DNA of 43,101 nt from Melioribacteraceae bacterium. GTDB lineage: Bacteria > Bacteroidota > Ignavibacteria > Ignavibacteriales > Melioribacteraceae. Positions 1-43,101 of this stretch are shown piece by piece; within the stretch, counting starts at the first letter, position 1; each line of letters starts with the position of its first letter. A program made the position numbers and the translations under genes. The stretch lies in NCBI GenBank assembly GCA_022181065.1, contig BQMY01000104.1:1-43101 (forward strand), read 5' to 3'. Under the pieces are notes generated by a model, which made no database searches, was not told where the DNA came from, and saw nothing but the letters and a program-made list of their open reading frames with translations.

Positions 1-60
1 ATCCTTGTTTTGGTTGACTTTTTTATCCTTTTTCAGTCAACCTATTTCAGGACTATACAC

Positions 61-264
61 CTGTTTGTTAATTTTCACGTCCCCCTTACGCCTGAGGTGC
101 ACAGGTTTGAAGGGGGAAATCACTCCGCCAACGGCGGATTTTGTGATGGGAGATGACTAAAAGTCACAAAAAATGAAATAAATCATCCTCCGTCTTTCGA
201 CTACCGTCGAAATCCACCTCCTTCTAAGGAGGACTTTGAAACGAAACGACTTTGGCAGCAGACT
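61..264. repeat. Dispersed hairpin repeat, family 1, copy 1
   Basis: This stretch matches 24271-24474 over about 200 bases at a constant offset of 24210. It holds a series of hairpins: CCCCCTT/AAGGGGG enclosing CCTG/CAGG (81-117), TCCGCC/GGCGGA (124-138), TTTCGAC/GTCGAAA (195-212) and CCTCC/GGAGG (217-232). No reading frame of note is present. The third stem differs between the two copies by a paired change that keeps base pairing, which suggests structure matters. The rest of 1-309 shows no gene. I do not recognise the family by name. Confidence 0.85.
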
Positions 265-286
265 GAATCCCCTTTCGAGGGGATTC
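265..286 (-). terminator. Perfect hairpin downstream of the barrel gene
   Basis: GAATCCCC (265-272) and GGGGATTC (279-286) form an 8-bp perfect stem with a 6-base loop, starting 24 bases past the stop codon of the minus-strand gene at 310-993. There is no U-tract on either strand, so it is a weak intrinsic terminator at best. It may instead block 3' exonucleases. It sits at the right end of repeat family 1, where the other copy carries a different hairpin that does have a U-tract. Confidence 0.4.
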
Positions 287-309
287 ATAAAATTGTGTAT
301 GTTATTAAA

Positions 310-993
310 TCAGAGTAAGCCGACCATCACACCAAGGTGGATTGTTACGAGGTCAGTAGTAGATTTTGATGGAGTGAAATAAACATTTCCCCCGGAAATT
401 TCTATATCACCTTCTCTTAAATATTCAACTTCTGATGAAAACATGTAGCGTGCTTTGAGGTCGATAGCAATTTTACCAACACCGCCTACGCCACCAAAAA
501 CATTGAACAGAATACCGAGTCCGGCGCCATAACTCCAACCAAAATCATCAAAATTTGTTGAAGAAAAAACATCCTGGATATTGTTTTCACTTTCTACATC
601 TGTTGAAGTAAAAATATATTGCCCGCCACCGAGCAGTTCAGCATAAGGTTTTACTTTACCCGGGAATGGGGAAACAAGCAGCATCAGGTGGAAATTCAGC
701 AGACTGTTTTTTCTGTCAACATCGACTGTAACATCGGGATTTGTCAGACTTAAAGGGCGTTTGAAAGATTCTTCGCCGTAAATCATATAACCAACGTTTA
801 GCCCGAATGAAACAGGTTTCATCAAAGATGGTTCCCACGCCGCGAGTTGCAGATTTATACCATATCCCAATCGATCAACGTTCTCTTTAAATTCGCCTTT
901 AGGCATGCCCAGCATAAAAGAACCACCAACCATCTGCGCTGAAGTGACAGAATATGCAGAAAATAATACAAATAGTAACAACACTTTTCTCAT
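310..993 (-). CDS. Outer-membrane beta-barrel protein
   Basis: A 227-residue exported protein. Residues 1-19 form a signal peptide (short basic start, hydrophobic core, cleavage near SVTSAQ). The rest has the Gly- and aromatic-rich alternating strands of a small outer-membrane barrel, for example GINLQLAAWEP, PYAELLGGGQYIF and WSYGAGLGILFNVFGG. No catalytic motif is visible. Such barrels usually act as structural or small-solute proteins in the outer membrane; the specific role here is unknown. The ATG is preceded on its strand by AGGAG at good spacing. The gene lies 73 bases downstream of the thioredoxin-like gene on the same strand, so the two may share a transcript. Confidence 0.75.
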   Translation of the reverse strand: MRKVLLLFVLFSAYSVTSAQMVGGSFMLGMPKGEFKENVDRLGYGINLQLAAWEPSLMKPVSFGLNVGYMIYGEESFKRPLSLTNPDVTVDVDRKNSLLNFHLMLLVSPFPGKVKPYAELLGGGQYIFTSTDVESENNIQDVFSSTNFDDFGWSYGAGLGILFNVFGGVGGVGKIAIDLKARYMFSSEVEYLREGDIEISGGNVYFTPSKSTTDLVTIHLGVMVGLL

Positions 994-1066
994 TTTAACT
1001 CCTGAAAAATAGATTATAACATTTATGAATATTTTATTGATTTATATTTACAGGAAGCTATAAATA

Positions 1067-1603
1067 CTACTTCCATTTAATAGTGCAACCTATCGAGAAT
1101 GTTTCGGGAACTGATACTTGTTTATCTGCCAGAACCTCATCAATCGCTTCGATGAGATAGTTATTTGTAACTTTTTCAGGTTCTTTCCAGTTGTCATCAA
1201 ATTTTCCCCTGTAAACCAGTTTTCTTTCCTTGTTAAAAAGATAGAATTCGGGAGTATGAGACGCGCCAAAAGCTTTGGCGGTTTCCTGGGTTTCGTCGAT
1301 TAGATAAACGAATTTAAACTTTTCGTCTCTCGCCCGGTTTTTCATGTTTTCAAATGAATCTTCGTGATACTTGCCGCTATCATTTGAATTGATAGCAACA
1401 ACTTGCATGCCATCCCGGTACCGTGATTGTAAATCCTTTATTCTTCCTTCGTATGCCTTAACATAGGGGCAATGATTACAGCTGAAAACAATCAGAAGGA
1501 GCTCATAATTTTCAAATAAAGCTACAGTGTGTATATTATTGTCAACACCTTTTAATTCAAAACCAGGAATCGATTGTCCGAGTTTTAGAGGAGTACTAAT
1601 CAT
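1067..1603 (-). CDS. Thioredoxin-like (AhpC/TSA-type) protein
   Basis: A 178-residue protein with a thioredoxin fold and no signal peptide, so probably cytoplasmic. The redox motif is C42-N-H-C45 in FSCNHCPYVKAYE, a variant typical of a redoxin subfamily with the CNHCPYV signature. The cis-proline loop is SHTPEF, and the N-terminal LGQSIPGFELKGVD is the usual redoxin entry strand. Inference: it reduces thiols or peroxides; the substrate cannot be told from sequence. The start ATG follows a clear AGGAG. It is transcribed divergently from the M14 peptidase gene with only 67 bases between them, so their promoters must share that gap. Confidence 0.85.
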   Translation of the reverse strand: MISTPLKLGQSIPGFELKGVDNNIHTVALFENYELLLIVFSCNHCPYVKAYEGRIKDLQSRYRDGMQVVAINSNDSGKYHEDSFENMKNRARDEKFKFVYLIDETQETAKAFGASHTPEFYLFNKERKLVYRGKFDDNWKEPEKVTNNYLIEAIDEVLADKQVSVPETFSIGCTIKWK

Positions 1604-1670
1604 CTTATTCTCCTGTTATTTTTTAATTAATTTTTATACTTTGATGTTGAATTAAATATCCACTATCAAT

Positions 1671-3131
1671 ATGATGCATATGAAAAAAACATTGTTGTTT
1701 CTAATACTTCTCCATGGAATAGTTATGTCACAAATTTCAACATCCGACTTTTACAATGATTATGAAAAATACAAAGATAATAATATTTCTAACAGAAGAT
1801 TTGGTCATGAAGTGATCGAAAAACTTGTTGAGAAGCTTTCTTTGAGCGATAAAGTGGTAATTAAAAAGCAGGGAGAATCATTAAACGGGGATTCAATTTA
1901 TCTGATTTCAATTGGAACCGGTGAGCGAAGCGTATTGTGCTGGTCACAAATGCATGGTGATGAATCTACTGCTACAATGGCACTTTTCGATATATTCAAC
2001 TTTTTAATTGCAGATGACCGTTATAATGATTTCAGGGAAGAACTTTTTAATAATGTAACACTCCATTTTGTGCCAATGTTAAATCCTGACGGGGCGGAAA
2101 TGTTCAAACGCAGGAACGCTCTCGATATTGACTTGAACAGAGACGCGGCGAGGCAGCAGATGCCTGAATCAAAAATATTGGCACATCTGCAAGATTCGCT
2201 AAAACCGGAATACGGCTTCAATCTGCATGATCAAAGTACCTACTACACCGCGGGAAGAAGTGATGCTTCCGCAATGTTGTCGTTTCTTGCGCCGGCATTC
2301 AATTTTGAGAAAGATATGAATGCCGTACGGGAAAAAACGATGGAAATTACAGGGTATATCTATAATGAATTGCAGCCGTATATACCCGGTCATATAGGAA
2401 GATATAACGACGATTACGAGCCTCGTGCTTTTGGAGACTATATGATAGCGCATGGTACGGCATCTACATTAGTTGAATCGGGTGGTTGGAAAGATGATGA
2501 AGAGAAGCAGTTCATCAGAAAAATGAATTTTGTTACTTTACTCTCGGGGTTCAATTCTATTTCCACCGAAAAACATAGAGGAATGGGAACTGACATGTAC
2601 TGGTCCATTCCCGAGAATGAGAGGAATTTATTCGATCTGGTAATAAGAGAAGTTTATGTTGAATATCGCGGGAACAAATATATCATCGACATTGGTATAA
2701 AGAGAAATGAAGAGAATACATCCGATTATAAATCAAAATTTTACAGGGGTAAAATTGAAGATATAGGCGATTTATCAATATTTCATGGATATGATGAGTT
2801 AAATGGTGAAGGTTTAACCATCAAAAAAGGAAAAGTATATCCCGAAAATTTCGCAACCCTTGCGGATTTAAAAAAAATAGATTATATATCGTTATTAAAA
2901 GATGGATATACAACTGTTGTTTGTGATTCACTTCCCGATGGCGAATATGTAAATTTACCGTTAAATGTTACCCGGAAAAAAGATGAACTACAAGGTAATA
3001 TTGAATTAGATGATGATGCCAATTTACTGCTCTACAACGGAGAGAAATTAAAGTATGTTATTGTTAACGGGTTTTTATTCGATCTCGGAACAAACAAGTT
3101 AAATATATACAACGGAATTATTTATAAGTAA
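1671..3131 (+). CDS. M14-family zinc carboxypeptidase
   Basis: A 486-residue metallopeptidase. The M14 zinc site is complete: H95 and E98 in MHGDEST, and H186 in FNLHDQ. The substrate-binding Asn-Arg is in DLNRDA (R157) and the catalytic Glu is E269 in LVESGG. An N-terminal signal peptide (MKKTLLFLILLHGIVMS) indicates export, probably to the periplasm or outer membrane. The last 180 residues are an extra domain I do not recognise. No T9SS tail is present, unlike the larger M14 enzyme at 18483-21665. Three in-phase ATGs (1671, 1674, 1680) make the exact start uncertain, and no Shine-Dalgarno decides it. The sigma-factor gene begins 21 bases after the stop, suggesting one transcript. Confidence 0.9.
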   Translation: MMHMKKTLLFLILLHGIVMSQISTSDFYNDYEKYKDNNISNRRFGHEVIEKLVEKLSLSDKVVIKKQGESLNGDSIYLISIGTGERSVLCWSQMHGDESTATMALFDIFNFLIADDRYNDFREELFNNVTLHFVPMLNPDGAEMFKRRNALDIDLNRDAARQQMPESKILAHLQDSLKPEYGFNLHDQSTYYTAGRSDASAMLSFLAPAFNFEKDMNAVREKTMEITGYIYNELQPYIPGHIGRYNDDYEPRAFGDYMIAHGTASTLVESGGWKDDEEKQFIRKMNFVTLLSGFNSISTEKHRGMGTDMYWSIPENERNLFDLVIREVYVEYRGNKYIIDIGIKRNEENTSDYKSKFYRGKIEDIGDLSIFHGYDELNGEGLTIKKGKVYPENFATLADLKKIDYISLLKDGYTTVVCDSLPDGEYVNLPLNVTRKKDELQGNIELDDDANLLLYNGEKLKYVIVNGFLFDLGTNKLNIYNGIIYK

Positions 3132-3152
3132 TTATTGGAATTGAGCTGACTA

Positions 3153-3755
3153 ATGCTCCAAAAACTTGAAGAAAATATTAAACCTGATCTTGAACAGCTT
3201 TACAAGGATTTCGAGGAAGAAGCTCTGCCTCATATGGATGCGCTTTATAATTTTGCGCTGAAAATGACAGGTGATTCAGATACGGCAGATGATCTTATCC
3301 AGGATACCTACATGAAAGCATTTAAATTTTTCGATAAGTTTGAAAAGGGAACTAATTGTAAAGCCTGGCTATTTAGAATCTTAAAGAACTCTTATATCAA
3401 CGATTACAGAAAGCAGAGCAAAGAGCCTGACAAAGTTGATTACGATGATATTGAGAATTTTTATGAAAATATCAAAGCAAACGAAATTAAATCTTCTCAC
3501 CTTGTGCATGACGATTTCAGCAAGCTGATGGATGATGATATTTCGGAGGCGATTACAACTCTTCCTGAAGATTTCAGGACTGTGATAATACTTAGCGATA
3601 TTGAAGGTTTTACCTATGAAGAGATCGCCGAGTTTGTTGATTGCCCGATTGGCACGGTAAGATCGAGGCTTCACAGAGCAAGGAAAATGCTTTTTACAAA
3701 GTTGTACACGTATGCCGAAGACAGAGGCTACGTTAAATCGGATAACAAAGATTAG
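3153..3755 (+). CDS. ECF-type RNA polymerase sigma factor
   Basis: A 200-residue sigma-70-family factor of the extracytoplasmic-function type, with only regions 2 and 4. Region 2 covers about residues 22-92 (DSDTADDLIQDTYMKAF, then AWLFRILKNSYINDYRK for -10 recognition). Region 4 covers about 135-190 (LPEDFRTVIILSDIEGFTYE and the helix-turn-helix GTVRSRLHRARK for -35 recognition). It should redirect RNA polymerase to a stress or envelope regulon. The next gene encodes a one-TM protein that fits an anti-sigma factor, the usual arrangement. Its regulon cannot be read from this window. Confidence 0.93.
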   Translation: MLQKLEENIKPDLEQLYKDFEEEALPHMDALYNFALKMTGDSDTADDLIQDTYMKAFKFFDKFEKGTNCKAWLFRILKNSYINDYRKQSKEPDKVDYDDIENFYENIKANEIKSSHLVHDDFSKLMDDDISEAITTLPEDFRTVIILSDIEGFTYEEIAEFVDCPIGTVRSRLHRARKMLFTKLYTYAEDRGYVKSDNKD

Positions 3756-3778
3756 GATATACTACAGGTTTAGGGAAA

Positions 3779-4648
3779 TTGGAACCACTTAAAGATATAT
3801 ATAACATAACATCATATGTAGATGGTGAGATAAACGCGGTTGAAGAAGAGTTGATAGTTAAAAATAAAATTAATTCTTCATCCGAATATCTATTTGAATA
3901 TACCTCCCAAAAAGAAGTTAAGTCTCTACTAAATAGCAGGTTCGCTAAAATATCCGCGCCCGATTATCTTAAAGAAAAAATTAAGACAGATCTGCGTAAA
4001 GAGGTTGAAGCTTATAATATTAAAAAGATTGAAACTTCTTCAAACAAAAGCATTTTTGACGCTGTTTGGGATTCTCTATTTAAGCCCGTACCCGCATTTG
4101 CTTTTGCCGTTGTGATAGCAATAACACTACTTTATTTTAATGTTACAAGACCTGACGGAGTCAATTTCGTTTTTGACCACGAATCGGGTGAATACAATAT
4201 GGTTCAACGCGCAAAAATAAATTTTGATAAAATTATGAACGGTGAGCTAACACCTCAATCATTTGAAGTTGAACCAACCCAGATAAAACAATTTTTCAGG
4301 AATGCAGGTGTAAGGTATGAAACCGTGATCCCTGAGTGCACTTACTGGAAAATACTTGGTTCGGTCGTATCCGATTGCAAAGGGGAAAAACTGGCGCATA
4401 CCGTTTATACGAGTCCTACCGGAGAGATAATGTATCTCTTTCAGGTTGATGAAGAACATTTCAGCAGGTACAAAACTCTCGATCTCTCACAGAATCTGGA
4501 AGATATGCTTAATACCGAGAAGTATCTCAAATTTGTTGATACCACCAACTGCATTTTCATGTGGAAAAAGGAAGGGGCAATTTTCGCGCTAATTTCTAAT
4601 GGTAATTCTGAAACCATCGAGCATGATTTTCTTGCACAGGTATTATGA
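3779..4648 (+). CDS. Putative membrane anti-sigma factor
   Basis: A 289-residue single-span protein. The cytoplasmic N-terminus begins ITSYVDGEINAVEEEL, which resembles the first helix of anti-sigma domains (usual form YLDGEL). The His and Cys zinc ligands of the zf-HC2/ZAS type are absent. One transmembrane helix lies at about 104-121 (PVPAFAFAVVIAITLLYF). The outer C-terminal domain, about 165 residues, has three Cys and no recognised fold. The start is TTG at 3779; AGG at 3766 and AGGGA at 3772 lie upstream, neither ideally spaced. Position right after the ECF sigma gene and before uspA supports the assignment, but the sequence match itself is weak. Confidence 0.65.
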   Translation: MEPLKDIYNITSYVDGEINAVEEELIVKNKINSSSEYLFEYTSQKEVKSLLNSRFAKISAPDYLKEKIKTDLRKEVEAYNIKKIETSSNKSIFDAVWDSLFKPVPAFAFAVVIAITLLYFNVTRPDGVNFVFDHESGEYNMVQRAKINFDKIMNGELTPQSFEVEPTQIKQFFRNAGVRYETVIPECTYWKILGSVVSDCKGEKLAHTVYTSPTGEIMYLFQVDEEHFSRYKTLDLSQNLEDMLNTEKYLKFVDTTNCIFMWKKEGAIFALISNGNSETIEHDFLAQVL

Positions 4649-5106
4649 AAGCCTTTAATGTAAAGAATATTGTAATTCCAACCGATTTCAGCAAAATTTC
4701 ATATACCGCCTTTAACTACGCCAAAGAGATAGGATTTATGTACAAGGCGAAATTACATCTTGTGCATATCCTTGAAGATATACCTCCTGTATTTACGAAT
4801 GGTAGTCCGGTATCAATTGAAGATAAGCCGATTGAAAAGCTGGAGGAAGAGGCACGACTGAAACTCCGGGAAGCAAAGGAGGAGTTGGGTAAATCTACTG
4901 AACTTGATATAGTTGTGGTAGTAAAACGGGGTGTTGATCATGAAGAGATCATCAAATACGCCAAAGAAATTCACGCGGAACTTATTGTGATAGCCACTCA
5001 TGGACATTCGGGAATTATGCAGACTTTATTGGGTAGTGTGGCGCAGAAAGTAATTAAAAACGCCAAATGCCCGGTATTGGTTACAACGCCTGAAGTAAAA
5101 GATTAA
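4645..5106 (+). CDS. Universal stress protein, UspA family
   Basis: A 153-residue single-domain Usp. The N-terminal strand-loop NIVIPTDFSKISYTAFNYA and the C-terminal nucleotide loop THGHSGIMQTLLGSVAQKV, matching the G-2x-G-9x-G-(S/T) pattern, point to the ATP-binding Usp class. These cytoplasmic proteins accumulate under stress and starvation and modulate survival, mostly by unknown mechanisms. The ATG overlaps the stop of the anti-sigma gene in an ATGA, so translation is coupled. Being in the same operon as an ECF sigma factor suggests that the operon belongs to a stress response. Confidence 0.93.
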   Translation: MKAFNVKNIVIPTDFSKISYTAFNYAKEIGFMYKAKLHLVHILEDIPPVFTNGSPVSIEDKPIEKLEEEARLKLREAKEELGKSTELDIVVVVKRGVDHEEIIKYAKEIHAELIVIATHGHSGIMQTLLGSVAQKVIKNAKCPVLVTTPEVKD

Positions 5107-5138
5107 TTTGAATCTTACCCATTTATTATATAAATTAA

Positions 5139-5167
5139 TTGGCTGTAAATTATTTGTAAACTACAAA
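5139..5167 (+). promoter_or_regulatory. Candidate sigma70 promoter of rpsU
   Basis: TTGGCT (5139-5144) and TACAAA (5162-5167) are separated by 17 bases and lie about 25 bases before the rpsU start. Spacing is canonical and the boxes are near consensus, but this region is AT-rich and chance matches are possible. Confidence 0.4.
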
Positions 5168-5191
5168 ACAACTTGAAGGCAGGTGATATAA

Positions 5192-5386
5192 GTGGTTGGC
5201 ATTATCGTATCGGATAATGAGAATATCGACAAGGCGTTAAAACGTTTCAAGAAAAAATACGAAAGATCGGGTGTACTCAAAGAGTATAAGAAGAGAAATT
5301 TCTACGTTAAACCTTCTGTAGAGAAACGTATGGAAAAGATTAAAGCCAAACGACGCTCAGCACGCGAAAACGCGCAAAACAGATAA
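5192..5386 (+). CDS. rpsU: 30S ribosomal protein S21
   Basis: A 64-residue basic protein with the S21 pattern: VGIIVSDNENIDKALKRFKK, then the RSGVLKEYKKR helix and a Lys/Arg-rich tail. S21 binds the small subunit near the platform and helps recognise the mRNA start region. It is slightly shorter than the E. coli protein (71 residues), as is common outside Proteobacteria. The start is GTG at 5192, supported by AGGTGAT a few bases upstream. A promoter-like pair upstream and a strong terminator right after the stop suggest a single-gene unit. Confidence 0.95.
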   Translation: MVGIIVSDNENIDKALKRFKKKYERSGVLKEYKKRNFYVKPSVEKRMEKIKAKRRSARENAQNR

Positions 5387-5393
5387 TTTTCCA

Positions 5394-5417
5394 GGCTGAC
5401 TTTTGTCAGCCTTTTTT
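5394..5417 (+). terminator. Intrinsic terminator after rpsU
   Basis: GGCTGAC (5394-5400), loop TTTT, GTCAGCC (5405-5411), then six T. A textbook terminator beginning 8 bases past the rpsU stop codon. Confidence 0.9.
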
Positions 5418-5445
5418 ATTTTATATCCTTTCCAGGTAGTTGAGG

Positions 5446-6609
5446 ATGAATAAAACCCCTAAAATATTTGAGACATCAAAGGTTGTCACAATTTCCTTTG
5501 CGCATCTCCTTCATGATATCTATTCTTCGTTCCTCGCCCCGATTTTACCGCTTCTTATAGAAAAATTATCTATAAGCTATTCGATGGCAGCGGCTCTTAC
5601 TCTTGCGCAACGAATTCCCTCATTGTTTAACCCATTGATAGGTATCATCGCCGACAAGGTGAGTATCAGATATCTGCTAATTCTGGCTCCTTCGATAACA
5701 GTAGTTAGTATGAGTTTACTCGGGTTGGCACCCACCTATACATTCCTCTTCATCCTGCTTTTTATTATGGGAATTGGTTCGGCGTTATTCCATGTACCGG
5801 CTCCGGTGATGGTCAGGAAGGTATCAGGGGAGAGGGTCGGACTTGGTATGAGCATATTCATGGTTGGAGGTGAAGGTGCCAGATCTATAGCTCCGATAAT
5901 AATTATTGGCGCGGTCGATATTTGGGGATTGGAAGGAACATTCAGACTAATACCTTTTGGTTTATCAGCATCACTGCTGTTGTTCTTCATGTTCAGAAAC
6001 ATAAAAATTTCCGAAGACCTTGTTAAAAAGAAAGAATCGGGCGCGCTTGATACTTTCAAACAGTATTCGGGATTTTTTGTCCTCGTGATTAACATTTTAT
6101 TTTTTCAGGGTATGTTGAAATCAGCGATTACCGCCTTTCTGCCCACTTTTATAAATAGTGAAAGTGGTGATATATGGCTCGGAACAATCGCATTGTCAGT
6201 ATTTCAGGGTGCCGGCGCGGCCGGAACGTTCGCGATCGGTTCGTTATCGGATAAATTCGGGCGTAAACGTATACTATTGATCATCGCGGCTATTTCGCCT
6301 CTGTTGTTGATACTCTTCCTCTACACGCCAAGTGAGCTTGGTTTGGGTGTACTTTTTCTACTCGGGTTTATAATGTTCGGATCGCAACCTGTTATGATGG
6401 CAATTGTTAATGAATTGAAAAGTGAAAGACCCGCATTTTTAAATGGGATTTATTTTACCATAAACTTTGTAACCAGCGCTATTGCTATATTATTGGCTGG
6501 TGTGATCGCGGATTTATTCGGATTCAGGAACATGTATCTTGTTACCGCTGTATTCTCATTTGCAACACTTTATTTTATATACAAGTTACCTGTATCACGA
6601 AGTAATTAA
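5446..6609 (+). CDS. MFS transporter, fosmidomycin-resistance (Fsr)-like
   Basis: A 387-residue major facilitator protein with about 12 hydrophobic helices. The N-terminal AHLLHDIYSSFLAPILPLLI resembles Fsr-type exporters, and the DKFGRKR loop near the middle is the classic MFS motif between helices. Predicted role: proton-coupled export of a small molecule across the inner membrane; the substrate is not predictable and drug resistance should not be assumed. I chose ATG 5446 over TTG 5440 because AGGTAG at 5434 gives normal spacing to the ATG and almost none to the TTG. It lies 52 bases upstream of the YyaL gene on the same strand. Confidence 0.88.
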   Translation: MNKTPKIFETSKVVTISFAHLLHDIYSSFLAPILPLLIEKLSISYSMAAALTLAQRIPSLFNPLIGIIADKVSIRYLLILAPSITVVSMSLLGLAPTYTFLFILLFIMGIGSALFHVPAPVMVRKVSGERVGLGMSIFMVGGEGARSIAPIIIIGAVDIWGLEGTFRLIPFGLSASLLLFFMFRNIKISEDLVKKKESGALDTFKQYSGFFVLVINILFFQGMLKSAITAFLPTFINSESGDIWLGTIALSVFQGAGAAGTFAIGSLSDKFGRKRILLIIAAISPLLLILFLYTPSELGLGVLFLLGFIMFGSQPVMMAIVNELKSERPAFLNGIYFTINFVTSAIAILLAGVIADLFGFRNMYLVTAVFSFATLYFIYKLPVSRSN

Positions 6610-6661
6610 ACCAATCGAAGAAAATTGTTGTTGAATTATTTGATGAAGTTTTGAGGCAAAG

Positions 6662-8746
6662 ATGAATGAATATAAATACACGAACAGATTAGTACACGAA
6701 AAGAGTCCCTATTTACTGCAGCACGCTCATAACCCTGTTGACTGGTATCCCTGGAGTGATGAGGCGTTTGAAAAAGCTGAAAAAGAGAATAAGCCAATAT
6801 TTTTATCTATCGGGTATTCAACCTGCCACTGGTGTCATGTTATGGAGCATGAGTCTTTCGAGGATGAAGAAGTGGCCGGAATGATGAATGATACATTCGT
6901 TTCTATCAAGGTTGACCGTGAGGAAAGACCAGATATTGATAATATCTATATGACTGTCTGCCAGATGATGACGGGCGGGGGTGGATGGCCCCTTTCGGTT
7001 GTGATGACTCCGGATAAAAAGCCGTTTTTCTCGGGGACATATTTCCCCAAAGAGGATCGCTATGGCAGAATCGGGTTTAAAAACCTGATCAAACAGATAG
7101 ATGATGTGTGGAAATCGCGCAAGATGGATGTTTATCAGAGTGCTGAGAAGATTACGGATCATCTTAAAGAGTTTGCCAATACTTCAAGGGGAGATGAACC
7201 TACCGAAGAGGCAATGCATGCTGCGTTTGAAGATTTCCACAAAAGGTTTGACAAGGAACATGGCGGGTTTGGATCAGCTCCAAAATTTCCTTCCGCTCAA
7301 AATTTGATGTTTCTTCTCCGATACTGGAAACGAACCGGTGATCAGCGTTCACTTGAGATGGTCGAGAAAACTTTAACCGAGATGCGCATGGGCGGGATGT
7401 TTGATCATGTAGGTTATGGTTTCCACAGATATTCCACTGATGAGTCGTGGCTTCTGCCTCATTTCGAGAAGATGCTTTATGATCAGGCAATGCTCGTGAT
7501 GGCATATACAGAAGCTTATCAGGCAACCGGAAAAGATATTTATAAAAAAACCGCCGATGAAGTGATATCGTATGTTTTGCGTGACATGACTGCTGACAAT
7601 AACGCGTTTTACTCTGCAGAAGATGCCGATAGTGAAGGTGAGGAAGGTAAGTTCTATATCTGGACAACTTCCGAGATTGATCATCTGCTGGAAGAAAAGG
7701 ACGCGCTTGTAATCAGAAAAGTATTTAACCTTGTGGATGAAGGGAATTTTGCTGATGAATCCACGAGAAATCTTACTGGTGCCAATATCCTCCATCTTGT
7801 GAAAGATTATGATGATATGGCTGCCGATTTTGATATGAACAAAACCGGGTTCAGGGCAAAAATCGACCAATTGCTGCAGCGTTTGTACGATTACAGGGAA
7901 ACGAGAGTCAAACCGCGTAAGGATGATAAAATTCTGACCGACTGGAATGGCTTGATGATAGCCGCGCTCGCGAAAGCCGGAAAGGCATTTGGCAACAGGG
8001 AGTATATCGATGCAGCGATGCGTGCTTATGAGTTTATAGATATAGATATGGTTACCGCAGATGGTAAACTACTCCACAGATATCGTGATGATGAGGCGGC
8101 AATAAAAGGTAATCTTGATGACTACGCTTTTATAATATTTGCTCTTTTTGAGCTTTATGAAGCCACTGCCGAGTTTGAATACCTCGATAAAGCTTACAAG
8201 TATTCAAATATAGTACTGGATGAATTCCTCGACGAAGAGAATGGCGGATTTTTCTTTACTCCAAAAAGTGAAGAAGCGACTTTGTTAAGGAAAAAAGAAT
8301 TGTTCGACGCGGCAATACCTTCCGGAAACAGTATTATGATGTTGAATCTGGTGAAGTTATCCAGAATTACCGGGAAAAGCGAATTTGAGAAATTCGCAGT
8401 TGATATCTCGAGAACCGCGTCCAACTTTATAAAAAATTCACCTACTGCTTTTACGCAAATGTTAAACGCGGTTGATTTTCTAACGGGAGTTTCCGCAGAG
8501 ATCATTATTACAGGTAACGCTGCTCAATCGTTGACTGATATTTCACAGTTATTCCAGACGTTTTACCCCAATAAAGTTACAATGTTCGTAGAAAATGAAA
8601 ACTCCGGAATAATGAAAATCGCTGAGTATTTATCAGATTATGAATCTGACGGTGATATCAAGTATTATGTCTGCAAAGATTATAAGTGCTCACTTCCGGT
8701 TTCAACAGTTGATGAAGCGTTAGCTATTCTCAAAGAATTAAATTAA
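6662..8746 (+). CDS. YyaL/SSP411 (spermatogenesis-associated protein 20-like) thioredoxin-domain protein
   Basis: A 694-residue cytoplasmic protein of the DUF255/YyaL family, at the usual length. It opens with the signature [20 protein letters not shown] and a thioredoxin-like domain (about 1-165) with the redox pair C55-H-W-C58 ([14 protein letters not shown]). The remainder (about 200-560) is an alpha-barrel resembling six-hairpin glycosidases, with [17 protein letters not shown] and [12 protein letters not shown] as family landmarks. The biochemical function of this conserved family is not settled; a redox role joined to a sugar-binding barrel is suggested by fold only. A strong terminator follows. 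Confidence 0.93.
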
Positions 8747-8755
8747 AATGTTTTA

Positions 8756-8790
8756 GCAAGCGAAGTCGTTAAACTTCGCTTGCATTATTT
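8756..8790 (+). terminator. Intrinsic terminator after the YyaL gene
   Basis: GCAAGCGAAGT (8756-8766), a 6-base loop, ACTTCGCTTGC (8773-8783), then ATTATTT. The 11-bp perfect stem starts 10 bases past the stop. Confidence 0.8.
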
Positions 8791-8879
8791 AGTCCACCCC
8801 AAATTTTTATACATCAAATTGTACCCCACCCTGCTTTATTCCAGCATGCACAGGGATACACCATAGTCGAATCTTTAAA

Positions 8880-8893
8880 TGAATCATGATTCA
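8880..8893. promoter_or_regulatory. 14-bp perfect palindrome, possible operator
   Basis: TGAATCATGATTCA reads the same on both strands and lies about 150 bases before the next gene. The spacer 8791-9044 holds no ORF. A dimeric regulator site is possible, but the position is far from the candidate promoter at 8955-8982, so this is weak. Confidence 0.2.
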
Positions 8894-8954
8894 GTGCTAA
8901 AAACCCCTAAGGTGTTATTATTGAATAAGTTATGAAAGAAAAAAAGAATTTTTT

Positions 8955-8982
8955 TTGAAGAAAATCCTTAAACTTTTATAAA
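8955..8982 (+). promoter_or_regulatory. Candidate promoter of the TonB-C/MCP pair
   Basis: TTGAAG (8955-8960), 16-base spacer, TATAAA (8977-8982). It would give a leader of about 55 bases before the ATG at 9045. The surroundings are very AT-rich, so the match is only suggestive. Confidence 0.35.
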
Positions 8983-9044
8983 TATTCTTCGATAATATTT
9001 ATACCTAAGATTTGCACTAATATAAAATGTTTTCAGGAGGAGAC

Positions 9045-9449
9045 ATGTTATCTACACTAACAAGGATGTTGGTAAAGTTATTACCGTTAATAATTGTTTC
9101 ATTTCTTTTAATCCCTACTAACAATATTTCCGCGCAGGCGCAACAAGGTGACGGATTTTTGGCATTTGCCGAGAAGATGCCGGAACCGGTTGGCGGATTA
9201 AAGGAAGTTTATAAAAATATCGTTTACCCGGATATAGCAAAAAAAGCCGGAGTACAAGGCAAGGTTTTCGCGTTGGCTTACGTTAATGAAAAAGGTGAAG
9301 TTGATGATGTTAAAATATTAAAAGGTATAGGTGCCGGTTGCGATGAAGCCGCGATCGATGGAATCAAAAAAGCAAAGTTCTCGCCGGGACAGAATAAAGG
9401 GCAAAATGTGAAAGTAAAACTGTCACTGACGATTAACTTTAAATTATAA
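9045..9449 (+). CDS. Exported TonB C-terminal-domain protein
   Basis: A 134-residue protein with an N-terminal hydrophobic export signal (LVKLLPLIIVSFLLIPTNN, cleavage near ISAQA) followed directly by a TonB-C fold: EPVGGLKEVYKNIVYPDIAK, then GVQGKVFALAYVNEKGEV and the conserved DEAAIDGIKKAKFSPG. Ordinary TonB keeps an inner-membrane anchor and a long proline-rich spacer; both appear missing here, so classical energy transduction is doubtful. It may bind a receptor or peptidoglycan in the periplasm. Start chosen at ATG 9045 because AGGAGG (9035-9040) precedes it; the upstream ATG 9027 lacks such a site. It lies 21 bases before the chemoreceptor gene. Confidence 0.85.
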   Translation: MLSTLTRMLVKLLPLIIVSFLLIPTNNISAQAQQGDGFLAFAEKMPEPVGGLKEVYKNIVYPDIAKKAGVQGKVFALAYVNEKGEVDDVKILKGIGAGCDEAAIDGIKKAKFSPGQNKGQNVKVKLSLTINFKL

Positions 9450-9470
9450 TTACAATTAAATGGTAAGGTT

Positions 9471-11600
9471 ATGGAAAAAGTTAAGGCAAAGGGGTTGCTA
9501 TATTATCTGAACAGTATAAAATTTGTTCGGAAAATACAATTGGGGTTTTTCCTTATTGGCGCGATGTCAACTATTATCGCGGTTTCAAATTATATTCAGG
9601 TAGGTTCGTTTGATAATATAAAAAACTCAATTTTTGAAGAATATATCTCTCCAAAAGACAAAATCGCAAATGTTTATTCCGAGTTTCAGAGTATCCAGTC
9701 GCTGATGTTGAAGTTTTCACTCGGTAACTATTTTGATGATTTTGCCGGAGATATACAGGCTGTAAATGACAAAAAAATGTTCATTGATAATACTCTTGAA
9801 GAACTTAGTCAAAGCAGTTTAAACGAAGAAATAAAAGTAGGGATCGCGGAAGCCAAAGAAATATGGGTCCAATATAAAAATGTTGTAACAGACGCGGTCG
9901 TAAGTGCCGCGGTAACAAACAATTTTGAAATGGCTGCCATTATTTCCGCAACCAGTGGTCAGGAAGTTGGTGATCAACTGAATGGACATTTTCAGGAAGT
10001 GGTAACCAAACTTGCCTCGCACGCAAATCAGTTAAATGTACAAATGTCTGACGGAGTTTCATCAAGCCAAACATTTATTATTTGGGGTATGTTGTTTGGT
10101 ACCATCGTTTTTATATTTTCCGCATTTTATCTGGCGCCCAATATCTCAAAACCATTGCGCAAAATTCATGATGCCATGGCACAGTTCGCAAAAGGTGATT
10201 ACGATGTTACTGTTGAAATAAATAGCAAGGATGAGTTTGGTCAGCTTGCGGATATGGTAGAAAAGCTGAAACGCGCTCAGAAAGAAAAAATTGATGCCGC
10301 CGAAAAAATTGCAGCGGGAGTATTCGAAAAAGTACCGCTCGCTTCTGATAAAGACGCTTTGGCGATAGCATTCAACAATGAAATAGAAATATTAAACAAT
10401 CTGATCACCGAAGGAAACAAACTTATTCAGGCTAACAAAGAAGGTAAACTTGATATTCGCGGTAATGAAAAAGCATTCAAGGGTGACTGGCAGAATTTTA
10501 TCGGTGGTATGAATTCTATACTCGATTCGATCATAACTCCTATCAACGAAGCAAGTGTTGTGCTCGAAACTATGGCATCAGGTGATTTTACCAATAAAAT
10601 GGCCGGTGACTACAAGGGTGATTATGAAAAAATCAAGTTGAATGTAAATAAAGTAATCGACTCTCTCAGTTCACTAATTGGACAGGTAACAGAAAGCGCT
10701 TATGAATTGGCGGGCTCTGTTTCCGAAATATCAACAAGTACCGAGGAAATGGCTGCCGGCGCGGGTGAGCAGAGTTCCCAGGCAAACGAGATTTCAGTTT
10801 CTGTGGAGGAAATGACCAAAACTATTATTGATAATACTCAACATGCGACAGAAGCCTCTAAAATTGCCAATGAAGCAGGTAACAGAGCCCGTGAAGGTGG
10901 GTCTGTTGTACTTAAAACCATTGATGGAATCAACCGTGTGGCAGAGATTGTTGTTCAGTCGGCTGGTACAATTAAGCAGTTAGGCGCAAGCAGCGACAAG
11001 ATTGGTGAGATTATTCAGGTGATTGATGAAATAGCTGATCAAACCAACCTTCTTGCTCTGAATGCGGCAATAGAGGCTGCAAGAGCAGGTGAGCACGGTC
11101 GTGGATTCGCTGTTGTTGCCGATGAGGTGAGGAAACTTGCAGAACGTACAACAAAAGCTACAAAAGAAATCGCGACCATGATCAAACATATTCAGAACGA
11201 TACCCAGGGAGCTGTTAAAGCAATTGAATCCGGTAGCGAAGAGGCTGAAAAAGGTAAGCAGCTCGCTAATGAGGCGGGAAATTCTCTTGAGGAGATTATT
11301 AAAAACTCGCAGCGAGTTTCTGACATAGTCAATCAGCTGGCGAGCGCAAGTGAACAGCAGTCTTCCGCAGGAGAACAAATAAGTTCCAGTATCGTTACTA
11401 TCACAAATGTTACGCAACAATCCGCGCAAGGGATACAGCAAATAAGTCAGGCTACTGATACTTTATATAGAAGAACTGAATTACTTCGTGAACTTGTTTC
11501 CAAATTCAGACTTGAGGGGAATTCCCGCAGGGATGAGCACAGATTAATTGGGAACAATGGTAACGGACGCGCTTTATCGCATGATAAATATTTGAATTAG
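9471..11600 (+). CDS. Methyl-accepting chemotaxis protein
   Basis: A 709-residue chemoreceptor. TM1 is about residues 24-44, a helical periplasmic sensor covers about 45-200, TM2 is about 202-223, and a HAMP domain follows ([19 protein letters not shown], 224-275). A second HAMP-like stretch lies around 318-405 (two GD/EGKLDI-type turns at about 326 and 371). The signalling coiled coil follows, with the conserved hairpin tip [20 protein letters not shown] at about 518-537. It should report to CheA/CheW and control motility or another chemosensory output. No C-terminal NWETF-type CheR tether is seen. No che genes are in this window. Preceded by the exported TonB-C protein, 21 bases away. Confidence 0.95.
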
Positions 11601-11623
11601 TAATACCATCCCTTTGTTAGTGT

Positions 11624-11654
11624 ACCCCGGCCTGAACAACCGGGGTTTATTATT
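11624..11654. terminator. Terminator between convergent genes
   Basis: ACCCCGG (11624-11630) pairs with CCGGGGT (11640-11646) and is followed by TTATTATTTT. It lies 24 bases past the chemoreceptor stop and next to the stop of the convergent minus-strand gene; the U-rich run favours termination of the plus strand. Confidence 0.75.
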
Positions 11655-12377
11655 TTAAACCTGCTTAATGATTCCGGTCGCAAAAAGTTTATCAAACGAT
11701 TTGTTTTTTTCAAGTTTGGAGAGCACCAGATCATTCAATTTATCAAGATCAAGCGCTTTGAATAACATGTGACGCGTATGATCATGATGTTCAAGAAATT
11801 CCGCCGCCGAGAGATATTTTTCTACACTCCCGAATTTTGTAAGTCCCATTTTTTCAAGAGTAGCTACAATTACCTGAAGCGAATCTGTATTCATATATTC
11901 GTTCAGCATGGAAGAATAATGTTTTAACGCCTCCGGTTTGATATCAAATTCTTTAGTAATATTGTTTTCCAGATAATTGAGGGGATTAAAACCGGTAACG
12001 TTTTCCTTAAAGTAATATTCAAGAAGTACTGTTTTTACTTTTGGAGTAACTACATTTTTAAGCAGTTTTGAAAGAAATTTGTCTGATACAAATGACGGCA
12101 CATCCATTTCATCGAGCACACAGTGAAAATAGTATCCGGCGAGGAAATTCTTCTGATCCGGATATTCCGTGATATAATCCAGAATTTCATCAGAGCCGAG
12201 ATGTGTAAATGTGCGGGGCATTTTCAGGTAATATCTGATATCGGGAAATACCGAGCCAAAATAGTAATCGTTAGTATTAGTGATCTTAATTCTCTTTTTT
12301 ATCAGATCTGCAAAAACAATGTGGGAATAAAATAGCAAGGGAATCTCCGGATAGAATGCCTGATTTATTTTTGACAA
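11655..12377 (-). CDS. Zinc-dependent phospholipase C-like protein
   Basis: A 240-residue helical protein resembling the zinc-dependent phospholipase C/S1-P1 nuclease-like domain found in many hypothetical proteins. Likely metal ligands are spaced as in that family: H19 (FYSHIVFADL), D46 (GSVFPDIRY), H59 (TFTHLGSDE) and H85/D89 (GYYFHCVLDE). There is no signal peptide, so a secreted phospholipase role is doubtful; the family name reflects the fold. The start is TTG at 12377 with no clear Shine-Dalgarno; conserved sequence begins almost immediately, so the true start cannot be far. This start lies against a perfect TTGACA on the other strand (12371-12376), a possible -35 box of the divergent kinase gene. 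Confidence 0.75.
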   Translation of the reverse strand: MSKINQAFYPEIPLLFYSHIVFADLIKKRIKITNTNDYYFGSVFPDIRYYLKMPRTFTHLGSDEILDYITEYPDQKNFLAGYYFHCVLDEMDVPSFVSDKFLSKLLKNVVTPKVKTVLLEYYFKENVTGFNPLNYLENNITKEFDIKPEALKHYSSMLNEYMNTDSLQVIVATLEKMGLTKFGSVEKYLSAAEFLEHHDHTRHMLFKALDLDKLNDLVLSKLEKNKSFDKLFATGIIKQV

Positions 12378-12430
12378 AAAAATAGCAATTAAATTGTATA
12401 TTTAGCAATATAAAATAATACTCTTACCGG

Positions 12431-13996
12431 ATGTATAACTTTAAAAGAATCAGTATAATAGTAGCGGTTTTGATCCTGTTACCCTCTGTGTTTTTCACAA
12501 TTGTTCAGCTTAACTCAATGAATGAGACTGAAAAGGAGATTGAGCTGATATATAAAAATCGACTCAATACCGTAGTCTTTTCCGTTAATCAGTTTAGTGA
12601 GGATTTGGTAAACAGTTGGAAATCAGTGATCAATTCCGCAATCGCGGCACCCGAAGAACAGGCAAATACGAAAATATCAACGCTTGTTAACAATGAATCT
12701 TCAATCTCGGCATTGATTTTTGCTGGAAGTAATGGTGAAATATCCAACAGTTTCATTTCTGAGGGAATAACAGATATCACTGATGCTATAGTGCGTGAAT
12801 TACTCGCTAATAACGCGAAAATATTTAACCGACTAAGAACCTACAAAGTTGAGGAATATTTTAAAAACGAACCCCTCGGAAATATTACTGATAATATTTC
12901 AGCATTAGTATTTCTTACAAATAGTGATATTGCCAGGTATGAAAGCGTTATCCTGCTGATAGACGCCGACGAATTTGTGAGAGGATTACTCTCACCAAAA
13001 ATTCAGGAAATATCAGGGCAGGATCTGCAAATTTCTGTAACACGGGGTTCAGGTGGCTCAGTGATCACTTCTACCAACGATGCAAATCCGAGAGATGCGG
13101 ACCTCTCTGATGATTTATGGTTGCTGAAGGATTACAATATAAATATTTCGATTAAGGGTGTATCGATTGATGATCTTGTGAGCGCAAGATTATATACAAA
13201 TCTGGGATTGCTCCTTCTGCTGAATATTTTTATCACGGGTGGCGCGGTATTTCTCTATGTTAGTGTTAAAAAACAGGTTGAGATAACTCAGATTAAGTCG
13301 GATTTTGTTTCCAATGTGTCACATGAATTGCGCACTCCGCTTGCGTTGATATCAATGTTCGCCGAGACCCTGGAGATGGGGCGGGTACGCTCCGAAGAGA
13401 AAAAGCAGGAATACTACACCATAATCAATAAGGAAGCGGGAAGACTCAGCAGAATAGTTAATAAAATCCTTAATTTCTCCAGGATGGAAGCAGGTAAACG
13501 TACTTACAATTTTTCACAGAACAATATAAATCATCTGATTGATGAAATTCTGTTTACTTATTCATTTCATCTTAAAAATAAAGGTTTTGAATACACTTTC
13601 AGCAAGGATGAAACTTTACCGTATCAGGAATGTGATGGTGAAGCAATTACGGAAGCCGTGATCAATCTGATCGATAACGCTATTAAATACAGCAGCGATA
13701 AAAAGAAAATTGAGATACTCACATTCAGAGATCGTGACAATGTTGCCGTGAGTGTTAAAGATTACGGTATTGGTATCGCTGATAAAGATAAAAAACAGAT
13801 ATTTGAAAAATTTTACCGAGTTTCTACCGGTTTGGTGCACAATACAAAAGGTACCGGTCTGGGATTATCACTTGTCAAGCATATTGTTGACGCCCACAGG
13901 GGTGAGATTGTAATAGACAGCGAACCCGGAAAAGGAACCAATTTTACAATTGTGCTTCCATTAAATGTGAAAGAGCGGGAGGAAAGTAATGCCTAA
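12431..13996 (+). CDS. Sensor histidine kinase (two-component)
   Basis: A 521-residue membrane kinase. TM1 is about residues 7-27 and TM2 about 256-277, enclosing a sensor domain of roughly 225 residues with no recognised fold. The HisKA dimer domain carries phospho-acceptor H298 in FVSNVSHELRTPLALI. The ATPase domain has the N box NLIDNAIKYSS (about 411), G1 DYGIGI (about 444) and G2 GTGLGLSLVKH (about 474). The stimulus is unknown. The downstream regulator gene overlaps this gene by 8 bases, so the two are a cognate pair. No HAMP domain is apparent between TM2 and the kinase core. Confidence 0.95.
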   Translation: MYNFKRISIIVAVLILLPSVFFTIVQLNSMNETEKEIELIYKNRLNTVVFSVNQFSEDLVNSWKSVINSAIAAPEEQANTKISTLVNNESSISALIFAGSNGEISNSFISEGITDITDAIVRELLANNAKIFNRLRTYKVEEYFKNEPLGNITDNISALVFLTNSDIARYESVILLIDADEFVRGLLSPKIQEISGQDLQISVTRGSGGSVITSTNDANPRDADLSDDLWLLKDYNINISIKGVSIDDLVSARLYTNLGLLLLLNIFITGGAVFLYVSVKKQVEITQIKSDFVSNVSHELRTPLALISMFAETLEMGRVRSEEKKQEYYTIINKEAGRLSRIVNKILNFSRMEAGKRTYNFSQNNINHLIDEILFTYSFHLKNKGFEYTFSKDETLPYQECDGEAITEAVINLIDNAIKYSSDKKKIEILTFRDRDNVAVSVKDYGIGIADKDKKQIFEKFYRVSTGLVHNTKGTGLGLSLVKHIVDAHRGEIVIDSEPGKGTNFTIVLPLNVKEREESNA

Positions 13997-14675
13997 AATA
14001 TTAATAGTTGAAGATGAACCCTCAATGAGGATGGGTTTGAATGACAATCTTGAGTTTGAAGGTTATGAAGTTGATAGTGCAGAGGATGGCGCCGCAGGAC
14101 TAGAAAAAATTCGCGCCAATCAATACGACCTTATAATTCTCGATGTAATGATGCCGAAAATGTCAGGGTTTGATGTTTGCAAAACAGCCCGTAAGGAAGG
14201 CGTCACAACCCCTGTAATTCTCCTGACTGCAAAAGGTGAAGAGATTGACAAGGTTTTGGGTCTGGAACTTGGCGCGGATGATTATATCACTAAACCATTC
14301 AGTCTGAGAGAACTCCTCGCAAGAATCAAAGCGATATTGAGACGAAGCGCAACTGTTACCCAGTCCTCTGAGTCATCCTTGGTGAAGATAGGTAAACTGG
14401 AGCTTGATTTTGAAGGATATAAGGCATTCAGCAACGAATCACCGGTTCAGATGTCGCATAAAGAATTTGAGATATTGCGATTTTTGTATAAAAATAAAAA
14501 TGGAATAGTCTCCCGCGATTCGCTCCTTAATGAAGTATGGGGTTATGACGCGAGTCCGACAACTCGAACCGTTGATAATTTCATATTAAAGCTGCGCCAG
14601 AAAATTGAGGCAGATTCCAATCATCCGGAAATAATATTAACTGTTCACGGTGTTGGCTACAAACTTATTATTTGA
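13989..14675 (+). CDS. OmpR/PhoB-family response regulator
   Basis: A 228-residue DNA-binding regulator. The receiver domain has acidic residues E8 and D9, phospho-acceptor D52 (LIILDVMMPKMSG), the T80/A81 switch region and K102 (ADDYITKPF). A winged-helix DNA-binding domain follows (about 130-228), with SHKEFEILRFLYKNKNG and the recognition-helix segment TRTVDNFILKLRQKIE. It is expected to be phosphorylated by the overlapping upstream kinase and to bind direct-repeat operators. The ATG is preceded by GGGAGG inside the kinase gene, consistent with coupled translation. Confidence 0.96.
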   Translation: MPKILIVEDEPSMRMGLNDNLEFEGYEVDSAEDGAAGLEKIRANQYDLIILDVMMPKMSGFDVCKTARKEGVTTPVILLTAKGEEIDKVLGLELGADDYITKPFSLRELLARIKAILRRSATVTQSSESSLVKIGKLELDFEGYKAFSNESPVQMSHKEFEILRFLYKNKNGIVSRDSLLNEVWGYDASPTTRTVDNFILKLRQKIEADSNHPEIILTVHGVGYKLII

Positions 14676-14687
14676 TGGCGGGAATAT

Positions 14688-14716
14688 ATCTCCTCCTGCA
14701 CTGAACAAGAGGAGAT
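14688..14716 (+). terminator. Hairpin after the two-component operon
   Basis: ATCTCCTC (14688-14695) pairs with GAGGAGAT (14709-14716) across a 13-base loop, 12 bases past the regulator stop. The following sequence lacks an immediate U-tract, so termination efficiency is uncertain. Confidence 0.45.
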
Positions 14717-14724
14717 AGTAAAAG

Positions 14725-14866
14725 TTATTTTTTGAAGATCAAAGCGGTTAGATCTCCCTTACGAATGCTTCCCTGAAAATCGAGCAGCTCACCAATCTCT
14801 TCTTTAGATGCCGTGACCTTATGCATCCGTGTTACCGATTTCGTTTAAGAAACTTTGAAAATCCTT
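14725..14866 (-). pseudogene. Possible frameshifted gene remnant
   Basis: On the minus strand two short open stretches in different frames run into each other. The first (14866 to 14819) reads KDFQSFLNEIGNTDA then stops. The second (14826 to 14725) reads MHKVTASKEEIGELLDF and ends DLTALIFKK with a stop. Together they look like the C-terminal end of one protein broken by a frameshift, with upstream sequence lost. No ribosome site precedes the inner ATG. I do not recognise the parent family, and chance cannot be excluded for so short a stretch. The rest of 14676-15073 shows only an AT-rich leader for the next gene. Confidence 0.3.
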
Positions 14867-15073
14867 CTAAAGAGAGGGTACCCGATTTTTCCCCAAAATT
14901 ATTGGAATAGTTTGGAACGTATTCTAAGAAAAGGTGTGTTCGGGGATTTGTAAATGTAATTCCGGAAGACATTACAAAACAATAAAATAAAATAAAATTT
15001 TACACATGAGATATCCGGGGGGATATATCTTCAACACTCCCTGACATATATCAAAAATAAATTGGAGTGTACC

Positions 15074-17014
15074 ATGAATAAACTCAAAATAAATAGATTC
15101 TTTTTGGTTTTGCTACTACCATTTTTAGCATTTGTCACAGCTTGTGAAGATGAAGACAGCCCTGTGGCAAATGAAAGTTTTTCCAATGTACGTGTGGTTC
15201 ATACAAGTTATAATGCGCCTGCGGTTGACGTTCTGGTTGACGGAAACAAAGCGATATCATCGCTTGGTTACGGAGCAAGTTCCGGTTACGCGCAGTTAAG
15301 CAGCGGCACGAAAAACGTTGTTGTTACCGTTGCCGGTGATAATTCAGCGTCAGTAATCGACGCTAATTTAACTCTTGACGCCAATAAAGATTATACAGTT
15401 TTTGCTGTAAACAGTGTTGACATGATTGAAGCCGTTGTTGCTGAAGATAACCGTTCTGTTAACAGCAATAAAGCAAAAGTCAGATTTGTACATGCAAGTC
15501 CTGACGCGCCCGCGGTCGATATTAAAGCAGGTAATGGAAGCGGACCAGCGTTGTTCTCTAACGCCGCTTTTAAGGATGTAGCATCATATATCGACGTGGA
15601 TGCGGGTAATTATGCTCTGGCGGTTACACCTGCCGGAAGCACCACGGAAGTAGTTGTTCTTGATAATGTAGCTCTGCAGAATGGTATGGTTTACACAGTT
15701 ATAGCAAAGGGTACTCTTGATGAATCGGACGATTTCCCGTTTCAGGTAATAGCTGTGGTTGACAACGATATGGGAGACCAGACAGTTGATTTGGATTTTC
15801 TTCTTGAAGCGAACATCAGAGTGATTCATACTTCCTATGACGCACCGGCGGTTGACGTATGGGTAGATGGAAACACAGCAATTACGAATTTGGGATATCT
15901 GGCGACCTCGGGTTACGCGAAAGTTAGAGCGGGTACAAGAAATATTCAGGTTACACCGGCGGGAGCTACAACTCCGGTAGTTATTAACGCTGATCTAACT
16001 TTTGACCCTGAAACTGACTATACAATCTACGCAGTTGACGCATTGGGCAGTATTGGTGCTGTAGTTTCAGAAGATGACAGAAGCGTAACACCGGGAAATG
16101 CAAAGGTCAGGTTTATCCACGCTAGTCCGGATGCCCCAGCGGTAGACATCAAAGTTGAAGATGGTACCGGAGCTGCTTTGTTTTCGAATACATCTTTCAA
16201 GGGTGTCAATGATTACATTGATGTAGCACCGGGAACATATAATCTTGCAGTAACTCCGGCAGGTGCGGAAACTGAAGTTGGTATTCTCGGTATGGTTACA
16301 CTTGATGCAGGAACGATTTATACTGTTGTAGCAACTGGAACATTAAACGCAGATGATACCTACACTTTTGGTGTGAGAGCTTTTGTAGATAATAACAATG
16401 GAGACGCGACAGCTGATCTGTCTTTCGCGACAAGTGAGGTTATGGTTGTACATGCAGTCCCCGATGCTCCTGAAGTTGATCTTTTAGTAAACGATAATGT
16501 TGCCGGTCAGAATCTACCTTATCTAAATAACACTGATTATTTAAGTATAAGCGCGGGTATACAGAATATCAAAGTTAATGTAGCGGGGACTATGACCAGT
16601 GTAATCGATGCTGATGTTAGATTTAACGCTTACAAAAACTATTCTGTTTACGCTACAGGTGATGTAAACAATATTGAACCACTTGTAATTGAAGATGATC
16701 TGACCAAGCCGGCTGCGGGTAAAGCACATGTAAGATTTATTCACTTGTCACCTGATGCTCCGGCAGTAGATATTACTCTTACAAATGGTACTGTAGTATT
16801 TGGTAATAATGCGTTCAAAGAGTACACAGCATTTACTCCACTTGATGCAGGTACATATGATCTGCAGGTACGTGTCGCGGGAACTGATAATGTAGTTCTG
16901 AATCTTGACGGGACTGTAATTGAAGATGGTAAAATTTATTCAGTGATTGCCAAAGGATTCGTAGCCGGTTCTGATGATCAGGAGTTGAGAGCAAATATTA
17001 TCGTTAATCACTAA
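15074..17014 (+). CDS. DUF4397-repeat lipoprotein
   Basis: A 646-residue surface or periplasmic lipoprotein. The signal ends in a lipobox, FVTAC, giving a lipidated Cys at 24. The mature chain has six DUF4397-type units of about 100 residues, each opening with a variant of VRFVHASPDAPAVDI. Odd units (HTSYNAPAVDV type) and even units (HASPDAPAVDI type) alternate, so the protein looks built from three tandem pairs. The fold is a beta-sandwich; family members are bacterial surface proteins of unknown function, and adhesion is only a guess. ATG 15074 is preferred over TTG 15062 because GGAG at 15064 is correctly spaced for the ATG. A strong terminator follows. Confidence 0.88.
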   Translation: MNKLKINRFFLVLLLPFLAFVTACEDEDSPVANESFSNVRVVHTSYNAPAVDVLVDGNKAISSLGYGASSGYAQLSSGTKNVVVTVAGDNSASVIDANLTLDANKDYTVFAVNSVDMIEAVVAEDNRSVNSNKAKVRFVHASPDAPAVDIKAGNGSGPALFSNAAFKDVASYIDVDAGNYALAVTPAGSTTEVVVLDNVALQNGMVYTVIAKGTLDESDDFPFQVIAVVDNDMGDQTVDLDFLLEANIRVIHTSYDAPAVDVWVDGNTAITNLGYLATSGYAKVRAGTRNIQVTPAGATTPVVINADLTFDPETDYTIYAVDALGSIGAVVSEDDRSVTPGNAKVRFIHASPDAPAVDIKVEDGTGAALFSNTSFKGVNDYIDVAPGTYNLAVTPAGAETEVGILGMVTLDAGTIYTVVATGTLNADDTYTFGVRAFVDNNNGDATADLSFATSEVMVVHAVPDAPEVDLLVNDNVAGQNLPYLNNTDYLSISAGIQNIKVNVAGTMTSVIDADVRFNAYKNYSVYATGDVNNIEPLVIEDDLTKPAAGKAHVRFIHLSPDAPAVDITLTNGTVVFGNNAFKEYTAFTPLDAGTYDLQVRVAGTDNVVLNLDGTVIEDGKIYSVIAKGFVAGSDDQELRANIIVNH

Positions 17015-17064
17015 AATGATTATTAGTAAAAACATTTAAGGAACTCATCCCCCTTATAGTGTTG

Positions 17065-17108
17065 AACCCTTCCCTTTTCAGAATATGAAATTGGAAGGGT
17101 TTTTTTTT
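17065..17108 (+). terminator. Intrinsic terminator after the DUF4397 gene
   Basis: AACCCTTCC (17065-17073) pairs with GGAAGGGTT (17093-17101), a 9-bp stem with a 19-base loop, followed by an unbroken run of T to 17108. Confidence 0.88.
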
Positions 17109-17175
17109 GCTTTAGTATTAAAATTTTCGACTATTAAAGTTGTCTGAGTGATGTCGTCTGCCATGCAACAAAGTG

Positions 17176-17672
17176 ATTTGTCATACACGTCGTTTCGGCG
17201 AATTGATTGGGTGTCTTGTTTTGTTAATATAACCCCAATAAATCAAATATTCTGCTATGAAAAATTTAACCGCCCCGTGGTTCGAGAGCCTCACCAATCG
17301 GTGCGATTAAATTTCGCAGTAATCACCAAATGCGAGATGTCATACCTGCGTAGGCAGGTATCCAGTTCTTGTTTTTTTGTTTTTGACTGAAGACTGACGA
17401 CCATAGATTTTCGACTATTGAAGGTGTTCGAGTTAAATCGCTTGTCCCGCGCAACGGGAAAGACCCGTCGCACTCCATTATCTCTGAAATGTCCGGTCCT
17501 TCCCCGCACACGGGACAAGCGAGTGGCCTCAGGAACCTTTTATTGTCGTGCCCTTGAATCCGCCAAACGCAGAGGGCATCTTGTTTTATGTGATAGATTT
17601 CCGTTTGCACGGAAATGACAAATAATTTTTGCAGCCGACTAATTTTTAATTATTCAAAATGTAATGCAATAC
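17176..17672. repeat. Long direct repeat, family 2, copy A
   Basis: About 497 bases, closely matching 17757-18182 at an initial offset of 581. It contains a TGTCAT..ATCCAG cassette (17338-17366) with the hairpin ACCTGC/GCAGGT, a hairpin built on CTTGTCCCG/CGGGACAAG, and a CCGTTTGCACGG stem near 17601. Relative to copy B it carries about 60 extra bases inside the CTTGTCCCG hairpin (about 17461-17515) plus a smaller insertion near 17400. Open frames across it are low-complexity by-products of the repeat and not genes. Confidence 0.88.
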
Positions 17673-17756
17673 CATTCTAATTTTGGAACATCGTTCTGAA
17701 TATCTTACCTCAACCCCCAACCCCTTCTCCTATCAACAGGAAAAGGGGAGTTAAAA

Positions 17757-18182
17757 ATTTGTCATACACTTCGTTTCGGCGAATTGATTGGGTGTCTTGT
17801 TTTGTTAATATAACCCCAATATATCAAATATTCTACTGTGAAAAATTTAACCGCCCCGTGGTTCGAGAGCCTCACCAATCGGTGCGATTAAATTTCGCAG
17901 TAATCACCAAATGCGAGATGTCATACCTGCGTAGGCAGGTATCCAGTTCTTGTTTTTTATTTTTGACTAAAGACTGGCGACTATTGAAGGTGTTCGAGTT
18001 AAATCGCTTGTCCCGCGCAACGGGACAAGCGAGTGGCCTCAGGAACCTTTTATTGTCGTGCCCTTGAATCCGCCAAACGCAGAGGGGATCTTGTTTTATG
18101 AGATAGATTTCCGTTTTCACGGAAATGACAAATGATTTTTGCAGCCGACTAATTTTTAATTATTCAAAATGTAATGCAATAC
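17757..18182. repeat. Long direct repeat, family 2, copy B
   Basis: The shorter copy, about 426 bases. Its CTTGTCCCG-type hairpin (about 18008-18030) is compact, with the two arms separated only by CGCAA. Between copies A and B (17673-17756) lies a short CCCCTTCTCC/GGAAAAGGGG-type hairpin repeat. Nothing here resembles a protein-coding gene. Confidence 0.88.
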
Positions 18183-18305
18183 AATTAAAATGCTTCAATA
18201 AGGTTTTCATAACTGATCTCACCATCTAACCCCTTCACGCCACAGCGAAAGGCTCCTGACATTAGGTAAAGGGGAATAAAAGTTTAAACTATTCAAATTG
18301 TGATT

Positions 18306-18327
18306 CCTCTCCTTTGATAAGGAGAGG
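18306..18327. repeat. CCTCTCCT/AGGAGAGG hairpin
   Basis: An 8-bp perfect stem with a 6-base loop, followed by a TAGGTGAGG-like tail. The same stem and tail recur at 24615-24636 and about 25176-25197. Small hairpins of this kind are scattered in many bacterial genomes; the function is not known. The bases from 18183 to here hold no gene. Confidence 0.7.
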
Positions 18328-18366
18328 TTAGGTGAGGTTGAGTTTTTGTTTTAACCTTATTTAAAG

Positions 18367-18396
18367 CAAAAAGGGATGATTGATGTCCATCCCTTA
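18367..18396 (-). terminator. Terminator of the large M14 gene (minus strand)
   Basis: AAGGGATG (18371-18378) pairs with CATCCCTT (18388-18395). Read on the minus strand the stem is followed by TTTTTGCTTT. It lies about 90 bases past the stop of the carboxypeptidase gene. A close relative with a different stem tip sits downstream of the AGE-fold gene (25418-25446). Confidence 0.7.
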
Positions 18397-18419
18397 CAAA
18401 AATATTTGTGTTTTTCTTG

Positions 18420-18446
18420 GTAAAGACGCCATTTATGGCGTTTCTA
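18420..18446. repeat. GTAAAGACGCCA hairpin repeat
   Basis: GTAAAGACGCCA and TGGCGTTTCTAC form a 12-bp stem with one mismatch and one wobble around a TTTA loop. Similar GTAGAGACGC-type hairpins are widespread in Bacteroidota-like genomes from general knowledge. Just beyond it, AGTACT-based short repeats lead into the gene end at 18483. Confidence 0.55.
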
Positions 18447-18482
18447 CAGTCGAGCACTCAGTACTTAGTACTTGGCGCTATA

Positions 18483-21400
18483 TTACTTCATCAAAATCAT
18501 TTTTTTGCTGCTGCTGAAATTATTCCCGTCAGCACCCAAAGCGCTGATGGAATAGATATACATACCGGAAGCTAACTCACTTGCGGAGAATTCTACCTCG
18601 TGGATGCCTGTGTCAAACTGACCAGAAACCAGCTCTTTAACTTTTTGTCCGAGCATATTGTAAATGGTTACACTGACTTTACTCTCAACAGGAAGCGCAA
18701 ATTTGATTTTTGTACTCGGGTTGAACGGGTTAGGATAATTCTGAGCAAGCTCAAAGTTTGTTACCTGAAGAGAGCCTGACATAACTATACTTCCCGGTGC
18801 ATCTGTAAGCACAAGAGGATTTTTGTTCGAAAATACAACATTTTTACCGTCAATAGTTAAACTTACTTCTCCGGTTAAAGCAGATATCTCAAGAGGATAC
18901 GCTGCACCGGAAATATCTATACCCGCAACAGAAGAAGAGCTAACGGCAAACTGATTATTATCGAACCTGACATCAAACGCACCATGAGGTGGTAACGGCG
19001 GCATCTCAGCATTTAACTCAGAGTCTGATAATTTTAACTCGGCTACTTTACCGGATGCGTCGGTCAATAGAATAGAGTTTGTGTAGTTAATATTTTTAGT
19101 TTTTGCTGCACCACCGGATAAGAGTAATTCACCATCCTGAGTAACCTTAATCCAGTAACCCTGACCCGGAGATAGCTGCTCAGCAAGTGTGTAAGTCCCG
19201 TTATATCCGAAAAATTGTGTTTCGATGATACCGGCAGGATTGGAGCTGATAGTACTCACATTAGTTGGCAGATGCGTGCCTCCTACGAGGTTCCACCCTT
19301 CTGAAACCGGAATGGTATTTCCGAGTGGTTCACCACAAATTTGTACCACGCCGGATTGATCAAATTTAATCCAGAAACCTGTTGAAGCAGGCAGCGGATC
19401 GAGAACTACATAACCGTCGTTAAATCCGTAAGCAGGTGAAACAGCGCCGGGGAAGAGATCATCAGTTCCCATATTTGTAGCTTCAAACGGTACTGATAGA
19501 AGATTCCAGTCATCCAGCAAAGTAATATTTACGCAACTCGGGTTACTGCTTCCACCACCATAATAGTAGATTCCGATATCGTCGAGGTACCATCCGTCGC
19601 GGGTGATATACCCGTCACTTTCAAGAATAAATCTTATAATAATCTGTTCGTCTGTAAAGTCAGCGAGATCAATATCTTCCAGCACCCATTCGTTCATAGT
19701 ACCATCATAAAGAGGTACCCCTGAGGTTTGCTGCCCTTGTCCGGAACCAGGATTTGTATATTCTCCTTCGAGAGCTGTCCAGGTTGAACCATTATTGGTA
19801 CTTATTTCTACACGTCCGCAATCCCAGCTATCTTCAATCGCCCATTTGGTTCTGAATGTAAGTCGTGGAGAAGCTATTCCCGTTAAGTCAACAGGGGAGG
19901 TTAATTTCATGATAATTTCGCAATTGTTTTGGTATTCACCCGTTTTACTATCGGTGTAGGATGATGGCGCGGAGAAATATGCTGAAGTTGTTGGTTCCCA
20001 TTTTGGGGTACTCGGTGAAGCCGTGACCGTCCAGTATTGTGATATGTTTGTGCCGCTGTCATCCACAAGAAAGGTTGGTACACCGGGGATAACAGTAATA
20101 GTATCAATTGACATCACAGTGCCGTTTACAGAAGCGGTAACCGCAAGCTGCTGGGGAACACCTGTCGGGGCTGTTGAATCAACTTGGAGTAAAAACCCAC
20201 CCGGAATTTCATAATCCGAGAGTGCTGAAACAGAGTCAACATTTAGTATCGGGTTTGAAACATTTATGTAAAAACTAAGTGATTCCAGTTCAAGCTGAAC
20301 ATCAAATGCTGTTGATAGTCCTTTGTTTTTCATTGTAAGGTTGAGGGTGACATCATCTCCACCCGCGAAATATTCAGGCGTCGTTGAGTATTGTGATGTA
20401 GCAACGTACTCACCGGCTACCCAGGCGTTATACATGAGAGCGCCAAGGTTTTCCTGCGCCAATGGATAGATGCGTGACTGCGAAGGCCAGAAACCATCAG
20501 AGGAACTTCCGATTTCAAATACATAACCGAATATTTTGTTTTTAACTTCCTGTTCGCCATACATCCAGTCGCGTACAGTACCGTTTGAATTATATCCGAG
20601 CATTGCTCCGCTATAGCCGTAATCATATCCGTTAAACTGACTCATATCAGAAGCGAACCCTCGATAAGTAAGTGAATCGGGAGTCTCGGCATTTTGATAT
20701 CCCCAGGGATAAATAATAACGTTGCTGTATGTGTGCATATTTATATAAGTTTTGATGTTTTTCCCGATTGTAAAATCTCGGATCACCTGGCTTTCCGGTT
20801 CGGAAAAAGCAGATGGTCCGCGGTAAGTTTCATCTCCAGCGTAGGGAGATGAACCGGAATTATCCCATCCCCACGCGTACCCGAAGTTACGGTTGAGGTC
20901 AACACCATAATTTCCGCCGCCGCTGTTTTTACGGTTCTTCCGCCACATTCCGCCACCGTTTGGAGAGTTCTGACGGTTGTACTCGTATCCATCTGGATTT
21001 ACGCATGGTACGCAATAAATTTCACGATTATCGACCAGATAGGTTACTTCCGGATCGGTACCGTAATTTTCCAACAGATAGAACATAAAATAAAACTGAG
21101 TTGACATTGAGGCTGGTTCACGCGCGTGAATAAGAGCATCGAAAAATACCCTTGGTTCACCTTCGTCAACACTTGGGTTATCAGAAATTTTTACCGCCCA
21201 GATATCTCTTCCTTCAATTGATGTACCTATGGAAAATTTTTCTGTTATAAGCTCGGGAAAATTTATTCTCATTTCGTCAAGTTTTTCTAAAATCTCGGCG
21301 AAGGTATAAAACCCGCCCATCGAGCCGTAGCCAAAACCTTCAACGCCAAAGTTTTCTTTACTGTGTTGCCTGTAAGACTCTTTTTCTTCTTCAGTAAGTC

Positions 21401-21665
21401 GGGGAAGTGAATTATAATATTCTTTCCAGTCAGCTATTAAAACATCGTAGCGAACACCGGCATCAGCCAGCTTTGAGACTTCATCTGTATCAAGAAATGT
21501 GATGAATGCGCCATCTTTCTGAAATTCAAGATGGTCAAGATCGGAGAGGATTTGCTGGATATTCCTGAAATCCTGATCACTTTGTGAATAGATTTTTACT
21601 TTCTGAAAATTTTGTGCGGAGATAAATGTTATAGCAAGTAGCCAAAACAGAAAAATACGTTTCAT
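18483..21665 (-). CDS. Secreted M14 zinc carboxypeptidase with T9SS sorting domain
   Basis: A 1060-residue exported peptidase. The signal peptide is residues 1-18 (LFWLLAITFISAQ). The M14 catalytic domain spans about 115-410 with zinc ligands H180, E183 (ALIHAREPAS) and H311 (NMHTYSNVIIYPWG), substrate Arg R259 (DLNRNFGY) and catalytic E384 (FEIGSS). Beta-rich domains follow, including an immunoglobulin-like segment and a jelly-roll region near 530-700 (SPRLTFRTKWAIEDSWDCGR). The last 85 residues are a type A T9SS sorting domain starting NYPNPFNPSTKI and ending KKMILMK. Expected to be secreted through the type IX system, processed, and surface-anchored or released to digest protein. Confidence 0.95.
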   Translation of the reverse strand: MKRIFLFWLLAITFISAQNFQKVKIYSQSDQDFRNIQQILSDLDHLEFQKDGAFITFLDTDEVSKLADAGVRYDVLIADWKEYYNSLPRLTEEEKESYRQHSKENFGVEGFGYGSMGGFYTFAEILEKLDEMRINFPELITEKFSIGTSIEGRDIWAVKISDNPSVDEGEPRVFFDALIHAREPASMSTQFYFMFYLLENYGTDPEVTYLVDNREIYCVPCVNPDGYEYNRQNSPNGGGMWRKNRKNSGGGNYGVDLNRNFGYAWGWDNSGSSPYAGDETYRGPSAFSEPESQVIRDFTIGKNIKTYINMHTYSNVIIYPWGYQNAETPDSLTYRGFASDMSQFNGYDYGYSGAMLGYNSNGTVRDWMYGEQEVKNKIFGYVFEIGSSSDGFWPSQSRIYPLAQENLGALMYNAWVAGEYVATSQYSTTPEYFAGGDDVTLNLTMKNKGLSTAFDVQLELESLSFYINVSNPILNVDSVSALSDYEIPGGFLLQVDSTAPTGVPQQLAVTASVNGTVMSIDTITVIPGVPTFLVDDSGTNISQYWTVTASPSTPKWEPTTSAYFSAPSSYTDSKTGEYQNNCEIIMKLTSPVDLTGIASPRLTFRTKWAIEDSWDCGRVEISTNNGSTWTALEGEYTNPGSGQGQQTSGVPLYDGTMNEWVLEDIDLADFTDEQIIIRFILESDGYITRDGWYLDDIGIYYYGGGSSNPSCVNITLLDDWNLLSVPFEATNMGTDDLFPGAVSPAYGFNDGYVVLDPLPASTGFWIKFDQSGVVQICGEPLGNTIPVSEGWNLVGGTHLPTNVSTISSNPAGIIETQFFGYNGTYTLAEQLSPGQGYWIKVTQDGELLLSGGAAKTKNINYTNSILLTDASGKVAELKLSDSELNAEMPPLPPHGAFDVRFDNNQFAVSSSSVAGIDISGAAYPLEISALTGEVSLTIDGKNVVFSNKNPLVLTDAPGSIVMSGSLQVTNFELAQNYPNPFNPSTKIKFALPVESKVSVTIYNMLGQKVKELVSGQFDTGIHEVEFSASELASGMYIYSISALGADGNNFSSSKKMILMK

Positions 21666-21962
21666 AAATGTTCCGTGTAATATTGAGAATAAATTTGAAA
21701 ATACGTCATTTTTATCTTAACTGAAAGTGAATATCTTCCCTGGTTAAGTTGATGTAATTCAAAAAACTGATAAATTCGCGTAAAAATTATATTATTAAAC
21801 ATAATTGTTTTGAATAATTTAGGAAGAGCGGGAATCTTATTAATAATAAACTCATCCAACCTTGAACCTGAGATTTTTTTATTCTGTTTAAACTATAAGA
21901 AGAAAATTTACCAGATTTTATGTATTTTTATCGAATATTAACAATAATAGTACAGGTATAGT

Positions 21963-24224
21963 ATGGCTGAAAATTTTGACATGATAAGCAAGTTTTATGA
22001 TGGTTTTCGCGCCAGGCTCGAAAAAATAAGAGCCGTGGTGGGAAGACCTTTAACATATTCAGAAAAAATTCTTTACACACATCTCTGGAATGAAGTAGAA
22101 AAAGAGTTCACAAGGGCGAAAGATTATGTAGATCTGGCACCTGATCGTGTTGCCATGCAAGACGCTACTGCACAGATGGCGCTTCTCCAGTTTATGCACG
22201 CGGGAAGAAAAACCGCGGCAGTTCCTTCTACAGTTCATTGCGATCACCTTATTCAGGCTCAGGTTGGCGCGGCAGATGATCTTAACCGAGCAAAAACCGA
22301 AAACAAGGAAGTGTTTGATTTTCTCGAAAGTGTCTCCCGTAAGTATGGCATAGGCTTCTGGAAACCGGGCGCGGGAATTATTCACCAGGTTGTTTTGGAA
22401 AATTACGCTTTCCCCGGTGGAATGATGATTGGAACCGACTCACATACTCCGAATGCGGGGGGATTGGGAATGATAGCTATTGGTGTCGGTGGTGCTGACG
22501 CCGTTGATGTTATGGCGGGAATGCCGTGGGAATTGAAATGGCCCAAACTTATCGGTGTGAAACTAACCGGTAAAATGAGTGGCTGGACTTCCCCGAAAGA
22601 TATTATCCTCAAGGTTGCGGGTATCCTTACCGTTAAAGGTGGTACAGGAGCTATTGTTGAGTATTTTGGTGAAGGCGCCAATTCACTCTCGGCAACAGGT
22701 AAAGGTACAATTTGTAACATGGGCGCGGAAATTGGCGCGACTACATCAATTTTTGAGTATGACCAAAAAATGGCAGCATATCTGAGCAGTACGGACAGAG
22801 CCGATGTAGCTGAGGCAGCTAACAAACTCGCGGATGAATTGAAATCTGATGCTGAAGTAGCAGCCGATCCAGGCAAATATTATGATCAGGTTATTGAAAT
22901 TAATCTTTCAGAACTCGAACCACATCTTAATGGTCCATTCACACCTGATCTTGCATGGCCAATATCGAAAATGAAAGAAGCTGTGAAAGAGCATGGTTAT
23001 CCAGAAAAACTGAGTGTTGGTTTGATAGGAAGTTGTACAAACTCAAGTTATGAAGATATCGACAGAGCGGCATCCATCGCGAAACAAGCTGTCGATAAAG
23101 GATTGAAGGCTAAATCGCAATATACAATTACACCAGGTTCCGAGCAGGTACGCGCAACTATCGAACGCGACGGACAGTTAAAAACATTGACAGATGTCGG
23201 CGGAGTTGTTCTCGCGAACGCATGCGGTCCTTGTATTGGTATGTGGAAACGTATGGATATTAAAACCGGTGAGAAAAATACGATTGTAACATCATTCAAC
23301 CGTAACTTCGCGAAAAGGAATGATGGAAACCCTGAAACACTTGCTTTTGTAGCATCTCCTGAAATCACAACAGCACTGGCCATTGCCGGATCACTAACAT
23401 TTAACCCAATGACAGATTTGCTTGAAAATGAAAATGGTGAAAAAGTAAAACTTGAGCCCCCGGTGGGTGAAGAACTACCTGAAGGTGGATTTGATAAAGG
23501 TGAAAGCGGTTACGTAAAATCAGAAGGCGGTGATGATTCTGTAAATGTTATCGTAAAAGATGATAGCGAACGTTTACAGCTTCTCGCTAAATTCCAGCCA
23601 TGGGACGGTAAAGATTATGTCGATTTACCTCTGCTTCTGAAAGCACAGGGTAAATGTACAACAGATCATATTTCTATGGCGGGTCCATGGTTAAGATACC
23701 GCGGACATCTGGATAATATTTCCAACAATATGTTCCTCGGCGCGATTAACGCTTACACCGGTATTGCAGGCGAAACTAAAAATCTGCTTACAGGTGAATA
23801 CGGCAAGATCAATGAAGTCGCGCGTGACTATAAAGCCAAAGGCACCGGATGGGTTGTAGTTGGTGATGAGAACTACGGTGAAGGTTCTTCCCGTGAACAT
23901 GCAGCTATGGAACCTCGTTTCCTTGGTGGAAAAGCAATCATTGTAAGATCATTCGCTCGTATCCATGAAACAAATCTGAAAAAACAGGGCATGCTTCCAC
24001 TTACATTTGCTGACCCTGCAGTTTATGATAAAATTATGGAAGATGACAGATTGAGCATCCTTGGACTTACTGAACTTGCACCTGAAAAACAACTCAAGTT
24101 GGTTATTAAACATGCTGACGGTAGTGAAGATGTCGCTATGCTCAACCACACAATGAATGAGAACCAGATCAAGTGGTTTAAGGCTGGTTCCGCGCTTAAT
24201 CTTATCGCTGAAATGAACAAGTAA
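21963..24224 (+). CDS. acn: Aconitate hydratase (mitochondrial-like type)
   Basis: A 753-residue full-length aconitase, converting citrate to isocitrate through cis-aconitate in the TCA cycle. The 4Fe-4S cluster ligands are C358 ([10 protein letters not shown]), C421 and C424 ([11 protein letters not shown]). Active-site landmarks include [17 protein letters not shown] and the C-terminal swivel-domain segment [15 protein letters not shown]. The layout and length match the mitochondrial-type enzyme and not AcnB. The gene stands alone: the upstream spacer (21666-21962) is an AT-rich divergent promoter region with no ORF. Downstream there is no close terminator; the repeat that begins at 24271 ends in one at 24476. 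Confidence 0.97.
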
Positions 24225-24270
24225 TTTGTATTTATTTCTTGTTTTTGCAAAGGCAAGATTGTTGAAAAAC

Positions 24271-24474
24271 CTGGTTGTTGATTTTCACGTCCCCCTTACG
24301 CCTGTGGCGCACAGGTTTGAAGGGGGAAATCACTCCGCCAGCGGCGGTTTTTGTGATGGGGGATGACCAAAAGTCATAAGAAATGCAATGAATCATCCTC
24401 CGTCTTCCGACTGATGTCGGAAGCCACCTCCTTCGAAGGAGGACTTTGTATCAAAATGACTTTGTCAACAAACT
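24271..24474. repeat. Dispersed hairpin repeat, family 1, copy 2
   Basis: The second copy of the repeat at 61-264, lying 46 bases past the aconitase stop. Its hairpins mirror copy 1: CCCCCTT/AAGGGGG, CCGCC/GGCGG, TTCCGAC/GTCGGAA (24405-24422) and CCTCC/GGAGG. The TTCCGAC stem differs from copy 1 (TTTCGAC/GTCGAAA) by matched changes on both arms, T197 to C24407 and A210 to G24420. It continues into a terminator and the direct repeat at 24446. Confidence 0.88.
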
Positions 24475-24751
24475 GAGGCTGCCAATTGGCGGCCTTTTTT
24501 TATTTGGTCGAATTGATTAGCAATGTGAAAGATATAGTATCACAAATTTATGTAACTGTGCTAAAAAGCTTAAGAAAGTAGTAGCAAAATCTTTTTCTGG
24601 AATTCGTATTAAGCCCTCTCCTATGATTAGGAGAGGTTCGCCGCGGCGAAAGGGTGAGGTAGTAAAGATCTGGATTTCCAATCTAGTTCGGCAAAATAAT
24701 ATTATCATGTCATGTCCGTGCATCAGCCGATGGCAGAGGGTATCATATTTG
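24446..24751. repeat. Direct repeat, right half of family 1, unit 1
   Basis: About 300 bases closely matching 25007-25305 (offset 561 at the left end). It contains the terminator at 24476, the CCTCTCCT/AGGAGAGG hairpin (24615-24636) and the abutting palindrome TTCGCCGCGGCGAA (24637-24650). The spacer to unit 2 (24752-24945) holds a CCCTCC/GGAGGG hairpin fragment that recurs near 34312. No gene is visible. Confidence 0.88.
24476..24501 (+). terminator. Repeat-borne terminator downstream of acn
   Basis: AGGCTGCC (24476-24483), loop AATT, GGCGGCCT (24488-24495), then seven T. The stem has one G-U pair. It is carried at the right end of repeat family 1 and is the first strong terminator after acn. 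Confidence 0.8.
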
Positions 24752-24945
24752 GAGTGTTTGGATTGTGAGTGTGTTAAGGCTTGATGGGTAGTCAGAACCC
24801 ACCCCAAACCCCTCCCTTTATCAAATGGAGGGGCTGTAATTCTGGTTGATGGAACATTATAAAAAAAGTAGAATCACCGTGTGAGATTCTCAACAACATT
24901 CGACTATTCGACTTGGCTCAGGGGCATTGGATATCGATTGGTCAA

Positions 24946-25305
24946 TAACCTGGTAGTTGATTTTTTGTGCCCGAACGCCAGATGAAAAAAATTCTGAAGG
25001 GGAATCTTGTAACAAAATGACTTTGTCAACAAACTGAGGCTGCCATTGTGCAGCCTTTTTTTATTTGGTCGACTTGATTAGCAATGTGAAAGGTATAGTA
25101 TCAAAAATTGATGTAACTCTGCTAAAAAGCTTAAGAAAGTAGCAACAAAACCTTTTTTTGGAATTCGTATTAAGCCCTCTCCTATGATTAGGAGAGGTTC
25201 GCCGCGGCGAAAGGGTGAGGTAGAAAAGATCTGGATTCCCAATCAAGTTCGGCATAATAATATTATCATGTCATGTCCTCGCATCAGCCGAAGTCAGAAG
25301 GTATC
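24946..25305. repeat. Family 1, internally deleted copy 3 with right-half unit 2
   Basis: The left edge, AACCTGGTAGTTGATTTT, matches the left edge of copy 2, then the hairpin-rich middle is missing and the sequence rejoins the family at about 25007. From there to 25305 it follows unit 1 closely. This shows that the family's left and right halves belong to one element of about 480 bases. The rest of 25306-25417 shows nothing beyond a short CCGGTCAAGC-like repeat scrap. Confidence 0.75.
25037..25062 (+). terminator. Repeat-borne terminator in family 1 copy 3
   Basis: AGGCTGC (25037-25043), a 6-base loop, GCAGCCT (25050-25056), then seven T. It matches the terminator at 24476 in place but has a shorter stem and a different loop. 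No plus-strand gene lies just upstream. Confidence 0.7.
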
Positions 25306-25417
25306 TCAGACTAAATAGTAATAGATTTCCGGTCAAGCCCACCCAAGGCAGGTAAACGCGGAAATGACATGGTGTTATTATATCATGTTGGGATAGTTTT
25401 TTTTAGCAGTCTTTAAA

Positions 25418-25446
25418 GCAAAAAGGGATGGTCGGTGACCATCCCC
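25418..25446 (-). terminator. Terminator of the AGE-fold gene (minus strand)
   Basis: GGGATGGTC (25425-25433) pairs with GACCATCCC (25437-25445) over a 3-base loop; on the minus strand a TTTTTGC run follows. It shares the TTTAAAGCAAAAAGGGATG flank with the terminator at 18367, but has a longer stem. Confidence 0.75.
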
Positions 25447-25546
25447 TACGAAAACATTGTATTCTTTTTGACTTTAGACTAAAGACTTACGACCATTGAC
25501 TGCTTTGTCATAACTTAGCACTAACCACTTAGTACTCAGTACTATT

Positions 25547-27325
25547 TTATTTCATTAACATCATTTTACGTGAAGATACATAATTTCCCGTCTGTAACGT
25601 GTAAATATAAACTCCTGATGTCAGATCATTCCCGTTAAAGCTGAACTGTTTTGTTCCCGCTTCTGCAAATCCATCGTGTAATACGGCAATCTGCTCACCC
25701 AGGACGTTATAGACCGATAGTTTTGCATTTCCCGATTTCGGGAGGGTGAAGGATATATTTGTTGTTGGATTGAACGGATTGGGGTAATTCTGTTCAAGGC
25801 TAAATGATGCCGGTATTTCTTCAGATGCTGCAATGGAAGTAGCTCCCGGTATTCCATAATATACTTCAAATTCGCCGCCGGTTCCGGCCGGTATTGTTAA
25901 TACACGATTGATTGCGTCAAAATTTGTGTATGCATCCCCATCAAGTTTTACTGAATCTATGATAAGCATAGCATCCTGCATGGCAAGGGGGGACATATTG
26001 ATATTCCTCTCAAAATCCAGCGCTTCATATTTGTAGAAGAGTTTTACAGGTTTCTCATGAACAAAGAGGTTCCCATATAAATAGGTATAATATCCTGTTT
26101 CAATAGAGTGATATGCAGCCTTGTAACCGTCCCCTTTGTTTTCACTCCATAGTTGATCTCCGTATCTGGTACGATCGAAATAAACTTCTCCGTAAACATG
26201 ATCAACAAAGTGCTGCATGAAAAAGTCTAAAGTTTCATCAGCCATTTTCAGATATTTTTCATCACCTGTTGTATTATACATCTGCAGACCGCCGGTAACA
26301 GCCTGTTCCATTTGCCACCAGGCTTTACCCGTATCCGCTTGACCCCACATCTGCATTTGTCCGGTCACTCTGTCATAATCTTTATAAGGACCGCCATACT
26401 CATGGTCATAACCTTTTTCAAGGACTTCATTAAAAAGTGTTTCGGCCGCTTCTATATAATCTGCATCAGGGGAGTAATAATTTATTCTCGCAAGGCACCA
26501 TCCTGTCTTAAGCACATGCCCCATAATGGAGAGTCTTTCGCTTTCATCGATGTTCCACTCTCTGTCGTAATGTTCAGGAAATCCTATTGCCTGACCTTCC
26601 ATATTGGCAATGAAATAATCAAGAATGTTGTCTGCCATTTGTTCAAGTCTGGTGAGGTATTGTTCATCTTTTGTTAACATGTACATGTATAGAAGGTGAG
26701 TGGTGATAGCGTCAACCGTTGCGTTAAAACTTTTACCGTTTTTAATTGTTGTTGTTCTGGAAACATAATCAAAATACCCGAGGTAATCGGGACGACTATC
26801 CCACAGTTTTGTTTCATTAAATTCGAGACCTTTATTCAGCCAGCTATATGAGAGGGTATCCCCGGTAACTTCGTAGTGAGTCAGAATTCCAAGAAGCGCA
26901 TAATGCGCGTCGAAGGCGGATTTGTTTCCAGCCATCTGCGGATTCCCTACTTCATCCATCACAGAAAACCAGCCGGTATATTGTTCATCCCACGCGTTAT
27001 CGTACATAAATTCCAGCGCACCCTTAGCGTATGCAAGATATTCGTCGTTTCCGGTTAATTGATAAGCTCTTGCGTAACCGTAAGCGTTTCTTGTTTGAGT
27101 GAGCATATTTTTGTCGCGACTCCAGGATTGTACATTCCCTTGTTTATCTACATTGGTATAAAACCCGCCACGGGTGTTATCATAAGCATCCAGCCAAAAT
27201 TGTGCACAGCTGTCAACGTATGGAATTGCGGTCTCGGGATTAATAAGATAACTGCTTTTAATCTGATATTGAGCATTTAGTGAGATAATTGCGGTAAGGA
27301 AAATCGGTAGCAAGAATTTTGTCAT
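25547..27325 (-). CDS. Secreted AGE-family epimerase-like protein with T9SS sorting domain
   Basis: A 592-residue protein. After a signal peptide (about 1-18, LTAIISLNAQ), residues 25-430 form an alpha/alpha barrel of the N-acylglucosamine 2-epimerase/cellobiose epimerase type: FWLDAYDNTRGGFYTNVDKQ, QTRNAYGYARAYQLTG and MGHVLKTGWCLARINYY. The His in GHVLKTGW and that in KAAYHSIETGYY sit where catalytic His residues occur in the family, though the acidic residue often found after GH-x-x is Lys here. Characterised relatives are mostly cytoplasmic, so an exported form is notable. The last 75 residues are a T9SS type A sorting domain (NYPNPFNPTTNI, ending KMMLMK). Substrate unknown. Confidence 0.85.
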   Translation of the reverse strand: MTKFLLPIFLTAIISLNAQYQIKSSYLINPETAIPYVDSCAQFWLDAYDNTRGGFYTNVDKQGNVQSWSRDKNMLTQTRNAYGYARAYQLTGNDEYLAYAKGALEFMYDNAWDEQYTGWFSVMDEVGNPQMAGNKSAFDAHYALLGILTHYEVTGDTLSYSWLNKGLEFNETKLWDSRPDYLGYFDYVSRTTTIKNGKSFNATVDAITTHLLYMYMLTKDEQYLTRLEQMADNILDYFIANMEGQAIGFPEHYDREWNIDESERLSIMGHVLKTGWCLARINYYSPDADYIEAAETLFNEVLEKGYDHEYGGPYKDYDRVTGQMQMWGQADTGKAWWQMEQAVTGGLQMYNTTGDEKYLKMADETLDFFMQHFVDHVYGEVYFDRTRYGDQLWSENKGDGYKAAYHSIETGYYTYLYGNLFVHEKPVKLFYKYEALDFERNINMSPLAMQDAMLIIDSVKLDGDAYTNFDAINRVLTIPAGTGGEFEVYYGIPGATSIAASEEIPASFSLEQNYPNPFNPTTNISFTLPKSGNAKLSVYNVLGEQIAVLHDGFAEAGTKQFSFNGNDLTSGVYIYTLQTGNYVSSRKMMLMK

Positions 27326-27586
27326 TTTTTACGTTCCGTTTGCTGAAAAAGATAAAATTTACAGGGTGAGAGAAAGAAATTCAACACCAAAAAAACTCGC
27401 AAAAGAGAAACAAAATATCGAATCAGACGAGAAGTTTGTCGGTAATTTACGTATTTACATGTAATTTTTACCGCAAATATTACCATTTGTAAAAAAATAC
27501 ATACATAAAACCGGTTTTTTACCACCAAATACAGTTGGCATTTAATTTGTGTTCTATATCACAGATAAGTTATGATGGAGGATACA

Positions 27587-27679
27587 ATGGAAGCGTTAAT
27601 AGTTTTAGCAATCACAGCAGTAATGATCTTTTTGCCGGTAGGCGTAAAATTAATGGTAGAAGAAGATATTCAAAATTAG
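27587..27679 (+). CDS. 30-residue single-span membrane microprotein
   Basis: A 30-codon ORF beginning MEALIVLAITAVMIFLPVG and ending EEDIQN. Residues 3-20 form one hydrophobic helix; the tail is short and acidic. GGAGG at 27577-27581 sits 5 bases before the ATG, an excellent ribosome site, and a 12-bp terminator stem follows 41 bases after the stop. It thus looks like a complete small transcription unit between two larger genes. The size and layout recall accessory microproteins such as KdpF or CydX, but there is no partner gene nearby and I do not recognise the family. An overlapping 76-codon frame (27535-27765) lacks a ribosome site and is rejected. The rest of 27326-27924 shows no other gene. 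Confidence 0.6.
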   Translation: MEALIVLAITAVMIFLPVGVKLMVEEDIQN

Positions 27680-27720
27680 AGAATCAAAAAAGCTTCATAG
27701 CAGTCTATAAGAATCCCGTT

Positions 27721-27763
27721 CCGGGTATGGCGCTTAGCCCCCGTCATGCCCGGGTTTTATTTT
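27721..27763 (+). terminator. Terminator after the microprotein gene
   Basis: CCGGGTATGGCG (27721-27732) pairs along its whole length, with two G-U pairs, to CGTCATGCCCGG (27742-27753) over a 9-base loop, followed by GTTTTATTTT. Confidence 0.8.
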
Positions 27764-27924
27764 AAAGAGGTCGGGAGCTAATCGCACAAAGATTTTTACA
27801 CCCTGATTATAATCTGAATAAAAATAAAATAAATTAATATATGGCATCTAAATATTTGTTTCCCCTTAATATTCTGGTTTGAAAATGTTATATTAAACTC
27901 GCTTATGGGTATAATGGGGTTTCT

Positions 27925-30018
27925 GTGAATAGAAGAAAATTTTTTATTCAAATTCTTCTCGTATTAGTATTTAACTGCGATCCAGTTATCGGTTCGGATG
28001 ATCCGGAGGAAGCGCTTTATGATGTTCTGGTTGCTGCTGATACTTCCAATTACCGTGCGCTTGAGATAGTAAAATCAGCATTAAATCACCCGGATCTTAC
28101 AGATAGTCTCCGAGCCTTGCTTACCTTTAAGCTTGCAATTTACTCTCAAAATATTGGTGACACCGAAACCGCGCAAATATATTTTGATGACGCATTCAGC
28201 ATAGCTCGACAGGAGGGGATGAAAAAAGAACTCGGTTTTTTCTATCTGAAATATGGAAATCATCTGCCGGGAATAGTTGGGCAAAATACAGCAAGTTTTG
28301 ATTTATTCCATCATGCCGCCGCGTTAGCAAGGGAAATTGATGATAAATTACTGCTTTTCAGTTCTTTTACTGATCTGTCAGATATTTTCTCGGAATATGA
28401 GGAATTTAACACTGCCAAAAAATATTTACAACAAGCCGAAACCGTCGCTCTGCAGATATCCGCCGAAAATTCAGCTAACTCCGATTCTGTAATGTGTTTA
28501 CTAAACCAAAGTTATTTTCGGCTTTACTTACGCATGAAAATGTATAACAGCGCATTTCATTTTGTGAGAAAATCGCTTGATTATGAAAAAATAGATTCCA
28601 CTGCAATGATCATCGCAACCTCTTACACTGGATTGGCAGACCTTGCGATGGCAGAGAATGATCTGGTAGCGGCAAAAAGTAATTTTTACAAATCTCTGCA
28701 GATCGCGGAAAAACATAATAATTATTCAGTTCTCTCATCGATCCTTACACGTCTTGCTTTTGTCGCAAATCTGGAAGGCGATTATCTACAGTGTCTTGAA
28801 TATAACAGAAAAGCGCTTGAGATAAGAGAAAAGTTCGGGCATAAAGCATCAATTGGGAGTTCGCTTAGCAACATCGGAGCAACTCTTATAAAACTTGAAA
28901 GATATGACGAAGCTGAAGAGTTTCTGCTGAAAGGTTTGAGCATTGGGAAGCAAATTAAGAAACCCGATTTTACCGAGTATGCGTTAACCAAACTGGTTTC
29001 ACTATTTAGAAATAAGCAGGATTATAAGTCTGCCTTTTATTATGCAGATGCGTTGAGTTCTTTCAGAGACAGCTTGCAGGCAAACGCGACTCACGCCGGA
29101 TTGATAAAATCAGTTGCCGCGGAATCATTGCACGAAAAACAGGCGGAAATAGCAAAACTGAATGAAATCAACTCGAGAACCAAAGAACAGTACACGATGG
29201 GGATCGTAATTTTACTGATGCTGCTTGTTACCGGTGGAGCGACTTTCCTGAGTTATAAAAACAAAAAAATAGCAGATGAAAACAGACTTGCCAGAGAAGA
29301 ATATCAGAAAGCAGATAAACTTAAAACTCAGTTTCTTGCGCAGATGTCACATGAAATAAGGACACCACTAAACTCAATTTCAAATTTTTCATCACTACTG
29401 ATCGATCAGTTGAAAGGAATTAAATCTGAGGAAGTGAAAGAGACGATTGAAATAATCGATTCTGAAATTCGTCGTCTTATTCGTACGATGAGTTTACTAC
29501 TTGATATGGCTCAGGTTGAGAGCGATAATTATACTCCTATCGTGTCAGATTTTAATCTGAAAACTTCCATTATAGACCCTGTTGTTGCTGAATATAAGTC
29601 TCAGTTAGCTGAGAATAGTATTGAGCTTTTTGTATTACATAATGTAAATGAGCCCAAAATTATCGGGGATAACTACAGTATTGATCAGATATTTCGCAAC
29701 ATTTTTGATAACGCGGTCAAGTTTACTAAAAATGGGCGGGTTGAAATTCTTGTAAACCGTGATATTGGTAATGTTGTAGAACTGAAAATAATTGATACCG
29801 GTATCGGGATGTCAGAAGAATATATGAGCAAATTATTCGAGCCTTTCTCGCAGGAAGAGGAAGGTTATACACGAAGTTATGAAGGAAACGGACTCGGACT
29901 TGCACTCGTAAAGCGTTTTTGTCAGATAAATGGAATCGATATTTTCATTGAAAGCAGTAAAAACGAAGGTACGACAGTTACCCTGCGTTTCAAATCGGTT
30001 GAAAACAATTTGTCTTGA
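27925..30018 (+). CDS. TPR-containing sensor histidine kinase
   Basis: A 697-residue kinase. An N-terminal signal (about 1-23) leads to an exported sensor of TPR helices, about 60-390 (for example AKKYLQQAETVALQ, NIGATLIKLERYDEAEEFLL). One TM helix follows at about 426-443 (IVILLMLLVTGGATFLSY), then a short coiled linker. HisKA has H476 in FLAQMSHEIRTPLNSI. The ATPase domain has DNAVKFTKNG, DTGIGM and GNGLGLALVKRF. There is no receiver domain and no partner regulator nearby, so it is an orphan. The start is GTG 27925; upstream ATGs run into a stop. The TonB receptor and a secreted protein follow on the same strand, which may form a sensing and uptake unit. Confidence 0.93.
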   Translation: MNRRKFFIQILLVLVFNCDPVIGSDDPEEALYDVLVAADTSNYRALEIVKSALNHPDLTDSLRALLTFKLAIYSQNIGDTETAQIYFDDAFSIARQEGMKKELGFFYLKYGNHLPGIVGQNTASFDLFHHAAALAREIDDKLLLFSSFTDLSDIFSEYEEFNTAKKYLQQAETVALQISAENSANSDSVMCLLNQSYFRLYLRMKMYNSAFHFVRKSLDYEKIDSTAMIIATSYTGLADLAMAENDLVAAKSNFYKSLQIAEKHNNYSVLSSILTRLAFVANLEGDYLQCLEYNRKALEIREKFGHKASIGSSLSNIGATLIKLERYDEAEEFLLKGLSIGKQIKKPDFTEYALTKLVSLFRNKQDYKSAFYYADALSSFRDSLQANATHAGLIKSVAAESLHEKQAEIAKLNEINSRTKEQYTMGIVILLMLLVTGGATFLSYKNKKIADENRLAREEYQKADKLKTQFLAQMSHEIRTPLNSISNFSSLLIDQLKGIKSEEVKETIEIIDSEIRRLIRTMSLLLDMAQVESDNYTPIVSDFNLKTSIIDPVVAEYKSQLAENSIELFVLHNVNEPKIIGDNYSIDQIFRNIFDNAVKFTKNGRVEILVNRDIGNVVELKIIDTGIGMSEEYMSKLFEPFSQEEEGYTRSYEGNGLGLALVKRFCQINGIDIFIESSKNEGTTVTLRFKSVENNLS

Positions 30019-30056
30019 ATTTAAGTATTTATTTTTTGTAAGTTTGTTAAAAAAAC

Positions 30057-30112
30057 AGGAGGAGTATTGATCAAATAATTTACCATTTATTAACTAACAG
30101 CTTTTGATCAAT
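30057..30112 (+). promoter_or_regulatory. Leader with paired TTGATCAA palindromes
   Basis: Two identical 8-bp palindromes, TTGATCAA at 30067-30074 and 30104-30111, form with their flanks a 10-bp inverted repeat (ATTGATCAAA and TTTGATCAAT), the second ending one base before the receptor ATG. A strong AGGAGG lies at about 30058, too far upstream to serve that ATG. From ATT 30066 a 13-codon frame runs to a TGA at 30105-30107, five bases before the ATG. The pair could be an operator, an mRNA stem hiding the start, or part of a leader-peptide device. Confidence 0.4.
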
Positions 30113-32455
30113 ATGAAATATTCAGTTTTTATTTTTATCCTGCTCAACTTTATAACTCTGTCCGCACAAAACCATACATTAAGTGGCAAAGTAATTTCCC
30201 TTGAATCTGATGAACCATTGGAAGGGTGCAATGTAATTGTTTCACCCGGAGATATTGGCACAGCAACAGATGCCGATGGAAAATTTACGCTTAAGATGCC
30301 TGCCGGTGAGTATAAAATCTCAATCTCTTTCCTCGGTTATACGGAATATGTGAATAAAATAGCACTTACTAATAATCTGACGCTCGGAGAGATAAAATTA
30401 ACTCCATCAGCGATCAGGGAAGATGAGGTGATTGTTACAGCGTTCTCAGAGGAACCGGGGATTGTAGCTTCAGAGCTAAAAAGCAAAGACCTCAAAAAAA
30501 TGCCTAATCTCTACTCGGATGTGATGCGTAGCGTAAAAATACTTCCGGGGGTTACATCCAACAATGAACTTAGCAGCGGGTACAATGTACGCGGCGGTAA
30601 TTTCAACGAAAATATTGTTTACCTGAACGGATTTGAAATTTATCGTCCATTTCTTCTCCGGCAGGGGATGGAAGAAAACCAGACTATAGTTAATCCTGAC
30701 CTTGTGGATGATATAAAATTTTACGGTGGTGCTTTTCCGGTGCAGTATGGCGGGAAAATGTCTTCGGTGCTGGTAGTAGATTATGAAGAGACAAACGATA
30801 CCAATTACAGCGGAAATATCCGCGCGGATTTGCTTAACACCGGTGCTTCATTATCAAGAAAATTCGGGGATTTAAGTCTGGCAGCCGGAGTTAGATACGC
30901 TCAGCCCGGGTTATTCCTTAATGAGCTTCATACATCGGGCGATTATAAACCCACATTTTTTGATATTCAGGTATTAGGTAATTACAAAATTGATGAGACA
31001 AGCGATATCGATTTACTTTTGGTCAATGCTGAGAATGGATTTGATTTAACCCCTACTGAATGGCTCGGGCATTTCAAATCCGACAGGGGTGGTGATGTCA
31101 ATCAGGTCGCAATAAATTTCGATGGTTACAAAAATTACAGTTTTAATACTTCGATGGCAGGGGTACGTTATAAAAAAGATTTTTCAGAGAAATACCATCT
31201 TGATTCAAAAATTTCCTACTACAAAACGAGAGAATCTGAAGATGCCGATTATACCGGTGAATACTGGTACAGTCCTGATGCCGAGCGACCGAATGATGGT
31301 ATAGATTTCCTGAAGAGTTCGCAGGATATTGTAAAAAACTCGCTTGACTTAAATTCTTTTCTCACTTCACACGAGCTAACTTACAAAACCGATAAATACA
31401 AGCTTCTGTTCGGTACTGAGTACAAGTATGAACTTCTCACAGATAAAATAAACGAGTTTTACAATGAGGAGGGGGACGAGGCGCTCTTGACGATTCCTTC
31501 ACTAAAAAAACGTGAAAACGATTACGAAATTAATTCCCTCGCGCTTTATAACGGCATAAACACAAAAATTTTCAAGATTGTTAATATCAATGGCGGATTA
31601 CGCTACGCATACAACTCTCTCACTGACGAACATACTGTAAGTCCGCGTTTACTTGTTACTGTTACTCCAAATCCTCTTCATACATTCAAGTTTGGCTATG
31701 GACATTATTATCAGTCACCATTTTTTCATGAACTGCGCAGTTTCACCCAGGGTGAAATGGAACTGATTTCTCAAAAGTCGGTGCACTATATATTGGGATG
31801 GGAATACCGCTTCAAACCTGATTTCACGATGCAGGCAGAACTTTACTACAAAGATTTACCTCGTATCTATTCCTTCTATGAAGAGCAGTTCAGGACGATT
31901 TATATTACCGACAAATTTTATGAAGGTTATTCAACGGGCTTTGATTTACAGTTCCGCGGTCAACTCACCGAAGACCTTAACAGCTGGATAGGGTATTCAT
32001 TCCTCGATACAAAGGAGCGTGAACTTGGCTCGGATGAGGATTATTCACGAAGATTGCTGGATCAGACTCACACCATCCAGATATTTTTACAGGATAAAAT
32101 GCCCGGACACAAAAACTGGCAATCGCATTTGCGGCTGTTATTCGGAAGCGGATATCTTTACAATAACCGCAAACTTGTATCAGGGGAAAATGACCAGTTA
32201 TACCTTAAAGTGGAGCCAGCAAGCAAGGGGGAAATACTAAACTATATGCGTGCTGATATGGGTTTGTCCGCAATTTTCACGTTATCGGGAGGTAGCGAAA
32301 TATTGGTCAAAGCGGAAGTTCTGAATGTATTTAACAATTATAATGTAGCGGGTTATGAGTGGGTGCAGGCATTCAAGGATATTCAGTATCCGGTGCGTAT
32401 CCCTCAGATATACAGCAAACGGTTCTTTAATCTCGGTGTCGAGTACAGTTTCTGA
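30113..32455 (+). CDS. TonB-dependent outer-membrane receptor
   Basis: A 780-residue receptor. The signal peptide (1-19) ends LSAQ. A carboxypeptidase-regulatory-like beta domain covers about 20-105 (HTLSGKVISLESDEPLEGCN, GEYKISISFLGY). The plug domain is about 115-225 (SDVMRSVKILPGV, YNVRGGNFNENIVYLNGFEI). A 22-strand-type barrel follows to the terminal Phe (NLGVEYSF), the usual signal for barrel insertion. It should import a nutrient or scaffold surface uptake using TonB energy; the ligand is unknown, and no SusD partner is present. ATG 30113 is chosen over TTG 30104, since conserved signal-peptide sequence starts there. The start lacks a close Shine-Dalgarno. The next gene begins 27 bases after the stop. 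Confidence 0.93.
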   Translation: MKYSVFIFILLNFITLSAQNHTLSGKVISLESDEPLEGCNVIVSPGDIGTATDADGKFTLKMPAGEYKISISFLGYTEYVNKIALTNNLTLGEIKLTPSAIREDEVIVTAFSEEPGIVASELKSKDLKKMPNLYSDVMRSVKILPGVTSNNELSSGYNVRGGNFNENIVYLNGFEIYRPFLLRQGMEENQTIVNPDLVDDIKFYGGAFPVQYGGKMSSVLVVDYEETNDTNYSGNIRADLLNTGASLSRKFGDLSLAAGVRYAQPGLFLNELHTSGDYKPTFFDIQVLGNYKIDETSDIDLLLVNAENGFDLTPTEWLGHFKSDRGGDVNQVAINFDGYKNYSFNTSMAGVRYKKDFSEKYHLDSKISYYKTRESEDADYTGEYWYSPDAERPNDGIDFLKSSQDIVKNSLDLNSFLTSHELTYKTDKYKLLFGTEYKYELLTDKINEFYNEEGDEALLTIPSLKKRENDYEINSLALYNGINTKIFKIVNINGGLRYAYNSLTDEHTVSPRLLVTVTPNPLHTFKFGYGHYYQSPFFHELRSFTQGEMELISQKSVHYILGWEYRFKPDFTMQAELYYKDLPRIYSFYEEQFRTIYITDKFYEGYSTGFDLQFRGQLTEDLNSWIGYSFLDTKERELGSDEDYSRRLLDQTHTIQIFLQDKMPGHKNWQSHLRLLFGSGYLYNNRKLVSGENDQLYLKVEPASKGEILNYMRADMGLSAIFTLSGGSEILVKAEVLNVFNNYNVAGYEWVQAFKDIQYPVRIPQIYSKRFFNLGVEYSF

Positions 32456-32482
32456 CACTTTTAGATAACAAAGGCGGGTCTA

Positions 32483-33775
32483 ATGAAGGAAAAAGCAGTA
32501 ATTTTCACTTTATCGCTTTTTTATTTTTGGAATATCGGGTTATATGCGCAATCCGATATTAGCCACTACTTATCTGGTAAAACAAAAGAAAAGCAATCAT
32601 ATCCTTTGCTTTTCGAATTAACTGATCTCGCCGATGAGTATGCACTTGACAGTGTTTATATAAACTCGAAAGATGGTACTGACAACATTTTCCGCTTCTA
32701 TTATAACTCCGATTCACTAATAAAATATTTTACTATTGATTACACAGATCCAATGTATTCAGACTTTGGCTGGAAAATTTCTCATCTTTATTCTGATGAT
32801 AATAAAGTCGTTGCGTATCTGCATGAAACTCGGGAGCAAAATGAGTGGGCACCGGCATTTATCGACAGTATTTTTTATAGTGGAAATGGAAAGGTATCAG
32901 GTATCTTAACCTATGTTTATAATAATGAATGCTGGGTAAAAATCGCCCGAAGAATGAATGAATATGATTCGCTTGACAATTTAGTTTTTGAGAAAACTGA
33001 ACTATTGGAAGACTCAACATGGAATATCAGCTCAATCACAGAAAGATTTTATTCAGGTACTTTATGTGATTCCATGATCTTAACCAACCGGCTTGGCGAT
33101 GATCTGAAACATATTTATAAATATGAATATTTTTATAATGAAGCTTCGCTCCTCGAAGACCATTTAGTTTACTGGATTGAAAATGAAGAATGGTTTCCTC
33201 TCTATAACGGTCACAGGAAATACAATAATGATAGCACGTTGGCACAATTATTAATCAGGGAATACACAGATAAAAACTGGACAAATAAATATCTGAGGGA
33301 AATTACTTACAATGATGACAGAAGCCTTTCAACTATATTGAATAAAGAGTATGTTGATAATTCGTGGGCAGAAACAGATGATATATTAACATTCGATTAT
33401 CCGGGAGGAATGACATTGGGCGTTGTCGGCTTCCGCGCGGATTTATACTATGATATTATCACCGGAATAGACAGGGGAAATCTGTCTATCCCAAAGGATT
33501 ACATACTTTATAATAATTACCCGAATCCGTTTAATCCGACAACGAAGATAGCGTATGAGTTAAAGGAAAGTGCCAGGGTAAGTCTGAGTGTATATGATAT
33601 CAAAGGGGAGTTGGTAGAAACGATATTTGAGGGAGAGCAGAACGGTGGTCATCATGTGAGGGGCTTTAATGGCGGAAGATTGTCGAGCGGTGTGTATTTT
33701 TGCAGACTTAGAGTTACTGATATTAAAGGCAAGCTCGTTTATCAGGACGAGAAAAAAATGCTATTATTGAAATAG
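32483..33775 (+). CDS. Secreted Trp-repeat protein with T9SS sorting domain
   Basis: A 430-residue secreted protein. The signal peptide ends near residue 22 (YAQ). From about 97 to 305 it has short repeats, each with one Trp: W122, W151, W180, W237, W266 and W295. Four of the five gaps are exactly 29 residues; the 57-residue gap is about two units with one Trp lost. Aromatic Y-x-Y or YD pairs recur between Trps, so a repetitive beta structure is likely. A T9SS type A sorting domain closes it (NYPNPFNPTTKI from about 347, ending KKMLLLK). No enzymatic motif is seen. Its position 27 bases after the TonB receptor suggests co-expression and possibly joint surface function. Confidence 0.85.
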   Translation: MKEKAVIFTLSLFYFWNIGLYAQSDISHYLSGKTKEKQSYPLLFELTDLADEYALDSVYINSKDGTDNIFRFYYNSDSLIKYFTIDYTDPMYSDFGWKISHLYSDDNKVVAYLHETREQNEWAPAFIDSIFYSGNGKVSGILTYVYNNECWVKIARRMNEYDSLDNLVFEKTELLEDSTWNISSITERFYSGTLCDSMILTNRLGDDLKHIYKYEYFYNEASLLEDHLVYWIENEEWFPLYNGHRKYNNDSTLAQLLIREYTDKNWTNKYLREITYNDDRSLSTILNKEYVDNSWAETDDILTFDYPGGMTLGVVGFRADLYYDIITGIDRGNLSIPKDYILYNNYPNPFNPTTKIAYELKESARVSLSVYDIKGELVETIFEGEQNGGHHVRGFNGGRLSSGVYFCRLRVTDIKGKLVYQDEKKMLLLK

Positions 33776-33907
33776 AGCGTCACGACCGATATCCAGGGCT
33801 CCTGAGGTGCTCTAAGGCAGATTATTGTCATGCTCGCGCATACGCCTGAGGAGGAGGGCATCCAGAGAATCAGAATTATCGGGATACAACAATCAGAACC
33901 CACCCCC

Positions 33908-34291
33908 AACCTGCGCGCCTTGGGGTGAAGGGATTGAAGTAAGCAATTCAACAGGTTATCAAATCTCTCGTCACATTAACCCATGGTTTTAACCGTGGGG
34001 AAAAGAACCGTTACACAATATTATCGAACCGCTTTGACAGTTTTTACATGTTAATAAAACGGTTAAAACCGTTCGGAATAAAATACCTTCATCTAATCCC
34101 ACGACTAAAGTCATGGGTTAATGGTTAGAATAAATGCTTTATTGTCATTTCCGTTTCGTCCGGAATTCGATTTTTAAAACTGGATACCCGATCAATTCGC
34201 CGGGGCGAAGGGTATGACAAAAAAAATTGTCATTCCTGCGAAGGCAGGGATCCAGTGATTTAGTATTGTCGGGTTAAAACAGTCAGAACCC
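33908..34291. repeat. Composite hairpin repeat, family 3, copy alpha
   Basis: Three hairpins in order: AACCCATGG/CCGTGGG (about 33977-33999), ACGGTT/AACCGT (about 34058-34072) and CCCACGACT/AGTCATGGG (about 34098-34117). Then come two TGTCAT..ATCCAG cassettes in opposite orientation: one inverted with a long ACCC..GGGT stem (about 34180-34219), one direct (34227-34256). It matches copy beta at 34383-34676 base for base in most stretches, except that beta lacks the inverted cassette. Upstream, 33776-33907 holds another such cassette with a TGCTCGCG core (33826 onward). No gene is visible. Confidence 0.85.
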
Positions 34292-34382
34292 ACCCCCTCC
34301 GACGCGTCGGACCCTCCCTTTGTAAAATGGAGGGGTGAAAATAAAACCAAAATTTTCATAATCTTTAAAAGTCCTCCATCTT

Positions 34383-34676
34383 AACCTGTGCGCCCTGGGG
34401 TGAAGGGATTGAAGTAAGCAATTCAACAGGTTATCAAATCTCTCGTCACATTAACCCATGGTTTCAACCGTGGGTAAAAGAAACGTTACATAATATTATC
34501 GAACCGTCTTACGGATTCGCCTATCATGAAACGGTTAAAACCGTTCGGAATAAAATTCTTTCTTCTTAACCCACGACTAAAGTCATGGGTTAATGGTTAG
34601 AATAAATGCTTAATTGTCATTCCTGCGAAGGCAGGAATCCAGTGATTTAGTATTGTCGGGTTAAAACAGTCAGAAC
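34383..34676. repeat. Composite hairpin repeat, family 3, copy beta
   Basis: The shorter tandem neighbour of copy alpha, 475 bases away. It keeps the three hairpins and one direct TTGTCAT..ATCCAG cassette (about 34615-34643). The middle linker differs (GTCTTACGGATTCGCC in place of GCTTTGACAG) although both flanks are nearly unchanged. Between alpha and beta lies a CCCTCC/GGAGGG hairpin (about 34312-34335). Confidence 0.85.
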
Positions 34677-34698
34677 ACCCCTGACTTGCATACATGGA

Positions 34699-36825
34699 CT
34701 ACTTAATCAAAATCATCTTTCGTGTTTCTATGTTTTTGCCTGCCTGAATACGATAGAAATATATTCCGCTCGGGAGATTCTCCCCGTTAAATTTAATAGA
34801 GTGTTCGCCGGCTTCCAGCACTTTATTCAACGGTTGTGAAACCCGCTCTCCCAACATATTATAGACTGTTACCAATACACTGTTTGCAACAGGATTATAA
34901 AACCTTATCGTTGTTTCCGGGTTAAAAGGATTGGGGTAATTTTGATAAATTGTGAAATTATGCAGTGCCGAAACATCTTGCGTTTGTTCTTCTTCAAGTC
35001 CGACAGTAATAAATCCAATATCTTTGTTTTGATACACTTTTTTGTTAGTATAATCGAAAGCATACATACCACCGTTGGAATCAGGTACAAGTTCATCAAT
35101 CTCATCAAAGAATGGGTATTCAATTTCATTCCAGGAATAACCTCCATTCATAGTTTCCATCAATTTTTTATCAGACCGTGCTAATAACCCGAATCCGGTT
35201 GGGTCTATTTCCAGGTCTCTACAATAAACATTTGTAAAGTTAAAAGTTTGAGTCCAGTTTTCACCTGAGTCTTCTGTAATCATTCCAAAAGCATGAAATG
35301 AAGACATACCATTCCATTCTACACCTGTGACCATGGCACTGGAACTGTTTATAATGGTATGGTTAGTTGTCTGCCCTTGATGAAAAAGTTCAAAGTTCCA
35401 ATTCTGTCCCGCATCTGTGGTTCGAACCACACCGAATTGATGGCTAAATATAAATCCAACCGAATCACTAATAAAAAACATATCAGAAGGCATAATGCCG
35501 GATGATATTAGATTTTGATAAGGTTTTGATTCCCAGGTCTCACCTTTGTCAGTACTTATATAAACCTCAGTGTCGCTTGCAATATAGCCCATGTTGTCAT
35601 TATAAAAATACAAATAAACGATATTTCCAAACGTACCAATATTAGTCCAGTTCAACCCTCTGTCATAAGTTTTGTATAATAAAGAATTAATCAGTAGCAA
35701 CCCTTCATCAAGATTAAAAAAGTGTCCCTGATACTCCTCGTAAATGCTATTTTTACTTGGAAGTTCTTCCCAACTCTGACCACCATTAATCGTGTAAAAT
35801 GATTGTGAGCCAAAAACAAATCCGGTATCTGCATTGAAGATTTGGCAATCCCTGAAAGGACCGTTATCACCGAAACTTAGTTGATGGTAACTCGTTGAAT
35901 TTTGTCCTCCGGCAACAAACATATTTGAACCAAATACCATGAACTGAATATTACATTCCGGATAATAATTTGCACCATAAATCTCTCCAAGCGCTGGAAT
36001 TGTTTCGGTCTGGATACTGGTATTATTTAATCTTACACATTCATGTGATGCCTTGTAAAACGCTGCAATTCCATTGAAGGATTGGTAAGCTACTTCTATA
36101 TAACCGATATCTGATTCAGGCACCAAAGCCTCTAATACCCAAGATTCGCCGTAATCTGTGGTCTTATATCCTTTTTTAGTGCAGAGGTAGCCTACACCAT
36201 CAACGGCTATTTCCACATCATTAATACATCCGTCTATTCCGGCATCTATTTCTCTCCATGACACATCAGATTGAGGTGAGATGTAAATCTGACCCTTAGC
36301 ACCAACTATAATCATGTTACCATTATCCAGAAGCTGAAATGCGTGAAGGGAGTCGTTCGATAAAGTATCAATTTGCCAATTTATCCCTCCGTCAGCAGAT
36401 TGGGCAAACAACCCATCATATGTGTAGAAGTACCCGATTTGAGGTGAAATAAAATTTAGTCCCCTTATATTAAATTCTTGTGGTAAACTTATTTCACTAA
36501 AGGTTTGTGCAGTATCCGTTGAACGTGCGAGAAAGTTTCTTCCACCTAACCAGACATATTGTTCTTCGTATACTTCAATAGAAAATATATCTGCATCAGT
36601 TTCCAGATTAACTACTTCAGTATGAATAAAATTATATCCGGGATATCCAATAAAACAAGTTCCATCATCACCTGCAATGAGCACGCGTTCAGCGTAATTT
36701 TCTGTGAGGAAATATGAAATATCATTAATTGCTGGTGCAGTAATTTCCGGAGATACATCCACCCATTGCGCCGATATGAAACTATATAAAGCCAAAAACA
36801 GAAATATTACTTTCAGATTGATCAT
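34699..36825 (-). CDS. Secreted Asp-box beta-propeller protein with T9SS sorting domain
   Basis: A 708-residue exported protein. The signal peptide is about 1-19 (LFLALYSFISAQ). The body carries at least eight Asp-box (BNR) motifs of the S/T-x-D-x-G-x-x-W kind, for example TTDYGESW, TYDRGLNW, STDKGETW, TTDAGQNW and TMNGGYSW, which mark beta-propeller blades as in sialidases and YCF48-like proteins. Catalytic sialidase residues (arginine triad, FRIP) are not apparent, so binding is likelier than catalysis. The final 80 residues are a T9SS type A sorting domain (NYPNPFNPETTI, ending RKMILIK). The gene is flanked downstream by hairpin repeats, with no obvious own terminator. Confidence 0.9.
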   Translation of the reverse strand: MINLKVIFLFLALYSFISAQWVDVSPEITAPAINDISYFLTENYAERVLIAGDDGTCFIGYPGYNFIHTEVVNLETDADIFSIEVYEEQYVWLGGRNFLARSTDTAQTFSEISLPQEFNIRGLNFISPQIGYFYTYDGLFAQSADGGINWQIDTLSNDSLHAFQLLDNGNMIIVGAKGQIYISPQSDVSWREIDAGIDGCINDVEIAVDGVGYLCTKKGYKTTDYGESWVLEALVPESDIGYIEVAYQSFNGIAAFYKASHECVRLNNTSIQTETIPALGEIYGANYYPECNIQFMVFGSNMFVAGGQNSTSYHQLSFGDNGPFRDCQIFNADTGFVFGSQSFYTINGGQSWEELPSKNSIYEEYQGHFFNLDEGLLLINSLLYKTYDRGLNWTNIGTFGNIVYLYFYNDNMGYIASDTEVYISTDKGETWESKPYQNLISSGIMPSDMFFISDSVGFIFSHQFGVVRTTDAGQNWNFELFHQGQTTNHTIINSSSAMVTGVEWNGMSSFHAFGMITEDSGENWTQTFNFTNVYCRDLEIDPTGFGLLARSDKKLMETMNGGYSWNEIEYPFFDEIDELVPDSNGGMYAFDYTNKKVYQNKDIGFITVGLEEEQTQDVSALHNFTIYQNYPNPFNPETTIRFYNPVANSVLVTVYNMLGERVSQPLNKVLEAGEHSIKFNGENLPSGIYFYRIQAGKNIETRKMILIK

Positions 36826-36924
36826 GTTCCTCTCCCTCTTTTGATCAGAAACAATTTACGATTATTAAAGGATATCCGCAACTTTTAATGATAGAGAATA
36901 GCTTTGTAAAGAGGATATTGAATT

Positions 36925-37197
36925 TTAGCCGGGGTATTTTTTAAGCAGATAGTAGTATATAAAAGCTGAAATATTACTAAAAATTATTGTGGCTATCATA
37001 TCATTAATATCTACAGCAGTTTTGCCTGTGAGGTTGAGGAGCTCATAAAGAAGGAGTCCCGGAATAATTATTGCGAAAATCTTCCAGTCGGATTTATCCC
37101 CTTTACCCGAAAGTGTAAGAATCATAAAAATAGCTGTGACCGTACCAAAAGAATTTCCTATTGTATCAGCAATGAAGTAATCGTTTATTCTCTTCAA
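36925..37197 (-). CDS. Small VanZ-like membrane protein
   Basis: A 90-residue protein with three predicted membrane helices (about 12-30, 38-56 and 66-84). The segment ELLNLTGKTAVDINDMIATI resembles the D-x-N-D-x-I-A motif that ends VanZ-like proteins, but full members are longer, so this may be a short relative or a truncated copy. The start is TTG at 37197, with CAGGGT upstream as a modest ribosome site. Function unknown. It sits 99 bases upstream of the Asp-box gene on the same strand. Confidence 0.65.
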   Translation of the reverse strand: MKRINDYFIADTIGNSFGTVTAIFMILTLSGKGDKSDWKIFAIIIPGLLLYELLNLTGKTAVDINDMIATIIFSNISAFIYYYLLKKYPG

Positions 37198-37393
37198 TTA
37201 CCCTGAAATTACTTAAAAGTTTGTTTTGATACCTGCGGTGTGGTGAAAATCCTTAAAAAAAAAGACTGGATGCCCGCCTGCGCGAGCATGACAAAGCAGC
37301 TTTTTTCTCGCCTTCACCTGTTAATGGGAGCCTGTGCGCCGTAGCGAGAAGGGTGCGCCGCGGCGCAGGGAGTTGAGGTCAGAAAGATTATAA

Positions 37394-37756
37394 GTTATCT
37401 GCACTCTTGTCGCGCAAACCCACAGTTTTAACCGTGGGGAAAAGAAACGTTACATAATATTATCGAACCGTTTTGACAGTTTTTACATGTTAATAAAACG
37501 GTTAAAACCGTTCGGAATAAAATACTTTCTTCTTAACCCACGACTAAAGTCATGGGTTAATGGTTAGAATAAATGCTTAATTGTCATTTCCGACTCGATC
37601 GGAAATCTATTCGATTTAAAAACTGGATACCCGATCAATTCGCCGGGGCGAAGGGTATGACAAAAAAAATTGTCATTCCTGCGAAGTTTACCCTTCTCTG
37701 GAGGGGCAGGGATCCAGTGATTTAGTATTGTCGGGATACAACAATCATAACCCACC
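37394..37756. repeat. Composite hairpin repeat, family 3, copy gamma
   Basis: The third direct copy. It keeps the three hairpins and both opposed TGTCAT..ATCCAG cassettes of copy alpha. Its direct cassette has about 20 extra bases (37687-37706, CCCTTCTC/GAGGGG-like) inside the CCTGCGAAG stem. Upstream, 37259-37290 is an inverted cassette with a GCCTGCGCGAGC core, and 37352-37365 is the palindrome TGCGCCGCGGCGCA. No gene is present from 37198 to 37843. Confidence 0.85.
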
Positions 37757-37843
37757 CTAAACCTCGGGTTTGGGAAGGATGCTCCTGAGGCGCACGAGTT
37801 CAGGATGGGTTCATTTTAAAAATCGCTAACTATCTTATTACCA

Positions 37844-40800
37844 TTATTTATACTCATCCCAGCTTTTGATCAATAGCTCTTCCGAATTCATTCTGGTGAA
37901 GGCATAGATAAAAGCGCTTGCGAGTCGGGCATTCGTAAGAAGCGGGATATTGTGATCTATCGCCATTCTTCTTATAGAGTAATCATTATCTAGCTCCGGC
38001 TGTGATAAATCTTTTGGAATGTTTATCACCAGGTCAACATCCTTGTCACGGATAACTTCGCTTACGTTCGGCGATTGGATATCATCCGGCCAGTATGCTT
38101 TTACCGATTTTATATTGTGCGATTTGAGGAAATCGTGTGTGCCGGGTGTTGAGTATAATTTGTAACCGCGTTCAATAAGTAATCTTGAGCTGTCCAGGAG
38201 GTCAAGTTTGGAGTGAGTCGGACCGCTGGAAATCAATACCCCTTTTTGCGGAATTGTGTATCCTACCGAAAGCATTGCCTTGAATATCGCTTCGTAGAAG
38301 TCAACACCGATACACCCTACTTCCCCTGTGGATGCCATCTCAACGCTAAGTACGGGGTCTGCTTTACTCAATCTGTGAAACGAGAACTGAGGTGCTTTCA
38401 CGCCGATATAATCAAGATCGAACACGGATTTATCCGGCTTACTCACCTTTTTACCAAGCATTATCTGAGTGGCAAGTTCGATAAAGTTTACCTTCAATAC
38501 TTTCGAGACGAACGGGAAACTTCTGGACGCGCGAAGGTTACACTCAATCACCTTGATGTCGTTGTCACGGGCGAGGAACTGAATGTTAAACGGTCCGGTA
38601 ATATTGAGGTTCTCAGCGATTTTGTTCGCTATCTTCTTTATACGCCGGAATGTTTCAACATATATTTTCTGTGGCGGGAATACTATCGTAGCGTCACCCG
38701 AATGTACTCCGGCAAACTCAACATGTTCAGACACAGCGTAGGCGATAATTTTGCCTTGATCGGCAACGGCGTCAATCTCAATTTCCTTGGCGTTTTCGAT
38801 AAATTCCGATACAACCACGGGATATTTTTTTGAAATATCGGCTGCCATTTTGAGATATTCGGTCAGCTCTTCCGGATTTGATACAATATTCATCGCCGCT
38901 CCCGAAAGCACGTAACTCGGACGCACAATCACGGGGTAATCGACTTCCTGCACAAAATCAAAAATATCCTCAACAGAAGTGAGTTCGCGCCAGCGTGGCT
39001 GATCTATTTCGAGTCTGTCGAGCATCGATGAAAATTTGTGGCGATTTTCGGCATTGTCAATCGATTCGGGGGAAGTACCGAGAATATTAACATTCACGTC
39101 ATGCAGGCGCATCGCGAGATTGTTTGGAGTTTGTCCTCCCATACTCACTACTACGCCGTGAGGATTTTCAATCTCGATAATATCAAGCACCCGCTCGAAT
39201 GTAAGTTCTTCAAAATAGAGTCGGTCGCAAATGTCATAATCAGTGGAAACGGTTTCCGGATTGAAGTTTATCATTACGGAACGTTTCCCCTCTTTTTTCG
39301 CTGCCTGAAGGGTATTAACGCAACACCAGTCGAATTCAACGGAACTACCAATCCGGTACGCGCCGGAACCGAGAACAATCACTGAATCATCAGGTTTTGG
39401 CATTTCAATGTCATGCCCCTTGCCATTATAAGTCATGTAAAGATAATTTGTGAATGCCGGGTATTCGGCGGCAAGAGTATCAATCTGTTTTACATAAGGG
39501 ATTATATTCAGACTTTTACGATATTCGCGAACTTTAAGTAAATCATCCTCTATCGTTTCGGGGGTGCATTTTAGTACAAGACGCGCAATCTGAAAATCTG
39601 AAAACCCGTACTGCTTGCACCTGCGAAGTAAAGTTTTATCAAGCTCTTGGAGAGAATTCAGAGAAGTCAGCTGAATTGATTTTTCATGGATATTACGCAG
39701 TTTTTCGAGGAACCACATATCAATTTTTGTGATATCATGAACTTCCAGCGGGGAGAATCCTTCCTCATAAGCCTTTGCGATGGCAAATATACGTTTGTCG
39801 GTTGGTTCGGCAAGCTCGCTTTTGATATCTTCTAATTCGGCGGGTGTATTCGCGAGAAAACCGTGCATACCCTGACCGATCATACGAAGACCCTTTTGTA
39901 TCGCCTCCTCGAAAGTACGGCCAATCGCCATTACTTCCCCGACTGACTTCATGGAACTGCCGATTTTACGGGATACACCTTTGAACTTCTCCAAATCCCA
40001 TCGTGGAATTTTTACCACCACATAATCGAGTGCCGGTTCAAAAAAGGCCGGAGTTGTTTTGGTGATAGAATTCTTTAACTCGTGTAGTGCATAGCCGAGC
40101 CCAAGTTTTGCCGCGACAAAAGCGAGTGGATATCCTGTAGCCTTTGATGCAAGGGCAGAGGAGCGGGAAAGCCTGGCGTTCATTTCGATAACACGGTAAT
40201 CTTCCGATTCTGTATCAAGCGCAAACTGTACGTTACATTCACCAACAATTCCGACATGATTCGCAATTTTGATTGACAAATCACGCAATAGCTGGTAGTC
40301 GCGATTATTTAAGGTTTGCGATGGCGCAACCACAATAGATTCACCAGTATGAATTCCAAGCGGATCGAAATTTTCCATATTACACACGGTGATTGAGTTG
40401 CCATCCTTATCGCGCACTACCTCATATTCAATCTCTTTCCATCCTTTGAGAGATTCTTCGATCAAAATCTGGTCGGAGTAGGCGAATGCATGTTTGGCTG
40501 CATCCTCAAGTTCATGCTCGTTTCCGCAAAAACCGCTCCCCATTCCGCCAAGTGTATATGCCGAGCGGATAATCAAAGGGAATCCAATCTCTTTGGCGGC
40601 TTTTTTAGCGGCTTCAAGATTTGTAACCGCTACACTCACGGGAGTTTTAATATTAATTTCGCGCAGTTTGTCGGCAAACTTTTCACGATCCTCAGTTACA
40701 ATTATAGTTTCAACGGGAGTGCCGAGAACTTTGACATCATATTTTTCAAATACACCGGCGTGGAACAACTTAACACCGCAGTTAAGCGCGGTCTGTCCGC

Positions 40801-41068
40801 CGAACGCGAGCAAAATTCCATCCGGATTTTCTTTTTTGATGATTTGCTCAACAAAGTAGGGTGTTACAGGAAGGAAATAGATTTTGTCGGCAATCCCTTC
40901 GCTTGTCTGTACCGTAGCGATGTTGGGATTTATAAGTACCGTCTCGATTCCTTCTTCGCGAAGTGCTTTTAGCGCCTGTGACCCGGAATAATCGAACTCG
41001 CCCGCTTCACCAATTTTTAACGCGCCCGAGCCGAGTACAATAACTTTTTTTATATCCCTGTTCATCAT
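37844..41068 (-). CDS. carB: Carbamoyl-phosphate synthase, large subunit
   Basis: A 1074-residue full-length CarB (E. coli: 1073). Two homologous ATP-grasp halves make carboxyphosphate and then carbamoyl phosphate from bicarbonate, ammonia and two ATP, feeding pyrimidines and arginine. Half one opens VIVLGSGALKIGEAGEFDYS; half two repeats the theme (VIVLGSGAYRIGSSVEFDWC) near residue 557. The NFNPETVSTDYD segment is diagnostic. The C-terminal MGS allosteric domain (from about 935) has the S-x-G-x-T-H-S entry. The start overlaps the stop of carA in an ATGA, so translation is coupled and subunits are made together. A second ATG directly follows the first. Confidence 0.98.
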   Translation of the reverse strand: MMNRDIKKVIVLGSGALKIGEAGEFDYSGSQALKALREEGIETVLINPNIATVQTSEGIADKIYFLPVTPYFVEQIIKKENPDGILLAFGGQTALNCGVKLFHAGVFEKYDVKVLGTPVETIIVTEDREKFADKLREINIKTPVSVAVTNLEAAKKAAKEIGFPLIIRSAYTLGGMGSGFCGNEHELEDAAKHAFAYSDQILIEESLKGWKEIEYEVVRDKDGNSITVCNMENFDPLGIHTGESIVVAPSQTLNNRDYQLLRDLSIKIANHVGIVGECNVQFALDTESEDYRVIEMNARLSRSSALASKATGYPLAFVAAKLGLGYALHELKNSITKTTPAFFEPALDYVVVKIPRWDLEKFKGVSRKIGSSMKSVGEVMAIGRTFEEAIQKGLRMIGQGMHGFLANTPAELEDIKSELAEPTDKRIFAIAKAYEEGFSPLEVHDITKIDMWFLEKLRNIHEKSIQLTSLNSLQELDKTLLRRCKQYGFSDFQIARLVLKCTPETIEDDLLKVREYRKSLNIIPYVKQIDTLAAEYPAFTNYLYMTYNGKGHDIEMPKPDDSVIVLGSGAYRIGSSVEFDWCCVNTLQAAKKEGKRSVMINFNPETVSTDYDICDRLYFEELTFERVLDIIEIENPHGVVVSMGGQTPNNLAMRLHDVNVNILGTSPESIDNAENRHKFSSMLDRLEIDQPRWRELTSVEDIFDFVQEVDYPVIVRPSYVLSGAAMNIVSNPEELTEYLKMAADISKKYPVVVSEFIENAKEIEIDAVADQGKIIAYAVSEHVEFAGVHSGDATIVFPPQKIYVETFRRIKKIANKIAENLNITGPFNIQFLARDNDIKVIECNLRASRSFPFVSKVLKVNFIELATQIMLGKKVSKPDKSVFDLDYIGVKAPQFSFHRLSKADPVLSVEMASTGEVGCIGVDFYEAIFKAMLSVGYTIPQKGVLISSGPTHSKLDLLDSSRLLIERGYKLYSTPGTHDFLKSHNIKSVKAYWPDDIQSPNVSEVIRDKDVDLVINIPKDLSQPELDNDYSIRRMAIDHNIPLLTNARLASAFIYAFTRMNSEELLIKSWDEYK

Positions 41069-42150
41069 TTCACCCCCTTATACATTTTCACCAAATCCAC
41101 AAATTCATCAAACAGATATTCGGTATCTGTCGGGCCGCTGGAAGCTTCCGGGTGGAATTGAGTTGAAAAGAACGGTTTGGAAGTATGCCGGATTCCTTCT
41201 ATCGTGCCGTCGTTAAGATTGGTGAAAAGTGGTTTCCAGTTGCCACCCAGACTTTCATCATCAATCGCGAAGCCGTGATTCTGGGATGTGATGTACGCGC
41301 GGTTTGTTTCAACATTAAGCACAGGCTGATTGTGGCTGCGGTGGCCGTACTTCAGTTTGAAAGTATTCGCACCCGATGCAAGTCCGAGCAACTGATTTCC
41401 TAGACAAATGCCGAAAATGGGCTTCTCCTCACCGAGTGATTTCCTGAGGTGATTAATAGTAACTTCGCATTTTTTCGGGTTACCGGGACCGTTGCTCACC
41501 ATAATGCCATCGTATTTAATGCCTGTATAATCGTAATCGTATGGTACTTTAATAACAGTTGTATCCCTTTCAAGCAGGCATCGCACGATATTATTCTTCG
41601 CGCCGCAATCAAGCAATAAAATACGGTTGCTACCCGAACCAAACTCTTCAACCTCGTTGGTTGTAACTTCTTTAACAAGATCGTGCTCATCGGGGTTATA
41701 AAAATCAGGTTCTACATCATTTACAATTTTTCCAAGCATTGTACCGTTTTCCCGGATTTTTTTCGTAAGCGCGCGAGTGTCGATTGCGTAAATACCGGGG
41801 ACGTCATGCTGCTCCAGCCAGTCGCTCAAACTTTTCACTGCTGACCAGTGACTATAATCAAACGAGTAGTTTGAGATTATGAGTCCTTTGATATGAATTT
41901 TATCCGATTCGAAATAGTGTTTGAGGGAATTAATTTTTTCTTCTGAGGGAACGCCGTAATTACCGATGAGGGGGAAAGTGAGAATAAGAATCTGGCCGGT
42001 GTAGGATGGGTCGGTTAAACTTTCGATATATCCCGTCATCGAAGTATTAAAAACGACCTCACCGGCGGCAGATTTGTCACTGCCGAAGGAATAACCGTCA
42101 TAAACGGTTCCATCCTGAAGCAGAAGTTGAGTTTTCCTGTGTTTTTCCAT
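41065..42150 (-). CDS. carA: Carbamoyl-phosphate synthase, small (glutaminase) subunit
   Basis: A 361-residue CarA that hydrolyses glutamine and channels ammonia to CarB. The N-terminal domain has LLQDGTVYDGYSFG and FNTSMTGYIESLTDPSY. The class I amidotransferase domain has the nucleophile C249 (PIFGICLGNQLLGLA) and the His/Glu pair H333 and E335 (QFHPEASSGP). The start at ATG 42150 gives the family's usual length and is preceded by AAAGGCGGA; an in-frame TTG 60 bases further upstream would add 20 residues unlike CarA and is rejected. carA is the first gene of a two-gene operon, divergent from the tRNA. Confidence 0.97.
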   Translation of the reverse strand: MEKHRKTQLLLQDGTVYDGYSFGSDKSAAGEVVFNTSMTGYIESLTDPSYTGQILILTFPLIGNYGVPSEEKINSLKHYFESDKIHIKGLIISNYSFDYSHWSAVKSLSDWLEQHDVPGIYAIDTRALTKKIRENGTMLGKIVNDVEPDFYNPDEHDLVKEVTTNEVEEFGSGSNRILLLDCGAKNNIVRCLLERDTTVIKVPYDYDYTGIKYDGIMVSNGPGNPKKCEVTINHLRKSLGEEKPIFGICLGNQLLGLASGANTFKLKYGHRSHNQPVLNVETNRAYITSQNHGFAIDDESLGGNWKPLFTNLNDGTIEGIRHTSKPFFSTQFHPEASSGPTDTEYLFDEFVDLVKMYKGVK

Positions 42151-42273
42151 TCCGCCTTTATATTTTTTGGAGGCAAAATTACGCAAATTAGTTGCAACTG
42201 AAAACAACAATAGAGTAACATTTCAAAATAAAATACGTGAAAATGTATGAACATGCACAATATAAATTAATAC

Positions 42274-42302
42274 TTGACTGTATAGCGAGTGTTCTATATA
42301 TT
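42274..42302 (+). promoter_or_regulatory. Promoter of the tRNA gene
   Basis: TTGACT (42274-42279) and TATATT (42297-42302) are separated by 17 bases, close to the sigma70 consensus. They would start transcription some 25 bases before the tRNA, a usual distance. Confidence 0.7.
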
Positions 42303-42332
42303 TGGAGTCTTGTTTCTTGTGAATAACAAGAT

Positions 42333-42406
42333 GGCGGGGTAGCTCAGTAGGTTAGAGCAGTGGAATCATAATCCACGTGTCGGGGGTTCGAATCCCTCCC
42401 CCGCTA
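42333..42406 (+). tRNA. tRNA-Met (anticodon CAT)
   Basis: A complete cloverleaf of 74 bases. Acceptor GGCGGGG pairs with CCCCGCT (the first pair is G-U). The D arm is GCTC/GAGC, the anticodon arm GTGGA/TCCAC with loop ATCATAA (anticodon 42399 minus 32, that is 42367-42369), and the T arm GGGGG/CCCTC with loop TTCGAAT. The discriminator is A; CCA is not encoded (CAG follows) and must be added enzymatically. The elongator-Met type is favoured; a lysidine-modified tRNA-Ile2 also has CAT and is the alternative. The initiator is unlikely given the paired first acceptor position. Confidence 0.9.
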
Positions 42407-42410
42407 CAGT

Positions 42411-42445
42411 AAAAAGCTTGTGAAGATAACTCACAAGCTTTTTTT
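42411..42445 (+). terminator. Terminator of the tRNA gene
   Basis: AAAAAGCTTGTGA (42411-42423) and TCACAAGCTTTTT (42431-42443) form a 13-bp perfect stem with a 7-base loop and a U-rich 3' arm and tail. Confidence 0.92.
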
Positions 42446-42611
42446 GTTTTAAAGGGAATAGGGTACACTTATTCGAAACTTGGCTCTCTGACCTCAATCT
42501 TCTGAAAAGGTTGGGGGTGCGTTCTTGTTATTGTATCTCAATAATTCTGATTCATTGGATGCCCCACCCCACTTGAGGCGGATAAAATGCGCGAGCATGA
42601 CAATAATTGGC

Positions 42612-42738
42612 CCTTCGAGGACCTCAGGGACCTTGGATACCGGCCGGTGAGGTTCTCCTTGTCCCGCCAGCGGGGAACTGCTAAATAAAGGTGAGGTAAA
42701 GCTTTACGTTACGTTAACCCACGTCTTCAGTCGTGGGT
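42612..42738. repeat. Tandem repeat unit, first copy
   Basis: 127 bases repeated at 42975-43101 with about three differences (offset 363). It holds ACCGGCCGGT, CCCGC/GCGGG and, at its right edge, the AACCCACG/CGTGGGT hairpin of family 3. Sequence from 42446 to 42611 shows an inverted TGTCAT..ATCCA-type cassette (about 42551-42606) and no gene. Confidence 0.9.
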
Positions 42739-42868
42739 GTAAAAACCAGAGCCATTACAAAAAACGGTTTTAACCGTTTATAGGAAATACAAAACCGTTA
42801 AAACGGTTCGTTTGGTCGGGATATTCTTTGTGTTCCCTCACGGTTGAAACCGTGGGTTAATTGATGTG
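42713..42868. repeat. Family 3 hairpin block, inverted diverged copy delta
   Basis: Read on the minus strand this gives the family 3 order: CCCACGGTT/AACCGTGAGG, then two ACGGTT/AACCGT stems, then ACCCACGACT/AGACGTGGGTT. It is more diverged than copies alpha to gamma. The central block contains two separate ACGGTTTTAACCGT-like palindromes. It is placed between the two 127-base direct repeats. Confidence 0.75.
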
Positions 42869-42974
42869 AGAGTTGCCCGGTTTGAACATTCCAATAATCA
42901 GTAACGAATAAATCTCCACCATTCCCAAGGCTGGTAAACTTCACAAACATGACATTCTATATTTTGGTTGATGT

Positions 42975-43101
42975 CCTTCGAGCGCCTCAGGGACCTTGGA
43001 TACCGGCCGTTGAGGTTCTCCTTGTCCCGCCAGCGGGGAACTGCTAAATAAAGGTGAGGTAAAGCTTTACGTTACGTTAACCCACGTCTTCAGTCGTGGG
43101 T
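42975..43101. repeat. Tandem repeat unit, second copy, cut by the window end
   Basis: Matches 42612-42738 and ends exactly with the window inside the AACCCACG/CGTGGGT hairpin, so the 363-base period may continue beyond it. The spacer 42869-42974 shows no gene. Confidence 0.88.

Follow-up and report, generated by a model that had tools for sequence, protein, structure and literature searches.

Between the genes of a GlcNAc-2-epimerase-like protein and a TPR histidine kinase, the window (the whole stretch of 43,101 nucleotides analyzed here) carries a Shine-Dalgarno (SD) motif, a short hydrophobic frame and a terminator hairpin in this order. Genes this small fall below the usual gene-calling limits, and the locus raises the question whether positions 27577-27763 are a gene and, if so, what the product would do. 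We argue that the feature is probably a gene. The explanation that we tentatively favor is a real, monocistronic and lineage-restricted gene for a 30-residue membrane microprotein, which would modulate a larger membrane protein encoded elsewhere.

Anatomy of the unit

The unit and its surroundings comprise the following features:

25547-27325, minus strand: GlcNAc-2-epimerase-like protein with a C-terminal secretion domain (Por_Secre_tail), the divergent neighbor
27548-27563, no strand assigned: candidate palindrome of the CRP/FNR-family type, TGTGTTCTATATCACA, agreeing in 9 of 10 bases with TGTGA-N6-TCACA
27577-27581, plus strand: Shine-Dalgarno motif GGAGG, 5 bases 5' of the ATG (spacer ATACA)
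27587-27679, plus strand: 30-codon frame from ATG (27587-27589) to TAG (27677-27679), with a predicted single transmembrane helix, Pro17 and the acidic tail EEDIQN
27720-27763, plus strand: intrinsic terminator with a 13-bp stem (27720-27754), a 9-nt C-rich loop CTTAGCCCC and the tail TTTTATTTT
27925-30018, plus strand: TPR histidine kinase, the downstream neighbor

First, we focus on the frame. The initial annotation had described GGAGG placed 5 bases before an ATG that opens a 30-codon hydrophobic frame with an EEDIQN tail, and the sequence confirms this description. The frame translates to MEALIVLAITAVMIFLPVGVKLMVEEDIQN and stays open in the 5' direction up to an ATG at 27572, a possible longer start that would give 35 aa; of the two candidate starts, only the ATG at 27587 has an SD motif at normal spacing. 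The predicted structure of the microprotein is one helix spanning residues 2-29 with Pro17 in its middle (mean pLDDT 95.6, a value that any hydrophobic helix would score). Four residues are acidic, and one lysine is the sole basic residue.

A strong terminator had likewise been described behind the frame. Its strength holds for the isolated segment 27708-27763 (56 bases), which folds at -21.3 kcal/mol with a z-score of -2.9 and is equaled in stability by 1 of 200 shuffles; the stem, given as 12 bp, comprises 13 pairs. The tail TTTTATTTT lies directly 3' of the hairpin and runs to 27763. A stock terminator scan does not list the hairpin 27720-27754, probably because its 9-base loop exceeds the limit of 8 set by the tool.

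Chance expectation and coding composition

How often such an arrangement arises by chance was calibrated on 403,101 bases from this genome, namely the window and 18 of 20 stretches of 20 kb; the other two (L093 and L094) duplicate the window and were left out. ORFs of at least 100 aa, picked greedily, cover 91% of this sample, and the intergenic DNA amounts to 33.3 kb in 132 segments. A 5-base SD motif precedes 49 of 269 complete ORFs of at least 150 aa vs. 4 of 269 internal ATGs of the same ORFs; with 4-base forms included, the counts are 97 and 11. This enrichment at ORF starts indicates that SD sites are used in this genome. The real intergenic DNA contains 28 strong terminators vs. 0.2 per shuffled set (20 sets). 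SD sites and intrinsic terminators are both in real use here.

Within the 33.3 kb of intergenic DNA, only two ATG frames of 20-60 aa carry a 5-base SD motif, and the microprotein frame is the sole hydrophobic one in the 403-kb sample. Dinucleotide shuffles of the intergenic DNA (n = 1500) contain on average 3.2 SD frames of this length per set, of which 0.049 per set reach a hydropathy of at least 2.0 and 0.021 a hydropathy of at least 2.2, while a single frame across all 1500 sets reaches at least 2.7 (the microprotein scores 2.73); as the thresholds were chosen after the case had been seen, these figures are guides and not exact probabilities. At the level of anatomy, there is good support for a microprotein gene that stands alone and has a ribosome site and a terminator of its own: the elements are in the correct order, and such a frame is rare in shuffled DNA.

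Codon usage adds little to this picture. Combined amino-acid and codon log-odds give +5.9 bits in frame, compared with -1.0 and -1.2 in the shifted frames. The score from synonymous choices alone is -1.27 bits, a value reached or exceeded by 91% of simulated coding frames (mean +1.97) and by 37% of background frames (mean -2.14). Because the synonymous score is unsupportive, the +5.9-bit signal comes from the amino-acid content. On 29 codons the synonymous test decides nothing and leans slightly toward background.

These codons, together with the lack of homologs in the relatives, class, family and phylum sets described below, are consistent with a chance or newborn hydrophobic SD frame in intergenic DNA that serves no selected function. 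The rarity of such frames in shuffles and the ordered succession of SD motif, frame and terminator argue against this reading, which we consider rather unlikely. The terminator bears on a second alternative, since 11 of the 28 strong terminators, including that of the microprotein, do not lie within 150 nt past the stop of an ORF of at least 100 aa. A terminator that belongs to no such ORF would suit a regulatory small RNA that ends near 27763 and is not translated, with the frame as an incidental passenger. A correctly spaced GGAGG and an uninterrupted, very hydrophobic frame would then have to be coincidences, and we regard this small RNA as improbable.

Control signals, neighboring genes and the terminator loop

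The 16-base palindrome TGTGTTCTATATCACA ends 13 bp before the ribosome site. The motif wTGTGAnnnnnnTCACAw is given as the consensus of candidate HcpR sites in Desulfovibrio and likened to the E. coli CRP consensus (PMC1274295). The palindrome at 27548-27563 matches this Desulfovibrio candidate consensus in 9 of the 10 TGTGA/TCACA bases. Genome-wide, TGTGWN6TCACA occurs at nine places (15 strand hits vs. 7 strand hits for the reversed control pattern). Of the nine, seven are outside every ORF of at least 90 aa, one is covered by no ORF except one that runs antisense to a larger ORF, and the last is inside a 282-aa ORF, an intergenic preference counted over the genome without a matched control. 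The looser TGTGN8CACA occurs once in intergenic and twice in coding DNA of the 403-kb sample and is not clearly above other spacings. Perfect TGTGA-N6-TCACA palindromes are present elsewhere in the genome (L084, L085, L089, L090, L091, and L092, each at 1501-1516); one of them presumably precedes a MoaA-like gene, and another a cation-ATPase-like gene.

An RNA translated from the GGAGG site must begin before 27577, which places the center of the palindrome at most ~21 bases before the start. Usual activating positions lie farther out and this distance is too short, so that a factor bound here would more likely repress the unit or control the divergent gene. Promoter signals are less informative. 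A promoter scan is at chance level (8 found vs. 8.2 expected in shuffles). Upstream of genes in the sample, the Bacteroidetes-like pattern (7 vs. 1.9 expected) and the sigma-70-like pattern (25 vs. 15.1 expected) are mildly enriched, and TATAAT alone is not. Separately, intergenic TAAAC-N16-CGATAAT motifs recur at L101:3742, 3837, 5309, 8393, and 11143; we take them to resemble the flagellar sigma-28 promoter consensus.

The initial annotation saw no obvious partner among the neighbors, and we concur: the epimerase-like protein, the kinase and another downstream protein that carries a TonB-receptor plug domain offer no clear candidate. Among the matches of the kinase listed from 57 other genomes, none is full length and the best has 47% identity over the catalytic part. 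The N-terminal part of the kinase has a sole related contig in a public collection (L071, an uncultured member of the Ignavibacteria, at 28% identity), which, taken with the Por_Secre_tail domains, hints weakly at the affiliation of the window.

With the kinase next in line, the succession of SD motif, short frame, terminator and gene also resembles that of an attenuator, in which the 30 codons would be a leader peptide of the kinase. The best fold of 27560-27775 lacks the terminator hairpin; the right part of the terminator is instead paired to the SD region and to bases past 27763, as an alternative structure might. However, this fold draws on bases 3' of the termination site; the unit cut at 27763 retains the hairpin. 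Moreover, the frame contains no run of one regulatory codon, and 161 bases extend from the T run of the terminator to the start codon of the kinase. The terminator sits between the two units and separates them, and attenuation is most unlikely.

The C-rich loop invites a further alternative, in which one transcript under CRP-type control both encodes the microprotein and regulates mRNAs through the loop. The elements of such a dual-function RNA, a terminator of its own and a coding frame, are both present as predicted elements. CTTAGCCCC is the only one of the 28 terminator loops to contain CCC and is also the longest. A 16-nt segment made of 2 nt of the left arm, the loop and 5 nt of the right arm pairs with the SD region of the unit itself at -14.0 kcal/mol, and of the 302 start regions sampled, which are those of longest ORFs and not mapped starts, 5 reach or beat this value. 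In VcdRP of Vibrio cholerae, a 29-aa protein, a pairing stretch of four cytosines and repression by CRP come together (PMC8672173), and the candidate unit shares with it the small protein, the C-rich stretch and the possible CRP-type control. VcdP differs in that it binds an enzyme, citrate synthase (PMC8672173), and the pairing proposed for our loop is putative and weak: the 9-nt loop alone reaches -3.3 kcal/mol against its own SD region, and 168 of the 302 start regions are as good or better. Hence the pairing at -14.0 kcal/mol would be available only with the terminator stem opened. The fold of the whole unit (27560-27775) is ordinary, with a z-score of -0.18 and 85 of 200 shuffles equally stable. 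In addition, the VcdRP parallel concerns one sequence chosen after inspection, with neither a target nor conservation to back it. We consider a dual-function transcript improbable. Still less probable is its most specific form, a lineage-specific RNA under CRP/FNR-type control that would encode the membrane microprotein and pair by its loop with the SD regions of other mRNAs. If true, coding and pairing functions would be combined within about 200 nucleotides; among the literature matches listed, none describes a dual-function RNA in this bacterial group.

The window and the genome also hold repeats. A dispersed repeat with CTTCAAACCTGTGCNCCTCAGGCG occurs on the minus strand at 89-112 and, with one mismatch, at 24299-24322 of the window, and further copies are found at L104:4284-4307, L108:11794-11817, and L110:17848-17871. 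Four copies are flanked by CCTCC/GGAGG or CCCCC/GGGGG arms and two lie close before a terminator; the repeat is possibly a small mobile element. A 300-base direct repeat (24435-24734 and 24996-25295; 91% identity, 561 bases apart) carries a terminator-like hairpin in each copy, and between 33835 and 37597 several direct-repeat families (70-225 bases, 68-96% identity) flank the gene at 34699-36825 on both sides.

Relatives and known membrane microproteins

The initial annotation looked to conservation of the frame in relatives, and here tblastn detected no copy in more distant relatives. The microprotein is present once in its own genome, where a search with it returns only itself. Searches covered 58 genomes of relatives (E limit 10), 391 of the class (0.5), 79 of the family (1) and 395 of the phylum (0.1), sets that overlap and each include the source genome; the other 78 family genomes all belong to genera different from that of the source. 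Outside its own genome, no match in these sets is better than E = 0.18, a result to be read with the weakness of BLAST on 30 residues, by which distant homologs may be missed. At the DNA level, the 79 family genomes give, outside the source genome, only matches of 25-42 bases. Pfam returns no family up to E = 1, where short profiles can miss divergent members, and NCBIfam, PDB chains and a plasmid tblastn return no match up to E = 10. A phage tblastn lists five records at E = 8, and the 18-residue match to PHROG 6436 (E = 0.073) was put down to hydrophobicity and rejected.

Eleven weak tblastn loci from the relatives and class sets (E 0.18 to 1.4) were inspected individually. Five are same-frame parts of larger ORFs and not homologs: L002, L005, L066, and L068 fall in what we take to be an FtsX-like permease, an FtsL-like protein, a transport permease and a cyclase, respectively, and L069 presumably matches the signal region of a 317-aa ORF. 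L003, L004, L065, and L070 are antisense to larger ORFs, and L006 lies in a different frame inside a 636-aa ORF; these were rejected as well. Least easily dismissed is L067, from another family of the class, where a 31-codon hydrophobic frame MQIVLLISVIMLFLEAGAEIIIRGDYHNQHQ begins with an ATG (position 178 in the reversed locus; minus strand, near a contig end) and shows 37% identity over 27 residues (E = 0.216). It has no SD motif and overlaps another open frame, and at this E value we take the resemblance as probably due to chance.

Synteny leads to the same outcome. The epimerase-like neighbor has orthologue-like matches in 13 relatives, 12 of them with usable upstream DNA. In none of these 12 was the microprotein frame found upstream of the orthologue, nor TGTGN8CACA within 600 bases upstream. 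In three of the 12 (L049, L056, and L057), different short hydrophobic frames follow a 4-base SD motif, and all of these frames overlap larger ORFs.

Among known membrane microproteins, the initial annotation had named KdpF and CydX. The likeness holds for size and the single helix, and fails for both on family profile and gene context. KdpF has about 30 aa and one helix. A kdpA/kdpB context is not found for the microprotein, Pfam gives no match, and KdpA itself has no match in the source genome in a search that recovers it from 5 of the 14 named control genomes. CydX, CydY and CydZ are similar in size and single helix and are encoded with cydAB, whereas the microprotein (contig C104) lies on a different contig from cydA (C88, 15043-16416). 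The ORF after cydA is presumably cydB-like, and no CydX-like frame was found behind it; the next ORF begins 60 bases on. The CydX family profile does not match the microprotein either (Pfam up to E = 1, NCBIfam up to E = 10). CydX is described as restricted to alpha-, beta- and gammaproteobacteria, with a few orphan genes (PMC4325964).

A comparable size and single helix are also features of type I toxins, to which the microprotein corresponds in this respect. A toxin-like membrane peptide of this type would depolarize the cell when derepressed. It is hard to reconcile with the missing Pfam match up to E = 1, the acidic character of the peptide (four acidic residues, one basic) and its single copy, and no Rfam family reaches its gathering score at the locus. 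Across the whole window a tRNA alone reaches that score, novel antisense RNAs being of a kind that would not show, and 27326-27924 holds three chance-level matches up to E = 10. We regard a toxin as quite improbable.

CcoM, presumably part of the cbb3 oxidase, is likewise very small, and differs in giving no sequence match in the PDB search. In Pseudomonas stutzeri, this 36-aa protein is reported as a very small subunit of a larger complex (PMC10433244). By the searches made, the microprotein appears to fall outside the AcrZ, KdpF and CydX families. AcrZ of E. coli, the partner of AcrB, is encoded by a standalone gene and is longer than 30 residues. It has a single helix with a central proline (P16), and the candidate gene here would likewise stand alone and encode a predicted single helix with Pro17 in its middle; a sequence relation was not detected (PDB chains up to E = 10, Pfam up to E = 1). 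For AcrZ, a bend around P16 and general hydrophobicity, not particular contacts, are reported to matter for AcrB binding (PMC7267776). By analogy, AcrZ may serve as the closest working model.

In the preferred reading of a standalone microprotein gene, a short transcript with its end near 27763 would be translated from the GGAGG site, and a CRP/FNR-type regulator bound at 27548-27563 may repress the unit. Inserted as a single helix that may bend at Pro17, the peptide would place its acidic tail at a membrane face. In this position it would pack on a larger membrane protein encoded elsewhere and tune its activity or stability in the fashion of AcrZ on AcrB. Large catalogs of small membrane proteins exist (PMC11364881), and among the matches listed for small proteins in Ignavibacteria no paper names this group. 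Small membrane proteins specific to one lineage are of an ordinary kind, and a gene for one changes no general idea. To our knowledge, standalone membrane microproteins have been little studied outside model bacteria. If real, the gene would provide one testable case among them: a 30-residue peptide with a defined start, stop and terminator.
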